NCBI RefSeq assembly: GCF_019431455.1 | Contig: NZ_JAHYSR010000015.1 | Span: 1 to 64,000, forward strand | Direction of reading: 5' to 3' | Length of the DNA stretch: 64,000 nucleotides | Source of the DNA: Paracoccus bogoriensis | Lineage (GTDB): Bacteria; Pseudomonadota; Alphaproteobacteria; Rhodobacterales; Rhodobacteraceae | Shown: piece by piece, positions 1 to 64,000 of the stretch | Layout: every line of letters begins with the position of its first letter | Position numbering within the stretch: position 1 is the first letter of the stretch | The notes under the pieces: generated by a model | Database searches by the model: none | What the model was told of the DNA's origin: nothing | What the model saw: the letters and a program-made list of their open reading frames with translations, nothing else | Made by a program: the position numbers and the translations under genes

Positions 1-358
1 CCATACAGGGACCGAGGGCAGCGCCGAAGGGCGATCTGTTTCCAGACGGCTGCGTCTGGGGCTTCGGTGGCCCAGGTGGCGCGGCTTCTACGCTGCGAAT
101 GCGAACCGGGTCTTCGAGTGGCTTCGCGATCCCCGCTATGCGCCCGACCCCGCCGCGGCCCTGCCCAGGTCAGGGGAGGCGCGCTTTCTGCCCGCAGAGC
201 CCGTAGAGATCGTCGCGAAAACCAGGTCTGCCCCGGCAGCACCTGCGGCTCAGACCCGCATCGGGATCGGGCTGGCTGGTGGCCTCCGGATGCGGATCGA
301 TGGCCGCTACGATCCTGAAGCGCTGGCGCGGCTGATCGGGGGGGGGCTGATGATGTGA
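1..358 (+). pseudogene. IS66-family TnpA (OrfA) remnant, 5' truncated
   Basis: This is the C-terminal part of the small IS66 accessory protein TnpA. The clearest reading frame runs from about position 85 to the TGA at 356-358 and reads ANANRVFEWLRDPRYAPD, then an Ala/Pro-rich linker, then [20 protein letters not shown], which is the usual end of these proteins. Upstream of 85 the helix-turn-helix part (ASVAQVAR) continues only after a frame change, so the gene is broken as well as cut by the window edge. The last codons overlap the GTG start of the next remnant, the normal IS66 tnpA/tnpB arrangement. Recognition is by residue pattern only. Confidence 0.7.
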
Positions 359-716
359 TCCCGGTTCCGGCCAACATGCGGGTCTGGCTGGCGGCCGGGG
401 TGACGGACATGCCCAAGGGCCTTGCGGCCTTGGCGGCGCAGGCGCAGGCGCAGGCGGTGCTGAAGCAGGATCCCTTCGCCGGACACCTGTTCGTCTTCCG
501 TGGTCGCCGAGGAGACCTGGTCAAGGTCATCCGGCGGGACGGTCAGGGGCTTGCATGGTCATGAAGCGGTTGGAAGGCCGGTTCGTCTGGCCCTCGGCCA
601 GCGAGGGCAAGGCCGCGCTGCCGGCCGCGCAGGTGTCGATGGTGACGGATGTGGCGGCCCTTGGCTGCGGGAGAATCTGCGGGGGCTGCAAGAGTAGGAT
701 TCTTGCAAGAAATACA
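355..716 (+). pseudogene. IS66-family TnpB (OrfB) remnant, frameshifted
   Basis: TnpB is the second IS66 accessory protein. The first frame starts at GTG 355 and carries the family hallmark: [19 protein letters not shown], then a segment ending [16 protein letters not shown]. It ends at about 564. The rest of the family sequence (KRLEGRFVWPSASEGKAAL) continues in another frame from about 560, which shows a frameshift near 545-560. The usual TWRPLAAG-type end is further degraded. It lies between the tnpA and tnpC remnants in the normal element order. It is not expected to make a working protein. Confidence 0.75.
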
Positions 717-734
717 GTGGGATGAACGTCCGGC

Positions 735-1571
735 ATGTTCACCCGGACCCTGGCCCTGCCGAAAGACCCCGAGAAGCTGCGCAGCGTCACGGCGCGACGC
801 CTGGCCGGGGCGAAGGTGCAGGCGATCCTGATCGAGAGTGACGAACGCTCCTGCGCAGCAGGATCGAGCCGTCCAGTGGCCGGATCGACGGGCAGGCATC
901 AGCGGGCCGGGCACCGGGCGCAGCGGTCTGGTGCGTCCTCCGGGACGGGGGAGCAGTTGCAACTGGCCCTTGCGCCCCGCGAAATCGCCGCCGCCGCGAT
1001 GACCGCGCGGATGAAGCTGCCGGCGGTCGAGGGAAAGGACAAACCGAAGCGCCGTCCGAGCCCGGACCACATCCCGCGATGGGGGTGGAACGGACGCCCG
1101 GCGCCGATGCCTGTGCCGATTGCGGCGGGCGCTTTCGCCGGATCGGCGAGGATGTCACCGGGGAACCGGAGCATCTCTCCGGCCGCGTCATCGGTGAACC
1201 GGATCGTCCGCCCGCGGCTGACCTGCGCCTGGCTTGCGAATGCTGCGTCCAGGCCCCGCTGCCCTCGCGCCCGATCAAGCGGGGCCGGCCCGGGTCTCCT
1301 GGCGCATGTCCTGGCCGGCAAAGACGCCGATCATCTTCCGCCGATCATCTTCCCCCAATCATCTTCCCTTTGTGTCGCCAGAGCCAGATCTTCGACCGCG
1401 AAGGGCTCGACCTGGACCGCTTCAGCCTGACCGGCCGGATCGCAAATCCGCTGCCCTGCTGGAGCCGCTGGCCGACGCCATCGGACGCCATGCCCTGTCG
1501 GCCGAAGCGATCTTTGCCGATGACACGCCCACCGGCATGCTGGCCCCTTGCACCGGCAAGACCCGGACTGC
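735..1571 (+). pseudogene. IS66-family TnpC transposase remnant, multiply frameshifted and 3' truncated
   Basis: The IS66 transposase is normally about 500 residues. Here recognisable pieces occur in order but in different frames: an N-terminal LPKDPEKLRSVTARRLAGAK segment, an AMTARMKLPAVEGKDKPKRR segment, a zinc-finger-like CADCGGRFRRIGEDVT segment near 1112, VNRIVRPRLTC near 1195, SQIFDREGLDLDR near 1380, and EAIFADDTPTGMLAP with TGKTRTA near 1506-1570. At least three frame changes are needed to join them. Similarity stops near 1571, where an opposite-strand IS5-type fragment begins. The element is therefore dead and cut by a second event. Confidence 0.75.
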
Positions 1572-1793
1572 CGCCTTGGCCCATTGGTTGAAGCGGTTGC
1601 AGAGGGTCGTGTTGGGGCCATACCGCCCGGGCAGGTCGCTTCACGGCGAGCCGGCTCTCAGCATTCGGAAGACGCCGTTGGGCACGCGCCTGTCATCCAC
1701 TCGCGCCACCCCGCGCGGCTTGTTGGGAAGAAGGGGTTGGATCAGGCCCCATCCGAAATCCGTCGGATCAAATCGCGCCATCCCATCCTCCAT
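1572..1793 (-). pseudogene. IS5-family (IS427-like) transposase N-terminal fragment
   Basis: Read on the minus strand from ATG 1793 (or the in-frame ATG at 1781), the sequence gives MARFDPTDFGWGLIQPLLPN, then KPRGVARVDDRRVPNGVFRM, then LRAGSP, a TGA where the family has Trp-Arg, then SDLPGRYGPNTTLCNRFNQW. This closely matches the first 70 or so residues of IS427-group transposases (DUF4096-type N-terminal domain). The in-frame stop and the loss of everything after about residue 75 make it a fragment. It abuts the IS66 tnpC remnant at about 1571, in opposite orientation, so one element probably inserted into or recombined with the other before decay. Confidence 0.75.
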
Positions 1794-1852
1794 CGTCAAA
1801 GACAGTGAATCCCCAGTCAGACCGACCGAAAATCCCCTTGTGGGGACGGAAC

Positions 1853-2194
1853 CTAGCCCAGTGCGCGGATCAGCTTGCGGTCGAGGACGCGCAGCACCTG
1901 GGCCAGGTCATGACCGCGCCTGAGGATCTGTCCGTCCATGCCGATCACAGCATAGGCGCCTCGGGCTGCGCGCAGGCGGGGGCGTTTCTCGATCCGATAC
2001 AGCGGATGTTCCGCGGCACGGCGGAAGACGCTGAATACCGCCGCGTCGCGCAGGAAGGACATGCCGTAATCGCGCCACTCGCCCGCGGCCACGAAATGGC
2101 CATAGGTCGAAAGGATCAACGCCAGTTCGCGCCGGTCGAAAGTCACGCGGTCGGGCTGACCGGTCTGGGTCGGGGACTGGAAGGCCTGTGGCAT
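1853..2194 (-). CDS. DUF2794 domain protein
   Basis: This 113-residue protein belongs to the small DUF2794 family common in Rhodobacteraceae and other alphaproteobacteria. No molecular function is established. The family core is plain: FDRRELALILSTYGHFVAAG, EWRDYGMSFLRDAAVFSVFR, a PLYRIEKRPRL segment and a C-terminal RRGHDLAQVLRVLDRKL. There is no signal peptide or membrane segment, so it should be cytoplasmic. It is the first intact gene after the insertion-sequence scar and is read toward it. The start at 2194 gives the usual family length. It is followed upstream, after a strong terminator, by the two I78-type lipoprotein genes. Confidence 0.85.
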   Translation of the reverse strand: MPQAFQSPTQTGQPDRVTFDRRELALILSTYGHFVAAGEWRDYGMSFLRDAAVFSVFRRAAEHPLYRIEKRPRLRAARGAYAVIGMDGQILRRGHDLAQVLRVLDRKLIRALG

Positions 2195-2234
2195 GATGGG
2201 ATGGTGACACCGTCCCTACCCGGAAGCAATGGCG

Positions 2235-2259
2235 AAAAAGGCGCCCTTGCGGCGCCTTT
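2235..2259 (-). terminator. Intrinsic terminator after the I78 lipoprotein pair
   Basis: AAAGGCGCC (2237-2245) and GGCGCCTTT (2251-2259) form a perfect 9-bp stem with a 5-nt loop. On the minus strand the stem is followed by a run of five T, ending at 2235. It begins four bases after the stop of the second lipoprotein gene, so it is a textbook Rho-independent terminator for that operon. It also separates the operon from DUF2794. Confidence 0.9.
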
Positions 2260-2262
2260 CCG

Positions 2263-2541
2263 TCAGTAGCAACTGACCTTCTCGATGCGGTCGTTGCGGC
2301 CATATTCGATGTTCAGCCGCTCGGGGCGGAAATCGGCGGTGACGGCGTCGTCGGGGCCGATCGTGCGGGTTCCGATGGGAAAGGTCATCTGGGCCAGGAC
2401 GCTGCGAGGTTGGCCGACGAGGCCCTGATAGCCTTGGGCGCCGCATTCGTCGGAGGCGGGCGGCGCAGTCACGGGCACGGGCTCGCAAGCCGCGAGCAAC
2501 GCGGTCGAGGCGAGGGCCGTCAGGAGGGTCGTTCTGGTCAT
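2263..2541 (-). CDS. I78-family peptidase inhibitor-like lipoprotein (second of pair)
   Basis: This is a 92-residue secreted lipoprotein. The N-terminus MTRTTLLTALASTALLAACE has a lipobox (LAAC), so Cys19 should be lipidated and the mature part exported. The mature region has DECGAQGYQGLVGQPRSVLA, then RTIGPDDAVTADFRPERLNI and a final RIEKVSCY. This is the pattern of the small I78 inhibitor family (a Cys in the CGA motif, a GQP turn, a DYRP-type Arg motif and a terminal Cys). Members are predicted serine-peptidase inhibitors. The start lies 4 bp beyond the stop of the upstream paralogue, so the two are co-transcribed. The target protease is unknown. Confidence 0.8.
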   Translation of the reverse strand: MTRTTLLTALASTALLAACEPVPVTAPPASDECGAQGYQGLVGQPRSVLAQMTFPIGTRTIGPDDAVTADFRPERLNIEYGRNDRIEKVSCY

Positions 2542-2545
2542 GATG

Positions 2546-3091
2546 TCATCCGCAATCAATGCTTGAGATGTTACCCATGGAATCGAGACGGAACACCATG
2601 CGGTCGGGCACGTATTCCTGCGGCTCGATCCCGCGATATTCGACGACCCGGTAGCTGCGCGTGAGGCCGAGCGTGGGGATGATGCTGGCGGGCTGGCCGA
2701 TGGCCGAGGCATGGCGCGCATGGCCGCAGAGGTCGGGCTTGCGTTCCTCGAGCCCGGCGATGCCGCGCGCAGCGGGGGGCGGCGGCTCGAACGATGGAGG
2801 CAGGCCCGCCACGGCCGGCGTTGCGGCCCAAGGGGCCGAGCCGGGTGCAGGCTGGGGCATCATGGCCGCTTGGCCCAGAACGGGCTGTCCGAAGGCAGGT
2901 TGGCTGATGGCGGGTTGGGGGGTGGGCATCGCCGCCGTGGATGCGGAATCCTGCATCATGGGTGCCTGTATCATCGCGGCGCCAGAGGCCGCGTGCGGCA
3001 TCGCGGCCATGGGCGGCATCCGGCTTGCGGGCAGCGCGCAGCCTGCAAGGGCCATCGGAAGTGCCATTGCCATGACGGCGGATCTTGGCAT
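2546..3091 (-). CDS. I78-like lipoprotein with Ala/Pro/Met-rich linker (first of pair)
   Basis: This 181-residue protein starts MPRSAVMAMALPMALAGCAL, a lipoprotein signal with LAGC. A low-complexity Met/Pro/Ala/Gln segment (about residues 25-105) tethers a C-terminal domain that repeats the I78 layout in diverged form: KPDLCGHARHASAIGQPASI, a YRVVEYRGIEPQEYVPDRMV segment, and a final ISSIDCG. It overlaps nothing but ends just 4 bp before the smaller I78 gene, so the pair looks like a tandem duplication in one operon. It probably acts at the inner leaf of the outer membrane or in the periplasm. Function as an inhibitor is inferred. Confidence 0.7.
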   Translation of the reverse strand: MPRSAVMAMALPMALAGCALPASRMPPMAAMPHAASGAAMIQAPMMQDSASTAAMPTPQPAISQPAFGQPVLGQAAMMPQPAPGSAPWAATPAVAGLPPSFEPPPPAARGIAGLEERKPDLCGHARHASAIGQPASIIPTLGLTRSYRVVEYRGIEPQEYVPDRMVFRLDSMGNISSIDCG

Positions 3092-3214
3092 CGGGTCTGC
3101 TCTCCTCGGGGGCCGGTTGGTCCGGCGCCGTTTCGGGTCATGCTAGGCCGCTGCTTGTCATTTGAGAAGCAGCCGTCTCGATCACGTTTTCATCATGTCC
3201 TGGCGGCGACAGGT

Positions 3215-3838
3215 TCAGGCCGCGCGCGGGCCATGAGCGCGGCACACCATGTCCGAGGTCTCGCAGGCGATCTGTGCGACGGGGTTCTCGATGACGCTGC
3301 CATCGCGGTTGGGCAGCGACAGCAGATGCAGTCCGCCGGCCAGCAGGCTGAAGGTCAGCCGTGCCAGTTGACCGCAATCCCCGGCCACGATCTGGCCGGC
3401 ATCGCGCCAGGTCTCGAATGCGGCGGTCAGGGGCGCCATGATCGAATCGTCGAGCTGGCGGCGATAGGATTGCAGCAGGCCGGGAAACCGTTCCGATTCT
3501 GCCATCAGCACGCGCTGAAGCCGCAGGTGCTGGGGTCTGACAATCCACAGGCCGATATGGTTCAGCATATCGCGCAACCCCGGGTCAATCGACACGCCTT
3601 GCGCTGCCACGACCGGGGAAGAGGCAAAGGCCTGGGCCATCGCAGCTTCGAGCACTTCCTGAAACATCAGCTTCTTGTCCGGAAAATAGCTGTAGAGCGT
3701 GGCTTTGGACACACGTCCCGCCCGCGCGATGTCATCGACGCTGGCGCCTGCATAGCCGTCTCGCAGAAAGACAGCGGAGGCGCCGTCGCGCACCTGATCG
3801 AACTTGCGTCCCCGGGTGATGGTCTGTCTGTCTCTCAT
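3215..3838 (-). CDS. TetR/AcrR-family transcriptional regulator
   Basis: This 207-residue protein is a one-component repressor of the TetR type. Residues 10-60 form the N-terminal three-helix DNA-binding domain with the signature GYAGASVDDIARAGRVSKAT followed by LYSYFPDKKLMFQEVLEAAM. The C-terminal half, with MLNHIGLWIVRPQHLRLQRV and ESERFPGLLQSYRR, resembles the AefR-type ligand domain. It is divergent from the glutamate dehydrogenase gene across a 285-bp gap. It might control itself or that gene, but no ligand or operator is known. A short inverted repeat (ACTTTT/AAAAGT, 3907-3928) lies 70-90 bp before its start. Confidence 0.85.
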   Translation of the reverse strand: MRDRQTITRGRKFDQVRDGASAVFLRDGYAGASVDDIARAGRVSKATLYSYFPDKKLMFQEVLEAAMAQAFASSPVVAAQGVSIDPGLRDMLNHIGLWIVRPQHLRLQRVLMAESERFPGLLQSYRRQLDDSIMAPLTAAFETWRDAGQIVAGDCGQLARLTFSLLAGGLHLLSLPNRDGSVIENPVAQIACETSDMVCRAHGPRAA

Positions 3839-4123
3839 GACTTTACGTTACCTCTTGAAACCGCCTTGATACAAAATGCGGCCGGTTGCCTCTAATACGT
3901 TGTGGGACTTTTGCAGTTCATAAAAAGTTACTGTTCGACAAGAAGTTTGAATATCTGCATCTGTCCGCATCGAGCCATATACGGTCTGTTCCATCGAATT
4001 GTTGCACTCGAAGAACGAAACGGTTCGGTTCCATGTTGCTCAAAATGGTGGCAGGAATGGCGCCTCTGGCATAGCCTTGGGGCCGGGCGCATCCCGGCGC
4101 CCTGATCAGCAAGGAAAAAGCCC
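3839..4123. other. Divergent intergenic region, TetR gene / glutamate dehydrogenase
   Basis: This 285-bp stretch holds no gene I can support. It is clearly more AT-rich than its surroundings between about 3840 and 4040. It contains an imperfect operator-like inverted repeat, ACTTTT (3907-3912) and AAAAGT (3923-3928). The dehydrogenase ribosome-binding site AAGGA lies about 11 bases before its ATG at 4124. Promoters for both flanking genes must be here, but I cannot place them firmly. Confidence 0.5.
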
Positions 4124-5551
4124 ATGTCCGTTACCAAGGCATCCTTTCGAGACTCGGTCGATCGAATGTTCTCTCATGCGGCCAGTCTCATGGAGTTGGC
4201 GCCGGGGCTGGAAGAAAAGATCCGCGTCTGCAATTCGACCTATGTCGTCAGGTTCGGGGTCCGGCTGCGCGGCCAGATCCACACATTCACCGGCTATCGC
4301 TCCGTTCATTCCGAACATATGGAGCCCGTCAAGGGCGGCATCCGCTATTCGCTGGACGTGAATCAGGACGAGGTCGAGGCGCTGGCCGCGCTGATGACCT
4401 ACAAATGCGCGCTGGTCGAGGTGCCGTTCGGCGGCTCGAAGGGGGGGCTCTGCATCGACCCTCGCGCCTGGAGCGAGGAAGAGCTGGAGCGGATCACCCG
4501 CCGCTTTACCTATGAATTGTCGCGAAGGAACCTGATCTCGCCCAGCCAGAACGTGCCGGCGCCCGACATGGGCACGGGCGAGCGCGAGATGGCCTGGATG
4601 GCGGATGCCTACAAGCGTCTGCACCCGGACGACATCAACGCCAAGGCCTGCGTTACCGGCAAGCCGCGCAGCGCGGGCGGGATCGACGGGCGCGTCGAGG
4701 CGACGGGGCGCGGCGTGCAATATGCGCTGCGCGAGTTCTTCCGCCATGACGACGTGATGGCCAGGGCCGGGCTGGCGGGCACCCTGGCAGGCAAGCGGGT
4801 GATCGTGCAGGGTCTGGGCAATGTGGGCTATCACGCCGCCCAGTTCCTGTCGGCCGAGGACAAGGCGCTTGTGACCTGCGTGATCGAGCGCGACGGCGTC
4901 ATCCGCAACCCGCAGGGCATCAATATCGACGCGCTGCGCGGACATATCCGCGCCACCGGGGGCGTCAGGGGCTTTGCTGGCGGCGATTTCAGCGAGGACG
5001 GTCTGCGCGCGCTGGAGGACGAATGCGACATCCTCATTCCGGCGGCGGTGGAAAGCGTGATCGACCGCGACAATGCCGCGCGCCTCAAGTGCCGCCTGAT
5101 CATCGAGGCCGCGAACGGCCCCGTCACTGCCGATGCCGACGAGATCCTGCGCGACAAGGGTGTGGTGATCATCCCTGACATGTATGCCAATGCCGGCGGC
5201 GTGACCGTGTCCTATTTCGAATGGGTCAAGAACCTGTCGCAGATCAGCCTGGGCCGCCTGGAGCGCCGCCACGAGGAAGCCCGCGCCCGAATGCTGGTCG
5301 AGGAGCTGGAGCGGCTGTCCGCCGATACCGGGCTGAACTGGACGCTGTCGAAGGGGTTCAAGGAAAGCTTCCTGACCGGCGCGGATGAGCTGGAGCTGGT
5401 GCGGTCGGGGCTGGATGACACGATGCGCACGTCGTTCCAGAAGATGAAGGAGGTCTGGGTCAACAATCCGCGCGTCACCGACATGCGGACGGCGGCCTAT
5501 GTGGTGGCGATTCGGCGGATCTCGAACGTTTACAATTCGCTTGGGCTGTGA
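4124..5551 (+). CDS. Glutamate dehydrogenase (Glu/Leu/Phe/Val dehydrogenase family)
   Basis: The enzyme interconverts glutamate with 2-oxoglutarate and ammonia using NAD(P). The 475 residues show the N-terminal catalytic domain with EPVKGGIRYSLDVNQDEVEA, the catalytic-lysine motif VPFGGSKGGL near residue 110, and NVPAPDMGTGEREMAWMADA. The NAD-binding Rossmann domain follows with KRVIVQGLGNVGYHAAQFLS near residue 225 and PAAVESVIDRDNAARLKCRL later. Length and motifs fit the alphaproteobacterial medium-size class. AAGGA precedes the ATG. The gene stands alone between a divergent TetR gene and a convergent tsaC-type gene. Cofactor preference cannot be read from sequence. Confidence 0.88.
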   Translation: MSVTKASFRDSVDRMFSHAASLMELAPGLEEKIRVCNSTYVVRFGVRLRGQIHTFTGYRSVHSEHMEPVKGGIRYSLDVNQDEVEALAALMTYKCALVEVPFGGSKGGLCIDPRAWSEEELERITRRFTYELSRRNLISPSQNVPAPDMGTGEREMAWMADAYKRLHPDDINAKACVTGKPRSAGGIDGRVEATGRGVQYALREFFRHDDVMARAGLAGTLAGKRVIVQGLGNVGYHAAQFLSAEDKALVTCVIERDGVIRNPQGINIDALRGHIRATGGVRGFAGGDFSEDGLRALEDECDILIPAAVESVIDRDNAARLKCRLIIEAANGPVTADADEILRDKGVVIIPDMYANAGGVTVSYFEWVKNLSQISLGRLERRHEEARARMLVEELERLSADTGLNWTLSKGFKESFLTGADELELVRSGLDDTMRTSFQKMKEVWVNNPRVTDMRTAAYVVAIRRISNVYNSLGL

Positions 5552-5596
5552 TTGCGGCGTTCCAGGGGGAGGAGGGGTTGCAGGGGAGGGATTGCA

Positions 5597-5609
5597 GGGG
5601 GCTGCCCCC
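5597..5609 (+). terminator. Possible GC hairpin terminator after glutamate dehydrogenase
   Basis: GGGGG (5597-5601), a CTG loop and CCCCC (5605-5609) form a very compact hairpin 45 bp after the stop. A second hairpin, CCTTGG (5629-5634) with CCAAGG (5644-5649), follows before the convergent gene end. Neither has a clear T-run, so the assignment is tentative. Confidence 0.4.
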
Positions 5610-5660
5610 GTCGCGTGCCACGACTTCCCCTTGGTTATTTACGCCAAGGCAAAGGACAGG

Positions 5661-6608
5661 TCAGTCGCGAGGAGCGGCGGCGCGGCGGAGGCGGTCGTTG
5701 ATCGCGCGGCCCAGGCCGTGATCGGGGATCGGGGCGACCGAGATCGGGCGCCCGATTGCATCGGCGCGGCGTAGCAGGTCGAAGAGGCGGGCGGCGGCCT
5801 CGGTCAGGTCTCCGCTGGCAGAAAGGCTGAGCGGGCCGGGCGTGCCGAAAGCCAGGTGCGTCTCGTCCGGGCGGGGTTCCGCGTTCAGCCGCAGGGGCGC
5901 CCTGGGCGCGTAGTGGCTGGTCAGCTGGCCGGGCGCGTTCGGGGCCGAGGGGTCGGCCTCGTGCCGGGCGAGGGACTGGCCGAGCGCGGCCTGGATCGTC
6001 TCGGCGGGGATGCCGCCGGGCCGCAGCAGGGTGGCGCGCCCCTCGGGCCAGCCGATGATCGTGGATTCGAGACCCACCGGGCAGGGGCCGCCATCGAGCA
6101 CCGCGGCGATGCGACCGTCGAGGCCGGTGTCGCGGTCCAGCACGTGATCCGCCGTGGTCGGGCTGATCCGGCCGGAGGCATTGGCCGAGGGCGCCGCGAG
6201 CGGCAGGCCCGAGGCGCGCAGCAGCGCCTGCGCGACGGGATGGGCGGGCACGCGCAGTCCGATCGTGTCCAGCCCCGCCGTCACCAGCGAGGCGATGCCC
6301 GCATCCGCGCGCAGCGGCAGCACCATCGTCAGCGGCCCGGGCCAGAAGGCGTAGGCCAAAGTCAGCGCCTGCGCTGGCAGAGTCGCAATGGCCCGGGCTG
6401 CGGCAAGGTCAGGAATGTGGACGATCAGAGGATTGAAGCTGGGCCTGCCCTTGGCGTGATAGATGCGCGCCACTGCCCCGCCGTCGCGGGCATTGGCGGC
6501 AAGGCCATAGACGGTCTCGGTCGGGATCGCCACGCACTCGCCCCGCGTCAGCAGGGCGGCCGCCTGGGCAATGCCGTCATCGTCGGGGATCAGGCGGAGG
6601 GTCTGCAT
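5661..6608 (-). CDS. L-threonylcarbamoyladenylate synthase (Sua5/TsaC type)
   Basis: The enzyme makes threonylcarbamoyl-AMP from threonine, bicarbonate and ATP, the first step of t6A modification of ANN-decoding tRNAs in the cytoplasm. The 315 residues contain the YrdC domain (GECVAIPTETVYGLAANARD, AKGRPSFNPLIVHI, FWPGPLTMVLP, PLAAPSANASGRISPTTADH), followed by a C-terminal Sua5 domain starting near GQLTSHYAPRAPL. The full length matches Sua5 rather than the shorter TsaC. The frame stays open much further upstream opposite the acyl-CoA dehydrogenase gene, but the ATG at 6608 gives the family start MQTLRLIPDD. Confidence 0.92.
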   Translation of the reverse strand: MQTLRLIPDDDGIAQAAALLTRGECVAIPTETVYGLAANARDGGAVARIYHAKGRPSFNPLIVHIPDLAAARAIATLPAQALTLAYAFWPGPLTMVLPLRADAGIASLVTAGLDTIGLRVPAHPVAQALLRASGLPLAAPSANASGRISPTTADHVLDRDTGLDGRIAAVLDGGPCPVGLESTIIGWPEGRATLLRPGGIPAETIQAALGQSLARHEADPSAPNAPGQLTSHYAPRAPLRLNAEPRPDETHLAFGTPGPLSLSASGDLTEAAARLFDLLRRADAIGRPISVAPIPDHGLGRAINDRLRRAAAPRD

Positions 6609-6716
6609 TCGTGACGCGGGGTTTCGGTTGAGCCATGGGATTTGGCGGCCCAATATGGCCGATGATTGCGGTGATAGTCGCGCCGGGCCGGGATGCCAAG
6701 GCGCAGGGGGGACCAG

Positions 6717-8414
6717 ATGAGCTTCAAGGCGCCGGTGACGCAGATCGACTTTATCCTGAACCATGTCGTGCCGTTTCGCGATGTCGCGGCGACCGACCGC
6801 TTTGCCGAGGCGACGCCCGAGACGGCCAGCGCGATCCTGGACGAGGCAGGCAAGCTGTGTTCCAACATCCTTGCGCCTCTGAACCGAAGCGGCGATCAGA
6901 CCCCCGCGCGGCTGGAGAACGGGGTCGTGCGCTCCTCGCCTGGCTATGCCGAGGGGTTTCGGGCCATTGCCGAGGGCGGCTGGATCGGCGTCTCGGCCGA
7001 TCCCGAATATGGCGGGATGGGCTTGCCGCAAGCCCTGAACATGGCCGTGGCCGAGATGATGTCGGGCGCCTGCCTGTCGCTGCAGCTGAACCCGCTGCTG
7101 ACCCAGGGCCAGATCGAGGCGCTTGAGCATCATGCGAGCGACGCGCTGAAGGCATTGTATCTGCCCAGGCTCATCAGCGGCGAATGGTCGGGGACCATGA
7201 ACCTGACCGAACCCGGCGCGGGCAGCGATGTCGGCGCGCTGACAACGCGGGCCGAGGCCGCGGGCGACGGCACCTACCGGATCAGCGGGCAGAAGATCTA
7301 CATCACCTGGGGCGACAGCGACGTGACCGCGAATGTGTGCCATCTGGTGCTGGCGCGGCTGCCGGGGGCGCCCAAGGGGACTCGCGGCATCAGCCTGTTC
7401 ATGGTGCCGAAATTCCTGCCCGACGAACAGGGTCAGCCGGGCGTTGCCAACAGCCTCAAGGTCGTCAGCCTGGAACACAAGCTGGGCATTCATGGCAGCC
7501 CGACCTGCGTGATGTCCTACGAGAATGCCACCGGCTGGCTGGTGGGCGAGGAAAACAAGGGCATGGCCGCGATGTTCACCATGATGAACTGCGCCCGTCT
7601 GGGCGTGGGGATGCAGGGTGTCGGCGTGGCTGAGGCCGCGCTGCAGAAGGCCGTGGCTTATGCCCAGGAGCGCAATCAGATGGGTCCGATCATCCAGCAC
7701 CCCGATGTGCGCCGGATGCTGGCCACCGCGCGGGCCGAGATCTTTGCCGCCCGCGCCATCGGTCTGGCCTGCGCCACCGCCATCGACATGGAGCGCGCGA
7801 CCGGCGATGCCGATCAGGCCGCCCGCGCGGCCTTCCTGACGCCCATCGCCAAGGCCTATGGCACCGATGTCGGCATCCGCGTGGCCGATACGGGCGTGCA
7901 GGTCCATGGCGGCATGGGCTATGTCGAGGAAACCGGCGCGGCGCAGTATCTGCGCGATGTGCGGATCACCTCGATCTACGAAGGGACGAACGGGATTCAG
8001 GCGATGGATCTGGTCGGCCGCAAGCTGTCGGATGGCGGCGAGGCCGCGATGCGCCTGCTGGACGAGGTGCTGGACGGCGCGAAATCGGCGCAGGCCGCCC
8101 ATCCCGATCTGGCCCATCAGCTGTGGCAGGCCGCCGAGACCCTGCGCGAGGCGACGCTGTCCCTGCTGGAGCGTGACCTGCCGGTGCGCTTTGCGGGCGC
8201 GCTGCCTTATCTCAACGCCTTTGCGCGGGTGCTGGGCGGGCATTATCACTTGCGCGCCGCGCTGGCCGGGGGGGAATCGCATCGGGCGCTGGCGCGGGTG
8301 TTCATGCTGCGCGTCCTGCCGCGCAATGCCGGCGACCTGGCCGAGGCGTTAGCCGGGCTGGACGATCTGACCGGCATCGCCGACGCGGCCCTGGCGGGCG
8401 ATTTCGCGGCGTGA
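6717..8414 (+). CDS. Acyl-CoA dehydrogenase, large DmdC-like type
   Basis: This FAD enzyme oxidises an acyl-CoA to the enoyl-CoA and passes electrons to ETF; the ETF-ubiquinone oxidoreductase gene lies further right in the window. The 565 residues carry GTMNLTEPGAGSDVGALTTR (about 160-180), the mid domain, and LRDVRITSIYEGTNGIQAMD, whose Glu is the expected catalytic base. A C-terminal extension of about 130 residues beyond classic short-chain enzymes matches the group that includes 3-methylmercaptopropionyl-CoA dehydrogenase (DmdC), though the true substrate is unknown. The ATG at 6717 is preceded by GGGGGGA. It overlaps the next gene, suggesting coupling to the MBL hydrolase. Confidence 0.85.
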   Translation: MSFKAPVTQIDFILNHVVPFRDVAATDRFAEATPETASAILDEAGKLCSNILAPLNRSGDQTPARLENGVVRSSPGYAEGFRAIAEGGWIGVSADPEYGGMGLPQALNMAVAEMMSGACLSLQLNPLLTQGQIEALEHHASDALKALYLPRLISGEWSGTMNLTEPGAGSDVGALTTRAEAAGDGTYRISGQKIYITWGDSDVTANVCHLVLARLPGAPKGTRGISLFMVPKFLPDEQGQPGVANSLKVVSLEHKLGIHGSPTCVMSYENATGWLVGEENKGMAAMFTMMNCARLGVGMQGVGVAEAALQKAVAYAQERNQMGPIIQHPDVRRMLATARAEIFAARAIGLACATAIDMERATGDADQAARAAFLTPIAKAYGTDVGIRVADTGVQVHGGMGYVEETGAAQYLRDVRITSIYEGTNGIQAMDLVGRKLSDGGEAAMRLLDEVLDGAKSAQAAHPDLAHQLWQAAETLREATLSLLERDLPVRFAGALPYLNAFARVLGGHYHLRAALAGGESHRALARVFMLRVLPRNAGDLAEALAGLDDLTGIADAALAGDFAA

Positions 8415-9430
8415 TCCGCAGCCCCTTTCCGGCGCCTCCCAATGAGGGCGCAGCCATCGCGGTCGCCCCCGGCATCCTGTGGATGCGGCTGCCCCTGCCG
8501 ATGGCGCTGGATCACGTGAACGTCTATGCGCTGGAAGATGCCGAGGGCTGGACCATCGTCGATACCGGCATGGACAGTCGCCGCACGCGCGCCATCTGGG
8601 AAAGCCTGCTGGCGGGACCGCTGGCCGGGCGGCCGGTCACGCGGGTCATCGGCACGCATCACCATCCCGACCATATCGGCCTTGCGGGCTGGTTCCTGGC
8701 GCGCGGCGCGCGGCTGGCCATGAGCCGCACGGCATGGCTGATGGCGCGGATGCTGGTGCTGGACGAACAGGACCGCCCCACGCCCGAGGCGCTGGATTTC
8801 TGGCGCCGCGCCGGGATGCCCTCTGAGTTGCTCGCCCGGCGGGCGCGCGAACGGCCCTTCAACTTTGCCGATATCGTGCATCCGTTGCCCCCCGGCTATG
8901 CCCGCCTGACCGAGGGGCAGGTGCTGACCATCGGCGCGCGGCGCTGGCGGGTGGCGATGGGGCATGGCCATGCGCCCTGCCATGTCACGCTGTGGTCGCA
9001 GGACGATGCGGTCGTGATCGGGGGCGATCAGCTTCTGCCGGGCATCTCGCCCAATCTGGGGGTCTATCCGACCGAGCCCGAGGCCGACCCGGTCGGCGAA
9101 TGGCTGGAAAGCTGCGCGAGGCTGGCGACCCTTGCGCGCGACGACCAGTTGGTGCTGCCGGGCCACAAGCTGCCCTTCACCGGTCTGCCCTTTCGGCTGT
9201 CGCAACTGATCCAGAATCATCATGCGGCTCTGGACCGTCTGCGTGCCGCCCTGGCCGAGGCGCCTCGCAGCGCGGTGGATTGCTTCGACATCCTCTTTCG
9301 TCGCGGCATCGCCGAATCGGAATTCGGGCTGGCCCTGGTCGAGGCGGTGGCGCATCTGAACCACCTGGCCCGCGCCGAAGTGATCCGCCCCGTGGCCGAA
9401 AGCGACGGCGCGGTGCTGTGGGGGGCGTGA
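8411..9430 (+). CDS. MBL-fold metallo-hydrolase
   Basis: This 339-residue protein is a metallo-beta-lactamase-fold hydrolase. The zinc-binding motif THHHPDHIG is near residue 80, with the preceding strand [20 protein letters not shown]. Later metal ligands are supplied by [17 protein letters not shown] and [16 protein letters not shown], and an HKLPFTG segment follows. The C-terminal helical region matches the group often annotated as glyoxalase-II-like or thioesterase-like. The GTG start overlaps the TGA of the acyl-CoA dehydrogenase (GTGA), so the two are translationally coupled and may act on the same CoA-linked pathway. The substrate is not known. Confidence 0.85.
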
Positions 9431-9485
9431 CAGCTTTGTCCCGATGGTCTATCGGAAACCGAACGCTTGCAGGAGGACGACAGAC

Positions 9486-9638
9486 ATGGCCGATCTCGAC
9501 AACAAACCCGGCGCGACGCAGGGCACGATGGACCTGACCGAACACAAGAAAACCTTTGCCGGGTTTATCAAGGGTGTGACCTGGGTAACGATCCTGTCGC
9601 TGGTCGTGCTGATCTTCCTGGCTCTGGCGAATTCCTGA
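9486..9638 (+). CDS. ctaH: aa3-type cytochrome c oxidase subunit IV
   Basis: This is a 50-residue one-span membrane protein of cytochrome aa3 oxidase, as in Paracoccus denitrificans. The sequence has a short polar N-terminus, the conserved [20 protein letters not shown], then the rest of the membrane helix ending LALANS, the signature C-terminus of this family. It packs beside subunits I and III, and its role in catalysis is dispensable in the model species. GCAGGAGG lies 9-16 bases upstream of the ATG, a strong ribosome-binding site. The main oxidase genes are not in the window. Confidence 0.9.
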
Positions 9639-9651
9639 GGCGCGGGGTCTC

Positions 9652-10293
9652 ATGAAACGTCGTGCCTTTCTGGCCGCCGCGCTGCCGGCGGGGCTGGCCG
9701 CTTGCGGTGTCGAACATGTCTGGGCGACCGATGAGGAGGTGCGCCGCGCGCGCTATGTCTCGGATCAGCCGCCCTCGATCACGCTGCTGACCGTTATCGG
9801 CATCCCGCGCGGCGAAGGGGGACATTCGGCGCTGATGTTCAATGGCAGTCAGCGCGTGATCTATGATCCGGCGGGAAGCTGGCACCATCCACGCATCCCT
9901 GAACGCGGCGATGTTCTCTACGGGATCACCGACAATTTTCGGGCATTCTACATTGATTACCACGCCCGCTCGACCTATTGGGTGGCCGAGGATACGGTGC
10001 TGGTCCCGCGCGAGATTGCCGACCTGGGCATCCGCAGCGCCGAACAGAACGGCCCCGGGCGCCGCAGCTTCTGCGCGATCGAATGTGGCCGGGTGCTGCG
10101 TCGTGTCCCGGGCTTCGAGGGCGCACCGGTCGGCTTTTCGCCGCTGCGCCTGCGCCGGTGGTTCCTGACCCTGCCCAATGTCCAGACGCGCCGTCACTAT
10201 GACGGCGACCCGGCGAACAATCACGACGTGCTGATGCGCCAGCAGGACGGCACGATCATCGGCGCGATGGGTCCGGTTCAGGGCAGGATGTAA
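9652..10293 (+). CDS. Lipoprotein of unknown function, possible permuted papain-like fold
   Basis: This 213-residue protein starts MKRRAFLAAALPAGLAACGV, a lipoprotein signal with lipobox LAAC. I do not recognise a named family beyond conserved Rhodobacteraceae proteins. The mature part has GEGGHSALMFNGSQRVIYDP early and RRSFCAIECGRVLRRVPGFE later. A His followed by a downstream Cys is the order seen in circularly permuted NlpC/P60 and YiiX-like cysteine hydrolases, so a thiol hydrolase or acyltransferase activity is possible but unproven. It ends with a 16-bp overlap of the convergent azlD gene. It follows the oxidase subunit by 13 bp and may be co-transcribed. Confidence 0.6.
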   Translation: MKRRAFLAAALPAGLAACGVEHVWATDEEVRRARYVSDQPPSITLLTVIGIPRGEGGHSALMFNGSQRVIYDPAGSWHHPRIPERGDVLYGITDNFRAFYIDYHARSTYWVAEDTVLVPREIADLGIRSAEQNGPGRRSFCAIECGRVLRRVPGFEGAPVGFSPLRLRRWFLTLPNVQTRRHYDGDPANNHDVLMRQQDGTIIGAMGPVQGRM

Positions 10294-10604
10294 AGCAGCC
10301 CGAACAGCGTTCCGCCGCCTGCAAGAATGGCCAGCATGACGTTGCGGGTCAGCACCCCCACCCCCAGGGTCGCCAGGGCAGCAGCCATGCGGGCGGGGTC
10401 GGGCTGGCCGTCGGTCGCGGCGGGCCAGACGACCAGCGGCGCGACCAGAGCGGGCAGCACCGCAACCGGCGTGTAGCGCAGAAGCCGCAGCACCCAGCCT
10501 GCCATCACGCGCCCGCCAAGCGCGCCCAGAAAGGACCAGCGGATCAGATAGGTTCCCACCCCCAGAAGGATGATGACCGTCCAGATGTCCTGACCCGAGG
10601 TCAT
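10278..10604 (-). CDS. azlD: AzlD-family branched-chain amino acid exporter small subunit
   Basis: This is a 108-residue hydrophobic protein with about four membrane helices. The family core GVGTYLIRWSFLGALGGRVM and the LLRYTPVAVLPALVAPLVVW segment are clear. It pairs with AzlC to export branched-chain or other amino acids from the cytoplasm. The ATG at 10604 overlaps the azlC stop (ATGA type), so the subunits are translationally coupled. Its 3' end overlaps the convergent lipoprotein gene. Confidence 0.88.
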   Translation of the reverse strand: MTSGQDIWTVIILLGVGTYLIRWSFLGALGGRVMAGWVLRLLRYTPVAVLPALVAPLVVWPAATDGQPDPARMAAALATLGVGVLTRNVMLAILAGGGTLFGLLYILP

Positions 10605-11377
10605 GTGCGGCTCCTTTCGGTCAAGGTCTCGACAAGGGCGCCCGCGGCCATGCCAAGCGGCGCCGCGATCAGCAGCCCCAGCCCCGAGGGCAGCCCCGCC
10701 AGCAGCAGCGCGGCCAGCACCGCCACGAAGCAGGCCGCCAGATGCGCCGCCGTCCGCAGCATCGGCGCGATCATCGCGATGAAGGTGATGGGCATGGCGA
10801 AATCCAGCGCGATCTCTTCGGGGATGGCCTGGCCGATCGTCGCACCCAGCCAGCTTCCGATCATCCAGGGCAGGCAGAGGACGACCGCCGTTCCTGCAAA
10901 ATAGGCCAGACGCTGCTGCATCGAAAGGCCCGGATGGCGTTCGTAATGCTGGATGGCCAGCGCATAGGTCTGGTCGATCAGCACATAGGCCAGACCCGCC
11001 CGCTGCGCCGGGCTGGCCTGGCCCAGCCACGGCACCAGAGAGGCCGAATACATCGCCATCCGCAGGTTGACCGCCAATCCCGACAGGATCACGACGATGA
11101 CCGGGGCATTGTCCGACAGGAGCTGCACGGCGGTGAATTGCGACGCGCCTGCAAGGACCAGCACGGAAAAGCCCATGACCTGCGCCACGTCCATCCCGGC
11201 CTCCAGCGCGACCACACCGAACAGGATCGCGAAGGGCACGATCACGATCAGGAACGGCAGGGATTGCACGACCCCGTGCCAGAAGGCCTGACGCGGGCTG
11301 CGCGCCAGCGCCCGGGCCGAGACCGCGTCATGGGCGGCCTGCCGATGGCGCGGCCGTGGTTCGGGAGAAGGGGACAT
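10601..11377 (-). CDS. azlC: AzlC-family branched-chain amino acid exporter large subunit
   Basis: AzlC is the larger subunit of the AzlCD exporter. The protein is about 258 residues, with a charged N-terminal tail (about 28 residues) and then helices beginning FWHGVVQSLPFLIVIVPFAI. Family features include GFSVLVLAGASQFTAVQLLS, LAVNLRMAMYSASLVPWLGQ and YVLIDQTYALAI. I chose the ATG at 11377, preceded by AGCAGG; in-frame starts at 11401 and 11437 would add 8 or 20 residues. An inverted repeat GCAACG-TT-CGTTGC at 11403-11416 lies just upstream and may be an operator. Substrate range is not determined by the sequence. Confidence 0.85.
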   Translation of the reverse strand: MSPSPEPRPRHRQAAHDAVSARALARSPRQAFWHGVVQSLPFLIVIVPFAILFGVVALEAGMDVAQVMGFSVLVLAGASQFTAVQLLSDNAPVIVVILSGLAVNLRMAMYSASLVPWLGQASPAQRAGLAYVLIDQTYALAIQHYERHPGLSMQQRLAYFAGTAVVLCLPWMIGSWLGATIGQAIPEEIALDFAMPITFIAMIAPMLRTAAHLAACFVAVLAALLLAGLPSGLGLLIAAPLGMAAGALVETLTERSRT

Positions 11378-11402
11378 CCTGCTTTCGCCTGTCAGCGTCA
11401 TC

Positions 11403-11416
11403 GCAACGTTCGTTGC
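11403..11416. promoter_or_regulatory. Inverted repeat upstream of azlCD
   Basis: GCAACG (11403-11408), TT, CGTTGC (11411-11416) is a perfect 6-bp inverted repeat 26-39 bases upstream of the chosen azlC start. AzlCD operons are often controlled by a linked Lrp-type regulator, but none is adjacent here. An operator role is inference only. Confidence 0.35.
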
Positions 11417-11446
11417 ACGATGCGCAAGACTTGGCAAGCCGCCGGA

Positions 11447-12379
11447 TCAGCCGAAGCTGCCCGTCGCCCGCCCCAGCAGCATGAAGGCCCGTCCCGAACG
11501 GCTGTCGCCCAGCACTGCGATCTGCAAATCGTCCAGTTCTGGCACCAGCCGGGTCAGAAGCCCATCGAAATGGCGCAGGAAATGGTGGGCAGCGTCGCGG
11601 AACACCTCGTCCTCGCGCAGCATGGACGCGGCGGTCTGCAAGGCGTCGGGATCGTCGATCCCGCCAAGGGCGGCGACGGCACTGCCGCGTTGGCCCTCGG
11701 CAAAGCGGCGCCAGGCGGCAGCGGGGGGCGGAGCAGGGGGCAGCATGTCCATATAGATGTCACGCCCCGCCAGCAGCGTGACCACATCCTGCGCGGCGCG
11801 AATGACGCGGGAATTGTCCTGATCGCGCAACGCGGCGCGCAGGGCCTCGATTGCCTCGTGGTCGTCGGGGCCGTCAGGAAAGTTCAACGCCCGGATCAGC
11901 GTGCCTGCATCGACCGGCTGCGAGGGGGGCGCCTCAAAGCGCATCGCCGCCTGTCGCTGGTCTCCGGCCGGGCGCGGGCGGGGCCGCGGTTGCGCCTGTG
12001 TGGGTTCGGGCCGCGCCTCGGGCTGCGCTTTGGCCCGCGCCTCGGGCTGTGCTTCGGGCTGCGGCTGGGGTGTGGGCGCGCCGCGCAGGTCGGGCCGAAT
12101 CGCATCAAGTTGGCGGCGCAGTTCCGCGGCCTCGGCACGCAGCAGGGCCAGCGCGCGCGCCATCGCAACGCCCATCCAGACCAACACCAGGGGCAGCACG
12201 ACACCAAAGGCCGAAACCAGCCGCGTCACACCGCCCCGTTGCGCTTCGGCCGGAGGTCCGAGCAGCCAGAACAGCAGAACCAGCAGCAGCCAGACACCCG
12301 ACAGCGCAAGGCCCAGTCCGGTCAGCGCATCGCGGCGCGCAAGGCTGGCAAGTCTGGCGGCCAGGGTCATGCGGGTCAC
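11447..12379 (-). CDS. Two-span membrane protein of unknown function
   Basis: This 310-residue protein is not one I can name. Two membrane helices lie near the N-terminus ([19 protein letters not shown] and the segment ending [18 protein letters not shown]), followed by a short coiled coil ([16 protein letters not shown]). A low-complexity linker of Pro/Glu/Ala/Gln repeats spans about residues 95-140, and a helical C-terminal domain with [20 protein letters not shown] and [20 protein letters not shown] follows. It is probably anchored in the inner membrane with the C-terminal domain in the cytoplasm. Its start overlaps the greA stop by 4 bp, so it is co-transcribed with greA. Confidence 0.65.
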
Positions 12380-12846
12380 TCGTAGCGGATGCGGAGGATC
12401 TCGTAGCTGCGCTGGCCGCCGGGCGTGGTGACCTCGACGCTGTCGCCCTCGTCCTTGCCGATCAGTGCACGCGCCAAGGGCGAACGGACGTTCAGCAGGC
12501 CGCGTTCGATATCGGCCTCGGCCTCGCCCACGATCTGATAGCTGCGCTCCTCCTCGGTATCCTCGTCGATCAGATCGACGGTGGCGCCGAACTTGACGCT
12601 GCCCGACAGTTTCGCGGGGTCGATGACCTCGGCACGGGACAGGATCGATTCGAGTTCCTTGATGCGCCCTTCGATGAAGCCCTGCTTTTCCCGCGCGGCG
12701 TGGTATTCGGCGTTCTCGGACAGATCGCCGTGCTCGCGCGCCTCGGCGATGGCACGGATGATGGCGGGACGTTCCCTGGATTTCAGTTCGCCCAGTTCGG
12801 CTTCCAGCGTCTGAAAGCCCCTGCGGGTCATCGGTATCTTGTCCAT
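12376..12846 (-). CDS. greA: Transcription elongation factor GreA
   Basis: GreA rescues backtracked RNA polymerase by stimulating transcript cleavage through the secondary channel. The 156 residues fit the family: an N-terminal coiled coil ([20 protein letters not shown]) with the acidic tip [20 protein letters not shown] that carries the catalytic acidic pair, and a C-terminal FKBP-like domain with [20 protein letters not shown] and [18 protein letters not shown]. It is divergent from the ETF-QO gene. A hairpin-forming sequence at 12917-12942 lies in its leader region. Confidence 0.95.
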
Positions 12847-12916
12847 CGCTGCCCTGTCCTTTTGCGGGATGCGCCCCTTGCGGGTTCTGGTGTCATTCGG
12901 GCTTCAAGCCAACGCC

Positions 12917-12942
12917 CCCGCCATCTGGATGGCAGGGGCGCT
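12917..12942 (-). other. GC-rich hairpin in the greA upstream region
   Basis: GCCCCCGCCAT and ATGGCAGGGGC flank a 4-nt CTGG loop, with one internal mismatch. It lies about 70-95 bases upstream of the greA start in the divergent gap to ETF-QO. It could be a leftover terminator of a gene that once preceded greA, or a leader structure. There is no T-run. The rest of the 261-bp gap shows no gene. Confidence 0.4.
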
Positions 12943-13107
12943 GACCCGATTTGCCATATCGTGACCCCAAATTCCGCGCCAATGCAAGACTGTGCCCGTG
13001 CAAGCGCGCCGATTTCGGCCGATTTCGTCCCCGCGTCACGATTGCCCCGCGCGGGCTTGCGTATTACCTGTGTGACAAGCCAGACGCCAAGGGGAGGTTG
13101 CCAGCGC

Positions 13108-14763
<1,656 letters not shown>

Positions 14764-14850
14764 TGCAGGATCGGGGGGCGAGGCGTTGCGATACCCCTGG
14801 CCCAGGGCTAGGCTGGAACAAACGCCATTGTGATTTCCGAAGGCTCGTTT

Positions 14851-16647
14851 GTGACCCAGAGACCTGCACGCCGCCCGTGGATTGCCGCCGCGCTTCTGGC
14901 CCTGATGGCGGGGCCAACCCTGGCGGATGACGCGCCCGCCCCCGCAACTGCGCCGATGATGCGCGGGCTGGCCGGCCCCTATCTGGCCGCCCGCATGGCC
15001 ACGGTCGAAAACGATTTTCTGGCCGCCGCCCGCTATTACGCACGGGCCTTGGCGCAGGATCCGTCGGACCCCTATCTGCAGGACAGCGCGCTGGTGGCCC
15101 TTGCCTCGGCGGGGCAGGTGGACCGCGCGGTCGCCTATGCCGAAACCATGCTGACCGAGGCAGGCGGTGGCACCGAATTCGCCACCCTGATGCGGCGCAG
15201 CCAGCTGATCCGCGAGGGGAATTGGGACGCACTGCTGGCCTATCTGGACGAGCGCCACGGCACCGACATGCCGATCTCAGAAGATCTGATGGACGGCACG
15301 ATCCGGGCCTGGGCGCTTCTGGGGGCCGGCCGCGCCTCGGATTCGCTGGAGGCGTTTCGCCAGATGGCGGCCGACGCAAGCATCGCGCCGGTGGTGAACT
15401 ATCACCTGGCGCTGGCCCTGGCGCTGGTCGGCGATTACGAGGGCGCCGATGCCATGCTGGACCAGGCCGACGCCAGCGGCCACCTGCTGGGCCTGACCGC
15501 CCGCGCGCAGATCCTGGCGCAGCTGGATCGGCGCGACGAGGCGGTCGAGATGCTGGACGCCCTTCCGGGACTGGAGGCCGAGCCGCAACTGATGGCCTTG
15601 CGCGCCGCGCTGATCGCCGGCGAGCCCGTCGCCTTTGACGTGGTGACGGGCCCCGCCGACGGGATCGCGCAGCTTTTCCTGGCCTTTGCCTCGGCCCTGT
15701 CGGGCGGGCCGGACCCCGAGCCTCTGTCACTGATCCATGCGCGGCTGGCCGTCTGGCTGCAACCCGAGAATACCGAGGCGCGCCTGCTGGTCGCCCAGCT
15801 TCTGCAGGAACGTCAGCAATTCGATCTGGCCGAGGAGGAATACGAGGCCGTGCGTGCCCAGGGCCAGGTCCGCCCGGTGGCCGAATTGTCGCGCATCGAC
15901 GCGCTGTCGCGGGGCGGGCGACGAGCCGAGGCCGAAAAGGCGGCCCTGGCACTGACCGCGGCCTATCCTGATCTGGCGCAGGCCTGGGTCGCGCTTGGCG
16001 ATGTGCTGCGGATGCAGGAAAAACACGCGATGGCCGTCCCCGCCTATGACAAGGCGCTGTCGCTTCTGGCCGATGCGCCGCCTCAGGCGCGGTGGTTCCC
16101 GCTTTATGCCCGCGGCATCGCGCTGGAACGGTCGGGCCAGTTCGACCGGGCCGAGGCCGATCTTCTGGCCGCCATCGAGATCCGCGACGACAATGCCAGC
16201 CTGCTGAACTACCTCGGCTATTCCTGGATCGACCGGAACATCCAGCTTGAACGCGGCCTCGACCTGATCAAGCGCGCGGTCGAATTGTCGCCTGATGACG
16301 GTTATATCCTCGATTCCCTGGGCTGGGCCTATTTCCGGCTGGGCCGCTACGAAGACGCGGTCGCCCCGATGGAGCGTGCGATCGCCACGATGGCCGCGGA
16401 CCCGCTGGTGAACGACCATCTGGGCGACATCTACTGGATGGTGGGTCGTGAGCGCGAGGCACAGATCCAGTGGAAACGCGCGCTGTCGCTGGAACCGACC
16501 GAAAGCGGCGAGGTCGATCCCGCCCGGATCCGCGACAAGCTGGAGAGGGGGCTGGATGCGGTGATGGCCGACGAAGCCGCCCTGACCAAGGGACGCACCC
16601 CGCCCGGTCCGCAAAACGTCGCCGACACGTCCGAAGCCGCAGAATGA
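14851..16647 (+). CDS. Exported TPR-repeat protein
   Basis: This protein is about 598 residues with an N-terminal signal peptide ([20 protein letters not shown]). The rest is built of tetratricopeptide-like helices: N-terminal units such as [20 protein letters not shown] and clear C-terminal TPRs ([60 protein letters not shown]). Such repeats bind protein partners, so it probably scaffolds something in the periplasm. I chose the GTG at 14851 because GAAGG precedes it by 7 bases; GTG 14830 is an alternative. It overlaps ispE by ATGA coupling, a neighbour pair known in Rhodobacteraceae. No specific function is known. Confidence 0.75.
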
Positions 16648-17480
16648 CCACGGCGTTGACGCTGGTCGAAGAGGCTCCGGCCAAGCTGAACCTGGCGCTG
16701 CATGTCACGGGCAGGCGTGCGGACGGCTATCATCTGCTGGATTCGCTGGTCTGCTTTGCGGCAATGGGCGACCGGATCGAACTGGCGCCCGGCCCGCTGT
16801 CGCTGGCGATCGACGGCCCCTTTTCGGCCGGGCTGGCGGTGTCGGGCGATAATCTTTGCCTGCGCGCCGCAAGGCTGGCGGGGGCAGAGGCTGCGATCCG
16901 GCTGACCAAGAACCTGCCTGTGTCCTCGGGGATCGGGGGCGGGTCGGCGGATGCGGCGGCGGTGCTGCGCGGGCTTGCGCGGATGGGCCATCCGTTGCCC
17001 GCGCAACCTCAGGCGCTTGGTGCGGATGTGCCGGTCTGCCTGGCCTCGGAGACGGCGCGAATGCAGGGGATTGGCGAGGTCTTGTCGCCGGTGCCGCCGC
17101 TGCCACGTTTCTGGATGGTGCTGGTCAATCCCGGCGTCGCCCTGTCCACGCCGCAGGTCTTTGCAGCGCTGGAGCGGCGCGACAACCCGGCGCTGCCGCC
17201 CTTGCCGCGCCTGCACGATCTGGCGGCGCTGACCGGCTGGCTGGCGCTGACGCGCAACGATCTGCAACCGCCCGCGATTGCCTGCGCGCCCGTCATCGCC
17301 TCGGTGCTGGACGCGCTGCGGTCCGAGGGCGCGGCCTTTGCGCGGATGTCGGGATCGGGGGCGACCTGTTTCGGGCTGTTCGACGTGGCCGGGCGGGCGC
17401 AGGCGGCGGCTGCGTCACTCGCGCGCCACGGCTGGTGGTCGGTCGCGACGGAACTGGCATCCCCTGCCGCGCGCCGCTAA
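16644..17480 (+). CDS. ispE: 4-diphosphocytidyl-2-C-methyl-D-erythritol kinase
   Basis: IspE phosphorylates CDP-methylerythritol in the MEP pathway to isoprenoids. The 278 residues contain the GHMP-kinase features: an N-terminal [20 protein letters not shown], the ATP-binding glycine motif [20 protein letters not shown] near residue 100, [20 protein letters not shown], and the C-terminal [16 protein letters not shown]. All key motifs are intact. The start overlaps the TPR gene stop. The next gene, pdxJ, begins 28 bp downstream on the same strand. Confidence 0.95.
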
Positions 17481-17508
17481 TGTGCCGCTGAACTCTCAGG
17501 AGGATGAC

Positions 17509-18246
17509 ATGCTGCGCCTTGGCGTCAATATCGACCACGTCGCCACGATCCGCAACGCGCGAGGCACGCCTTGGCCCGACCCTCTGCGGGCCGCGCTGCT
17601 GGCGCAATCGGCGGGCGCCGACGGCATCACCGCCCATCTGCGCGAGGATCGCCGCCATATCGGTGATGCCGATATCGAGGCTCTGATCGAGGCGCTGACC
17701 TTGCCGCTGAACCTGGAGATGGCTGCCACTGCCGAAATGCAGGCCATCGCGCTGCGCCACCGCCCGCACGCCGTCTGCATCGTCCCCGAACGCCGCGAAG
17801 AGCGCACGACCGAAGGCGGTCTGGACGTTGCCGGAAACCAGGCGATGCTGGCCGATTTCATCGCGCCCCTGCGCGAGGCGGGCTGCCGCGTGTCGCTGTT
17901 CATCGGCCACCAGCCTGCCCAGATCGAGGCGGCCGTCCGCATCGGCGCCGCCGTGGTCGAGTTGCATACCGGCGCCTATTGCGATCTGGACACCGAAGGC
18001 CGCCACGCCGAACGTGACGCCGAACTGGACGCCCTGCGCGAGGGCGCGCGTCTGGCCCACAGCCTGGGGCTGGAGGTCCATGCGGGCCACGGCCTGACCT
18101 ATGACACGGTTGGTCCCATCGCTGCGATCCCGGAACTGGCGGAATTGAATATCGGGCATTTCCTGATCTCGGAATCGGTGTTCCTGGGCCTTGACGGTGC
18201 GATCCGCGAGATGCGCGCGCGCATGGATGCGGCCCGCGCGGCATGA
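17509..18246 (+). CDS. pdxJ: Pyridoxine 5'-phosphate synthase
   Basis: PdxJ condenses 1-deoxyxylulose 5-phosphate with 3-amino-2-oxopropyl phosphate to make pyridoxine phosphate in the DXP-dependent vitamin B6 route. The 245 residues form a TIM barrel with [20 protein letters not shown] at the start, [59 protein letters not shown] and a late [28 protein letters not shown] precedes the ATG. The stop overlaps the acpS start (ATGA), beginning a tight operon with acpS, lepB, rnc and era. Confidence 0.95.
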
Positions 18247-18698
18247 TCCTGGGCATCGGCACGGATCTGGCCAATATCGACCGTATCCAGAACACGCTGG
18301 ACCGGTTCGGCGACCGCTTCCTCAACCGCGTCTTTACCGAACGCGAATTGTCGCGCGCCACCGCTCGCGCGCATGAGGCCGCGACACTGGCCAAGCGTTG
18401 GGCTGCGAAAGAGGCCTGTTCCAAGGCGCTTGGCACGGGGCTGACCATGGGTATTTCCTGGCGCGACATGGCGGTGTCGAACCTGCGGACTGGCCAGCCG
18501 GTAATGGAACTGACCGGATGGGCCGCCGATCGCCTGGCCGAGATGACGCCCCCCGGCCACCGCGCCATCATCCATGTCACTCTGACCGACGATCACCCCT
18601 GGGCGCAGGCCTTCGTTGTCATCGAGGCTCGCCCTGACCCCGACGCCAGCCCCGAGAGCCCGGCCACGCTTGACTTTCGCCCCGTCGCGGGACCATGA
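18243..18698 (+). CDS. acpS: Holo-[acyl-carrier-protein] synthase
   Basis: AcpS transfers the phosphopantetheine arm of CoA to acyl carrier protein. The 151 residues carry the two family motifs: [20 protein letters not shown] at the start (Asp for Mg binding) and [20 protein letters not shown] near residue 50 (Glu and Lys of the active site). It is slightly longer than usual because of a C-terminal tail ([20 protein letters not shown]). It sits between pdxJ and lepB in the operon. Confidence 0.93.
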
Positions 18699-18749
18699 AC
18701 ACCCCCACGCGGCCGCGCGCCGCCCGGCATCACGAAGGAAACACAGCGA

Positions 18750-19541
18750 ATGGCAAGCAAGGCAGGCGCCAGGAAGGAAGGCATCTGGGAGACGGTCAGG
18801 ACCATCTTCTGGGCGCTGGTGATCGCGGGCATCTTCCGCACGCTGTTCTTCCAGCCCTTCTGGATCCCTTCGGGCAGCATGAAGGACACGTTGCTGATCG
18901 GTGACTTCCTGTTCGTCAACAAGATGGCCTATGGCTATTCGGCACATTCCTGCCCCTTCTCGATGTGCCCAATCACCGGCCGCATCCTCGAACGCGCGCC
19001 TGAACGCGGCGATGTCGCGGTGTTCCGCCATCCGACCCGCAATGTGGACTTCATCAAGCGTGTGATCGGCCTGCCCGGAGACACGGTGCAGATGCGCGGC
19101 GGCCGTCTGTGGCTGAACGGTGAGCCGGTGCCCACAACCCCGGCCGGCCAGTTCGTCGAGATCAAGGAGCAGCAAGGGCCGCAGGGCCTGATTCCGCGTT
19201 GTGTCAATGACCCGGTCGGCGCAGGCGGACAATGCGTCAAGGAACGTTTCATCGAAACGCTGCCCGGCGGGCGCAGCCATTCGATCCTGAACATCACCGA
19301 TGGCTGGGTCGCCGACGACACGCCGACCTTCACCGTGCCCGAAGGCCATTATTTCTTCATGGGCGACAACCGCGACAATTCAGAGGATTCGCGCTTTCCG
19401 GCCGAAATCGGCGGACTGGGCTTCGTCCCGGCAGAGTTCCTGATCGGGCGCGCTGACCGGATCATGTTCTCGTCGGCGGGCCGGTCGCTGCTGTTCTTCT
19501 GGACCTGGCGTTCGGACCGCTTCTTCAAGGCGATCGAGTGA
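18750..19541 (+). CDS. lepB: Signal peptidase I
   Basis: Signal peptidase I cuts signal peptides from exported proteins at the outer face of the inner membrane. The 263 residues begin with one membrane anchor ([20 protein letters not shown]) and then box B with the catalytic serine, [20 protein letters not shown]. The catalytic lysine is in [20 protein letters not shown], and box E is [14 protein letters not shown]. The ATG at 18750 follows AAGGAAACACAGCG. It overlaps rnc at its end (GTGA), so the two are coupled as in many bacteria. Confidence 0.95.
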
Positions 19542-20227
19542 CGCCTTCCGCCGAAATCCGGGCCTTCATGGCCCGGCTGGGCCACGAATTCGCCCGGCCC
19601 GAATTGCTGCTGCGCGCGCTGACGCATGGCTCGATCGCCAGCGCGACAAGGCCCGACAATCAGCGTCTGGAATTTCTGGGCGACCGGGTTCTGGGGCTGG
19701 TGATTGCCGATGCGCTCTATCATTCGGACCGCAAGGCCAGCGAAGGACAGCTTGCGCCGCGCTACAATGCGCTGGTGCGCGGCGAAACCTGCGCCGACAT
19801 TGCCCGCCAGATCGGTCTGGGCGAGGTTCTGAAGCTCGGCCGCTCCGAGATGCTGTCGGGCGGCCGCCGCAAGGAGGCGCTGCTGGCCGACGCGATGGAG
19901 GCGGTTCTGGCCGCGATCTATCTGGATGCCGGACTTGATGTGGCGCGGCGGATCATCCTGACGCTCTGGGCGGACCGGCTGGACAGCGTGGCCGATGATG
20001 CCCGCGATGCCAAGACCGCGCTGCAGGAATGGGCGCAGGCGCAGGGTATGCCGCCGCCCAGCTATGAAGAGACCGAGCGTAGCGGACCCGATCATGCGCC
20101 GGTTTTCCTGATCACCGTGCGCCTGGCCGACGGACGCAAGGCCCAGGCGCGCGGCGCGGGCACGAAACGCAGCATCGAACAGGCCGCCGCCCGCGCCCTG
20201 CTTGACCGGCTGGAGACATCGACATGA
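19538..20227 (+). CDS. rnc: Ribonuclease III
   Basis: RNase III cleaves double-stranded RNA in rRNA processing and regulation. The 229 residues have the signature [20 protein letters not shown] near residue 45, the second acidic motif [20 protein letters not shown] near 110, and a C-terminal double-stranded RNA-binding domain ([20 protein letters not shown] to the final [18 protein letters not shown]). The first signature residue is Gln where Glu is also common, which is an ordinary variation. It is embedded between lepB and era with overlaps at both ends. Confidence 0.95.
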
Positions 20228-21141
20228 CCGATATTACAACCCGCGCGGGCTTCGTCGCCCTGATCGGCGAACCGAATGCCGGGAAATCCACGCTGCTGAA
20301 CCAGATGGTCGGCGCCAAGGTCTCGATCGTGACGCACAAGGTCCAGACGACGCGCGCCCGCATCCGCGGCATCGCCGTCCACGAGGCCAGCCAGATCGTC
20401 TTTGTCGATACGCCCGGCATCTTTCGCCCCCGCCGCAGGCTGGATCGCAGCATGGTCGCGGCCGCATGGGGCGGGGCGTCCGACGCCGACCTGATCCTGT
20501 TGCTGATCGAGGCGCATCGCGGCCTGACCGAGGGCGTGCAGGCCATCATCGACCAGCTCAAGCAGCTTGGCCAGAATGTTCCGGTCGCGCTGGTCATCAA
20601 CAAGATCGACCGCGTCAAGGCCGAGGTGCTGCTGGCCCTGTCGCAGAAGATGAACGAGGCCTTTCCCTTTGTCCGGACCTTCATGATCTCGGCCGAAAAG
20701 GGCTATGGCTGCGGCGATCTGCGCGACTGGCTGGCCGGAGCGCTGCCCGAGGGGCCGTGGCTTTACCCCGAGGACCAGATCGCCGACCTGCCCATGCGGA
20801 TGATCGCCGCCGAGATCACGCGCGAGAAGCTGACCCTGCGCCTGCACGAGGAAATCCCCTATCAGCTGACCGTCGAGACCGAGGCCTGGGAAGAGAAAAC
20901 CGACGGCAGCGCGCGGGTCGAACAGGTTGTCTATGTCGCCCGCCCGGGCCACAAGGGCATCGTGCTGGGCCGCGGCGGCGAGACGATCAAGGCCGTGGGC
21001 CAGGCCGCCCGTGCCGAGCTTGAGGAATTCATGGGGCGGCGTGTTCATCTGTTCCTTCAGGTCCGCGTGCGCGAGAACTGGCTGAACGAGGCCGAGCGCT
21101 ATGACGAGATGGGTCTGAACTTCAAGGACGGAGATGGCTGA
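20224..21141 (+). CDS. era: GTPase Era
   Basis: Era is an essential GTPase that binds 16S rRNA near its 3' end during 30S assembly. The 305 residues contain G1 [20 protein letters not shown], the G2 region [13 protein letters not shown]3 FVDTPGIF, G4 VINKIDRV, and a C-terminal KH domain with [20 protein letters not shown]. The start overlaps the rnc stop by 4 bp. It overlaps the DUF1491 gene by 8 bp downstream. Confidence 0.96.
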
Positions 21142-21469
21142 GGCCCGGCTTGCGGCGGGTTTGTGGGTTTCGGCCTATCTGGCGCGTCTGGGGCTGGCCA
21201 ACATTCCCGCCTATGTGACCGCACGCGGCGATGACGTGGCGGGCGCGGTCATGGTCAAATGCGCGCATCTGGACGGGCAGGCGACATTGTGGTCGCGCGA
21301 ATGGGACTTCGAGACCGATACCCGCCGCTGGGTCGCGGCTCGGACCGGCCCGGAACACGAGATCGACGCCATCATTGCCCGCCAGCGCGCTTGCGATCCC
21401 GACCTGTGGGTGATCGAAATCGAGAACCGCGAAGGGCGCACCCTTCTGGGGGATGAGGGGCTGGGTTAG
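21134..21469 (+). CDS. DUF1491 protein
   Basis: This is a 111-residue member of the DUF1491 family, found next to era in many alphaproteobacteria. It reads RLAAGLWVSAYLARLGLANI, then VTARGDDVAGAVMVKCAHLD, then DPDLWVIEIENREGRTLLGD. It has no signal or membrane helix. No biochemical role is known; the constant position after era suggests a link with ribosome or RNA metabolism, but that is inference. Translation is coupled to era by an 8-bp overlap. Confidence 0.85.
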   Translation: MAEARLAAGLWVSAYLARLGLANIPAYVTARGDDVAGAVMVKCAHLDGQATLWSREWDFETDTRRWVAARTGPEHEIDAIIARQRACDPDLWVIEIENREGRTLLGDEGLG

Positions 21470-21508
21470 GCGCTGGCGCCTGCCGAGCTTGCAGCTTATG
21501 CAATCGGC

Positions 21509-22432
21509 ATGAGCACAGCCGACACCGATTCGCCCCGTGGCCTTGCCTATGCCGTTTCGGCCTATGTGCTGTGGGGCTTCCTGCCGCTTTACATGAAGCT
21601 GCTGGACCATGTGCCCCCGGCCGAGATCATCGCTCACCGCGTCCTGTGGTCGCTGCCCATCGCGGGGGGTGTGCTGCTGTGGCAGCGGCGGCAGGGCGAT
21701 CTGCTGGCGGCCTTGCGGCAGCCGCGGCTGCTGGCGATGGCGGCGCTGACGGCGGCGCTGATATCGGTCAACTGGCTGATCTATGTCTGGGCCATCGTGA
21801 ACGATCACGCGCTGGACGCGGCACTTGGCTATTACATCAACCCGCTGTTCAGCATCTTTCTGGGCGCGACCCTGTTGAAGGAAAAGCTGTCGCGGGCCCA
21901 GATGGCGGCGGTGGCGCTGGCGGGGGCTGCGGTCCTGGTGCTGACAATGCGGGCGGGCAGCCTGCCCATCGTGGCGATCGCGCTGATGCTGACCTGGGCG
22001 GCCTATGCGCTGTGCAAGAAACAACTGCCGCTTGGCCCCAATCAAGGCTTCACGCTGGAGGTGCTGTTGCTTTTGCCCTTCGCTGCCGGGTTCCTGATCT
22101 GGCTGGCGGCGACAGGGCAAGGGCATTTCGGTGCCCTCGACTGGCAGACGGCGATGCTGCTGGGTGCGGGGCCGGCCACGGCGATCCCGCTGCTGTTTTA
22201 TGCCAACGGCGCCAAGCTGACGCGGCTTTCGACCATCGGCATCCTGCAATATATCTCGCCCACGATGATCTTTCTCTGCGCAGTGCTGGTCTTTGGTGAG
22301 GTGCTGGACCCGGCGCGGATGATCGCCTTTCCGATGATCTGGGCGGCGCTGGCCATCTATTCGGTGACGCTGATCCAGCAGGCTGGGGCGCGGCGGCGCG
22401 ACCGGCGCAATGCCACGAAGCGGATGCAATAA
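21509..22432 (+). CDS. rarD: EamA-family transporter, RarD type
   Basis: This 307-residue protein has about ten membrane helices in the two-EamA-repeat layout. RarD features include YAVSAYVLWGFLPLYMKLLD near the start, the conserved EIIAHRVLWSLPI, SVNWLIYVWAIVNDHALDAA, YYINPLFSIFLGATLLKEKL and KQLPLGPNQGFTLEVLLL. RarD proteins were named from chloramphenicol sensitivity, but their natural substrate is unclear; export of a metabolite is likely. It is separated by 39 bp from DUF1491 and converges on the AGCS symporter gene. Confidence 0.88.
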   Translation: MSTADTDSPRGLAYAVSAYVLWGFLPLYMKLLDHVPPAEIIAHRVLWSLPIAGGVLLWQRRQGDLLAALRQPRLLAMAALTAALISVNWLIYVWAIVNDHALDAALGYYINPLFSIFLGATLLKEKLSRAQMAAVALAGAAVLVLTMRAGSLPIVAIALMLTWAAYALCKKQLPLGPNQGFTLEVLLLLPFAAGFLIWLAATGQGHFGALDWQTAMLLGAGPATAIPLLFYANGAKLTRLSTIGILQYISPTMIFLCAVLVFGEVLDPARMIAFPMIWAALAIYSVTLIQQAGARRRDRRNATKRMQ

Positions 22433-22480
22433 GGGCGGACGCCTGCGCGCCCGGCCCGTTTGTCGCGGCGCGATGGCCGG

Positions 22481-24037
22481 TCAGTTGTATCTGCGGATCT
22501 CGCCCGATTTCAGGCGCGCCAGATAGCTGTTCATCTCGGCCTTGACGATCGGCATCAGCAGGTAAAGCGCCAGGATGTTGACCACCGCCATGGCGAAGAT
22601 CGCCGCATCCGAGAAGTCGATCACCGCGCTCAGGCTGGAGGCCGCGCCGATGATGACGAAAAAGCAGAACAGCAGCTTGAAGATCAGTTCTTTCGTCTGA
22701 CCCTCGCCGAACAGGAAGGTCCAGGCTTTCAGCCCGTAATAGCTCCACGAAATCATCGTCGAGAAGGCAAACAGCACCACCGCCAGGACCAGCACATAGC
22801 GGAACCAGCCGAAGGCGCTGCTGAACGCGTCCGAAGTCAGCGCGACACCCGAATTGCCGGTGACGGTCTGGATCTGCGTTCCGGCCTCGTTCAGCACGAA
22901 AAGCCCGGTTGCGGGATCGCTGACCAGCTGGCCGGTGATGATGATGACCAGCGCGGTCATGGTGCAGATCACGACCGTGTCGATGAACGGCTCCAGCAGC
23001 GACACGAAGCCCTCGCTGGCCGGTTCCTTGGTGCGCACGGCACTGTGCGCGATGGCGGCCGAGCCAACCCCCGCCTCGTTCGAGAAGGCCGCGCGGCGGA
23101 AGCCCTGGATCAGCGCGCCGATCATGCCGCCCACGACGCCGTCATTGGTGAAGGCGCCGACGAAGATCTGGCGGAACGCCGATCCGATCATGTCGTAGTT
23201 CATGCCGATGATGATCAGCGCCGTTCCGACATAGATCGCCGCCATGAAGGGAACGACCTTTTCGGTGACGCGGGCGATGGATTTCAGCCCGCCGACGATG
23301 ACCAGGAACACGATCGTCGCCATCACGACGCCGGTGATCCAGCCCGGATAGAAGGGCACGACGGTTGTGATCATGGCATGGGCCTGGTTGGCCTGGAACA
23401 TGTTGCCGCCGCCGAAGCTGCCCAGGATGCAGAAGATCGCGAACAGCACGGCCATGATCTTGCCGCCCGGCAGGCCGCGTTCCCTGAAGCCCTTGACCAT
23501 GTAATACATCGGCCCGCCCGAGACGGTGCCATCAGCATATTCGTTGCGGTATTTCACGCCCAGGGTGCATTCGGTGAACTTGGACGCCATGCCCAGCAGG
23601 CCGGCCAGGATCATCCAGAAGGTCGCGCCCGGACCGCCGATGCTGACCGCCACCGCGACGCCCGCGATGTTGCCCAGACCCACCGTCCCCGACAGGGCGG
23701 TGGTCAGGGCCTGAAAATGGCTGACCTCGCCCGCGTCGTTCGGGTCGGAATAGTCGCCCCGGACCAGATGGATCGAATGGCGGAAGGCGCGGAACTGGAT
23801 GAACCCGAAATAGAGCGTGAAGACCGTGGCTCCCGCGACCAGCCAGGCCACGATCCAGGGGAAGCTGGTCCCTGGAAAGTTCGAGAAGATGATGTTCACG
23901 AACCAGGTCGTGGTGGCGGCAAAGAAGCCGTCAATCGCGGTGTCCAGCCCCTGGGCGCGTGCCGGCAGCGTGGCCATAATCAGCGCCAGGGCGGTCGCAG
24001 GCAGGCTATGCGCCATGTTCTTGATGTTGTGTTTCAT
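22481..24037 (-). CDS. Alanine/glycine:cation symporter family (AGCS) transporter
   Basis: AGCS proteins take up alanine or glycine with sodium or protons. The protein is about 518 residues with a signal-like first segment (ATALALIMATLPARAQGL), then about ten helices. Hallmarks are EVSHFQALTTALSGTVGLGN followed by IAGVAVAVSIGGPGATFWMI, and later the RRAAFSNEAGVGSAAIAHSA motif. I chose the ATG at 24037, preceded by GGGAG; the open frame upstream belongs to another gene in a different frame. It lies 23 bp downstream of the universal stress protein gene and is probably in its operon. Confidence 0.9.
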   Translation of the reverse strand: MKHNIKNMAHSLPATALALIMATLPARAQGLDTAIDGFFAATTTWFVNIIFSNFPGTSFPWIVAWLVAGATVFTLYFGFIQFRAFRHSIHLVRGDYSDPNDAGEVSHFQALTTALSGTVGLGNIAGVAVAVSIGGPGATFWMILAGLLGMASKFTECTLGVKYRNEYADGTVSGGPMYYMVKGFRERGLPGGKIMAVLFAIFCILGSFGGGNMFQANQAHAMITTVVPFYPGWITGVVMATIVFLVIVGGLKSIARVTEKVVPFMAAIYVGTALIIIGMNYDMIGSAFRQIFVGAFTNDGVVGGMIGALIQGFRRAAFSNEAGVGSAAIAHSAVRTKEPASEGFVSLLEPFIDTVVICTMTALVIIITGQLVSDPATGLFVLNEAGTQIQTVTGNSGVALTSDAFSSAFGWFRYVLVLAVVLFAFSTMISWSYYGLKAWTFLFGEGQTKELIFKLLFCFFVIIGAASSLSAVIDFSDAAIFAMAVVNILALYLLMPIVKAEMNSYLARLKSGEIRRYN

Positions 24038-24060
24038 TCTTTTTCTCCCTGTTCCGCCGG

Positions 24061-24495
24061 TCACGGCACGATGACCACCGGCACGGGCGATGCCTGTGCC
24101 AGCGTCGCCGCGACCGAGCCGAAGATGCGCGCGGCAAAGCCCGAATGGCCCATGCGACCGATGATCAGCATGGCGGCATCCTCTTCCTTGGCGATGCGCG
24201 CCATTGTTTCGGCGATGTGCCCATAGCGCAGCACGGTGGCGACGGGAATCCCCGCCTGTTCCACCTGGGCCACGACGGGGGCCAGGATGGCGGTTTCGGC
24301 GCGTTGCAATTCCTCGGTGCGACGGCGGTGGCGTTCCTCGATCTCGCTTGGGGTCAGGAAGCTGTAGGGCGACCATTCCAGCACATGCGCGATGACGATG
24401 CTGTTGCCTTCGGCCTTCGCGCGGGCCATGGCGAAGTCCAGCGCGCGTCGGGCCGTTTCGCTGCCGTCATAGCCGACGACGATCTTGCGTGTCAT
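24061..24495 (-). CDS. Universal stress protein UspA family
   Basis: This 144-residue single-domain Usp starts TRKIVVGYDGSETARRALDF, the usual first strand and helix with the ATP-binding Asp. It ends with the nucleotide-binding loop IIGRMGHSGFAARIFGSVAA (G-x2-G-x8-9-GS pattern) and the hydrophobic VVIVP strand. It is therefore of the ATP-binding class. It precedes the AGCS transporter gene in the same direction, a pairing that suggests stress- or energy-linked control of uptake. A 20-bp perfect palindrome with a T-run on its strand lies about 80-100 bp upstream of its start. Confidence 0.9.
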   Translation of the reverse strand: MTRKIVVGYDGSETARRALDFAMARAKAEGNSIVIAHVLEWSPYSFLTPSEIEERHRRRTEELQRAETAILAPVVAQVEQAGIPVATVLRYGHIAETMARIAKEEDAAMLIIGRMGHSGFAARIFGSVAATLAQASPVPVVIVP

Positions 24496-24570
24496 ATGTC
24501 CCTCACCTGTTGGTTCTTGTCCTCGGGTCCATAGCCGAAAGGATAGGCACGCCACGGCGGACCGCGCCAG

Positions 24571-24596
24571 AAAAAAAGGTCACGGCGCCGTGACCT
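24571..24596 (-). terminator. Perfect 20-bp palindrome with T-run upstream of the stress-protein operon
   Basis: AGGTCACGGCGCCGTGACCT at 24577-24596 is its own reverse complement. On the minus strand it is followed directly by T residues down to 24571, giving seven T in all. This has every feature of an intrinsic terminator, yet it lies 76-101 bases upstream of the uspA-family start on the same strand. It could terminate antisense read-through, act as a leader attenuator, or be an operator for a dimeric regulator. Confidence 0.6.
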
Positions 24597-24643
24597 GGGC
24601 GGGTCGTTCGCGGGCATGGCGACGGATCGGGTCACTTTTGGTC

Positions 24644-24672
24644 TTTTCAAGCGCGCGAGGTAGCGTCATATT
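24644..24672 (+). promoter_or_regulatory. Candidate promoter for the leucine leader and leuA
   Basis: TTTTCA (24644-24649), 17 bases, then CATATT (24667-24672) each match four of six consensus positions for the main sigma factor. The predicted transcription start falls at about 24679-24680, that is, on the ATG of the leader peptide. The leader mRNA would then be leaderless, as described for the trp leader of Sinorhizobium. The spacing is seen; the start is inferred. Confidence 0.45.
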
Positions 24673-24679
24673 TCGCGCC

Positions 24680-24778
24680 ATGACTCGGATGCGCCATATC
24701 GCCTCGGCCCCTGCGGCACCCAAGGGTGCACGATTCGCCGTGCGACTCCGGGGTCTGCTGCTTCTTACGCTGCGCTGA
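24680..24778 (+). CDS. Leucine leader peptide of the leuA attenuator
   Basis: This is a 32-residue open frame beginning MTRMRHIASAPAAPKGARFA and ending VRLRGLLLLTLR. It has seven leucine codons in its last 11 sense codons, including four in a row (CTG CTG CTT CTT at 24755-24766). Such a cluster just before a pair of alternative hairpins and an isopropylmalate synthase gene is the hallmark of a leucine-sensing leader peptide. There is no good ribosome-binding site, which fits the predicted leaderless transcript. The stop codon at 24776-24778 lies inside the first hairpin strand. An internal ATG at 24689 is the alternative start. Confidence 0.7.
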   Translation: MTRMRHIASAPAAPKGARFAVRLRGLLLLTLR

Positions 24779-24819
24779 GCGGGTCCGCCGGGCCGCCGCT
24801 CAGTCAGGTTTCGGCCCGG
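24775..24819 (+). promoter_or_regulatory. Attenuator: two mutually exclusive hairpins before leuA
   Basis: Hairpin A pairs CTGAGCGG (24775-24782) with CCGCTCAG (24796-24803). Hairpin B pairs CCGGGCCG (24788-24795) with CGGCCCGG (24812-24819). Both stems are 8 bp, perfect, and each can gain a G-U pair. The 5' strand of B sits in the loop of A and the 3' strand of A sits in the loop of B, so only one can form easily. A ribosome stalled on the leucine codons would leave A free; one at the stop codon would cover the start of A and favour B. B is therefore the likely terminator, although no U-run follows it. Confidence 0.65.
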
Positions 24820-24859
24820 TATCCCTGACAGACAGAACCGACCCGCCAGAGGCAGCACC

Positions 24860-26416
24860 ATGACCCAAGAGAACCGCGTCCTGATCTTCGACACCACCCT
24901 GCGCGACGGCGAGCAGTCGCCCGGCGCCACCATGTCCCATGCCGAAAAGCTGGAAATCGCCCAGATGCTGGACGAGATGGGCGTGGACATCATCGAAGCG
25001 GGCTTTCCCATCGCATCCGAAGGCGACTTTGCCGCCGTGTCCGAGATCGCGAAACAGACGCAGAACGCCCAGATCTGCGGTCTGGCGCGGGCGCAATTCC
25101 CCGATATCGACCGCTGCTGGGAGGCCGTGAAACATGCGCGCCGCCCGCGCATTCACACCTTTATCGGCACATCGCCGCTGCACCGCGCGATCCCCAATCT
25201 GGACAAGGATCAGATGGCCGAACGCATCCACGCGACCGTGACCCATGCGCGCAACCTGTGCGACAACGTGCAATGGTCGCCCATGGACGCCACGCGGACC
25301 GAACATGATTACTTGTGTCGCGTGGTCGAGATCGCCATCAAGGCCGGCGCCACCACGATCAACATTCCCGACACGGTGGGCTACACCGCGCCGCGCGAAA
25401 GCGCCGATCTGATCCGCATGTTGCTGGAGCGCGTGCCCGGCGCGGACGAGGTCATCTTTGCCACCCATTGCCACAACGATCTGGGCATGGCGACTGCGAA
25501 CGCCCTGGCGGCCGTCGAGGCCGGCGCGCGCCAGATCGAATGCACGATCAACGGTCTTGGCGAACGCGCCGGCAACACCGCGCTGGAAGAGGTCGTGATG
25601 GCCATGCGGGTGCGCCATGACATCATGCCCTATGACACGGGCATCGACACCACGAAGATCATCGGCATCTCGCGCCGCGTGGCTGCCGTCTCGGGTTTTC
25701 CCGTGCAATACAACAAGGCTATCGTGGGCAAGAACGCCTTTCTGCACGAAAGCGGCATCCATCAGGATGGCGTGCTGAAGAATGTCGAGACCTTCGAGAT
25801 CATGCGTCCCGCCGATATCGGCCTGAACGAGACCAATATCGCGATGGGCAAGCATTCGGGCCGCGCCGCCCTGCGCGCCAAGCTGCGCGATCTGGGCTAT
25901 GAGGTCGGGGATAATCAGCTCAAGGACATCTTCGTCCGGTTCAAGGCGCTCGCCGACCGCAAGAAAGAGGTCTATGATGATGATATCGTCGCGCTGATGC
26001 AGGACAGCGCCGCCAATACCGGCGACGATCACATCCAGGTCAAGCATCTGCGCGTGGTCTGCGGCAGCGACGGGCAATCCGCCGATCTGACGCTGATCGT
26101 CGGGGGCGAGGAAAGGAAAGTCCAGGCCACGGGTGACGGGCCGGTCGATGCCTGCTTCAACGCGGTCAAGCAAATCTTTCCGCATCAGGCGCGGCTGAAG
26201 CTGTATCAGGTCCATGCCGTGACCGAGGGCACTGACGCCCAGGCCACCGTCAGCGTCCGCATGGAAGAGGACGGCCGCATCGTGAACGGTCAGGCGGCGG
26301 ATACGGACACGATCCTCGCCTCGGTCAAGGCCTATGTGGGGGCGCTGAACCACCTGATCATGCGCCGCGCGCAGGCCGGGACGGATGGCAGGCAGATCAG
26401 CATGTATTCCCACTGA
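24860..26416 (+). CDS. leuA: 2-isopropylmalate synthase
   Basis: LeuA condenses acetyl-CoA with 2-oxoisovalerate, the first committed step of leucine synthesis. The 518 residues contain the metal-binding start IFDTTLRDGEQSPGATMSHA, the second signature IFATHCHNDLGMATANALAA near residue 205, and GKNAFLHESGIHQDGVLKNV near 290. A C-terminal leucine-binding regulatory domain (from about 395) carries the VTEGTDAQATVSVRMEEDGR region, so feedback inhibition by leucine is expected. AGAGG precedes the ATG. Transcription is probably governed by the leader attenuator upstream. It is followed by the mre genes. Confidence 0.96.
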   Translation: MTQENRVLIFDTTLRDGEQSPGATMSHAEKLEIAQMLDEMGVDIIEAGFPIASEGDFAAVSEIAKQTQNAQICGLARAQFPDIDRCWEAVKHARRPRIHTFIGTSPLHRAIPNLDKDQMAERIHATVTHARNLCDNVQWSPMDATRTEHDYLCRVVEIAIKAGATTINIPDTVGYTAPRESADLIRMLLERVPGADEVIFATHCHNDLGMATANALAAVEAGARQIECTINGLGERAGNTALEEVVMAMRVRHDIMPYDTGIDTTKIIGISRRVAAVSGFPVQYNKAIVGKNAFLHESGIHQDGVLKNVETFEIMRPADIGLNETNIAMGKHSGRAALRAKLRDLGYEVGDNQLKDIFVRFKALADRKKEVYDDDIVALMQDSAANTGDDHIQVKHLRVVCGSDGQSADLTLIVGGEERKVQATGDGPVDACFNAVKQIFPHQARLKLYQVHAVTEGTDAQATVSVRMEEDGRIVNGQAADTDTILASVKAYVGALNHLIMRRAQAGTDGRQISMYSH

Positions 26417-26452
26417 CCAGCGGGCGGGGGTCTTTTGCCCTCGCTGCCCTGA

Positions 26453-27667
<1,215 letters not shown>

Positions 27668-27689
27668 CCGCCCGTTCCGGGGCAGGGCC

Positions 27690-28628
27690 ATGGCGCATAA
27701 GGGACCAGATTACGCAACCCCCGTCCGGCGCATCCTGATCGCCGTGCTGGCGCTTGCGCTTCTGGTCCTGTTCCTGTTCTGGCGAATCGACAGCCCGCGG
27801 GCCGAACAGATGCGGGTTGCCCTGATCGACCGGATCGTGCCGCGTCTCGAATGGGCGCTGGTGCCGGTGACGCAGGTCAGCCAGATGATCGCCGGTTTTC
27901 AAAGCTATGCCCGTCTTTACGAACAGAACCAGGAATTGCGGCGCGAATTGCAACGCATGTCCGCCTGGAAAGAGGCCGCCGTCCAGCTTGAGCAGGAGAA
28001 TTCCAAACTTCTGGCGCTGAATAATGTCCGCATCGACCCTTCGCTGACCGGGCTGACGGGAATGGTGCTGATGGATAGCGGCACCGCGTTCCGGCAATCC
28101 GTCCTGCTGAATGTCGGTGCGCAGGATGGTGTTGTCGAGGGCTGGGCCACGATGGATGGGCTGGGTCTGGTGGGGCGGATCGCTGGGGTCGGGCGCTCGA
28201 CCAGTCGGGTCGTTCTGCTGACCGATCCGTCCTCGCGCGTTCCGGTGACGGTGCAGCCGACCGGCGAACGCGCCCTGTTGACGGGCGACAACACGCCGCT
28301 GCCGCTGCTGGAATTCATCGAAAATCTCGACAATGTCCGTCCAGGCGACCGGGTCGTGACCTCGGGCGATGGCGGGGTGTTTCCCTCGGGCCTTCTGGTC
28401 GGACAGGTCGCGCAGGGCAGCGATGGCCGAATGCGAGTGCTGATGGCGGCCGATTACGGGCGTCTGGAATTCCTGCGCGTCTTGCGAAGTCACCCGGCCG
28501 AGGCCGTGGTCGATGTGGACGCGATCATCCGCAACGACCGGGCGCCGATGGGCCCCGAATTGCCTCTGGCTGTCCCCGAGACAGACTCGGCGCCGGACGA
28601 GGCCGCACAAGCGGCGGCCGCGCCATGA
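27690..28628 (+). CDS. mreC: Rod-shape protein MreC
   Basis: MreC is a periplasmic, membrane-anchored activator of the PBP2-RodA elongasome. The 312 residues show a single anchor (RRILIAVLALALLVLFLFWR), a coiled coil (YEQNQELRRELQRMSAWKEA and the following heptads), then two beta-barrel subdomains with VVEGWATMDGLGLVGRIAGV, VVLLTDPSSRVPVTVQPTG and NLDNVRPGDRVVTSGDGGVF, and an Ala-rich tail. It begins 22 bp after mreB and overlaps mreD by 4 bp. Confidence 0.94.
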   Translation: MAHKGPDYATPVRRILIAVLALALLVLFLFWRIDSPRAEQMRVALIDRIVPRLEWALVPVTQVSQMIAGFQSYARLYEQNQELRRELQRMSAWKEAAVQLEQENSKLLALNNVRIDPSLTGLTGMVLMDSGTAFRQSVLLNVGAQDGVVEGWATMDGLGLVGRIAGVGRSTSRVVLLTDPSSRVPVTVQPTGERALLTGDNTPLPLLEFIENLDNVRPGDRVVTSGDGGVFPSGLLVGQVAQGSDGRMRVLMAADYGRLEFLRVLRSHPAEAVVDVDAIIRNDRAPMGPELPLAVPETDSAPDEAAQAAAAP

Positions 28629-29137
28629 TGGCACTGCCGCGCCGCGATCTGGTGACTGGCAGCCTGCTGTTCCTGCTGGCCGCCTCGATCCTGCTGTTCG
28701 TGCGGCTGCTGCCGCTGTCGTCCGGCCCCGGCTGGCCTGGTCCCGATCTGCTGCTGGCGCTGTCGCTGGTCTGGGTGCTGCGCCGCCCCGACCAGTTGGC
28801 CGCGCCCGTCATCGTGCTGGCCGTCCTGATCGAGGACGTGCTGCTGATGCGACCGCTGGGCCTGTGGCCGATGATCGTGCTGCTGGGCACTGAAGCCGCA
28901 CGAACGCGCGAGCACCGTTGGCGTGACCAGGGTTTTCTGGTTGAGTGGCTTCGCGCGGCGGTTCTGATCGCGGCCATGATCCTGGGATACCGGCTGGTGC
29001 AGATCCTGTTCATCCTGCCGGTGCCTGCCCTGGGACAGGCGATGTTGCAAGTCGTGGCGACGGTCGCCTTCTATCCGCTGGTGGTGCTGGCCGCGCGCTG
29101 GCTGTTGGGGCTTCGCCGCCCCGGCCGCCCCGATTGA
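28625..29137 (+). CDS. mreD: Rod-shape protein MreD
   Basis: MreD is a small integral membrane partner of MreC. The 170 residues comprise five or six hydrophobic segments, including TGSLLFLLAASILLFVRLLP, PDLLLALSLVWVLRRPDQLA and the LRAAVLIAAMILGYRLVQIL span. Sequence conservation is low in this family, so position between mreC and the PBP2 gene is the main support. The start overlaps the mreC stop (ATGA). Confidence 0.88.
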   Translation: MMALPRRDLVTGSLLFLLAASILLFVRLLPLSSGPGWPGPDLLLALSLVWVLRRPDQLAAPVIVLAVLIEDVLLMRPLGLWPMIVLLGTEAARTREHRWRDQGFLVEWLRAAVLIAAMILGYRLVQILFILPVPALGQAMLQVVATVAFYPLVVLAARWLLGLRRPGRPD

Positions 29138-29150
29138 GACGAGGCCGCAG

Positions 29151-31100
29151 ATGAAGAAATCCCCGCGCGAGATCCAGGACAGCAGCCGCATGATCACCCG
29201 CCGAGGGCTGATGCTGGGCGGCATCCAGATCGCCACGGCGGGCGCTCTGGCGATGCAGATGCGGTCGATGCAACTGGACCACGCCGAGGAATTCCGGATG
29301 CTGGCGGACGGCAACTCGATCAAGATCCGCCTGCTGCCGCCCGCGCGCGGCCTGATCTTGGACCGCAATGGCATCGTGATCGCCGGCAACGAGCAGAATT
29401 ACCGCGTCACGCTGACGCGCGAGGAAGCGGGCGGCGATGTCGAGCCGATCCTGCGGCGGTTGGCGCAGATCATCCCGCTCAGCGATGCCCGGATCGAGGA
29501 ATTGCTGGAAGAATTTTCCCGCCGCAGCGCGATCACCCCCATCGTGCTGGCCGACCGCCTGTCCTGGGAAGAATTCAGCGCCATCGCCGTGAACGCGCCC
29601 TCGTTGCCCGGGGTGACGCCGGAATCGGCCCTGTCGCGGCATTACCCGCGGCGGGGCGATTTCGCGCATGTGATGGGCTATGTCGGCCCGGTCAGCGATC
29701 ACGACCTGTCGCGGATCGAAGAGCCCGATCCGGTGCTGCGCCTGCCCGACTTCCAGTTGGGCAAGATCGGCGTCGAAGGAAGGATGGAGGAGATCCTGCG
29801 CGGCAAGGCGGGCGCCCGCCGGGTCGAGGTGAACAGCACCGGCCGCGAGATGCGCGAATTGTCCCGCCAGGAGGGCGAGCAGGGCGCGACGCTGCAACTG
29901 ACCGTCGATGCCGCGCTTCAGAACTATGCCGCGCAGCGCTTGGGTGAGGAAAGCGCCGCCGCCGTGGTGATGGATTGCGAGACGGGCGAACTGGCCGCGA
30001 TCTGTTCGTCGCCAAGCTTCGATCCGAACCTGTTCGTGCGGGGGATTTCCAGCCGCGATTACCGCGCGCTGATGGATCACGATCACCGCCCGCTGGCCGA
30101 CAAGACCGTGCAGGGCGTCTATCCGCCGGGCTCGACCTTCAAGATGATCACGCTGATGGCCGGACTCGAGGCGGGCGTCGTCAATGCCGGCACGCGCTTT
30201 TTCTGCCCGGGCCATACCGAACTGGGCGGGCGTCGTTTTCACTGCTGGCGCCGGGGGGGGCATGGCTCGGTCGATGCGATCAAGAGCCTCGAGGAAAGTT
30301 GCGATGTTTACTATTACGAACTGGCGCAGCGCGTGGGCATCGACCGCATCGCCGAGATGGCGCGCAAGTTCGGCCTGGGGGTGCGCCATGATCTGCCCAT
30401 GTCCGCCGTGGCCGAGGGGATCGCGCCCGACCGCGAGTGGAAGATGCGCCGTCACGGCCAGCCCTGGCAGATCGGCGACAGCCTCAACGCCTCGATCGGG
30501 CAGGGTTATGTGCTGTCCTCGCCGCTGCAACTGGCGGTAATGACGGCCCGCATCGCCAGCGGCCGCGCGGTCGAGCCGCGCCTGATTCGCGCCATAGACG
30601 GCGTCCGCCAGCCCATCCCCGAATGGCCCGAGTTGGAGGGCGTCAGTGCCAATACGCTGCGCGTCACCCGGTTGGGCATGGACGCGGTCATGTATGGCAG
30701 CCGCGGCACGGCACGGGCCAGCCGGATCACGCGCGACGAATGGCGAATGGCGGGCAAGACCGGCACCAGCCAGGTCCGCAACATTACTGCCGCAGAACGC
30801 GCTCGGGGCGTCATCTCGAACGAACAGCTTCCGTGGAACCGCCGCGACCATGCGCTGTTCGTGGCCTATGCCCCGTTCGAGGCGCCGAAATACGCGATTT
30901 CGCTGGTGGTGGAACATGGCGGCGGCGGCTCGACTGCGGCGGCACCCCTGGCGCGCGACATCCTGCTATTCGCGCTGAATGGCGGGTTGCCGCCGCTGGA
31001 CGCGGTGCCTTCTGACCAGCGCGCCGCGATGGAGGCCCGCCACCAGGCCATGGACCTCTTCATCCCCGAGCCCCCCCGCAACGCCCGCACGAGGGTCTGA
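29151..31100 (+). CDS. mrdA: Penicillin-binding protein 2 (elongasome transpeptidase)
   Basis: PBP2 cross-links peptidoglycan during lateral growth, in complex with RodA. The 649 residues include an N-terminal anchor (RRGLMLGGIQIATAGALAMQ), the pedestal domain with RGLILDRNGIVIAGNEQNYR, and the transpeptidase domain. That domain has the SxxK serine motif in VYPPGSTFKMITLMAG, the SxN-equivalent motif as SCD in LEESCDVYYYELAQRVG, and KTG in WRMAGKTGTSQVRN. All key residues are present. It starts 13 bp after mreD and precedes rodA by 3 bp. Confidence 0.95.
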   Translation: MKKSPREIQDSSRMITRRGLMLGGIQIATAGALAMQMRSMQLDHAEEFRMLADGNSIKIRLLPPARGLILDRNGIVIAGNEQNYRVTLTREEAGGDVEPILRRLAQIIPLSDARIEELLEEFSRRSAITPIVLADRLSWEEFSAIAVNAPSLPGVTPESALSRHYPRRGDFAHVMGYVGPVSDHDLSRIEEPDPVLRLPDFQLGKIGVEGRMEEILRGKAGARRVEVNSTGREMRELSRQEGEQGATLQLTVDAALQNYAAQRLGEESAAAVVMDCETGELAAICSSPSFDPNLFVRGISSRDYRALMDHDHRPLADKTVQGVYPPGSTFKMITLMAGLEAGVVNAGTRFFCPGHTELGGRRFHCWRRGGHGSVDAIKSLEESCDVYYYELAQRVGIDRIAEMARKFGLGVRHDLPMSAVAEGIAPDREWKMRRHGQPWQIGDSLNASIGQGYVLSSPLQLAVMTARIASGRAVEPRLIRAIDGVRQPIPEWPELEGVSANTLRVTRLGMDAVMYGSRGTARASRITRDEWRMAGKTGTSQVRNITAAERARGVISNEQLPWNRRDHALFVAYAPFEAPKYAISLVVEHGGGGSTAAAPLARDILLFALNGGLPPLDAVPSDQRAAMEARHQAMDLFIPEPPRNARTRV

Positions 31101-31103
31101 GCC

Positions 31104-32243
31104 ATGGCCTATCTCGACTACAAGGTCGCCCAGATCCCGACCGGCTGGCGCAAGATCCTGCATATCAGCTGGCCGCTGGTTCTTCTGGTCACGGCGGTCT
31201 GCTGCATCGGCTTCGTGATGTTGTACTCCGTGGCGGGCGGACGGCTGGACCTCTGGGCCGAGCCGCAGATGTATCGCTTTGCCGTCGGCATGGTGCTGAT
31301 GATCGGGCTGGCCTTCGTGCCGATGTGGTTCTGGCGCGGCATCTCGGTGGCGGCCTATGTGGTATGTTTCCTGATGCTGGTCGCGGTCGATCTGTTCGGC
31401 GTGATCGGCATGGGCGCGCGGCGCTGGATCGACCTTGGCCCGATCCGCATCCAGCCCTCCGAGCTGATGAAGATCGCGCTCGTCCTGCTGCTGGCGGCCT
31501 ATTACGACTGGCTGGACATCCGCCGCGTCTCAAGGCCCCTCTGGGTGATCATCCCGGCCCTGCTGATCCTTGCGCCGACAGCGCTTGTGCTGATCCAGCC
31601 CGATCTGGGCACCTCGATCATGCTGGTGGCGGGGGGCGCCATCGTGATGTTCGCGGCGGGTGTTTCGCTGTGGTATTTCGCCATCATCGCCGCGGCAGGG
31701 GTGGGGCTGGTGACTGCGGTGCTGAAAAGCCGCGGCACGGAATGGCAGCTTCTCAAGGACTACCAGTATCGCCGGATCGACACCTTTCTGGACCCCTATG
31801 CCGATCCCTTGGGCGCAGGCTACAACATCATCCAGAGCCAGATCGCCTTCGGCTCGGGCGGATGGTCGGGGCGCGGCTTCATGCAGGGCTCGCAATCGCG
31901 GCTGAACTTCCTGCCCGAAAAGCACACCGATTTCATCTTCACCGTGCTGGCCGAGGAATTCGGCTTTGTCGGCGCAATCTCGCTTCTGACCCTCTACATG
32001 CTGATCCTGGGCTTCTGCCTCTATTCGGCGCTGACGAACCGCGACCGCTTCGCCAGCCTGATCACGATCGGCATTTCGGGGACGTTCTTTCTGTATTTCG
32101 CCATCAACATGGCCACGGTGATGGGGCTTCTGCCCGCCAAGGGCTCGCCCCTGCCGCTGGTCAGCTACGGAGGAACCTCGCTGATGATCCTGATGCTGGG
32201 CTTCGGACTGGTCCAGTCCGCGCATGTCCACAGGCCAAGGTGA
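31104..32243 (+). CDS. rodA: Peptidoglycan glycosyltransferase RodA
   Basis: RodA is the SEDS glycosyltransferase that polymerises lipid II during elongation, working with PBP2. The 379 residues have about ten membrane helices. Typical SEDS segments are RRWIDLGPIRIQPSELMKIA near residue 110, LVLIQPDLGTSIMLVAGG, FLPEKHTDFIFTVLAEEFGF containing the catalytic Asp loop, and GLLPAKGSPLPLVSYGGTSL near the end. It overlaps the following ghrA-type gene (TGATG). Confidence 0.95.
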   Translation: MAYLDYKVAQIPTGWRKILHISWPLVLLVTAVCCIGFVMLYSVAGGRLDLWAEPQMYRFAVGMVLMIGLAFVPMWFWRGISVAAYVVCFLMLVAVDLFGVIGMGARRWIDLGPIRIQPSELMKIALVLLLAAYYDWLDIRRVSRPLWVIIPALLILAPTALVLIQPDLGTSIMLVAGGAIVMFAAGVSLWYFAIIAAAGVGLVTAVLKSRGTEWQLLKDYQYRRIDTFLDPYADPLGAGYNIIQSQIAFGSGGWSGRGFMQGSQSRLNFLPEKHTDFIFTVLAEEFGFVGAISLLTLYMLILGFCLYSALTNRDRFASLITIGISGTFFLYFAINMATVMGLLPAKGSPLPLVSYGGTSLMILMLGFGLVQSAHVHRPR

Positions 32244-33145
32244 TGCGCGTCCGTTTCTCTGCCTGCCCGAGGGCCTGGGATGAGTGGGCACCCGCCCTGC
32301 GCGCCGCCTGCCCCGAGATGGTGCTGCAACGCGACGGAGACCCCGCCGCCTTCGACGCGATCATCTACGCGCCGGGCGGTGACATCAAGGATTTCTCGCC
32401 CTATCGCAACGTGCGCCTGGTCCAAAGCCTCTGGGCCGGGGTCGAACGCATCGTGACGAACCCGACCCTGACCCAACCGCTGGCCCGGATGGTCGATCCG
32501 GGTCTTTCGGCGGGCATGGCGGAATACTGCACCGGATGGGCGATGCGCGCGCATCTGGGCATGGACCGCTACGCTCAGGACGGCGTCTGGCGCAACGGCC
32601 AGATCCCGCCGCTTGCGACCGAGCGGCCCGTGACGATCCTCGGCATGGGAGAACTGGGCCGCGCTACGGCCAGCCACCTGCGCGCGATCGGCTTTCCCGT
32701 GACAGGCTTCAGCCGCAGCGGCCGCCCGGTCGAGGGCGTGACCGTCACCTCTGATCTGCCCAAGGCCCTCGCGCAGGCGCAGATTCTGATTGCGCTGTTG
32801 CCCGACACGCCCGACACGCGCAACCTCATGGACGCGGCCAGCCTTGGCCTGCTGCCCAAGGGCGCCTGGCTCATCAACCCGGGGCGGGGCACGCTGATCG
32901 ACGATCGCGCCCTGCTCGACGCTCTGGATACGGGGCATCTGGCCCATGCCGTGCTGGATGTTTTCCGGACCGAACCGCTTCCCGCCGATCACCCCTTCTG
33001 GCATCATGCCGGCGTGACCGTCACCCCCCATATCGCGGCCGAGACAAGGCCCGAAACCGCGGCTCCGGTGGTTGCAGCCAACCTGCGCGCCGCCATGTCG
33101 GGCCAGCCGGTCTTTGGTCTTGTAGATCGTAGCCGAGGATACTGA
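32243..33145 (+). CDS. ghrA: Glyoxylate/hydroxypyruvate reductase A
   Basis: This 300-residue D-2-hydroxyacid dehydrogenase reduces glyoxylate or hydroxypyruvate with NAD(P)H. The NAD-binding glycine motif is ILGMGELGRATASHLRAIGF near residue 135. The substrate-binding region has LVQSLWAGVERI, and catalytic elements appear in LINPGRGTLIDDRALLDALD (Arg), AVLDVFRTEPLPADHPFWHH (Glu) and VTPHIAAETRPE (His). The GTGATGCG junction shows overlap with rodA, so it is translated from the elongasome operon although its chemistry is unrelated. This gene order after rodA recurs in Rhodobacteraceae. Confidence 0.9.
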   Translation: MRVRFSACPRAWDEWAPALRAACPEMVLQRDGDPAAFDAIIYAPGGDIKDFSPYRNVRLVQSLWAGVERIVTNPTLTQPLARMVDPGLSAGMAEYCTGWAMRAHLGMDRYAQDGVWRNGQIPPLATERPVTILGMGELGRATASHLRAIGFPVTGFSRSGRPVEGVTVTSDLPKALAQAQILIALLPDTPDTRNLMDAASLGLLPKGAWLINPGRGTLIDDRALLDALDTGHLAHAVLDVFRTEPLPADHPFWHHAGVTVTPHIAAETRPETAAPVVAANLRAAMSGQPVFGLVDRSRGY

Positions 33146-33171
33146 CGCCCCCCCGGCCCCTTTGCCTTGGG

Positions 33172-33855
33172 TCAAATATCCCCGGAGGAATCCCCGGGAT
33201 GAGGGGCAGCGCTCTCCTCCTGCGTCGCCGCCCGCATGGCCGCCAGTTCGGCGGCTCGCGCGATCCGGTCGGCCATCTTCTTCTCGCGCCGCCGCTGATA
33301 GGCGCGGAAGACCGGCACGGTCAGGTAATGCGTCGCCACCGACACCGCCAAGCCCAGGATCATCCCGCCCACCCAATAGGGCAGGAAGATCTGCTCGTGA
33401 AACTCCCAGAGCCGGTTCCAGTGCGCCGTTTCGGGGCCGAAGATCGACTTGATGTTGTGCCACAGCTCGCTGCTGGCGCGGGTGAATTCGCGAAAGATCA
33501 GATTGGCCGAAGGCTCGCCGGGCAGATCCAGGATACGCCGCCCCAGCCCCACCGCCCCCAGGGCGATGAACGGAAATGTGACCGGATTGCCCACGAAGGT
33601 GGCCAGAAGCGCGGCCAGAACATTGCCACGAATGATCCAGGCCAGCGCCGCAGCGGACAGGAAATGGAACCCGAAAAGCGGCGTGAAGGACACGAAGACC
33701 CCTGCCGCCACGCCACGTGCGATGCGGTGAGGCTGGTCGGGCAGGCGGCGCAGGCGATACAGGATATAGGTTCCGGCTCGGCGCCAGCCGCCGCGAGGAT
33801 AGACGAATTCGCTGGCAATCTGGCCGTAACTGCGAGGCTTCTTGCGCTTGAACAC
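33172..33855 (-). CDS. DUF2062 membrane protein
   Basis: This 227-residue protein belongs to the DUF2062 family. The family core is PHRIARGVAAGVFVSFTPLF followed by GFHFLSAAALAWIIRGNVLA and ALLATFVGNPVTFPFIALGA, giving two or three membrane segments; another lies at YWVGGMILGLAVSVATHYL. The C-terminus is charged and cytoplasmic. No biochemical function is known. It lies 43 bp downstream of the (p)ppGpp gene in the same direction. In related genomes I expect pdxJ to follow, but here the neighbour is the convergent ghrA. Confidence 0.88.
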   Translation of the reverse strand: MFKRKKPRSYGQIASEFVYPRGGWRRAGTYILYRLRRLPDQPHRIARGVAAGVFVSFTPLFGFHFLSAAALAWIIRGNVLAALLATFVGNPVTFPFIALGAVGLGRRILDLPGEPSANLIFREFTRASSELWHNIKSIFGPETAHWNRLWEFHEQIFLPYWVGGMILGLAVSVATHYLTVPVFRAYQRRREKKMADRIARAAELAAMRAATQEESAAPHPGDSSGDI

Positions 33856-33898
33856 GGACCACCCATTGCTTGGGACGGACGGCCCGTCGGGGCCGCCT

Positions 33899-36013
33899 TC
33901 AGGGTTTCAGCGCCGGGTCGCGAATCCGCGCCACTTGCGCCACATCGCTTTCCGCTTCCAGCGCGGTCAGCAGCTTGTGCAGATGCTCGTGATCGCGCAG
34001 CTCGACCTCGACCTCGATACGGTAAAAGTCCGGCTTGCGATCAATGAACTCGAGGTTCGAGATATTCGCCCCCTGCCCGCCGATCAAGCTGCAGATGCGC
34101 CCAAGCACCCCGGCATCGTGACGGATCGTCAGGCTCAGCATCGTGGAATAGGCCGCTGGATGGCGCCCTTCGCGCCATTGCAGATCGACCCAACGCCCTG
34201 GCTGATCCTCGAATTCGGCCAGGACCGGGCAGTCGATGGCGTGAATGACCACGCCCGCCCCGCGATAGGTGATGCCGACGATCCGTTCGCCTGGCAAGGG
34301 GTTGCAGCAGGGGGCGCGCTTGAAATTGGCATCCGCTTCGAGGCCCGCAATGGGACGACGCGAATCGATCTCGTCGCCGTGATTGGCCAGTTCGGGATAA
34401 AGCAGTTCCAGCACTTCCTTGGCCGAATTTTCGGCGCTGCCGATCCGGGCCAGAAGATCCTCGGCCGAGGGCAGGCCCATCTGCCGCGCGGCGGTGCGCA
34501 GCGCCTTGTCCGTGACCTTGCGTCCGACATGCTCGAAGCAGACGCGCACCAGTTCGCGCCCCAGCCGCATGAAGCGGTCGCGGTCCTCTTCGCGCAAGCT
34601 GCGCCGGATCGCGGCCTTGGCGCGGCCTGTCACCACGATGTCGAGCCAGGTCGCTTGCGGTCGCTGCCCCGAGGCCGAAATGATCTCCACGGATTGCCCG
34701 TTCTTCAGCCGCGTCCAAAGCGGCACGCGGATGCCGTCCACCTTGGCGCCGACACAGGAACTGCCCAGCCTTGTGTGAATCGCATAGGCGAAGTCGATCG
34801 GAGTCGCGCCCTTGGGCAGTTGCAGCACATCGCCCTTGGGCGTGAAGCAGAAGACCTGATCCTGATACATCTCGAGCTTCACATGCTCGAGGAATTCGTT
34901 GTGGTCCTCGCTGTCGAAGCGGTCGGTCAGCTGCGCGATCCAGGCGGCCGGATCGACGGCAAAGGGGTTCCGCGCGCGCACGCCGTCACGATAAGCCCAA
35001 TGCGCGGCCACCCCGGCCTCGGCGACCTCATGCATCTGGCGGGTGCGGATCTGCACCTCGACCCGCTTGCCATCGCGACCCGAAACCGTTGTGTGGATCG
35101 AGCGGTAGCCGTTCGATTTCGGCTGGCTGATATAATCCTTGAACCGTCCCGGCACGGCGCGCCAGCGATGGTGGATCACGCCAAGCGAGCGGTAGCAATC
35201 CATCTCGGATGTGGTGATGATGCGAAAGCCGTAGATGTCGGACAGGCGCGAGAAGGAAAGCTGCTTTTCCTGCATCTTGCGCCAGATACTGAAGGGCTTT
35301 TTCGCACGCCCGAAAACGGTCGCCTCGATTCCCTCGCGCTCCAGTTCGGCCCGGATATCGGCGGTGATCTGGCCGATGATGTCGCCGCTGTCGCGCTGCA
35401 TACTGACGAAGCGCCGGATGATGGACTTGCGCGCTTCGGGATTGATGACCTTGAAGGCCAGATCCTCGAGCTCTTCGCGCATCCATTGCATCCCCATCCG
35501 CCCCGCCAGCGGAGCGTAGATGTCCATCGTCTCGCGCGCTTTCTTGACCTGCTTTTCCGGCTTCATCGAGCGGATGGTGCGCATGTTGTGCAACCGGTCG
35601 GCCAGCTTGACCAGGATCACGCGCAGATCGCGCGACATGGCCATGAACAGCTTGCGGAAGTTCTCGGCCTGTTTGGACTGGGCGCTGGACAATTCCAGAT
35701 TGGTCAGCTTGGTCACGCCATCGACCAGATCGGCGATTTCCTCGCCGAACAATGCCGCAACCTCGGCCTTGGTCGAGCGCGTGTCCTCGATCGTGTCATG
35801 CAGCAGGGCGGTGACGATGGTCGCATCGTCCAGCCGCATCTCGGTCAGAATGGCCGCGACGGCAACCGGATGGGTAAAGTAGGGCTCGCCCGAGTGACGA
35901 AACTGCCCTTCGTGCATCCGCATCCCGTATTCGTAGGCATCGCGGATCAGGGTGGCATTGCTGCGCGGATTGTAGTTGCGCACCAACGCCAGAAGGTCTT
36001 CGACGTCGATCAT
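33899..36013 (-). CDS. Bifunctional (p)ppGpp synthetase/hydrolase (Rel/SpoT)
   Basis: This enzyme makes and degrades the stringent-response alarmone. The 704 residues show an intact hydrolase HD domain (HSGEPYFTHPVAVAAILTEM, LLHDTIEDTRSTKAEV) and an intact synthetase domain with KKPFSIWRKMQEKQLSFSRL, IYGFRIITTSEMDCYRSLGV and KSNGYRSIHTTVSGRDGKRV. A TGS domain (VFCFTPKGDVLQLPKGATPI) and a C-terminal ACT domain (MLSLTIRHDAGVLGRICSLI) follow. Alphaproteobacteria usually have only this one long Rel. It sits just downstream of rpoZ, the common arrangement. Confidence 0.95.
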   Translation of the reverse strand: MIDVEDLLALVRNYNPRSNATLIRDAYEYGMRMHEGQFRHSGEPYFTHPVAVAAILTEMRLDDATIVTALLHDTIEDTRSTKAEVAALFGEEIADLVDGVTKLTNLELSSAQSKQAENFRKLFMAMSRDLRVILVKLADRLHNMRTIRSMKPEKQVKKARETMDIYAPLAGRMGMQWMREELEDLAFKVINPEARKSIIRRFVSMQRDSGDIIGQITADIRAELEREGIEATVFGRAKKPFSIWRKMQEKQLSFSRLSDIYGFRIITTSEMDCYRSLGVIHHRWRAVPGRFKDYISQPKSNGYRSIHTTVSGRDGKRVEVQIRTRQMHEVAEAGVAAHWAYRDGVRARNPFAVDPAAWIAQLTDRFDSEDHNEFLEHVKLEMYQDQVFCFTPKGDVLQLPKGATPIDFAYAIHTRLGSSCVGAKVDGIRVPLWTRLKNGQSVEIISASGQRPQATWLDIVVTGRAKAAIRRSLREEDRDRFMRLGRELVRVCFEHVGRKVTDKALRTAARQMGLPSAEDLLARIGSAENSAKEVLELLYPELANHGDEIDSRRPIAGLEADANFKRAPCCNPLPGERIVGITYRGAGVVIHAIDCPVLAEFEDQPGRWVDLQWREGRHPAAYSTMLSLTIRHDAGVLGRICSLIGGQGANISNLEFIDRKPDFYRIEVEVELRDHEHLHKLLTALEAESDVAQVARIRDPALKP

Positions 36014-36057
36014 CTTGCTGCCGAAGACCTCTGCTTGCTGTTCCTGCCGTGGTTCTT

Positions 36058-36414
36058 TCAGTTGCGCTGGTTGGCTTCCAGCATCATGCGCAGCATACGC
36101 TCTTCGGATTCCTCGTCGGCGGGACGGGGGCGATCCACCTCGGCGCCGAGAAGCAGAGCCATCGCGTCTTCTTCGGGCTCGTCCACCTCGATCTGGGTCT
36201 GGGTGGCTTCGATCATCCGCTCGCGCAGCTCGTCAACGGGCTGGGTTTCCTCGGCAATTTCACGCAGCGCGACGACGGGGTTCTTGTCGTTGTCGCGGTC
36301 CACGGTGATCGGGCTTCCCGCCGCGATCTCGCGCGCGCGATGCGCGGCCAGCATCACCAGATCAAACCGGTTGGGAACCTTGTCGACGCAGTCTTCAACC
36401 GTAACGCGGGCCAT
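36058..36414 (-). CDS. rpoZ: RNA polymerase omega subunit
   Basis: Omega helps assemble RNA polymerase by binding beta-prime, and with Rel-made ppGpp it contributes to the stringent response. The 118 residues start [20 protein letters not shown] followed by [20 protein letters not shown] and [14 protein letters not shown], the conserved omega core. The acidic tail ([20 protein letters not shown]) is usual in alphaproteobacteria. It lies 44 bp upstream of the Rel gene and 71 bp downstream of folK. Confidence 0.95.
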
Positions 36415-36485
36415 GAATCACCTGTGCAGTTGCGAATCGGATATTCCGGGCGAAACCGGACTAGTGGTCGGCATCCGGACGAATG

Positions 36486-37085
36486 TCAAGCCAAAGCCCC
36501 CGAATCACCCGGATCGAGGGGGTGCATCCCGGCCAATTCCTCGGGGCCGAGCGCCGCCAGCATCTGCGCCACGCTGCGCCCGGTCAGCGGATGGCGCCAG
36601 TCGGGCGCGATCTCGGCCAGAGGAGCAAGGACGAAGCCGCGATCCTGCATCCGGGGATGGGGCAGAATCAGCCGGTCCGGCGCAACGCGGCCCTGATCCT
36701 GCGGCGCAAGGCCGATCCAGTGGCGCAAGTGCGACTCGTCGGGCAGGATCAGTCCGTCCAGCGCAATCAGGTCCAGATCCAGCACCCGCGCCGTCCATCG
36801 CCCGGTCGAGCGGTCGCGCCCGGCTCGCGCCTCGATCGCGTGCAGCCGCGCCAGCAGCGCCTCGGCCGGCAGGCTGGTGCGGATCAGCGCGACCGCATTG
36901 GCAAAATCGGGGCCAGAGCCGGGCGGATAGGCGGGCGTCCGCCAGAAACGGCTGAGCGCCGTGATTGAAATATCTGGTTCGGCGTGCAGAATGCTGACGG
37001 TCTCGTGCAGCTTGACCATGGGGCCCTGCGCGAGCGAGGGGAGGTTCGCGCCCAGGGCGACTATACCAGAAGACAGGTTAACCAT
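36486..37085 (-). CDS. folK: 2-amino-4-hydroxy-6-hydroxymethyldihydropteridine pyrophosphokinase
   Basis: FolK (HPPK) adds pyrophosphate to the pterin alcohol in folate synthesis. The 199 residues have [14 protein letters not shown] near the start, the [20 protein letters not shown] loop, and the diagnostic signature [20 protein letters not shown] followed by [20 protein letters not shown]. The ATG at 37085 has AAGGAG only about 2 bases before it, an unusually tight spacing, but no better in-frame start exists. It is upstream of rpoZ on the same strand and divergent from the NYN gene. Confidence 0.93.
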
Positions 37086-37189
37086 TCTCTCCTTCCCGTC
37101 CTACAAAGCGTGGCCGGGGCAATGGTCGGATCCCTCACTCCGGTCGCCCCAGGCTGTCCATCAGCAAGACTTATTGAAGGCAACACCGC

Positions 37190-37741
37190 ATGTTCTACAA
37201 GGATGACCGCCTGGCGATCTTCATAGATGGGGCAAACCTCTATGCAGCATCCAAGGCTCTTGGCTTCGACATTGATTACAAGCTCTTGCGACAGGAGTTC
37301 GACCGACGTGGCAAGCTGATGCGCGCCTATTACTACACTGCCCTGATCGAGGGTGAGGAATATTCCCCCATCCGGCCCCTGGTGGACTGGCTGCATTACA
37401 ACGGCTATTGCGTCGTCACCAAGCCGGCCCGCGAATACACGGACGCGCTTGGGCGCCGCAAGGTCAAGGGCAATATGGATATCGAACTGGCCGTGACCGC
37501 GATGGAACTGGCGCCGCGGCTGGATCATGCCGTGCTGTTTTCCGGCGACGGCGACTTTCGGCCGCTGGTCGAGGCGTTGCAGCGCCAGGGCGTGCGGGTC
37601 TCGGTCTGTTCGACCATCCGCAGCCAGCCGCCAATGATCGCAGACGACCTGCGCCGCCAGGCCGACAACTTCATCGAACTGGATGCGCTGCGCGAGATCA
37701 TCGGCCGCCCCCCGCGCGAGACGGCCCCGCAAGAGGGCTGA
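37190..37741 (+). CDS. NYN-domain (LabA/DUF88-like) protein
   Basis: This 183-residue protein is a PIN-like NYN domain, a fold often acting as a metal-dependent ribonuclease. The acidic motifs are present: RLAIFIDGANLYAASKALGF at the start, KVKGNMDIELAVTAMELAPR in the middle, and DHAVLFSGDGDFRPLVEALQ near residue 120. Proteins of this LabA-like type are widespread in Rhodobacteraceae and no specific RNA target is established here. It is divergent from folK and ends 53 bp before the convergent tRNA-Leu gene, sharing a strong terminator with it. Confidence 0.88.
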   Translation: MFYKDDRLAIFIDGANLYAASKALGFDIDYKLLRQEFDRRGKLMRAYYYTALIEGEEYSPIRPLVDWLHYNGYCVVTKPAREYTDALGRRKVKGNMDIELAVTAMELAPRLDHAVLFSGDGDFRPLVEALQRQGVRVSVCSTIRSQPPMIADDLRRQADNFIELDALREIIGRPPRETAPQEG

Positions 37742-37748
37742 GACAAAC

Positions 37749-37789
37749 CCGCCGCCCCCGGCGACAGGGGCGGCCGACGGGGGCGGCGG
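37749..37789. terminator. Bidirectional terminator between NYN gene and tRNA-Leu
   Basis: CCGCCGCCCCCG (37749-37760) and CGGGGGCGGCGG (37778-37789) form a perfect 12-bp stem around a 17-nt loop. On the minus strand GTTTGT follows the stem. It starts 5 bases after the tRNA 3' end on that strand and 8 bases after the NYN stop on the other, so it can end both transcripts. Confidence 0.75.
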
Positions 37790-37793
37790 CTTG

Positions 37794-38105
37794 TGGTGCG
37801 GACGGCGGGACTCGAACCCGCACTTCCTTGCGGAAAACAGATTTTCATACCACTTCGGCTTTCGCCGCCGGGTGCTGTGCGACCCGTTCGTGGTCTGGAC
37901 TATCCCTTCGCCATGGCCCGAAGGCTTTAGGCGCCGCCCGTCTAGTCTCTACACCTTCCCCGTTTCCGGGGCTTGGCTCGGGATCGGCACGGGCGCAAGC
38001 GCCCAGAGCTTTCCCCGAATTTGAGCGGTTCTGCACCGGGGGTTTCCCCGACCGGGCACTCCAATCGTCAAAGTCTGCTGCGTCTACCGGTTTCGCCACG
38101 TCCGC
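37794..38105 (-). tRNA. tRNA-Leu(UAA), interrupted by a group I intron
   Basis: The 5' exon is 38105-38071 (35 nt) and the 3' exon is 37845-37794 (52 nt, with an encoded CCA). Acceptor strands GCGGACG and CGTCCGC pair perfectly. The D arm is GCG...CGC with AAACCGGTAGA as loop. The anticodon stem pairs GCAGA with TCTGT across the splice junction, and the loop reads CTT from the 5' exon and AAAA from the 3' exon, giving UAA with the intron after U34. A long variable arm (TTCC-GCAA-GGAA) and the T arm GCGGGTTCGAGTCCCGC make it a class II leucine tRNA of 87 nt when spliced. It lies 75 bp beyond the arginase gene. Confidence 0.93.
37846..38070 (-). ncRNA. Group I intron (IC3-like) in the tRNA-Leu(UAA) anticodon loop
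   Basis: This 225-nt intron has the conserved core of self-splicing group I introns. On the minus strand it contains a P-like AAATTCGGGGAAA, the R element GAGACTAGACGGG (complement of 37937-37949) and the S element GGATAGTCC (complement of 37897-37905), which pair to form P7. The 5' exon end ACTT can pair with GAGT about 11 nt into the intron, giving the required U-G wobble at the splice site. The intron ends in G at 37846. Location after U34 and the motif order match cyanobacterial and plastid tRNA-Leu introns. There is no ORF inside. Confidence 0.9.
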
Positions 38106-38180
38106 ATGGCTTGCCTCATGCCACAGACGGGCGGCCGATGCGACAGGAAAGTGGTGATCGCGCGCAAGGGCTTGGCGGCC

Positions 38181-39104
38181 TCAGCCAAAGCTGCGGGTCG
38201 GGCGGTCAAAGACCTTGCGGCCCATCAGGCTGCCCACCAGATCGACCATCAGCTTGGCGGTGCGGCCACGCTCGTCCAGAAAGGGGTTCAGCTCGACCAG
38301 ATCCAGCGAGGTGACAAGCCCGGATTCATGCAGCAATTCCATGACCAGATGCGCCTCGCGGAAGGTCGCGCCGCCGGGCACGGTCGTTCCGACCGCCGGC
38401 GCGATCGAGGGGTCCAGGAAATCCACATCCAGGCTGACATGCAAGAGCCCGCCCGCCGCGCGCACCCGGTCCAGAAAGGCGCGCAGCGGCGCGGTGATGC
38501 CGTGCTCGTCCAGGACGCGCATGTCGTTCACGGTAATCTCGGTCGGCTGCATCGCGGCCAGCTCGGCCGGGTCCACGCTGCGGATGCCGAACATGCAGAT
38601 GTTCTCGCCCGGTATGGGGGTGGGAAAGGGCGGGAACGGATCGAAGCCGGGCAAGCCGTGGGCATAGGCCATGGGCGTTCCGTGCAGATTGCCCGATGTG
38701 GTCGTCTCCACTGTGTGGAAATCGCTGTGCGCGTCCAGCCAGATCACGAAAAGCGGCCTGTTGGCGCGCGCCGCGTGCCGGGCAACGCCGGTTAGCGTTC
38801 CCATGGCCAGAGCGTGATCGCCGCCCATGATGATCGGCATACCCGTGGCCATCGCGTCCTCGGTTGCCTGGGCCAGCGCCCTGGTCCAGGCGATCACTTC
38901 GGGCAGGTGATGGACGGCAGGATTGGCGCAGGTCTCGGTGCCCGGCGGGAGGGGGGCAACGTCGCCGCGATCCTCGACCTGATGGCCAAGTGCGGTCAGA
39001 GTTCCGGCAAGGCCCGCCACGCGGTAGGCGGCGGGCCCCATGAGGCAGCCGGGGCGGCGCTGGCCTTCATCGACGGGGGCGCCGATCAGGATGCAATGGG
39101 TCAT
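38181..39104 (-). CDS. Arginase
   Basis: Arginase hydrolyses arginine to ornithine and urea using two manganese ions. The 307 residues hold all metal motifs: MPIIMGGDHALAMGTLTGVA near residue 90, FVIWLDAHSDFHTVETTTSG near 120, and LLHVSLDVDFLDPSIAPAVG near 225. The start MTHCILIGAPVDEGQRRPGC is also typical. Length fits the family. It is monocistronic, between the TonB receptor gene and the tRNA. With argD and argF nearby it touches arginine metabolism in the opposite direction. Confidence 0.92.
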   Translation of the reverse strand: MTHCILIGAPVDEGQRRPGCLMGPAAYRVAGLAGTLTALGHQVEDRGDVAPLPPGTETCANPAVHHLPEVIAWTRALAQATEDAMATGMPIIMGGDHALAMGTLTGVARHAARANRPLFVIWLDAHSDFHTVETTTSGNLHGTPMAYAHGLPGFDPFPPFPTPIPGENICMFGIRSVDPAELAAMQPTEITVNDMRVLDEHGITAPLRAFLDRVRAAGGLLHVSLDVDFLDPSIAPAVGTTVPGGATFREAHLVMELLHESGLVTSLDLVELNPFLDERGRTAKLMVDLVGSLMGRKVFDRPTRSFG

Positions 39105-39141
39105 CCGGGTCTCCTTTCCTTTTGGCCCGGATCAAAGCGGT

Positions 39142-39166
39142 CCGGCGGCGGAATGTCCACCGCCGG
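39142..39166 (-). terminator. Possible terminator after the TonB receptor gene
   Basis: CCGGCGG (39142-39148) and CCGCCGG (39160-39166) can pair around an 11-nt loop, 9 bases after the receptor stop at 39175 on the minus strand. CCGCTTTG follows, with a short T-run. It is a plausible but not strong terminator. Confidence 0.45.
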
Positions 39167-39174
39167 CACATGGG

Positions 39175-41262
39175 TCAGAACTCGGTCGTCAGGCCAAGCC
39201 ACAAACGACGGCCCTCGCCGACCGTGTTGTTGGTGGCCATGTCGATGACGCGATCCAGTAGGTTATAGACCGCCGCATTGACCGTGGCGCGATCCGACAG
39301 ATGGTAATTCGCACCCAGGTCCACGGTCAGGTAGGATCCGTACTCATAGGCGATGACCTGGCCGGCCTCGTTCGTGGCATAGGGTCGGCCATTGGTGCCA
39401 ATTCGCGCGCCTGCCGCAATTTCGCGTCCGTGGTAGTTGGCCGAGCCCCACAGGTCCAGCCCGGTGACGGGCGTTTGCCAATCCACCGTGAGGCTAGCCG
39501 AGTGACGCGGCGTCCGCGCCAGAGGCAGACCCGCAAAGTCGCCCGTGCGCTGTTCGGAATCCACCAGGCTGTAGGCGGCCCGCACAGTCACATCCGCCCG
39601 GGCATTCCAGTCGGCGGTGAGCTCCACGCCTTGAAGCCGCGCCTCGCCTACATTGAACCATTCCCAGCGGTTGTAGCCTTGGCCGCCCACCGTGATGCGT
39701 TCGCCGGTATTGGCGCTTTCGATCTTGTTCCGAAAATCGGTGCGAAAGACCGTCGCGCCCAGGCCGAAGCCTTGGCCCTCGTACAGGGCAGCCAGTTCAA
39801 AGTTGGTGCTTTTCTCGGGGGCAAGGTCGGGGTTCGAGACGATCACGCCCGCGCCGCGCTGTGTGGTGTAGTAATAGCCCGGCACGATCGAGCGCACGTC
39901 CGGTGCCCGGAACCCGGTCGAGACACCGCCCTTCAGCACCAGACCCGGCGTCGCGTTCCACACGCCGTAAAGGCGCGGTGTGACATGGGTGCCGAATTCC
40001 TTGTGGCGGTTCAGGCGCGCGCCAAGCGTCAGGGAAAGATCGTCGGTGGGCTTCCATTCGTCCTCGGCAAAGACCGCCCATTGCGAGGTGGCAAAGCGAT
40101 AGGTCACGCCATCCCCAAGACCGGGGTTGTGATCGTGCACATCGGCGCGGTTGTGCTGGGCGCCCAGGGTCAGCATGTGGCGGCCCTGCCATTCCAGCGG
40201 CGTGGTCAGCTTCGCGTCGGCGACGGTGTTCGTGACCTTAGGCGCGCGCGTGGCAGGCGACAGGCCCACCGCGCCGTTGCCCGACCAGGTCACGCGCTGC
40301 CCCGTCTCGCGCTGGATCGAGGCTTCAAGCCGCGTCTCGCCCATCCGGCCCGCATAGCTCAGCCGGGCATGGTCGCGCCTGTTCTCTTGCAGGCTGTCGT
40401 TCTGGCGCGTGCCTTGGAAGTCGGTCTCGGGGATCGTGCGGCCCACGCGGCCCAGATCCTCGATCCGGCTGCGCCCGCCTTGCAGGCTGATCTCGTGATC
40501 CGTGGCAGGGGTCCAGGTCAGCCGGGCGGACAGGTCGGTCAGGTCGCGGTCGCGCAGCCCGTCTATGACTCGCGCCTCGCTGCGGTCCAGCTTGCGGCCC
40601 CAGACCTGCAGGCCCAGACGGTCCGCGATCACCGGGCCGTTGGCGTAGAAGGACAGTTGCCGGCTAGAACTGTCCTCGTCACGACCCGGTATCGTGGTCT
40701 CGGCCGTGACCGAGCCGCCCCACCGATCCGCCACGGGCTTGGTGATGATGTTGATCACGCCGCCCATCGCATCCGAACCGTAAAGCGACGACATCGGCCC
40801 GCGCACGATCTCGATCCGCTCGATGGCGGCGACGGGAGGGATGAAGCTCTGTTCGATGCCTGCGCTGCCATTCGTGCGGCTTTCGCGGGTGGATTGGCGT
40901 TTTCCGTCCACCAGGATCAGCGTGTATTGTCCGCCAAGGCCGCGGATGGTGATGTCCTGTTCGTTGGCGATGCCGGTCGCGGCGACGCCCTGGACGCCGC
41001 GCAGCGCGTCGGTCAGGCTGGTGATGTTGCGGCGCTGCAATTCGGTGCCCGAGATGACGGTGATGCTGGCGGGCGCCTCCGCGACGTTCTGCTCGAACCC
41101 CGAGGCGGTGATGACGATCTCGTCCAGCAGGAAGGGCTGGCTTTCCTGGGCAGCGGCCAGCACGGGCGCCAGTGCGACAGTCGCGGCCAGTGTCGTGCGA
41201 GTGACAATGCGGCAAGAGGCCATGCGCCGGGACGGCGCGGCCAAAGCATGGGCGAAGGGCAT
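39175..41262 (-). CDS. TonB-dependent outer-membrane receptor, siderophore type
   Basis: This 695-residue outer-membrane protein takes up a ligand, probably a ferric siderophore, using TonB energy. A signal peptide ends near ALAPVLAAAQ. The TonB box region is DEIVITASGF, then the plug domain (APASITVISGTELQRRNITS, VRGPMSSLYGSDAMGGVINI) and a 22-strand barrel that ends in ...LWLGLTTEF with terminal Phe. GGAG lies 8 bases before the ATG at 41262; an in-frame ATG at 41223 is the alternative. No siderophore, exbB or ABC genes are adjacent. The exact ligand cannot be told from sequence. Confidence 0.9.
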   Translation of the reverse strand: MPFAHALAAPSRRMASCRIVTRTTLAATVALAPVLAAAQESQPFLLDEIVITASGFEQNVAEAPASITVISGTELQRRNITSLTDALRGVQGVAATGIANEQDITIRGLGGQYTLILVDGKRQSTRESRTNGSAGIEQSFIPPVAAIERIEIVRGPMSSLYGSDAMGGVINIITKPVADRWGGSVTAETTIPGRDEDSSSRQLSFYANGPVIADRLGLQVWGRKLDRSEARVIDGLRDRDLTDLSARLTWTPATDHEISLQGGRSRIEDLGRVGRTIPETDFQGTRQNDSLQENRRDHARLSYAGRMGETRLEASIQRETGQRVTWSGNGAVGLSPATRAPKVTNTVADAKLTTPLEWQGRHMLTLGAQHNRADVHDHNPGLGDGVTYRFATSQWAVFAEDEWKPTDDLSLTLGARLNRHKEFGTHVTPRLYGVWNATPGLVLKGGVSTGFRAPDVRSIVPGYYYTTQRGAGVIVSNPDLAPEKSTNFELAALYEGQGFGLGATVFRTDFRNKIESANTGERITVGGQGYNRWEWFNVGEARLQGVELTADWNARADVTVRAAYSLVDSEQRTGDFAGLPLARTPRHSASLTVDWQTPVTGLDLWGSANYHGREIAAGARIGTNGRPYATNEAGQVIAYEYGSYLTVDLGANYHLSDRATVNAAVYNLLDRVIDMATNNTVGEGRRLWLGLTTEF

Positions 41263-41325
41263 GCGAAAGGCTCCGGAATGTGGGATTTGGATGCCTGGGG
41301 CAGGGCCGAGGGAACAGACCGCATA

Positions 41326-41344
41326 CCTGGGTAATATAGTCAGG
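41326..41344. promoter_or_regulatory. Imperfect palindrome upstream of the TonB receptor
   Basis: CCTG (41326-41329) and CAGG (41341-41344) flank an AT-rich 11-bp centre, so six of nine position pairs are symmetric. On the minus strand the centre reads TATATT, close to a -10 box, 60-80 bases before the receptor start. It could be the binding site of an iron regulator. I cannot assign it to a named regulator. Confidence 0.35.
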
Positions 41345-41439
41345 ATTATGCCCGCGGCTTGCCGGTCACAACCGGCACGGAAAAGCCTGTGGCAGGCTGT
41401 TGCGCAAAGGCTACATCGGGCGCCTCGGCCCAGGGGGGT

Positions 41440-41462
41440 GCGGGGGGCAGGATGCCCCCCGC
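41440..41462 (-). terminator. GC hairpin terminator after metG
   Basis: GCGGGGGGC (41440-41448) and GCCCCCCGC (41454-41462) form a perfect 9-bp stem around the 5-nt loop AGGAT. It lies 38 bp after the metG stop on the minus strand. No T-run follows, which is common for terminators in this group. Confidence 0.6.
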
Positions 41463-41499
41463 CCTGTCGCGGGACGCAAGCGGCGCGAGGCCGCAATCC

Positions 41500-43218
41500 T
41501 CAGCGGCGAACGCCCTTGAAGCGCTCGGCCCAAGCCTCGCGGTCCTCGTCGCTGATCTTGGCGAACAGCAGGTCGGGCACGGTGAAGGCATGGCCGGGGC
41601 GCAGCGCGGACAGCGCCTCGGTCAGGTCGCCGGGCCAGGCGGCATCGGTTGCGCCCATCGCTTCAAGCAGCCGGGCCGAGGCAAAGGGGATGAAGGGCGC
41701 CGACAGAATCGCATAAAGCCGGATCAGGTTCAGGCCCATCCTGATCTGCATCGCGGCCTTGCCGGGATCGGTCCTGAACACCGTCCAGGGTGCGGCGGAT
41801 TGCAGGTATTCGTTGCCCAGAACCCAGATCGCGCGCAGTTCGGATGCGGATTTGCGGACCTCCATGGCCTGCATATTGGCATCATAGGCGGCCAGGCGCG
41901 CCGTCAGGGCAGCGATCAGGGCGGCCTCGTCGGCCCCATAGGCCGGGCCTTCGGGCACGGTCTCGCCGAACTTGCTGCGACAGAACTTGGTGACGCGGCT
42001 GACGAAATTGCCGAGAACGTCCGCCAGATCCTTGTTCACCGATTGCTGGAAATTCTCCCAGGTGAACTCGCTGTCGCCCGACTCGGGGGCGTGCGACAGC
42101 AGCCACCAGCGCCAGTAATCCGCCGGCAGGATCTCAAGCGCCTGGTCCATGAAGACACCGCGGCCCTGCGAGGTGCTGAACTGCCCGCCGTCATAGGTCA
42201 GGTAATTGAACGACTTTATGTAATCGACCATTTTCCATGGCTCGCCCGAACCGATCAGCGTGGCGGGGAAGCTGAGCGTATGGAAAGGCACGTTGTCCTT
42301 GCCCATGAACTGGGTGTAGGTCACATCCTCGGCGCCCTCGTCCAGGCGCCACCAGCGGCGCCAGCCTTCCTCGCCTGCACCGGTCGCGTCGGCCCATTCG
42401 GCGGTTGCGGCGATATATTCGATGGGCGCGTCGAACCAGACATAGAAGACCTTGCCCTCCATGCCGGGCCAGTCCTGATCGCCGCGCTTCACGGGCACGC
42501 CCCAATCCAGATCGCGGGTGATGCCCCGGTCCTGCAGCCCGTCGCCGTCGTTCAGCCATTTCTTCGCGATCGAGGTGGTCAGGATCGGCCAGTCGGTCTT
42601 GCTGTCGATCCAGGCCGCGATCTCGGATTTCAGTGCCGACTGGCGCAGATAGAGATGTTTGGTCTCGCGCACTTCCAGATCGGTCGAGCCGGAAATCGCG
42701 CTGCGAGGGTTGATCAGGTCGGTCGGGTCAAGTTGCTTGGTGCAGTTCTCGCACTGGTCGCCGCGGGCCTTGTCATAGCCGCAATTGGGGCAGGTGCCCT
42801 CGATGTAGCGGTCGGGCAGAAAGCGCTTGTCTGCATGCGAATAGACCTGCTTTTCGATGACTTCTCGGATATAGCCCCGCTCGGCCAGACGGCCCGCGAA
42901 ATGCTGGGTCAGGGCGCGGTTGCGGTCGCTGGAGGAGCGGCCGTAATGGTCGAAGGACAGGCCGAACCCCGCCGCCAGCGCGCTTTGTTCGCCATGCATC
43001 CGGGCGCAGTAATCGGCCACGGCCTCACCGGTCCTGGCGGCGGCCAGTTCGGCGGGCGTGCCGTGTTCGTCGGTGGCACAGATGAACATGACCTCGTGGC
43101 CGCGCGCGCGCAGATAGCGGGCATAGAGATCCGCCGGAAGCTGAGAGCCGACGAGGTTCCCCAGATGCTTGATGCCGTTGATATAGGGCAGGGCAGAAGT
43201 GATCAGGTGGCGGGCCAT
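41500..43218 (-). CDS. metG: Methionyl-tRNA synthetase
   Basis: MetG charges tRNA-Met with methionine. The 572 residues start [20 protein letters not shown], where HLGN is the HIGH signature. A zinc-knuckle insert is [20 protein letters not shown] near residue 143. The KMSKS equivalent is [20 protein letters not shown] near residue 330, a form normal for this subgroup. The anticodon-binding helices include [20 protein letters not shown]. No extra C-terminal EMAP domain is present. The ATG at 43218 gives the family start; an open frame upstream is not part of it. Confidence 0.95.
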
Positions 43219-43502
43219 GTCATGCGTCCTTTGGGGGTCGCGCTTCTCTAGCCGCGTTGCGCGGTGATGAAAAGTGCGGCGCGCGTTGCAGCGGCTGTGC
43301 GCGCAGCGCCGGGGGCCGGGCGGGGCGCGAAAATCCCTTGCTTCTCGGGGAAAACCGGCCTCACCGGGGATGCACCGGCGCGGCACCGGATGTGCACCGG
43401 TGGTGCAGCGCTTGCGCGCGTTGCAGGACGTATTGCGACAAGGGACTTGAGCGGAAACCGGGGCCGGTGCAGCGTGGCGAACCGATCACCGGAAGGCCCG
43501 CC
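43219..43502. other. Intergenic region with phased CACCGG repeats
   Basis: This 284-bp gap separates metG from a broken membrane gene. I see no gene in it. Between 43362 and 43400 the hexamer CACCGG occurs four times at exactly 11-bp spacing, followed by a weaker fifth unit at 43406. The region between 43265 and 43330 is a GC-rich run of GCG/CGC steps. Promoters for metG and the rightward gene should be here. Confidence 0.5.
43362..43405. repeat. Four 11-bp direct repeats with core CACCGG
   Basis: The units start at 43362, 43373, 43384 and 43395 and read CACCGGGGATG, CACCGGCGCGG, CACCGGATGTG and CACCGGTGGTG. The first six bases are identical in all four; the spacer varies. CAGCGC at 43406 continues the phase. 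An 11-bp period puts every core on the same face of the helix, as in iteron-like protein-binding arrays. Confidence 0.75.
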
Positions 43503-43948
43503 ATGACACGATCCCCGCTTCCCGCCGCGACGCTGGCCCTGCTGTTGCCGCTGGTCTGGCTGGCGCTGGGCGTGGCGCTGGGACAGGATGACCCCGCCCT
43601 GCATGGCGAGGGCGGGCCGGTCGAGCTGTTCTCGGCGATGTATCTGCTGCTGGCGGGGACGATGCTGCTGATCCTGCCGGACCGGGCCGCGCGCTGGCAT
43701 CAGGCCGTGCTGCTGGCCGCCTCCTGCGCGAGATGGACTGGGACAAGCGCTTCACCAAGCACGGCATCCTGTCGCTGCGCCATGACACCGGAGAGGCGCC
43801 GCTGCCCGAAAAGATCATCGGCGCGCTGGTCGCGCTGATCGTGCTGGCGGCGGGGTTGCGGCTGCTGCGCCGCGACCTGTGGCCCTTGGCTGGGCGGGTT
43901 GCGGCGCGGATCGGGGATGGAATGGCTGCGGCTGGATTGCGACGCGGA
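43503..43948 (+). pseudogene. Frameshifted membrane protein gene
   Basis: From ATG 43503 the frame reads a first membrane helix (LALLLPLVWLALGVALGQDD) and a second (FSAMYLLLAGTMLLIL), then at about 43722-43730 it runs into unrelated sequence. The neighbouring frame takes up sense coding at LLREMDWDKRFTKHGILSLR with a third helix (LVALIVLAAGLRLL). A conserved Arg-Glu-Met/Leu-Asp-x-Asp-Lys motif at this point occurs in small Rhodobacteraceae membrane proteins. The 3' end is unclear and runs into the convergent gcrA end. A sequencing error at the frameshift cannot be excluded. Confidence 0.55.
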
Positions 43949-44575
43949 TCAGCGGCGGCGGTCGCGGCGGCTGCTCATCGGCTGGAAGGCCACGCCGACA
44001 TGCGCCTCGCAATAGGGTTTGCCGGGCTGGCTGGGCAGGCCGCAGAACCAGAACTTGTCGGTTGCCGGATCGCCGATCGGCCATTTGCAGGTGCGTTCGG
44101 TCAGCTCCATCAGCGTCAGCTTGCGGGCGCGTTTCTCGACCTCGCGCACCGAGGCGAGGGCTTCGGGGCTGATCTCGTTGGCCGAGGGCTGCGGCGGCAG
44201 AGGCTGGCCCGCCGGCACAATGGGGCGGCGCGGCGCGGGGGTGAAGGCGACGGGTTCGGCGGTGCGGGCCTCGGGCTTCGGCTCGGGACGCGGCTCGGGT
44301 CGGGCTTCGACCTTCGGCTCGGGGCGCGGTTCGGCGCGGTGGGGCACGGCCGCAGCGCGGGCCGGCGATTCGGCGCGGGCGGTGACTTGCTTCTGCGGCT
44401 CGGGCGCGGCTTCGGGCTGCGGGTCGTCATTGCGGTTGGACAGGCCCAGACGATGGACCTTGCCGATCACCGCGTTGCGGGTGACGCCGCCCAGTTCCTT
44501 GGCGATGGCACTGGCCGACTGCCCCTCGGACCACATGCGTTTGAGCGTCTCGACACGTTCATCCGTCCAGGACAT
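43949..44575 (-). CDS. gcrA: Cell-cycle regulator GcrA
   Basis: GcrA is an alphaproteobacterial sigma-70 cofactor that activates cell-cycle promoters carrying CcrM-methylated GANTC sites. The 208 residues have the N-terminal DNA-binding domain SWTDERVETLKRMWSEGQSA followed by SAIAKELGGVTRNAVIGKVH and RLGLSNR. A long low-complexity linker of Pro-Glu/Ala-Arg repeats (about residues 50-130) leads to the sigma-interacting C-terminus TLMELTERTCKWPIGDPATD and FWFCGLPSQPGKPYCEAHVG. All domains are intact. It is divergent from the ABC-2 permease gene. Confidence 0.95.
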   Translation of the reverse strand: MSWTDERVETLKRMWSEGQSASAIAKELGGVTRNAVIGKVHRLGLSNRNDDPQPEAAPEPQKQVTARAESPARAAAVPHRAEPRPEPKVEARPEPRPEPKPEARTAEPVAFTPAPRRPIVPAGQPLPPQPSANEISPEALASVREVEKRARKLTLMELTERTCKWPIGDPATDKFWFCGLPSQPGKPYCEAHVGVAFQPMSSRRDRRR

Positions 44576-44692
44576 GGCTGCCTTTCCGGGCGGGTCTTGC
44601 CTGCCGCCCCATCTTGAAACCTGCGATTGGTCCCGCCAGAAACGGGATGCCGAGATTTAGCCGCTGATGCGCAGAAATTCAAGGACCGCCCG

Positions 44693-45532
44693 ATGACAGC
44701 CTCCAGCCCCCAGAAACACCCCCGCGCCCTGCCGCCCGCCGCGCGCGAGATGGGGGTGCGCCGCTTCGGCCGTGTGAACTGGCTGGGGCTGTGGACCCTG
44801 GCCGTGCGCGAGGTCATGCGCTTCATGGCGGTCTGGCAGCAGACGGTCTTTGCGCCGCTGATGACAGCGGGGCTGTTCGTGCTGGTCTTTGCGCTGGCCC
44901 TGGGCGGCGAGCGGCAGGTGATGGGCCTGCCCTATCTGGTCTTTCTGGGGCCGGGCGTCCTGATGATGACGGTGATCCAGAACGCCTTCGCCAACAGTTC
45001 CAGCTCGATCGTGGCGGCCAAGGTGCAGGGCAATATCGTGGACACGCTGATGCCGCCCCTGTCGGCGGGCGAATTGCTGGCGGGCTATCTGGCGGGCTCG
45101 GTCGTGCGGGCGGGGCTGGTCGCGGGGGTGATCGGCGCGGGCATGATCGCGGTGACGGGGCGGGGCGTGGCGCATCCGCTCTGGGCGCTGGCCTTTGTCG
45201 TGATGGCGGCGGCGCTGATGGGGGCGCTTGGCATCCTGGCCGGGATCATGGCGCAGAAATTCGACCAGATGGCCGCGATCAGCAATTTCATCGTCACGCC
45301 GCTGAGCTTCCTGTCGGGCACCTTCTATTCGGTGCAGGCCCTGCCCGAGCCGTTCAACACGATCTCGCACTGGAACCCGATCTTCTATCTGATCGACGGG
45401 GCGCGCTACGGCGTGACCGGGGTCAGCGATTCGCCGCCCCTGCGCGGGCTGATCGTCTGCGGCGCGGTGCTGGCCGTGGTGCTGTATCTGGCCTGGCGCT
45501 GGCTGAAGACCGGCTATCGGATGAAGCCCTAG
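44693..45532 (+). CDS. ABC-2 type transporter permease
   Basis: This 279-residue integral membrane protein has six helices of the ABC-2 family (YadH/NodJ-like). Recognisable parts are FMAVWQQTVFAPLMTAGLFV, FVLVFALALGGERQVMGLPY, NAFANSSSSIVAAKVQGNIV and the loop before the last helices, PEPFNTISHWNPIFYLIDGA followed by RYGVTG. Such permeases work with a separate ATPase, but none is adjacent, so the partner must be encoded elsewhere. The stop TAG shares the CTAG at 45529-45532 with the stop of the convergent gene. Confidence 0.88.
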   Translation: MTASSPQKHPRALPPAAREMGVRRFGRVNWLGLWTLAVREVMRFMAVWQQTVFAPLMTAGLFVLVFALALGGERQVMGLPYLVFLGPGVLMMTVIQNAFANSSSSIVAAKVQGNIVDTLMPPLSAGELLAGYLAGSVVRAGLVAGVIGAGMIAVTGRGVAHPLWALAFVVMAAALMGALGILAGIMAQKFDQMAAISNFIVTPLSFLSGTFYSVQALPEPFNTISHWNPIFYLIDGARYGVTGVSDSPPLRGLIVCGAVLAVVLYLAWRWLKTGYRMKP

Positions 45533-46425
45533 CGGCGGCGTTGCCGGTCGCGCCAGACCAGCAGGCCCGCCCCCGCGACCAGCACGGCCGCGCCGATCAG
45601 GCTGACCCCGTCGGGCAGGACGCCAAAGACCCACAGGTCGAACCCCGCCGCCCAGACCAGCGTCAGATAGAAGAACGGCGCCACGAAGCTGGCATCCGCC
45701 CGCCGCATCGCCGCAAGGTTCAGCGCCTGTCCGCCCGCCATGATCAGCCCAAGAGCCGCCAGCGCCGCCCATTGCGCGGGATTGGGCGCGGACCAGACCG
45801 CCAGCGCCGCTACCGTCGCGACCGCAGCGCCCATGCCGTTGTTCACGATCAGGATCTGCAACCGCCCCTCGCGCCCGGTGAGGCGCTTGATGAAGATCGC
45901 CTCAAGCCCCATCGCGGCGGCGGCGCCCAGGGCCAGGAACGCGGCGGGCTGGATGGCGCCGGTCGGGCGCAGCAGGATCGCGGCGCCGATCAGGGCGATC
46001 ACGGCGGCGCCCCAGCGGACCGGGCCGACGCGCTCTCCCAGCAGGGGGATGGCCAGCATCATGGTGAAGACCGGCGACAGGAAGCTGATCGCGGTCGCAT
46101 CGGGCAAGGGCATCTGCGCGACGGCCGCGAACATCAGCGTGATCCCGCCCCAGCCGCAGAGCGTGCGCGCCAGATGCGTCCCCCATGCCGGGCGCGTCAG
46201 GACGGGCCGCATCACCGCCAGCGCCAGCGCGATCCCGGCCAGCGCAAAGCCGAACCGGCCGAAGCTGACCATCAGCGGCGGCAGGGCGGGGCCAAGCGCG
46301 CCCGTGCCGATCGCCTTGGCAATCAGCGAGGTGGCGGCGAAAAGCGCGGTCGCCGCCACCATCAGGGCGGCGGTCACGCGGCGGTCGGGCTGATGTTCAC
46401 CGGATGTTTCCATGAGCGCAGGCAT
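45529..46425 (-). CDS. EamA-family DMT transporter
   Basis: This is a 10-helix drug/metabolite transporter of about 298 residues with two EamA repeats. Segments include RVTAALMVAATALFAATSLI, GWGGITLMFAAVAQMPLPDA followed by TAISFLSPVFTMMLAIPLLG, and FVAPFFYLTLVWAAGFDLWV. The PDATAISFLSPVF motif is usual for the S-adenosylmethionine/RhtA-like DMT group, but the substrate is not known. I chose the ATG at 46425 with GGCGGG before it; 46413 and 46449 are alternatives. It converges with the ABC-2 permease, overlapping by 4 bp. Confidence 0.85.
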   Translation of the reverse strand: MPALMETSGEHQPDRRVTAALMVAATALFAATSLIAKAIGTGALGPALPPLMVSFGRFGFALAGIALALAVMRPVLTRPAWGTHLARTLCGWGGITLMFAAVAQMPLPDATAISFLSPVFTMMLAIPLLGERVGPVRWGAAVIALIGAAILLRPTGAIQPAAFLALGAAAAMGLEAIFIKRLTGREGRLQILIVNNGMGAAVATVAALAVWSAPNPAQWAALAALGLIMAGGQALNLAAMRRADASFVAPFFYLTLVWAAGFDLWVFGVLPDGVSLIGAAVLVAGAGLLVWRDRQRRR

Positions 46426-46586
46426 GACCCGACCCGCCGGCAGGGTCAACCGCCCCGGGTGGTATTTATCGCTTGCGTGTCGCGCCCGTCACGCGCATCT
46501 TCCGGCCATGAACAAGCGACGCGCCCGTATCATCCGACGCTGATGCGACCCCTCGACGGTCCGCATCCCCGCTTGCCTGCCCCTTT

Positions 46587-46617
46587 CCCACCGCTGCAAA
46601 TTTCCCATCGCTGCAAA
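46587..46617 (+). repeat. 17-bp tandem direct repeat just before argD
   Basis: CCCACCGCTGCAAA (46587-46600) and CCCATCGCTGCAAA (46604-46617) differ at one position and have a 17-bp period. The second copy runs into the AAAGG ribosome-binding site of argD, 12 bases before its ATG. It may be a slippage duplication or a paired regulatory site. Confidence 0.6.
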
Positions 46618-46627
46618 GGCCCTGCCC

Positions 46628-47812
46628 ATGACCACGCCCGCGATTCCGCATGTCCTGCCGACCTATAACCGCGCCAACCTGGCCTTTGAGCGCGGCGAGG
46701 GCGCTTGGGCGATCACCGCCGACGGCACGCGCTATCTGGATCTGGGCGCAGGGATCGCCGTGAACGCGCTGGGCCACGCCCATCCGGCGCTGGTCCGGGC
46801 GCTGACCGAACAGGCCGGGCGGATCTGGCACGTCTCGAACCTCTACCAGATCCCCGAGCAGGAGCGTCTGGCCGATCTGCTGGTCGAACATACTTTCGCG
46901 GATACGGTCTTCTTTACCAATTCCGGGACCGAGGCCGCGGAACTGGCCATCAAGATGGTCCGCAAATACTGGGACCATGCGGGCGATCCCGACCGGACCG
47001 AGATCCTGACCTTCGAGGGTGCCTTCCACGGCCGCTCGACCGGCGCCATCGCGGCGGCGGGATCGGAAAAGATGACCAAGGGCTTCGGCCCGCTGATGCC
47101 GGGTTTCCGCACGCTGCCCTTCGGCGATCACGACGCCCTGCGCGCCGCCGCCACCGACCGGACGGCGGCAATCATGGTCGAACCCGTCCAGGGCGAGGGC
47201 GGCATCCGCGTGCTGCCCGATATCTGCCTCAAGGGCCTGCGCGAGATCTGCGACGCGACAGGCGCGCTGCTGGTCCTTGACGAGGTGCAATGCGGCATGG
47301 GCCGGACGGGGCGGCTTTTCGCGCATGAACATGCGGGCATCGCCCCCGACATCATGATGGTCGCCAAGGGCATCGGCGGGGGCTTCCCGCTGGGCGCGGT
47401 GCTGGCCACGGCCAGGGCGGCCTCGGGCATGACCGCGGGCACGCATGGCTCGACCTATGGCGGCAACCCGCTGGCCTGCGCGGTCGGCGCCCGGGTGATG
47501 GAGATCGTCGCCGACCCGGCCTTTCTGGCCGAGGTGAACCGCAAGGCCGCCCTGTTCCGCCAGAAGCTGGAAGGTCTTGTCGCCGCCCATCCCGACATCT
47601 TCGAGGCCGTGCGCGGACAGGGCCTGATGCTGGGCCTGAAATGCCGCATGGCCCCGGCCGATCTGGTCCGGGCGGCCTATGATCAGCACTTGCTGACGGT
47701 GCCGGCGGCCGACAACACGCTGCGCCTTTTGCCGCCGCTGAACATCGAGGATGCCGAGATCGCCGAGGCCGTCGAGCGTCTGGACCGCGCCGCAGCCAGT
47801 CTTGCCGCCTGA
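46628..47812 (+). CDS. argD: Acetylornithine aminotransferase
   Basis: ArgD is a PLP enzyme that makes N-acetylornithine from the semialdehyde in arginine synthesis, and often also serves lysine synthesis. The 394 residues show YLDLGAGIAVNALGHAHPAL near the start, FFTNSGTEAAELAIKMVRKY, FEGAFHGRSTGAIAAAGSEK, and the PLP region LLVLDEVQCGMGRTGRLFAH followed by PDIMMVAKGIGGGFPLGAVL with the catalytic lysine. It is followed at 164 bp by argF, forming an argDF unit. Confidence 0.93.
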   Translation: MTTPAIPHVLPTYNRANLAFERGEGAWAITADGTRYLDLGAGIAVNALGHAHPALVRALTEQAGRIWHVSNLYQIPEQERLADLLVEHTFADTVFFTNSGTEAAELAIKMVRKYWDHAGDPDRTEILTFEGAFHGRSTGAIAAAGSEKMTKGFGPLMPGFRTLPFGDHDALRAAATDRTAAIMVEPVQGEGGIRVLPDICLKGLREICDATGALLVLDEVQCGMGRTGRLFAHEHAGIAPDIMMVAKGIGGGFPLGAVLATARAASGMTAGTHGSTYGGNPLACAVGARVMEIVADPAFLAEVNRKAALFRQKLEGLVAAHPDIFEAVRGQGLMLGLKCRMAPADLVRAAYDQHLLTVPAADNTLRLLPPLNIEDAEIAEAVERLDRAAASLAA

Positions 47813-47976
47813 ACCGGGGGGACGTGTCCGCGCCCCTGCCGCATTCTTCCTCAGGCAAAACCGGGTCGGGGCGCGGGGCGGCGCGACAGGCCAGCGCCCG
47901 CTGTTCCCGACCTTCAGCCTCTTGACCCCGCTCGCCGGGCGGGGCTTGCTGTCACAAAACGTTGAAAGCCGGAACG

Positions 47977-48903
47977 ATGACGCATTTTCTCGATATTCAC
48001 ACCACCGACCGCGCCGCCCTGCGCGCGATCATCGACAATGCCCGCGCGATGAAGGCCGCCCGCCAGGGCCGTCCGCGCGGGATGCCCGATGACGAACAGC
48101 CGCTGGCCGGCCGGATGGTGGCGCTGATCTTCGAGAAGCCCTCGACCCGGACCCGCGTCAGCTTCGACGTGGGTGTGCGGCAGATGGGCGGCCAGACGAT
48201 GGTCCTGTCGGGGTCCGAGATGCAGCTGGGTCATGGCGAAACCATCGCGGACACCGCCCGCGTCCTGTCGCGCTATGTCGATCTGATCATGATCCGCACC
48301 TTCGAGGAGGCGACGCTGCACGAAATGGCCGAATATGCCAGCGTGCCGGTCATCAACGGGCTGACGAACCGCACCCATCCCTGTCAGATCATGGCCGATG
48401 TGATGACCTTCGAGGAACATCGCGGCGACATCGCCGGCCGCAAGGTCGTGTGGTCGGGCGACGGAAACAACGTCTTTGCCAGCTATGCCCATGCGGCAGG
48501 GCAGTTCGGCTTCGACCTGACCTTTACCGGTCCGAAACCGCTGGACCCGGAACAGGAATGGCTGGATTACGCGGCCTCGCAAGGGCGCCCCATCACCATC
48601 GAGCGCGACCCCGAACGCGCGGTCATCGGCGCCGATCTGGTCGTCACCGATACCTGGGTCAGCATGCATGACCCGCAATCCGCCAAGGAGCGCCGCCACA
48701 ACCAGCTGCGCGGCTACCAGGTGAACGAAGCCCTGATGGCGCGCGCCAAGCCTGACGCGCTGTTCATGCATTGCCTGCCAGCCCACCGCGAGGACGAGGT
48801 GACAAGCGCGGTCATGGATGGTCCGAACTCGGTCATCTGGGACGAGGCCGAAAACCGTCTGCACGCGCAGAAGGCGATCATGCGGCATTGCCTGGGGGTC
48901 TAG
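47977..48903 (+). CDS. argF: Ornithine carbamoyltransferase
   Basis: ArgF joins carbamoyl phosphate with ornithine to give citrulline. The 308 residues include the carbamoyl-phosphate site [20 protein letters not shown] near residue 50, [20 protein letters not shown] near 130, and the ornithine-binding [20 protein letters not shown] near 265. The start is ATG 47977. An open frame further upstream is not used. The gene converges on the sulfotransferase-like gene with only 12 bp between stops. Confidence 0.95.
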
Positions 48904-48915
48904 GCGGCCGTCCGG

Positions 48916-50265
48916 TCAGGTCTGGTGCCAGAACGGTGCCAGAACGCCGGTCTGGTCGGCCTCGCGCAGCCGTTCGCATGTGGCAAGAAACAGGTTCTGC
49001 CGCTCTGACAGCGTGTCCGAGACCTGCCTGATGCGCGACCGGAACGGGTCGCTGCGGGGGCGGAAGTCTTGTGCGGTGGCGGCCTCGATGGCGGCGATAG
49101 CGGCTTCGGCCTCGGCGCCAAGGCCCCCCTGGCCATCTCTGCGTGCGCGCAGGAAGCCCGACAGCCACGCGGGCAGGTCGTCATAACCCACGATATCGGT
49201 CTGCGGCGCGGGCACGCACCATTTGCGCGCGAAGTCCAGCACGAAGCGGCTGCGGCGGTCCAGCCAGGCCTCCAGCGCGCCGGGGGCGACAGGGCGGAAC
49301 CGCGACTCGATCACCCGATAGGCGCGGGCCAGAAGCGCGGGATCGTGGCGGAAATAGATCTGCGTCAGCGGCACATCGTGGGCCTTGAGGATGTCGCCGT
49401 GGCGTTGCAATTCGTCCAGCGCCCACCACGAGGTCAGAATCATCAGCGGGTCGCGCAGCATGATCAGCCGGTGGATGCCGGGACCGGGCGTATAGATCGG
49501 GTCGGTCAGGTCGAAATCATGGGACTTGACCATTCTCAGGCCGGGCCACCCCGTCCCCTGTTCCTGCGGCAAGGGCGTCAGGCGGCAGGGAAAGCCGCGG
49601 CAGCAGCCGGGCTCGTTATACCATTCGCAAAATCGGAAGCCCGGACCGAAGACCCGCGAGAGTCTCGATTCAAGGAAATGCAGTCCCGAGCGGGGCAGGG
49701 ATTTGGTCTCCAGCAGCAACGGCATGTCACGTCCGGCCTGCCAGCCGGGCAGGGATTCGGTCAGACGCGCCAGATGCGGGGCGGAAACGCTGTGGCGCCC
49801 GGTGGCCGGATGAGGCAGACGCTGTCGGGCGCGGCCGAGGGCCTCTGCGGCAAGGCGTTCGGCATCGGCGGGCATCGTGCCATCGGCCAGCAGCGCGGCG
49901 GCGCGTCGGGCCAGTCGTCGGGCACCGCTTTCGTCCTGCGCCAGCAAGGCGGCCTCGGTCAGGGCATCCAGCGCGCCCGAACTCAGCGCGGCTGCGGCCT
50001 GTTTGCGCGGGCAGCCCCAGTCGATCGCGAGTCTGAGCAGGGGGCGGGCCTTGTCCAGCGCCCCGTGCCGCGCCTGTGCCACAGCCAGAGCCAGCGCCAG
50101 TTGCGCACGGTCGGGCGCGTCCTGCAACAGCGCGGCCGGAATGTCCGGGCGCGCTTCCTGCGCGGTCGCCATTGCGTCAGGCAGGTGCCACTCGGCAAGG
50201 CTGGTCCAATCGCCGCGCGCCAGCGCTGCCCGGATCAGGTCGAGATGCCCCGGATCAGCGGTCAT
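48916..50265 (-). CDS. Sulfotransferase-like protein with helical N-terminal domain
   Basis: This 449-residue protein has an N-terminal helical, TPR-like part (residues 1-150, with ALAVAQARHGALDKARPLLR). A C-terminal domain resembles PAPS-dependent sulfotransferases: the 5' phosphosulfate loop LETKSLPRSGLHFLESRLSR near residue 185 and the 3' phosphate motif HRLIMLRDPLMILTSWWALD near 270. A Cys-rich NEPGCCRGFPCRL lies between. It probably adds sulfate to a glycan or protein made by the neighbouring glycosyltransferases, but the acceptor is unknown. It overlaps the FkbM-like gene (ATGA) and ends the minus-strand operon. Confidence 0.65.
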   Translation of the reverse strand: MTADPGHLDLIRAALARGDWTSLAEWHLPDAMATAQEARPDIPAALLQDAPDRAQLALALAVAQARHGALDKARPLLRLAIDWGCPRKQAAAALSSGALDALTEAALLAQDESGARRLARRAAALLADGTMPADAERLAAEALGRARQRLPHPATGRHSVSAPHLARLTESLPGWQAGRDMPLLLETKSLPRSGLHFLESRLSRVFGPGFRFCEWYNEPGCCRGFPCRLTPLPQEQGTGWPGLRMVKSHDFDLTDPIYTPGPGIHRLIMLRDPLMILTSWWALDELQRHGDILKAHDVPLTQIYFRHDPALLARAYRVIESRFRPVAPGALEAWLDRRSRFVLDFARKWCVPAPQTDIVGYDDLPAWLSGFLRARRDGQGGLGAEAEAAIAAIEAATAQDFRPRSDPFRSRIRQVSDTLSERQNLFLATCERLREADQTGVLAPFWHQT

Positions 50266-51197
50266 GTCGCGGTCCCGTCAGCGGCCAGCAGATCGCGCAG
50301 CAGGTCGATCTGCCCCTCGGCGCGCAAGAGCTGGTCGCGCATCGAGGCCAGGCGCTGGCGGGCATCGTCGCGTTCGGACTGGACCTTGGCCAGGGCCTCG
50401 CGCAGTCGCTTCAGTTCGGCCTGCAACTCGGCCTCGACCCCAGCAGAGAGGGCGGGCCGTTGCGCCAGCGCGCAGCGGGCTGCGGCCAGCGCCTGACGCA
50501 AGCGCTCGATGGCCGGCTTGGCCGCCAGCAGCCAGGGGCGGTCGGGGTCGCCCTGCCAGGCTTGTGTCGGAATCAAGCCGAAGCCTTCGGCGGTCAGCAT
50601 CTGCGCCACGTCCGACAGGGGGGCCGCACCCTCATACAGGGGCTCGCGGCCTTCTCGCAGCAGCAGCGCGTCCAGTCGTGCCAGCGCGCCGCATTGCGCC
50701 AGCCGCCGCAGCAATGCCAGCGCCCGGCCCGGCGCTTCGAGACACAGGACCGCCGCGCGACCTTCGGTGCCTGCGGCTTCGTCGATCGGGTCGGGCAGGG
50801 GGTCCGGCAGGGGCAGCGTCGCGATGTCGCGCGCCTCCACCGGGTCGTCTCCCAGAAGGCGCAGGCCGGGGAACAGGCGCAGCAACGCGGGCGCGGGGGC
50901 GCCAAGCCCGTCCAACGGCGCAAAGCTGGTGCGGTGCAGCACCTGCGGACCTGCTGCGGGTGCCAACACGGCCTGTTCCAGCAGCACCAGACCCGCGGGC
51001 ATGGGGCGGTCGGACAGCGCGACCACGGCCTGCGGGTCGGCCAGCACCAGGCGCAGGCTGTCATCGGGACCAAGCCGGTCCACGAGCCCGGCCTCGCCCA
51101 TGCCGCCCGAGACGACGACATGTGTGATGTCCAGCGCCCGCGCACCTCGGTCGCGGCTCAGATGGTCGCGGAGTTGGTCAAGACAGTGCTTCGACAT
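50262..51197 (-). CDS. Degenerate FkbM-type methyltransferase-like protein with C-terminal coiled coil
   Basis: This protein of about 311 residues is weakly similar to FkbM methyltransferases. The match is clearest in RAAVLCLEAPGRALALLRRL and REPLYEGAAPLSDVAQMLTA followed by EGFGLIP, which parallels the usual PLYEGQPLFxDVDxxLxxxGF ending. The SAM-binding glycine motif near the start is poorly kept (HVVVSGGMGEAGLVDRLGPD). Residues 250-310 form a coiled coil (ELKRLREALAKVQSERDDAR). AGGAAG precedes the ATG at 51197 by 8 bases; 51224 is an alternative. It may be a non-catalytic partner in the glycan cluster. Confidence 0.5.
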   Translation of the reverse strand: MSKHCLDQLRDHLSRDRGARALDITHVVVSGGMGEAGLVDRLGPDDSLRLVLADPQAVVALSDRPMPAGLVLLEQAVLAPAAGPQVLHRTSFAPLDGLGAPAPALLRLFPGLRLLGDDPVEARDIATLPLPDPLPDPIDEAAGTEGRAAVLCLEAPGRALALLRRLAQCGALARLDALLLREGREPLYEGAAPLSDVAQMLTAEGFGLIPTQAWQGDPDRPWLLAAKPAIERLRQALAAARCALAQRPALSAGVEAELQAELKRLREALAKVQSERDDARQRLASMRDQLLRAEGQIDLLRDLLAADGTAT

Positions 51198-51242
51198 GGC
51201 CGGGCTTCCTGGCAGATTCGACAAGGGTGGCGGCGGGCGCGA

Positions 51243-52070
51243 TCAGGGGCGGAGACGACGCCGCAGCCAGCGCAGGGGTGCGGTCACGCGATAGGAGTTC
51301 GAGCGGTAGAAACGGTCAAGTTCTGCCCGGGCCGCGTCGCGATCGCGAATGGCCTGATCGGCGCGGGCGATGATGGCGTCTTTTTCCTGAATCTTTGCCC
51401 TGGCCTCAGCCTCGGCCTCTTCGATCCGCGCGACAAGGGCGATGTTCTGGCGGGCCATCGCCTCAAGCTCCTCGCGCCCCGAGGCGCAGCGGGCCTCCAG
51501 CAGGGCGATGGTGTCGGCATCGCGGCGGCGGGCGGCGGCATTGTCGGCGGCGTGGCCGCGCACGGTTTCAAGGTCCAGCGGATCAGTCGGGGCCACGGGT
51601 GCAAGGGCGCTTCTCTCGGCCATCAGAGCCTGTTCAAGCGCGCCAAGAGCCGGGTCGCGGTCGATCAGGTGACGCGCCAGCAGGATCAGCAGCGCGTCGG
51701 GCAAGGCCGGGGCGGGCAGGGGCAAGGGCTGCGGCACGGGCTGAATCCCCAGCCCCAGCAGGGCGGCCAACGCCTGCGGATGAGCCAGCGCCTCTTGCGC
51801 GATCAGCAGATGCGTGTTCGCGCGGTCGGCCCGGCGGTCGGTCAGCGCGGCCTCGGCGCTTGCGATCAGGGTGGGCAGGGCGGTCTGCACCGGCGTCCGG
51901 GCCAGCAAGGCGGCCAGCGTCACGACCGGCTGGCCGATGAGCACAAGACGCAGCCCCTCTGGCCAGGCGGATTGCGACAGCGCCAGGCGCAACGTCTCGG
52001 TCGCGGGGCTGTCATCGGCGCAGATCACGCTTGACGAGGGGGCGGGTGTGACGGGGATGGGCGATGGCAC
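51243..52070 (-). CDS. Coiled-coil protein A of the glycan cluster
   Basis: This 275-residue protein has no family I can name. An alpha/beta-like N-terminal region (LRLVLIGQPVVTLAALLART, LTDRRADRANTHLLIAQEAL) is followed by a coiled coil from about residue 170 (EELEAMARQNIALVARIEEA and beyond). It ends RFYRSNSYRVTAPLRWLRRR. That last motif and the N-terminal layout are shared with the protein at 58624. GTG 52070 is the start; no good ribosome-binding site is visible. It heads the minus-strand operon with the FkbM-like and sulfotransferase-like genes. Confidence 0.6.
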   Translation of the reverse strand: MPSPIPVTPAPSSSVICADDSPATETLRLALSQSAWPEGLRLVLIGQPVVTLAALLARTPVQTALPTLIASAEAALTDRRADRANTHLLIAQEALAHPQALAALLGLGIQPVPQPLPLPAPALPDALLILLARHLIDRDPALGALEQALMAERSALAPVAPTDPLDLETVRGHAADNAAARRRDADTIALLEARCASGREELEAMARQNIALVARIEEAEAEARAKIQEKDAIIARADQAIRDRDAARAELDRFYRSNSYRVTAPLRWLRRRLRP

Positions 52071-52262
52071 GGGCGCGGCAACCTTTGCTGGCGCGGCCAG
52101 AGGCGCGCGGGTGTGGGTGGTCGGTCAGGCTTAGCAAAGACGAATGCCTTGCGACAAGACGTTGCCGCCCTCAGGCAAGCGCCCGCGGCTCTGGTCCTGG
52201 CGAAGCGGCGGCGATATGGTCGGCGCGGCCTTCATCGGGGCCGGGCTCAGGGGGCAGCGGGG

Positions 52263-53360
52263 ATGCGCGGCAGGATCAGGGTTTTTGTCTCGGGTCGCCA
52301 CAAGGCGCGGATGCCGGTCAGCTATGGCGCGCTGGCGCCGCTGTTTGCCGACCGGATCGCCGTGGTGGACCGGCCCGATCAAGCGGATCTTTACCTTTTC
52401 GCGCATGTGCTGGACGTGGCCGAGGCGCCCTTGGCCGTGGTCGAGGATTGGCGCGCGCGGCGGGTGCCGGTCGTGCTGTTGTCCGAAGAGCCGTTCTGGG
52501 ATACGATCTGGAACCGTCGCCCGATTGCGCCGCACCGGGTGGTGGACGGTCTGCACGGCGCGTTGCCGGTGGTGCAGATCAATCACCAGACCAGCGATGT
52601 CTTCCGGTTCGACCAGATCCCCTATTACCTGCTGACCCATCACCGTTTCGCCTCGACCTATGCCGCGCGCTTTGCCCGCAATGCACGGCTGTCGGCATCG
52701 GGCCTGCGCGCGCGCCTGGAGGCCGCGCCCTGCGATCTGTGCTTTCTGTTCGAGCGCCGCCCCGAGCCGCATCACAACGCAAGCTGGCCCGAGGCGGGGC
52801 TGTTCGGTCTCTGCGCCTGGCGGACGGCCTTGGCCGAGGCCTGCACGACCGGCCGTGTCGAGCGTCTGGGTGCAAGCTGGCAGGGCGGCACGCGCCGACA
52901 GGCGCTGACGAACTGGTATGCCGACAAGATGGCGCGGCTGGACGGGCGCGCGCGGATCATGGGCGCGATCGAGAACACGCATCAGCCCGATTACCTGACC
53001 GAAAAGCTGTTCGATGCGCTGGCGAACCTGTCGCTGCCGCTTTACTGGGCGCAGCCCGGCCATCGGCTGTCGGAATTCGGCCTGCCCGAGGGCTCTTGGG
53101 TCAATCTGGTCGGGATGGACCCGGCCGAGGCGGCGCAGCATGTGGCTGATCTGATCCTCACGCCCTTCAGCGACGAGCGGATCGAGGCGCTGCGCGAGGC
53201 GCAGGCGATTCTGGCTGCCCGGCTGGGTCGCCCCGAGCCGTGGCTGGCCGAACGTGCGCGCCTTGCTCATGCGCTGCCCCGTGCTCTGGAGGCAGTGCTG
53301 GAGGCGCCGCGTTCAGCCGATGCCGAGGCGCTCGAGCAGCGGGCCGCGCCTGGCGCGTAG
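52263..53360 (+). CDS. GT10-type (fucosyltransferase-like) glycosyltransferase
   Basis: This 365-residue protein resembles family GT10 alpha-1,3-fucosyltransferases. The donor-binding signature is visible as IMGAIENTHQPDYLTEKLFD followed by ALANLSLPLYW near residue 240, parallel to the family FENSxxxDYVTEKLxxAxxxxxVPVY. An upstream half includes RVPVVLLSEEPFWDTIWNRR and LPVVQINHQTSDVFRFDQIP. It would transfer fucose or a similar sugar to a surface glycan. The last 48 bp overlap the 3' end of the convergent GT2 gene. It is the only plus-strand gene between the two minus-strand operons. Confidence 0.75.
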   Translation: MRGRIRVFVSGRHKARMPVSYGALAPLFADRIAVVDRPDQADLYLFAHVLDVAEAPLAVVEDWRARRVPVVLLSEEPFWDTIWNRRPIAPHRVVDGLHGALPVVQINHQTSDVFRFDQIPYYLLTHHRFASTYAARFARNARLSASGLRARLEAAPCDLCFLFERRPEPHHNASWPEAGLFGLCAWRTALAEACTTGRVERLGASWQGGTRRQALTNWYADKMARLDGRARIMGAIENTHQPDYLTEKLFDALANLSLPLYWAQPGHRLSEFGLPEGSWVNLVGMDPAEAAQHVADLILTPFSDERIEALREAQAILAARLGRPEPWLAERARLAHALPRALEAVLEAPRSADAEALEQRAAPGA

Positions 53361-54308
53361 GTTTTCACGCAGGGCAGGGGATGTGTGGTCCAGCCAGAAG
53401 CGCGAGGCGCAGGCGCGCAGAGCGGGGCGGTCTGCGGGTGGCAGATGCGCCTGGATCCAGTCGGCCAGTCCCCAGACAAAGGTGTTGAAGGCCTCGGCCA
53501 GGGCGGGCCTGGCGCCAAGGGCGATCTCGGTCGCAAGCGCATCCAGAACCGGGAACAGGCGCAGCCTTTCGGCGGTGTGGCGGTTGGTCAGGCGGTTGCC
53601 GCTGGGGCGCACGACGTGCACGACGCCGATCCGGTCGCTGGCCAGAATCCGGTCGGCCAGCAGAAAGCTGCGCCAATGCAATTCGACATCGTTATGCACC
53701 ATCAGCGGCGTGCAGCCGATGCCCTTGTCGCGCAGAAAGGCGGTGCGGTAGATCTTGTTCCACGGGTAATTCGCCGTCTGCGCCAGCAGCGCGGCCTGCG
53801 TCTCCGAGACAGGGTTCAGCGCGCCATGCGACAGCCCCGCCTGCCGCCACAACCTGTCGTCGAAGGGGCGCTGCCCCCAGAGCCTTTCCTGATCGCCGCG
53901 CGTGTCGTGATGCTGGAAGATGCAGAAATCCGCGCAGTGACCCGCAGGGTCGTGGGCCAGATCGCGCATCAGATGCGCCAGATCGGGAAGCGCCATGTCA
54001 TCGGCGTCCAGAAAGATCACATGCGGCGCCGTGACCAGCGTCAGACCCAGATTGCGTGCTGCCCCCGCGCCCACAGGGAATGAATTGCGCAGGATGCGCA
54101 GCCAGCCAGGCGGCATGGCCCGCGCTTCGGCTCCGGCGTCGTGCAGCAGCGCCGTGCTGCATAGAGGCGGGCTTGAGGCGTCGTCGATCACCACCACCTC
54201 GGCCACCGGACCCAACCGGGCCAGCGCCCCCAGCAGCGGGGCCAGCGTCGCCGCGTCGTTGTGGCAGGGGATGACGGCGGCCAGGGCCAAGGGGGCGGCT
54301 GCGCTCAT
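53313..54308 (-). CDS. Family 2 glycosyltransferase
   Basis: This 331-residue protein has a GT-A fold domain of family GT2. The N-terminal strand LALAAVIPCHNDAATLAPLL, the VAEVVVIDDASSPPL nucleotide-binding motif, and the metal-binding segment LVTAPHVIFLDADDMALPDL (DADD as DxD) are all present, then NYPWNKIYRTAFLRDKGIGC and a C-terminal helical region. It is probably cytoplasmic and works on the same glycan as its neighbours. It overlaps the upstream unknown gene by 4 bp and its 3' end overlaps the fucosyltransferase-like gene by 48 bp. Confidence 0.85.
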   Translation of the reverse strand: MSAAAPLALAAVIPCHNDAATLAPLLGALARLGPVAEVVVIDDASSPPLCSTALLHDAGAEARAMPPGWLRILRNSFPVGAGAARNLGLTLVTAPHVIFLDADDMALPDLAHLMRDLAHDPAGHCADFCIFQHHDTRGDQERLWGQRPFDDRLWRQAGLSHGALNPVSETQAALLAQTANYPWNKIYRTAFLRDKGIGCTPLMVHNDVELHWRSFLLADRILASDRIGVVHVVRPSGNRLTNRHTAERLRLFPVLDALATEIALGARPALAEAFNTFVWGLADWIQAHLPPADRPALRACASRFWLDHTSPALRENLRARRGPLLERLGIG

Positions 54309-54820
54309 GCGGTCAGGATCGCCAGGTCGTGCAGGTGCAACTCTACCGCCCGGCAGGGCAGGAACAGCACCAGTTCCCGCCAGGGGGCCTGAACTGGCAG
54401 GGCGTTCTGGCTGGGCAGGTGGATCAGGTCGTGATGGGTCGCGGCCTCGTCATGGGCCAGCCAGTGCCGCGGCAGGAAATGGTCGAGAAAGCCGCCCCCT
54501 GGCAGGCCCGAGCGCAGGCAGGCACGGATCAGCACCTCGTCGGGGGCGACGGCGCGGGCGGCAAGACCCAGAAAGCGCAGCCCCGCAAGGTCGGGCAGGT
54601 CCAGCGTCAGATGCAGCCCCGTCCAGGCACCGCTTGCTGCGGGTCGCAGCACCAGTTCCAGCAACCGCCCCGAGGGCGAACGCCAGTTGCCCGCCATCTG
54701 CAGGTCCGGATCGACATGCAACGCCAGGCCCTTGCAGAACGCAGTATGCTTGCCGTGGATCGCACCTTGGGCAGGATTATCCAGAAAGGCGCGGAAGGCC
54801 GTGGGATAGGCCAGGCTCAT
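54305..54820 (-). CDS. Unknown small protein in the glycan operon
   Basis: I do not recognise this 171-residue protein. It reads MSLAYPTAFRAFLDNPAQGA at the start, then SGRLLELVLRPAASGAWTGL, HLTLDLPDLAGLRFLGLAAR and a C-terminal APWRELVLFLPCRAVELHLH. The alternating hydrophobic pattern suggests a beta-sandwich, such as a carbohydrate-binding module, but that is a guess. There is no signal peptide or membrane helix. It is coupled by 4-bp overlaps to the three-domain glycosyltransferase before it and the GT2 gene after it, so it almost certainly serves the same glycan pathway. Confidence 0.6.
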   Translation of the reverse strand: MSLAYPTAFRAFLDNPAQGAIHGKHTAFCKGLALHVDPDLQMAGNWRSPSGRLLELVLRPAASGAWTGLHLTLDLPDLAGLRFLGLAARAVAPDEVLIRACLRSGLPGGGFLDHFLPRHWLAHDEAATHHDLIHLPSQNALPVQAPWRELVLFLPCRAVELHLHDLAILTA

Positions 54821-57800
54821 GCGGCGTTCCTGTTGATCGGGACGGGCAGCGGGTCGAGGCCGGCAAGGTCGCGGAACAGCGCCTCGTAGCGGCGGGCCTG
54901 GGTCATGAAGGACAGCATCTCCTCGGCATGGGCACGGCAATCGCGGGCCATGCGCTGTGCCGTCTGCGGCTCCATCGACAAAAGCGCGGCCATGGCGCGG
55001 GTCAGCCCCTCGACATCGCCCACCGGGGCGGTCTGGCCGGTCTTGCCGTCGATCACCAGGTCGGGGATGGCGCCGGTGCGGAAGCCCGCCACCGGCACCC
55101 CGCAAGAGATCGCCTCGGCGGTGGTGTTGGAAAAGGTTTCCTCAAGCGAGGGCACCACGACCAGATCCGCGCAGGCATAGGCGCGGGCCAGGGTTTCGTT
55201 GTCGTGAATATAGCCTAGCGCCTTGCGCTCGAACGGGATCGATTCGGTGGCCGGGGTGCTGTTGCCCACCAGCATGACAAAGGGCGCGGGGCCGGAATGG
55301 CGGCGGGCCAGGCGTTTCATCGCCTCGGCGATCTCGCGGTAGCCCTTGACCTCGCTGGAGAACGAAGGGACGTAGCCGATGATGGGCCGGTCCTGCGGCA
55401 GGCCGAATTCGGCGCGGCAGGCGGCGCGGTCCTGCGGGCGGAAGATGTCGGTCTCGATCGAATTGGGGATCAGTTCGATTCGGCAATCGCGGAAGAACGG
55501 CGCCCGGCGCAGGATATCCTGCGTGTGCCGCGACAGTGCCACCAGCGTCAGGTTGGCGAAGTCGTAGCCGCTGCGCTTCATCGCCAGCACCGAGGCGGGA
55601 TAATCGCCATGGCCATCCGCGATCTGCGGACAGGCGGCGCAGTCGCGTGTCCAGCCCTCGCAGCCGTGGAAATAATGGCAGTCGCCGGTCAGGGGCTGCA
55701 TGTCGCGCACGGTCATCACCACCGGCTTGCCGCTGCGTGTCAGCGCCGCGACATTGCCCGCCGACAGAAAGCGCGCGTGCCAGTGCAGGTTGATGATGTC
55801 ATAGGGCTGGACCATCCGCAGCAATTCGGCATTGGTGATGTGGTCGTCATTGACGGAAAAGATCGTTACCCCCTGGCGCGGGGGCCGTTGCAGGCGGTCC
55901 CATTGGCGGAATTCGCCCGAGGGATGGGGCACGACCGTCACATCGGGCTGGGCGCCTTCGTCGGGAACCTTGGCAAAGAGGCGCGGCCTGACCGAGGTCT
56001 GGCGCAGCCCGCGATGCAGCCGGTAGGCCGCATAGCCCGCCCCCTGCCGCGTGCTGGAGGAGAACAGCGCCACCTTCAGCGCGGGCGGCGCGGTCAGCCG
56101 GTCGATCAGGGCGGTCAGCCCGTCGATCCGCGCCTGCGGCGAAAAGCGCGCCAGCCGGTCCAGCGCGTAATCGCGGTTGTCGGCAAAGGCGCTGCCGTCG
56201 CGCCACAGCTCGATCATGGCGCGGGCCAGCGCATCGGCATCGCCATGCGGCACGATCCGGGCAAAGCGGGTCTCGGCGCCGATCACCTCGGGCAGGCCGC
56301 CCGCATCGGTGGTGATGACCGGCAGCCCGGCCACGATGGCCTCAAGCGGCGCCACGCCGAAGGTTTCGGATTTCGGAGAAGGCCCCGCGCTGTAGGTCGA
56401 GGGATGCACGAACAGGTCGAAGCCCGCGTAGAAATCGGGCCGGGCCGAGAAATCGACGAAGGGCTCCAGCGTGACATGCGCCTCTAGCCCCAGCCGGGCG
56501 ATCTGCGCCGTCAGGGCGGGCTTTTCGTGGTCGCCCATGCCATAGACGATGGTGAGATGGGCGTCCGCAGTGGCCTCGGCCCGGAACCGGGCGAAGGCGT
56601 CGATCAGAACGGCATGGCCCTTCCAGTCGATCAGCCGCCCCACGGCCAGCAGCCGTAGCGTCCGGTCGCGGCGGTAGAAGCCGCCGGTCTTGCGGTGCCG
56701 GAAGAAGCGGTCGTTCACGCTGTTGGGCAGCAGGTGGATGCGGTCCTCGGGGATGCCGCGCGCGATCATCTGCCCGCGCAGGTAATCCGACACGGCGGTG
56801 AAGGCCGCGTCGGGGCGTTGTGCAAGGACGTTCAGCACATGCTCGGTGTAATCGGGCTTGTCGCCCAGCATGAATACGTCGATGCCGTGGCACATGGCGA
56901 TGGTGGGGATCGTGTGGCCCAGGCCGCGGATACGCTCGGCCCATTTCCATTCGTTCAGCGCGAAATGCCCGATCACCACATCGGGGCGCAGCCGGTCGAG
57001 GATGTGGCGATAGATCAGTCGCGCGACGGGTTCGGGATGGTCGGCCCAGTGGACCTGGATCGCCTTGGCGAAGGGACGTTCCTCGGTCAGTTTCGCGTGC
57101 TCGAACAGGACGAAGTTGTCGGTATCGGGCAGCGCGTCGAGCTGCGTGACCAGATCGTGGATGAAGGTTTCCGAAGGGGCCGAAAACACCGTGACAAAAT
57201 GCAGGATGGTCCGGCGCGCACCCTGTTTGCGGCGTTCGAGGATCGCGTCGATCCGGGCCAGATGCTCGGCCAGGGTGCCGCCCTTGGTCTCGACCTGGAG
57301 GCAGCCTGCGCCGAGGCCCAGCAGGTCGGCCAGCCGGACCAGATCGCGCAGGACCGGGCCTGTCGCCTCGCTGCGCGAGACGCGGAAATTCGCGCGGTGG
57401 CTCAGGCAATAGGCCACATAGGCGGCCAGTGCCCGGATCAGCGCCGGATCGCCCAGATGGCGCGCCGCCACATCGGCCAGCGCCGCGGCGCGGGTCTTGT
57501 TGAAGCGGAACAGGTAGATCGCCTCGGCCTCGGCCGGGGTCAGCGCGGGAAACACTTTCAGAACTGAGGCCGAGGCCTCGCGAATCATGGTGGCGCGGTG
57601 GCCGGGCGTTGTTCCCGAAGAAAGTCCACCGGTTGTAAAGTGGAACAGGGGCTCCGCCAGCACGGCAAAGGTCTCGTTTCGCAGAAACGCGCGGCGAATC
57701 CACATTACATCGCTGACGATCCTGTGTTGCTCATCATAAGGGCCGTTGCGATCATAGATCTCGCGCGGGACCAGAAAGGACGCGTGGTTCAAGTTGAGGT

Positions 57801-58470
57801 TGCCGAAAAGAACTCCTTCGTTGATCGGCAACGCCCTCATGTGGGTCTCGTCGTTGAAGAAGTCGGTGCATATGATCGCGCCCGGGTAAACATGTGATTC
57901 GGCCACCGTCTTTTCGATGAAGTCCGGCGCGTAGAAATCGTCCGAGTTCAGCAGGCAGATGAAATCGCCCCGCGCCGCGGCGATCCCCTTGTTCATCGCG
58001 CTGTAGATGCCGCCATCGGGTTCCGAAACAACATAGGCCAGGTGGTCGGCATTCGCGCGCAGGATGTCCAGGGTGGCCGTGTCGCTGCCGCCGTCGATGA
58101 TGATGTGCTCGACATGGGGCCAGGTCTGGGCACGCACGGAATCGATGCAGCGTTGCAGCGTGTCGGGGTTGTTGAACAGGGCCGTCACAACCGTCACCAG
58201 CGGTCCCTTGGCCGGATCGTGCGGCGGGCGCATCGGGTCGAGGCGGGTGCCCATCTCAAGCCAGCGGGCGCCGGTCACGTCGGGCAGGCGGTCGAACAGC
58301 CCCGCCCGAAAGCCCGAGGCCAGTCCGTAGAACCAGCGATCCGGCGCCAGCGCGCCCGCCGGGTCGCTGACGGGCGCGGGGCCTTGCAGTGCCGCCAGCC
58401 GGGCGCGCAGCCGGTCCAGCGGGCTGCGGCTGCGGTCATCGGCGCGCGGGTCGGGCGGGGTGCTGGTCAT
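54817..58470 (-). CDS. Three-domain glycosyltransferase (GT2-GT4-GT4)
   Basis: This is a 1217-residue fusion. Residues 90-320 are a GT2 domain (PLVTVVTALFNNPDTLQRCI, EHIIIDGGSDTATLDILRAN, RGDFICLLNSDDFYAPDFIE). Residues 420-795 are a GT4 domain with LRLLAVGRLIDWKGHAVLID and SETFGVAPLEAIVAGLPVIT. Residues 798-1210 are a second GT4 with VPSLEETFSNTTAEAISCGV and a Cys-rich HYFHGCEGWTRDCAACPQIA insert. All three carry their sugar-nucleotide motifs, so one polypeptide could add three sugars. The ATG at 58470 is the family-like start; an open frame further upstream is a shadow. It heads the second minus-strand operon. Confidence 0.85.
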   Translation of the reverse strand: MTSTPPDPRADDRSRSPLDRLRARLAALQGPAPVSDPAGALAPDRWFYGLASGFRAGLFDRLPDVTGARWLEMGTRLDPMRPPHDPAKGPLVTVVTALFNNPDTLQRCIDSVRAQTWPHVEHIIIDGGSDTATLDILRANADHLAYVVSEPDGGIYSAMNKGIAAARGDFICLLNSDDFYAPDFIEKTVAESHVYPGAIICTDFFNDETHMRALPINEGVLFGNLNLNHASFLVPREIYDRNGPYDEQHRIVSDVMWIRRAFLRNETFAVLAEPLFHFTTGGLSSGTTPGHRATMIREASASVLKVFPALTPAEAEAIYLFRFNKTRAAALADVAARHLGDPALIRALAAYVAYCLSHRANFRVSRSEATGPVLRDLVRLADLLGLGAGCLQVETKGGTLAEHLARIDAILERRKQGARRTILHFVTVFSAPSETFIHDLVTQLDALPDTDNFVLFEHAKLTEERPFAKAIQVHWADHPEPVARLIYRHILDRLRPDVVIGHFALNEWKWAERIRGLGHTIPTIAMCHGIDVFMLGDKPDYTEHVLNVLAQRPDAAFTAVSDYLRGQMIARGIPEDRIHLLPNSVNDRFFRHRKTGGFYRRDRTLRLLAVGRLIDWKGHAVLIDAFARFRAEATADAHLTIVYGMGDHEKPALTAQIARLGLEAHVTLEPFVDFSARPDFYAGFDLFVHPSTYSAGPSPKSETFGVAPLEAIVAGLPVITTDAGGLPEVIGAETRFARIVPHGDADALARAMIELWRDGSAFADNRDYALDRLARFSPQARIDGLTALIDRLTAPPALKVALFSSSTRQGAGYAAYRLHRGLRQTSVRPRLFAKVPDEGAQPDVTVVPHPSGEFRQWDRLQRPPRQGVTIFSVNDDHITNAELLRMVQPYDIINLHWHARFLSAGNVAALTRSGKPVVMTVRDMQPLTGDCHYFHGCEGWTRDCAACPQIADGHGDYPASVLAMKRSGYDFANLTLVALSRHTQDILRRAPFFRDCRIELIPNSIETDIFRPQDRAACRAEFGLPQDRPIIGYVPSFSSEVKGYREIAEAMKRLARRHSGPAPFVMLVGNSTPATESIPFERKALGYIHDNETLARAYACADLVVVPSLEETFSNTTAEAISCGVPVAGFRTGAIPDLVIDGKTGQTAPVGDVEGLTRAMAALLSMEPQTAQRMARDCRAHAEEMLSFMTQARRYEALFRDLAGLDPLPVPINRNAA

Positions 58471-58541
58471 GTAGGGTAATCCGTTCTGGGCTGCGGGGCG
58501 GGATTGGCGCCCCTTCCATAGGCGGGTTTGCGCGGGTTGGG

Positions 58542-58557
58542 CAAGGTCGCAACCTTG
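58542..58557. promoter_or_regulatory. Inverted repeat between the glycosyltransferase operon and coiled-coil gene B
   Basis: CAAGGT (58542-58547), CGCA, ACCTTG (58552-58557) is a perfect inverted repeat in the 153-bp divergent gap, 72 bases from one start and 67 from the other. It could be an operator serving both directions. Confidence 0.35.
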
Positions 58558-58623
58558 AGCCATGGCAATACGCGCGGGATTGTGCTTGAAGTTCGGCCAG
58601 GCAGGCCAGAGGCACGATCCGAC

Positions 58624-59529
58624 ATGCAGAACCAGACGACCCCAGCCGCATCTGATCCGATGCCCGACCCGTTGCCCCACCTGATGCGGGCCGAGGCCGA
58701 GGGCTTGGCCATTGCCTGCGCTTTGGACGGGGTGTCGCCCGATGATCTGGCCGCTCCCGGTGTGCGGCCGGTCGCTCTGGCCGATCTGCTGGCCGGGACC
58801 GGACCGGGGGTGATCCTGCTGCATCCCCCGGCGGTCGCGCTGGCGCGGGCTTTGGGCGAGTCTGCGCCCGAGGCTGCGCTGGCTGGCTGGGTCAAGGCCA
58901 CGCGCGCCCTGCTGGCGGCCTATCGTCCCCGGCGCGCGCAGCTGACGCTGTTGGATGTGGCGCGGATCGGCGATGCCGTGGTGGCCGCGTATCTTGGATT
59001 GCCCTTGCGACGGTTGCCCTTGCGGATGCCGCACGTGCCCGCGGCGGCGCTGCTGGCGGCGGGGCGGCTGATCGAGGCCGATGCCGGGGCGCGCGCGCTG
59101 GCTCACGAACTGGAAGCCGCGATGATCGCGGCCCCTGCGCCCGATCCGGCCTGGCTGGCCGCGCAGACCTGCGCCATGATCGAAGAACTGACCCTGCTGC
59201 GCGCGTTGAACGCGGCGCAGGACGCCGAGATCGAGCGCCTTGGCCGCGCGCGGCTTGCCGATGAATTGGCCCGGCGCGACGCCCCGCCCCCCAAGCCTGC
59301 CGTCGATCCCGCCCAATCGAAGGCGCTTGCGCAGCGCGTGGCCGAACTGGAGGGTAAGCTGGCAGAGGCTTCCCGGTCGCGCACGACGCCTGTCGTCGAT
59401 CCCGCGCGGCTGGAGGCGCTTGCGCAGCGTGTGACCGAACTGGAGCATGAATTGGCGGCGGTTTACCGGTCTCGGTCCTGGCGGATCACGGCGCCTCTGC
59501 GCAACGCGCGGCGCGCTCTGGGGTTCTGA
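58624..59529 (+). CDS. Coiled-coil protein B of the glycan cluster
   Basis: This 301-residue protein is a paralogue of the one at 51243. The N-terminal part ([60 protein letters not shown]) aligns in layout with that protein. Two 31-residue repeats follow, starting VDPAQSKALAQRVAELEGKL and VDPARLEALAQRVTELEHEL (about residues 227-288), which form a coiled coil. The C-terminus is VYRSRSWRITAPLRNARRAL. This tail is often seen near glycosyltransferase or methyltransferase domains. It has no signal peptide. Function is unknown; association with the glycan machinery is inferred from position and the shared tail. Confidence 0.65.
   Translation: MQNQTTPAASDPMPDPLPHLMRAEAEGLAIACALDGVSPDDLAAPGVRPVALADLLAGTGPGVILLHPPAVALARALGESAPEAALAGWVKATRALLAAYRPRRAQLTLLDVARIGDAVVAAYLGLPLRRLPLRMPHVPAAALLAAGRLIEADAGARALAHELEAAMIAAPAPDPAWLAAQTCAMIEELTLLRALNAAQDAEIERLGRARLADELARRDAPPPKPAVDPAQSKALAQRVAELEGKLAEASRSRTTPVVDPARLEALAQRVTELEHELAAVYRSRSWRITAPLRNARRALGF
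59302..59475 (+). repeat. Two 93-bp in-frame repeats within coiled-coil gene B
   Basis: The stretches beginning at 59302 and 59395 encode near-identical 31-residue units (VDPAxxxALAQRVxELExxL). They differ at several codons but keep long identical runs such as GCGCTTGCGCAGCG. The duplication lengthens the coiled coil by an integral number of codons. Confidence 0.8.
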
Positions 59530-59588
59530 GCGAGGGCAGAGCCGGATCCTGCATGTCGGCAGGCCCTTCCCGGGCGGGCCCATGCAGA

Positions 59589-59614
59589 GCGCGGCGGGCC
59601 TTGACCCGCCGCGC
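59589..59614. terminator. Bidirectional terminator between coiled-coil gene B and pckA
   Basis: GCGCGGCGGG (59589-59598) and CCCGCCGCGC (59605-59614) form a perfect 10-bp stem with a CCTTGA loop. It is 60 bp after the plus-strand stop and 22 bp after the pckA stop. On the plus strand CACTCTTTC follows. Confidence 0.75.
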
Positions 59615-59635
59615 CACTCTTTCGATTAGCGCATC

Positions 59636-61231
<1,596 letters not shown>

Positions 61232-61290
61232 GTTCTCGGGGCTCCGTGGCTGTGAAGTGGACCGCGACGTTTCGCGGTGCCGCAAGGCGG

Positions 61291-61320
61291 CTATAACACG
61301 GGGCGAAATCGAGGAAACAA
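61291..61320 (-). promoter_or_regulatory. Candidate pckA promoter
   Basis: On the minus strand TTGTTT (61320-61315) is followed after 18 bases by TTATAG (61296-61291), or after 16 bases by TGTTAT (61298-61293). It lies 60-90 bases before the pckA ATG. The two operator-like sites are 12 and 31 bp upstream of its -35 box, a position compatible with activation. Confidence 0.45.
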
Positions 61321-61332
61321 GTCAGCGCAAAC

Positions 61333-61365
61333 GGTTAGCGCCAACATCGAATGTTATCGCCAACG
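61333..61365. promoter_or_regulatory. Pair of LacI/CceR-like operator sites between pckA and hprK
   Basis: GGTTAGCGCCAACA (61333-61346) and TGTTATCGCCAACG (61352-61365) are imperfect palindromes centred 19 bp apart. Each resembles TGTTAKCGCTAACA-type sites of LacI-family regulators, including the sites reported for CceR in Rhodobacter. CceR controls central carbon metabolism, including gluconeogenic genes. The similarity is by eye; the regulator gene is not in the window. Confidence 0.55.
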
Positions 61366-61435
61366 GAAGGGAATCTGACGGACATTCGCGCGGAATTAAC
61401 CAATCACGGGCATGTTGGACAGGGAGGTGATTCGC

Positions 61436-61846
61436 ATGATCCAGCTTCACGCAAGCACTGTCGCGCTGAATGGCCGGGGGCTGATCATCCTGGGCCCTTC
61501 CGGTTCGGGCAAGTCCAGCCTGGCGCTGGACCTGATGGCGGCGGGGGCGGTGCTGGTGGCCGATGACCGCACCGATCTGCGCGTCGAAGAGGGGCGGCTG
61601 GTGGCCTCGGCGCCCGCAGGCGTGGCTGGCCGGATCGAGGCGCGGGGCATCGGCATTCTGGCCGCCGAAACCGCGCCGGCCGCGCTGATGATGGCCTGCG
61701 ATCTGGGCCTGGCCGAGGATATGCGCCTGCCGAAATGGCGGCATGTGGAATGGCTGGGAATGCGGCTGCCTCTTGTGTTGGGGCCATATCGGCCGCATCT
61801 TCATGCTGCGCTGCGGCAGATGCTGCTGGCAGGGCGGCTGGAATAA
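61436..61846 (+). CDS. hprK: HPr kinase/phosphorylase, short alphaproteobacterial form
   Basis: HprK phosphorylates and dephosphorylates HPr on its regulatory serine. The 136 residues are the catalytic domain alone, as usual in alphaproteobacteria. The P-loop is LIILGPSGSGKSSLALDLMA near residue 16, followed by LVADDRTDLRVEEGRLVASA and the AGRIEARGIGILAAETAPAA motif that in longer homologues contacts HPr. A very strong ribosome-binding site (AGGGAGGTG) is 7 bases before the ATG at 61436; an ATG at 61412 is in frame but lacks one. It heads hprK-rapZ-EIIA-HPr. Confidence 0.93.
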   Translation: MIQLHASTVALNGRGLIILGPSGSGKSSLALDLMAAGAVLVADDRTDLRVEEGRLVASAPAGVAGRIEARGIGILAAETAPAALMMACDLGLAEDMRLPKWRHVEWLGMRLPLVLGPYRPHLHAALRQMLLAGRLE

Positions 61847-61873
61847 GGGGCGCTGCTCGCGAAGGGGTATGCC

Positions 61874-62824
61874 ATGACAGACGCCACAGAGACCGAGACC
61901 GGGACGCAGAGGTTGGTTCTGGTGACGGGACCGTCCGGGGCCGGGCGGTCCACCGCGATCAACGTGCTGGAGGATCTGGGCTTCGAGGCGATCGACAATC
62001 TGCCGCTGTCGCTGATCCCGCGGCTGCTGGACGGCCCGGCGCGGCCCACGCCGCTGGCGCTTGGGCTGGATGTGCGTAACCGCGACTTTTCGGCCTCGAA
62101 TGTGATCGAACTGATCGATCGGCTGACCCGTGCCCCGGGTTTCCTGCCCGAAGTCCTGTATCTGGATTGCGACGCCGACGTGCTGGTGCGCCGCTACAAC
62201 GAGACGCGTCGTCGTCATCCCCTGTCGCCCGACCGCGCCCCCCTTGCGGGCGTCATGGCCGAGATCGACCTGCTGGCGCCGATCCGGGCGCGCGCCGACG
62301 TGCTGGTCGATACCAGCGACCTGTCGCCCCACGACCTGCGCGCCGAACTGGCGCGCTGGTTCGACATGAGCGCGTCGTCACGGCTCAGCGTGTCGCTGCA
62401 TTCCTTCAGCTACAAGCGCGGGGTGCCGCGCGGTCTGGACCTGATGTTCGACTGCCGCTTCCTGGCCAACCCGCACTGGCAGGCTGATCTGCGGCCGCTG
62501 ACGGGGCTGGACCCGCGCGTTCAGGCCCATGTCGAGGCCGATCCCCGATTCGCGGAATTCTTCGAGCGGACGCGCGATCTTGTGTGTTTCCTGCTTCCCG
62601 CCCATATGGAAGAGGGCAAATCGCATCTTTCCGTGGGCTTCGGATGCACCGGCGGGCAACACCGTTCCGTCACTTTGGTCGAAAAGATGGCCGTTGCGCT
62701 TGCAGAGACGGGGTGGCCGGTGTCAATAAGGCACAGGGAACTTGAGCGGCGGATCAACGCTGTGCCCCTTGAAGGCGATGCGGCGCTCAAAGCCGAGGCA
62801 GGACCGGACAAGAGGCGGGCATGA
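61874..62824 (+). CDS. rapZ: RNase adapter protein RapZ
   Basis: RapZ (YvcJ family) binds nucleotides and, in enteric bacteria, guides RNase E to a small RNA; its role in alphaproteobacteria is less clear. The 316 residues start with a P-loop variant [20 protein letters not shown], in which Arg takes the place of the usual Lys, then [15 protein letters not shown]. The C-terminal domain has [20 protein letters not shown] and the signature [20 protein letters not shown]. The GRS form is common in this group. It lies 27 bp after hprK in the same operon. Confidence 0.94.
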
Positions 62825-62855
62825 CGATGCCGCAGTCAGGACGTGGTGGAACGCG

Positions 62856-63278
62856 TTGATAGGAATTGTGATCGTAGCGCATGGAGGACTGGCCCGGGAA
62901 TATCTCTCGGCGGTCGAACATGTCGTCGGACCCCAGGCCGGGATAGCTGCCGTCGCGATCGAGGATGATCACGACCGTGCGGCCAAGACGGCCGAAATCA
63001 AGGCCGCCGCGAACGCGGTTGATCAGGGCGAAGGCGTCGTCGTGGTAACGGACCTGTTCGGGGGTTCACCCTCGAACCTTTCTCTTCCGGCCTGCGCGAT
63101 GCGGGACCGCGCAATCCTTTACGGCGCGAACCTGCCGATGCTGGTCAAGCTGGCCAAGTCGCGCCACCTGCCGGTGTCCGACGCCGTGGCCTTTGCCAAG
63201 GAGGCCGGGCGAAAATACATCAATTCCTATCATGTTCCCCCCGAGGTGGATTCCAACCTGGGGCGGCTTGCGCGATGA
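62856..63278 (+). CDS. PTS EIIA component, mannose-type
   Basis: This is a 140-residue EIIA-Man domain with the active-site histidine in IGIVIVAHGGLAREYLSAVE and the family TDLFGGSPSNLSLPACAMRD segment. The start is most likely TTG 62856, giving MIGIVIVAHG, the usual N-terminus; GGTGGA precedes it by 5 bases. No sugar-specific EIIB or EIIC is nearby, so it probably serves a regulatory phosphorelay with HPr rather than sugar uptake. The 3' end overlaps HPr by 4 bp. Confidence 0.88.
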   Translation: MIGIVIVAHGGLAREYLSAVEHVVGPQAGIAAVAIEDDHDRAAKTAEIKAAANAVDQGEGVVVVTDLFGGSPSNLSLPACAMRDRAILYGANLPMLVKLAKSRHLPVSDAVAFAKEAGRKYINSYHVPPEVDSNLGRLAR

Positions 63279-63553
63279 GCGATGTGATCACGCGTCAGCT
63301 GACCATCGTCAACGTCAAGGGGCTTCATGCCCGCGCCAGCGCCAAGTTCGTCGATGTGGTCGAAGGCTACGACGCCCGGGCCCTGGTCTCCAAGGATGGA
63401 ATGGAGGTTTCGGGCGATTCCATCATGGGACTGCTGATGCTGACGGCGACGCGTGGCAGCACTATCACGGTCACCACAAGCGGCCCCGAGGCCGCGGCGC
63501 TGGCCGACGCGCTGGAGGCGCTGGTGGGGGACTGTTTCGGCGAAGGCATGTAG
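63275..63553 (+). CDS. ptsH: Phosphocarrier protein HPr
   Basis: HPr accepts phosphate from enzyme I on a histidine and can be phosphorylated on a serine by HprK. The 92 residues hold VNVKGLHARASAKFVDVVEG with the active-site His near residue 18, and SKDGMEVSGDSIMGLLMLTA with the regulatory Ser near residue 50. Both sites are intact, which fits the presence of hprK in the operon. The start overlaps the EIIA gene. The stop TAG overlaps the GTG start of the next gene by one base. Enzyme I is not in the window. Confidence 0.94.
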   Translation: MSDVITRQLTIVNVKGLHARASAKFVDVVEGYDARALVSKDGMEVSGDSIMGLLMLTATRGSTITVTTSGPEAAALADALEALVGDCFGEGM

Positions 63554-64000
63554 TGGCCGAACGCCGTTCCTATCATCACGGCAATCTGCGCCAGGCGCTG
63601 GTCGAGGCGACCGCCGCGCTGATCGAGGAACAGGGGCCGCAGGCCTTTACCCTGACCGAGGCCGCGCGCCGGGCGGGCGTGTCCGCCGCCGCCCCCTATC
63701 GCCATTTCAAGGGCCGCGAGGATTTGCTGGAAGAGGTCGCGCGGCAGGGCTTTGTCGAATTTGCCGGACGGTTGGAGGCCGCGTTCGATGGGGGCCGCCC
63801 GCGCGCGCTCACTGCCTTTCTTCGGATGGGGCAGGCTTATCTGGATTTTGCCCGCGACCGGCCCGGCTATTATATGGCGATGTTCGAATCCGGCCTGTCC
63901 ATCGCCGGCAATGCCGATCTGGCCGCCGCCTCCGAACGCGCGCAGCGCGTGCTGGTCGAGGGTGCCAGGGCCCTGGCCGAGCGCCTGCCCGAGGATCGCC
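63553..64000 (+). CDS. TetR-family regulator, cut by the window end
   Basis: The frame from GTG 63553 is open to the end of the window (149 codons seen). It starts VAERRSYHHGNLRQALVEAT, followed by a helix-turn-helix EQGPQAFTLTEAARRAGVSA and APYRHFKGREDLLEEVARQG, which is the TetR DNA-binding domain. The next part (PRALTAFLRMGQAYLDFARD, RPGYYMAMFESGL) matches the TetR_C_33-type ligand region. The GTG shares its G with the stop of HPr, so it may be translated from the PTS operon. Target genes are unknown. Confidence 0.85.
   Translation, partial: MAERRSYHHGNLRQALVEATAALIEEQGPQAFTLTEAARRAGVSAAAPYRHFKGREDLLEEVARQGFVEFAGRLEAAFDGGRPRALTAFLRMGQAYLDFARDRPGYYMAMFESGLSIAGNADLAAASERAQRVLVEGARALAERLPEDR

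Follow-up and report, generated by a model that had tools for sequence, protein, structure and literature searches.

A group I intron splits tRNA-Leu(UAA) in Paracoccus bogoriensis and in the replacement tRNA genes of integrative conjugative elements

The stretch of DNA analysed here (64,000 nucleotides of the Paracoccus bogoriensis genome, hereafter the window) harbors on its minus strand a split tRNA-Leu(UAA) gene that occupies positions 38105-37794 (Table 1). Its two exons, GCGGACGTGGCGAAACCGGTAGACGCAGCAGACTT and AAAATCTGTTTTCCGCAAGGAAGTGCGGGTTCGAGTCCCGCCGTCCGCACCA, form an 87-nt class II tRNA-Leu(UAA) with CCA once joined, and the insert that separates them, located exactly between U34 and A35, ends in G. 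An earlier note, made from the letters of the window alone, had placed the split gene at the same coordinates, had read its 225-nt insert between U34 and A35, ending in G, as a group I intron of tRNA-Leu(UAA) and had proposed that an internal guide (GAGT) pairs with the exon end through a U-G wobble. These readings held.

Table 1. Positions in the window of the split tRNA-Leu(UAA) gene, the elements of its intron and the neighbouring genes.
Feature	Position	Strand	Supporting evidence or remark
tRNA-Leu(UAA) 5' exon, 35 nt, ends ...GACTT (U34)	38071..38105	-	same exon type in 25/125 Paracoccus species
Group I intron, 225 nt, between U34 and A35, final base G	37846..38070	-	Rfam RF00028, covariation, uninterrupted alleles L060/L061
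tRNA-Leu(UAA) 3' exon, 52 nt, CCA encoded	37794..37845	-	
Internal guide GAGT	38058..38061	-	pairs with exon end ACTT (38074-38071); U-G at the splice site
P2 with GAAA tetraloop	38036..38055	-	all six pairs show compensatory changes
P3, 5' strand	38023..38028	-	partner 37939-37934; CG to UA swaps in 17 rows
P7, 5' strand (GACTA)	37943..37947	-	partner 37902-37898; 100% paired; AU to GC in 10 rows
P9 region with GAAA L9	37850..37893	-	P1-P9 covariation alignment
Arginase/agmatinase-family gene, upstream of the tRNA	38181..39104	-	PF00491; marks the native tRNA-Leu(UAA) locus in Paracoccus by synteny
NYN-domain gene, downstream, convergent	37190..37741	+	PF01936; conserved neighbour in intron-bearing Paracoccus by synteny

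The insert is a real group I intron, as established by a match to the Rfam model, a covarying P1-P9 structure and the existence of uninterrupted alleles with the same joint, which are found in Rhodobacteraceae (L060, L061). The whole of Rfam RF00028 (Intron_gpI) aligned to positions 37883-38076 of the minus strand (42 bits, E 1.2e-8), the sole match of this model in the 3.0-Mb genome. The score lies below the gathering score of 50 bits, which is a curation threshold and not a biological feature; relatives of this intron class reach up to 76 bits. The P1-P9 model of 62 pairs, in which P7 forms a pseudoknot, was drawn up by hand from the sequence and scored against 40 aligned relatives, 39 of them distinct. 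With the P3/P7 pseudoknot included, 96.4% of the cells were paired and two-sided changes were present at 37 of the 62 pairs. The covariation score was 0.282 as compared to 0.110 in shuffles, none of 500 column shuffles came near it, and sliding the pairing partners by one to three columns destroyed the signal. The conserved core P3-P8 with its P3/P7 pseudoknot is present in the window intron, and both the U-G pair at the 5' splice site and the terminal G are invariant in all 39 distinct rows. The folding energy of the intron RNA by itself is not unusual (z -1.1).

Several traits of the IC3 type are visible, i.e., a short intron, GAAA loops in P2 and L9 and a site in the anticodon loop, with no IC3-specific model behind this reading. 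No homing endonuclease is encoded in the intron: 225 nt are too short, and the listed reading frames that cross it continue through the exons. Cyanobacterial and plastid tRNA-Leu(UAA) introns share the host tRNA, which PMC4033280 also gives, and the U34/A35 site, and are short ribozymes without ORF. The lineage of the window differs from the cyanobacterial and plastid ones in being alphaproteobacterial and in occurring also on the ends of integrative conjugative elements (ICEs) and on resistance plasmids. It belongs to the same class as the alphaproteobacterial tRNA-Arg(CCU) introns (Agrobacterium; Bartonella BbgpI, PMC7717549), its sister group in our tree, but these reside in another tRNA and are inserted after position 36 rather than 34. 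From its intact core we infer that the window intron very probably self-splices by two guanosine-started transesterifications; there are no splicing data. For the related Bartonella intron in tRNA-Arg(CCU), splicing has been shown both in vitro and in vivo (PMC7717549). Standard annotation misses the split tRNA gene; with default settings ARAGORN does not report it, and with introns allowed it mis-assigns the gene as Ser.

The tRNA genes of the genome were listed with Rfam RF00005 and with ARAGORN on individual loci. Because the remaining tRNA-Leu genes are UAG, CAG, CAA and GAG only, the window gene is the only Leu(UAA) detected; with an assembly of 97 contigs, another UAA gene is not entirely ruled out. 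The codon UUA accounts for 3 of 15,459 codons in the 36 likely genes of the window. That splicing would be essential if no other UAA tRNA existed, as had been suggested earlier, is plausible and unproven.

Within the genus, the split gene was recovered in 25 of 125 species, mostly beside the same arginase-family and NYN-domain genes. Other Paracoccus possess an unsplit tRNA-Leu(UAA) with exons clearly different from those of the split allele; in the two cases examined, this arginase-family gene lies about 2 kb upstream of it. A second tRNA-Leu copy of intron-bearing Paracoccus was considered as an unsplit UAA gene and rejected, being Leu(CAA). As a separate observation, divergent intron-bearing tRNA-Leu(UAA)-like genes, three of them without an encoded CCA, are found in Paracoccus G689, G774, G736, G737 and G764 (L275-L279); their mobility is not supported, the genes checked near two of them looking like core chromosome.

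The implied rarity of such introns in alphaproteobacteria, where that of tRNA-Arg(CCU) was held to be the best known, has to be corrected, given the many Leu(UAA), Arg(CCU), Thr(GGU), Arg(UCU) and other hosts encountered. Full-length split Leu(UAA) genes are present in 21 of 298 Rhodobacteraceae genomes, and in seven further genomes of this family an intron of that lineage interrupts Arg(CCU), Thr(GGU) or Arg(UCU). The intron core pattern was found at no fewer than 119 loci of GTDB genomes, mostly in Alphaproteobacteria and also in Acidobacteria, Betaproteobacteria, Actinobacteria and a cyanobacterium; the host at one Fischerella locus (L166) appears to be an Arg-type tRNA. Overall, the same intron clade is hosted by Leu(UAA), Arg(CCU), Thr, Lys, Arg(UCU) and Ile tRNAs of many phyla; at some loci the host tRNA and splice sites were read from printed sequence and not by script. 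The core was also seen in tRNA-Lys(UUU) of Microbacterium, Tsukamurella and a MAG (L110, L111, L175), two of which are actinobacteria. Among viral contigs of IMG/VR (L425-L504 and others), at least 120 stretches contain the intron core, and 31 of the first 120 resolve as tRNA-Leu(UAA); a 2014 review placed all phage introns in protein-coding genes.

In a tree of 139 rows, the window intron joins those of Rhodobacteraceae within a Leu(UAA) clade whose other members come from Hyphomicrobiales, Caulobacteraceae and a Novosphingobium MAG, and whose sister group is formed by the Arg(CCU) introns. A second Leu(UAA) intron lineage, also present in Rhodobacteraceae, is located elsewhere in the tree. 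The bootstraps were not fully converged and deep branches are therefore rough; no cyanobacterial Leu(UAA) introns were included. The tree contradicts a simple descent of split Leu(UAA). The earlier note had left the choice between ancient and lateral origin undecided; for the spread of the allele's lineage, the evidence now clearly favours lateral transfer, partly aboard integrative elements.

Such elements are ICEs that are inserted into the native tRNA-Leu(UAA) at its anticodon loop, thereby splitting the gene, and that carry a complete intron-split tRNA-Leu(UAA) at their left end. A link to ICEs or to resistance plasmids could not have been shown from the letters of the window. About 190-220 nt upstream of the split gene, a tRNA-Leu(UAA) of native type is present as a broken 5' half in Paracoccus (G700, G800 and G776), Enterovirga, Novosphingobium, Mesorhizobium and the Bradyrhizobiaceae MAG AGun1; the Paracoccus halves have the sequence of the tRNA-Leu(UAA) that is unsplit elsewhere in the genus. 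Both broken native halves are visible in Enterovirga, where the complete replacement gene stands at the left end and where, about 58 kb away at the right end, CTTAAAATCCCTCGGGCC...CCGTCCGCACCA is the missing native 3' half, adjoined by a 471-aa tyrosine integrase. The same layout, with both ends seen, extends over 34.6 kb in the Bradyrhizobiaceae chromosome AGun1, whose integrase (477 aa) is 63% identical to that of Enterovirga; the integrase and both ends were examined there and the transfer genes were not scanned. In both genomes, joining the broken halves gives an intact tRNA-Leu(UAA), from which the integration core was deduced to be the anticodon-loop sequence CTTAAAA.

Paracoccus G800 and Enterovirga, which belong to different orders, have in common an island of about 54 kb with 95-98% identity. 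The identity begins exactly at the broken native 5' half, the preceding sequence does not align, and the shared stretch encodes trb/tra (T4SS) genes, a coupling protein, a relaxase, ParA and kdp cargo. All ICE features, i.e., integrase, T4SS, coupling protein, relaxase and two att ends, are met for this Enterovirga/G800 element, and a recent cross-order transfer of the split gene is traced to an ICE. Excision and conjugative transfer themselves are inferred from sequence alone, the near-identity across orders being indirect support. The right end in G800 is hidden by a run of N, either masked or an assembly gap (57,002-97,081 of the tile, G800:C1 ~1,768,000-1,808,000, 40 kb), so that both element ends were seen in only two genomes; right ends were searched for and not found in G700, G776, Novosphingobium and Mesorhizobium. 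A broken native half was scored at 8 of the 106 intron loci with enough upstream sequence. Repeats of the TAGGTGCA type, found both within the left spacer and close to the right end, are inferred to be likely arm sites. These elements resemble known tRNA-targeting ICEs and islands in their tyrosine integrase beside an att site, tRNA target, replacement tRNA, T4SS and relaxase, but differ in that the replacement is a complete gene split by an intron of self-splicing type inside the integration core.

The intron of the replacement tRNA-Leu(UAA) separates CTT from AAAA and cuts the core in two; from this interruption we infer that it shields the replacement from the integrase. In this view, the ICE would break the host tRNA-Leu(UAA) at the anticodon loop and supply a split replacement; the intron would interrupt the integrase core in DNA, so that the replacement would not itself be a target, and splicing at the RNA level would restore a working tRNA. 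In a left-end search, the Leu(UAA) replacements were intron-split in six of six cases (G700, G800, G776; L393, L395, L405), a figure weakened by the choice of query, which came from an element that itself bears the intron. Sister elements in tRNA-Leu(CAA) (L348, L349, L396-L398) exhibit a broken native half and a complete unsplit replacement, whose loop reads TTCAAAA versus CTCAAAA in the target and is mutated in the core. Neither class of replacement has an intact continuous core. Unsplit alleles with the exons of the replacement were seen six times (L402-404, L407, L410, L417), none of them near a broken native half. In another tRNA, an integrase of the same family abuts the 3' half of a native tRNA-Lys(CUU) (L376; G812:C12, ~8800-11600), and an intron-split tRNA-Lys(CUU) lies 2.5 kb away on the strand opposite to this integrase.

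The explanation that we consider likely as a whole is that of a laterally spread split allele, travelling partly as the replacement tRNA of ICEs, with an intron that shields the core; splicing and shielding are inferred parts of it. A bolder reading, toward which the balance tips only slightly in the absence of splicing or integrase data, is that ICEs domesticated a group I intron as a shield against self-integration. If true, it would explain the spread of an endonuclease-less intron among tRNA genes and its presence on aac(3)-II plasmids, and would offer a concrete, testable function for a selfish ribozyme. It would also provide a bacterial case for tRNA introns guarding against integration. 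According to a hypothesis of Randau and Soll (as cited in PMC4390854 and PMC4090602), archaeal tRNA genes are guarded from integration by their introns; the present case is alike in that the intron disrupts attB in the anticodon loop, and unlike the archaeal host case in being bacterial, of group I and carried by the element itself. Against a need for the intron, the anticodon stem of the replacement differs from the native one and the Leu(CAA) sister elements manage without an intron; the intron may thus be sufficient for protection and yet not necessary.

The window copy itself has no broken half beside it and no element genes in its flanks. Its arginase-family neighbour also flanks an ICE-occupied tRNA-Leu(UAA) locus in Paracoccus, and at this locus G776 presents a decayed element that retains cargo, the broken 5' half and what is left of an integrase next to tRNA-Thr(CGT), which is the neighbour at the empty site in G721. 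Based on this shared neighbour and the decayed element of G776, the simplest reading is an old ICE insertion in the window lineage, whose element would since have been lost, leaving the shielded allele alone at the native locus. This history is inferred, and a simple allele replacement is possible instead.

Among rival explanations, the foremost, though rather unlikely, is an ordinary tRNA intron that moves by rare reverse splicing, homing or recombination of the locus, is inherited vertically within Paracoccus, and hitch-hikes without function at ICE ends. The same clade occurs in many tRNA hosts and phyla without a visible element, and the locus is syntenic in most intron-bearing Paracoccus species, in agreement with this view. 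However, 225 nt cannot fit a homing endonuclease, exon and intron move together, and the recent cross-order transfer was traced to an ICE; moreover, the Leu(UAA) replacements at ICE ends are all split, whereas the Leu(CAA) ones have a changed loop. Host defence is a similarly unlikely rival, according to which hosts kept the split allele to block elements targeting tRNA-Leu(UAA), and not because elements carry it. In its favour, a fifth of the Paracoccus species surveyed have the allele, a genus-wide left-end search found the split gene beside a native 5' half only in the ICE-bearing G700, G800 and G776, and many intron loci show no element remains; against it, the ICE end itself physically includes the split gene in several orders. 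Both ideas become compatible once the element is lost. A dead tRNA whose insert is never removed, UUA being read another way, would suit the great rarity of this codon but is very unlikely, as the intron helices fully covary, exon pairing is conserved and no other UAA gene was found in the genome.

The element-carried allele extends beyond alphaproteobacterial chromosomes. The split tRNA was detected on 1,266 of 72,556 plasmids and in 635 of 5,426 complete E. coli genomes, i.e., about one in eight of the latter holds an unannotated intron-split tRNA, with a gentamicin-resistance gene adjacent in the records opened; no RNA is annotated at the split tRNA in the listed plasmid and E. coli matches. 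In the opened plasmids, the CTTAAAA core, the spacer and the split tRNA adjoin tmrB and aac(3)-II; in L062-L065, for instance, the unannotated gene with ICE left-end sequence is found at ~6001-6302. As aac(3)-II is present on 2,340 plasmids, up to about half of these may carry the ICE-end unit, the co-occurrence having been checked in opened records only. The nearest chromosomal relative of the plasmid copy is that of Enterovirga (95% over the gene; tree grouping 100/83), suggesting that an alphaproteobacterial ICE end had a part in the module's history. The mature plasmid tRNA is identical to those of Paracoccus G700 and Enterovirga, 98.8% identical to that of AGun1 and only 73-84% identical to uninterrupted Paracoccus and Rhodobacteraceae alleles. 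An alphaproteobacterial ICE is a likely vehicle of the aac(3)-II module at some stage; in no sampled alphaproteobacterium was aac(3)-II beside a split tRNA. A direct origin of the plasmid module from Rhodobacteraceae is weakened by this absence and by the grouping of the plasmid copy with Enterovirga.

The integrase of plasmid pS44-1 showed no homology to ORFs near chromosomal split tRNAs. Group I introns and tmrB are not mentioned together in the literature searched, most subscription journals being outside its scope. Finally, Paracoccus G023 harbors a chromosomal tmrB-aac(3) pair (L228/L231, G023:C12:582589-583917) that has no tRNA near it, adjoins type I restriction-modification genes and shares 70% amino-acid identity with the plasmid pair.
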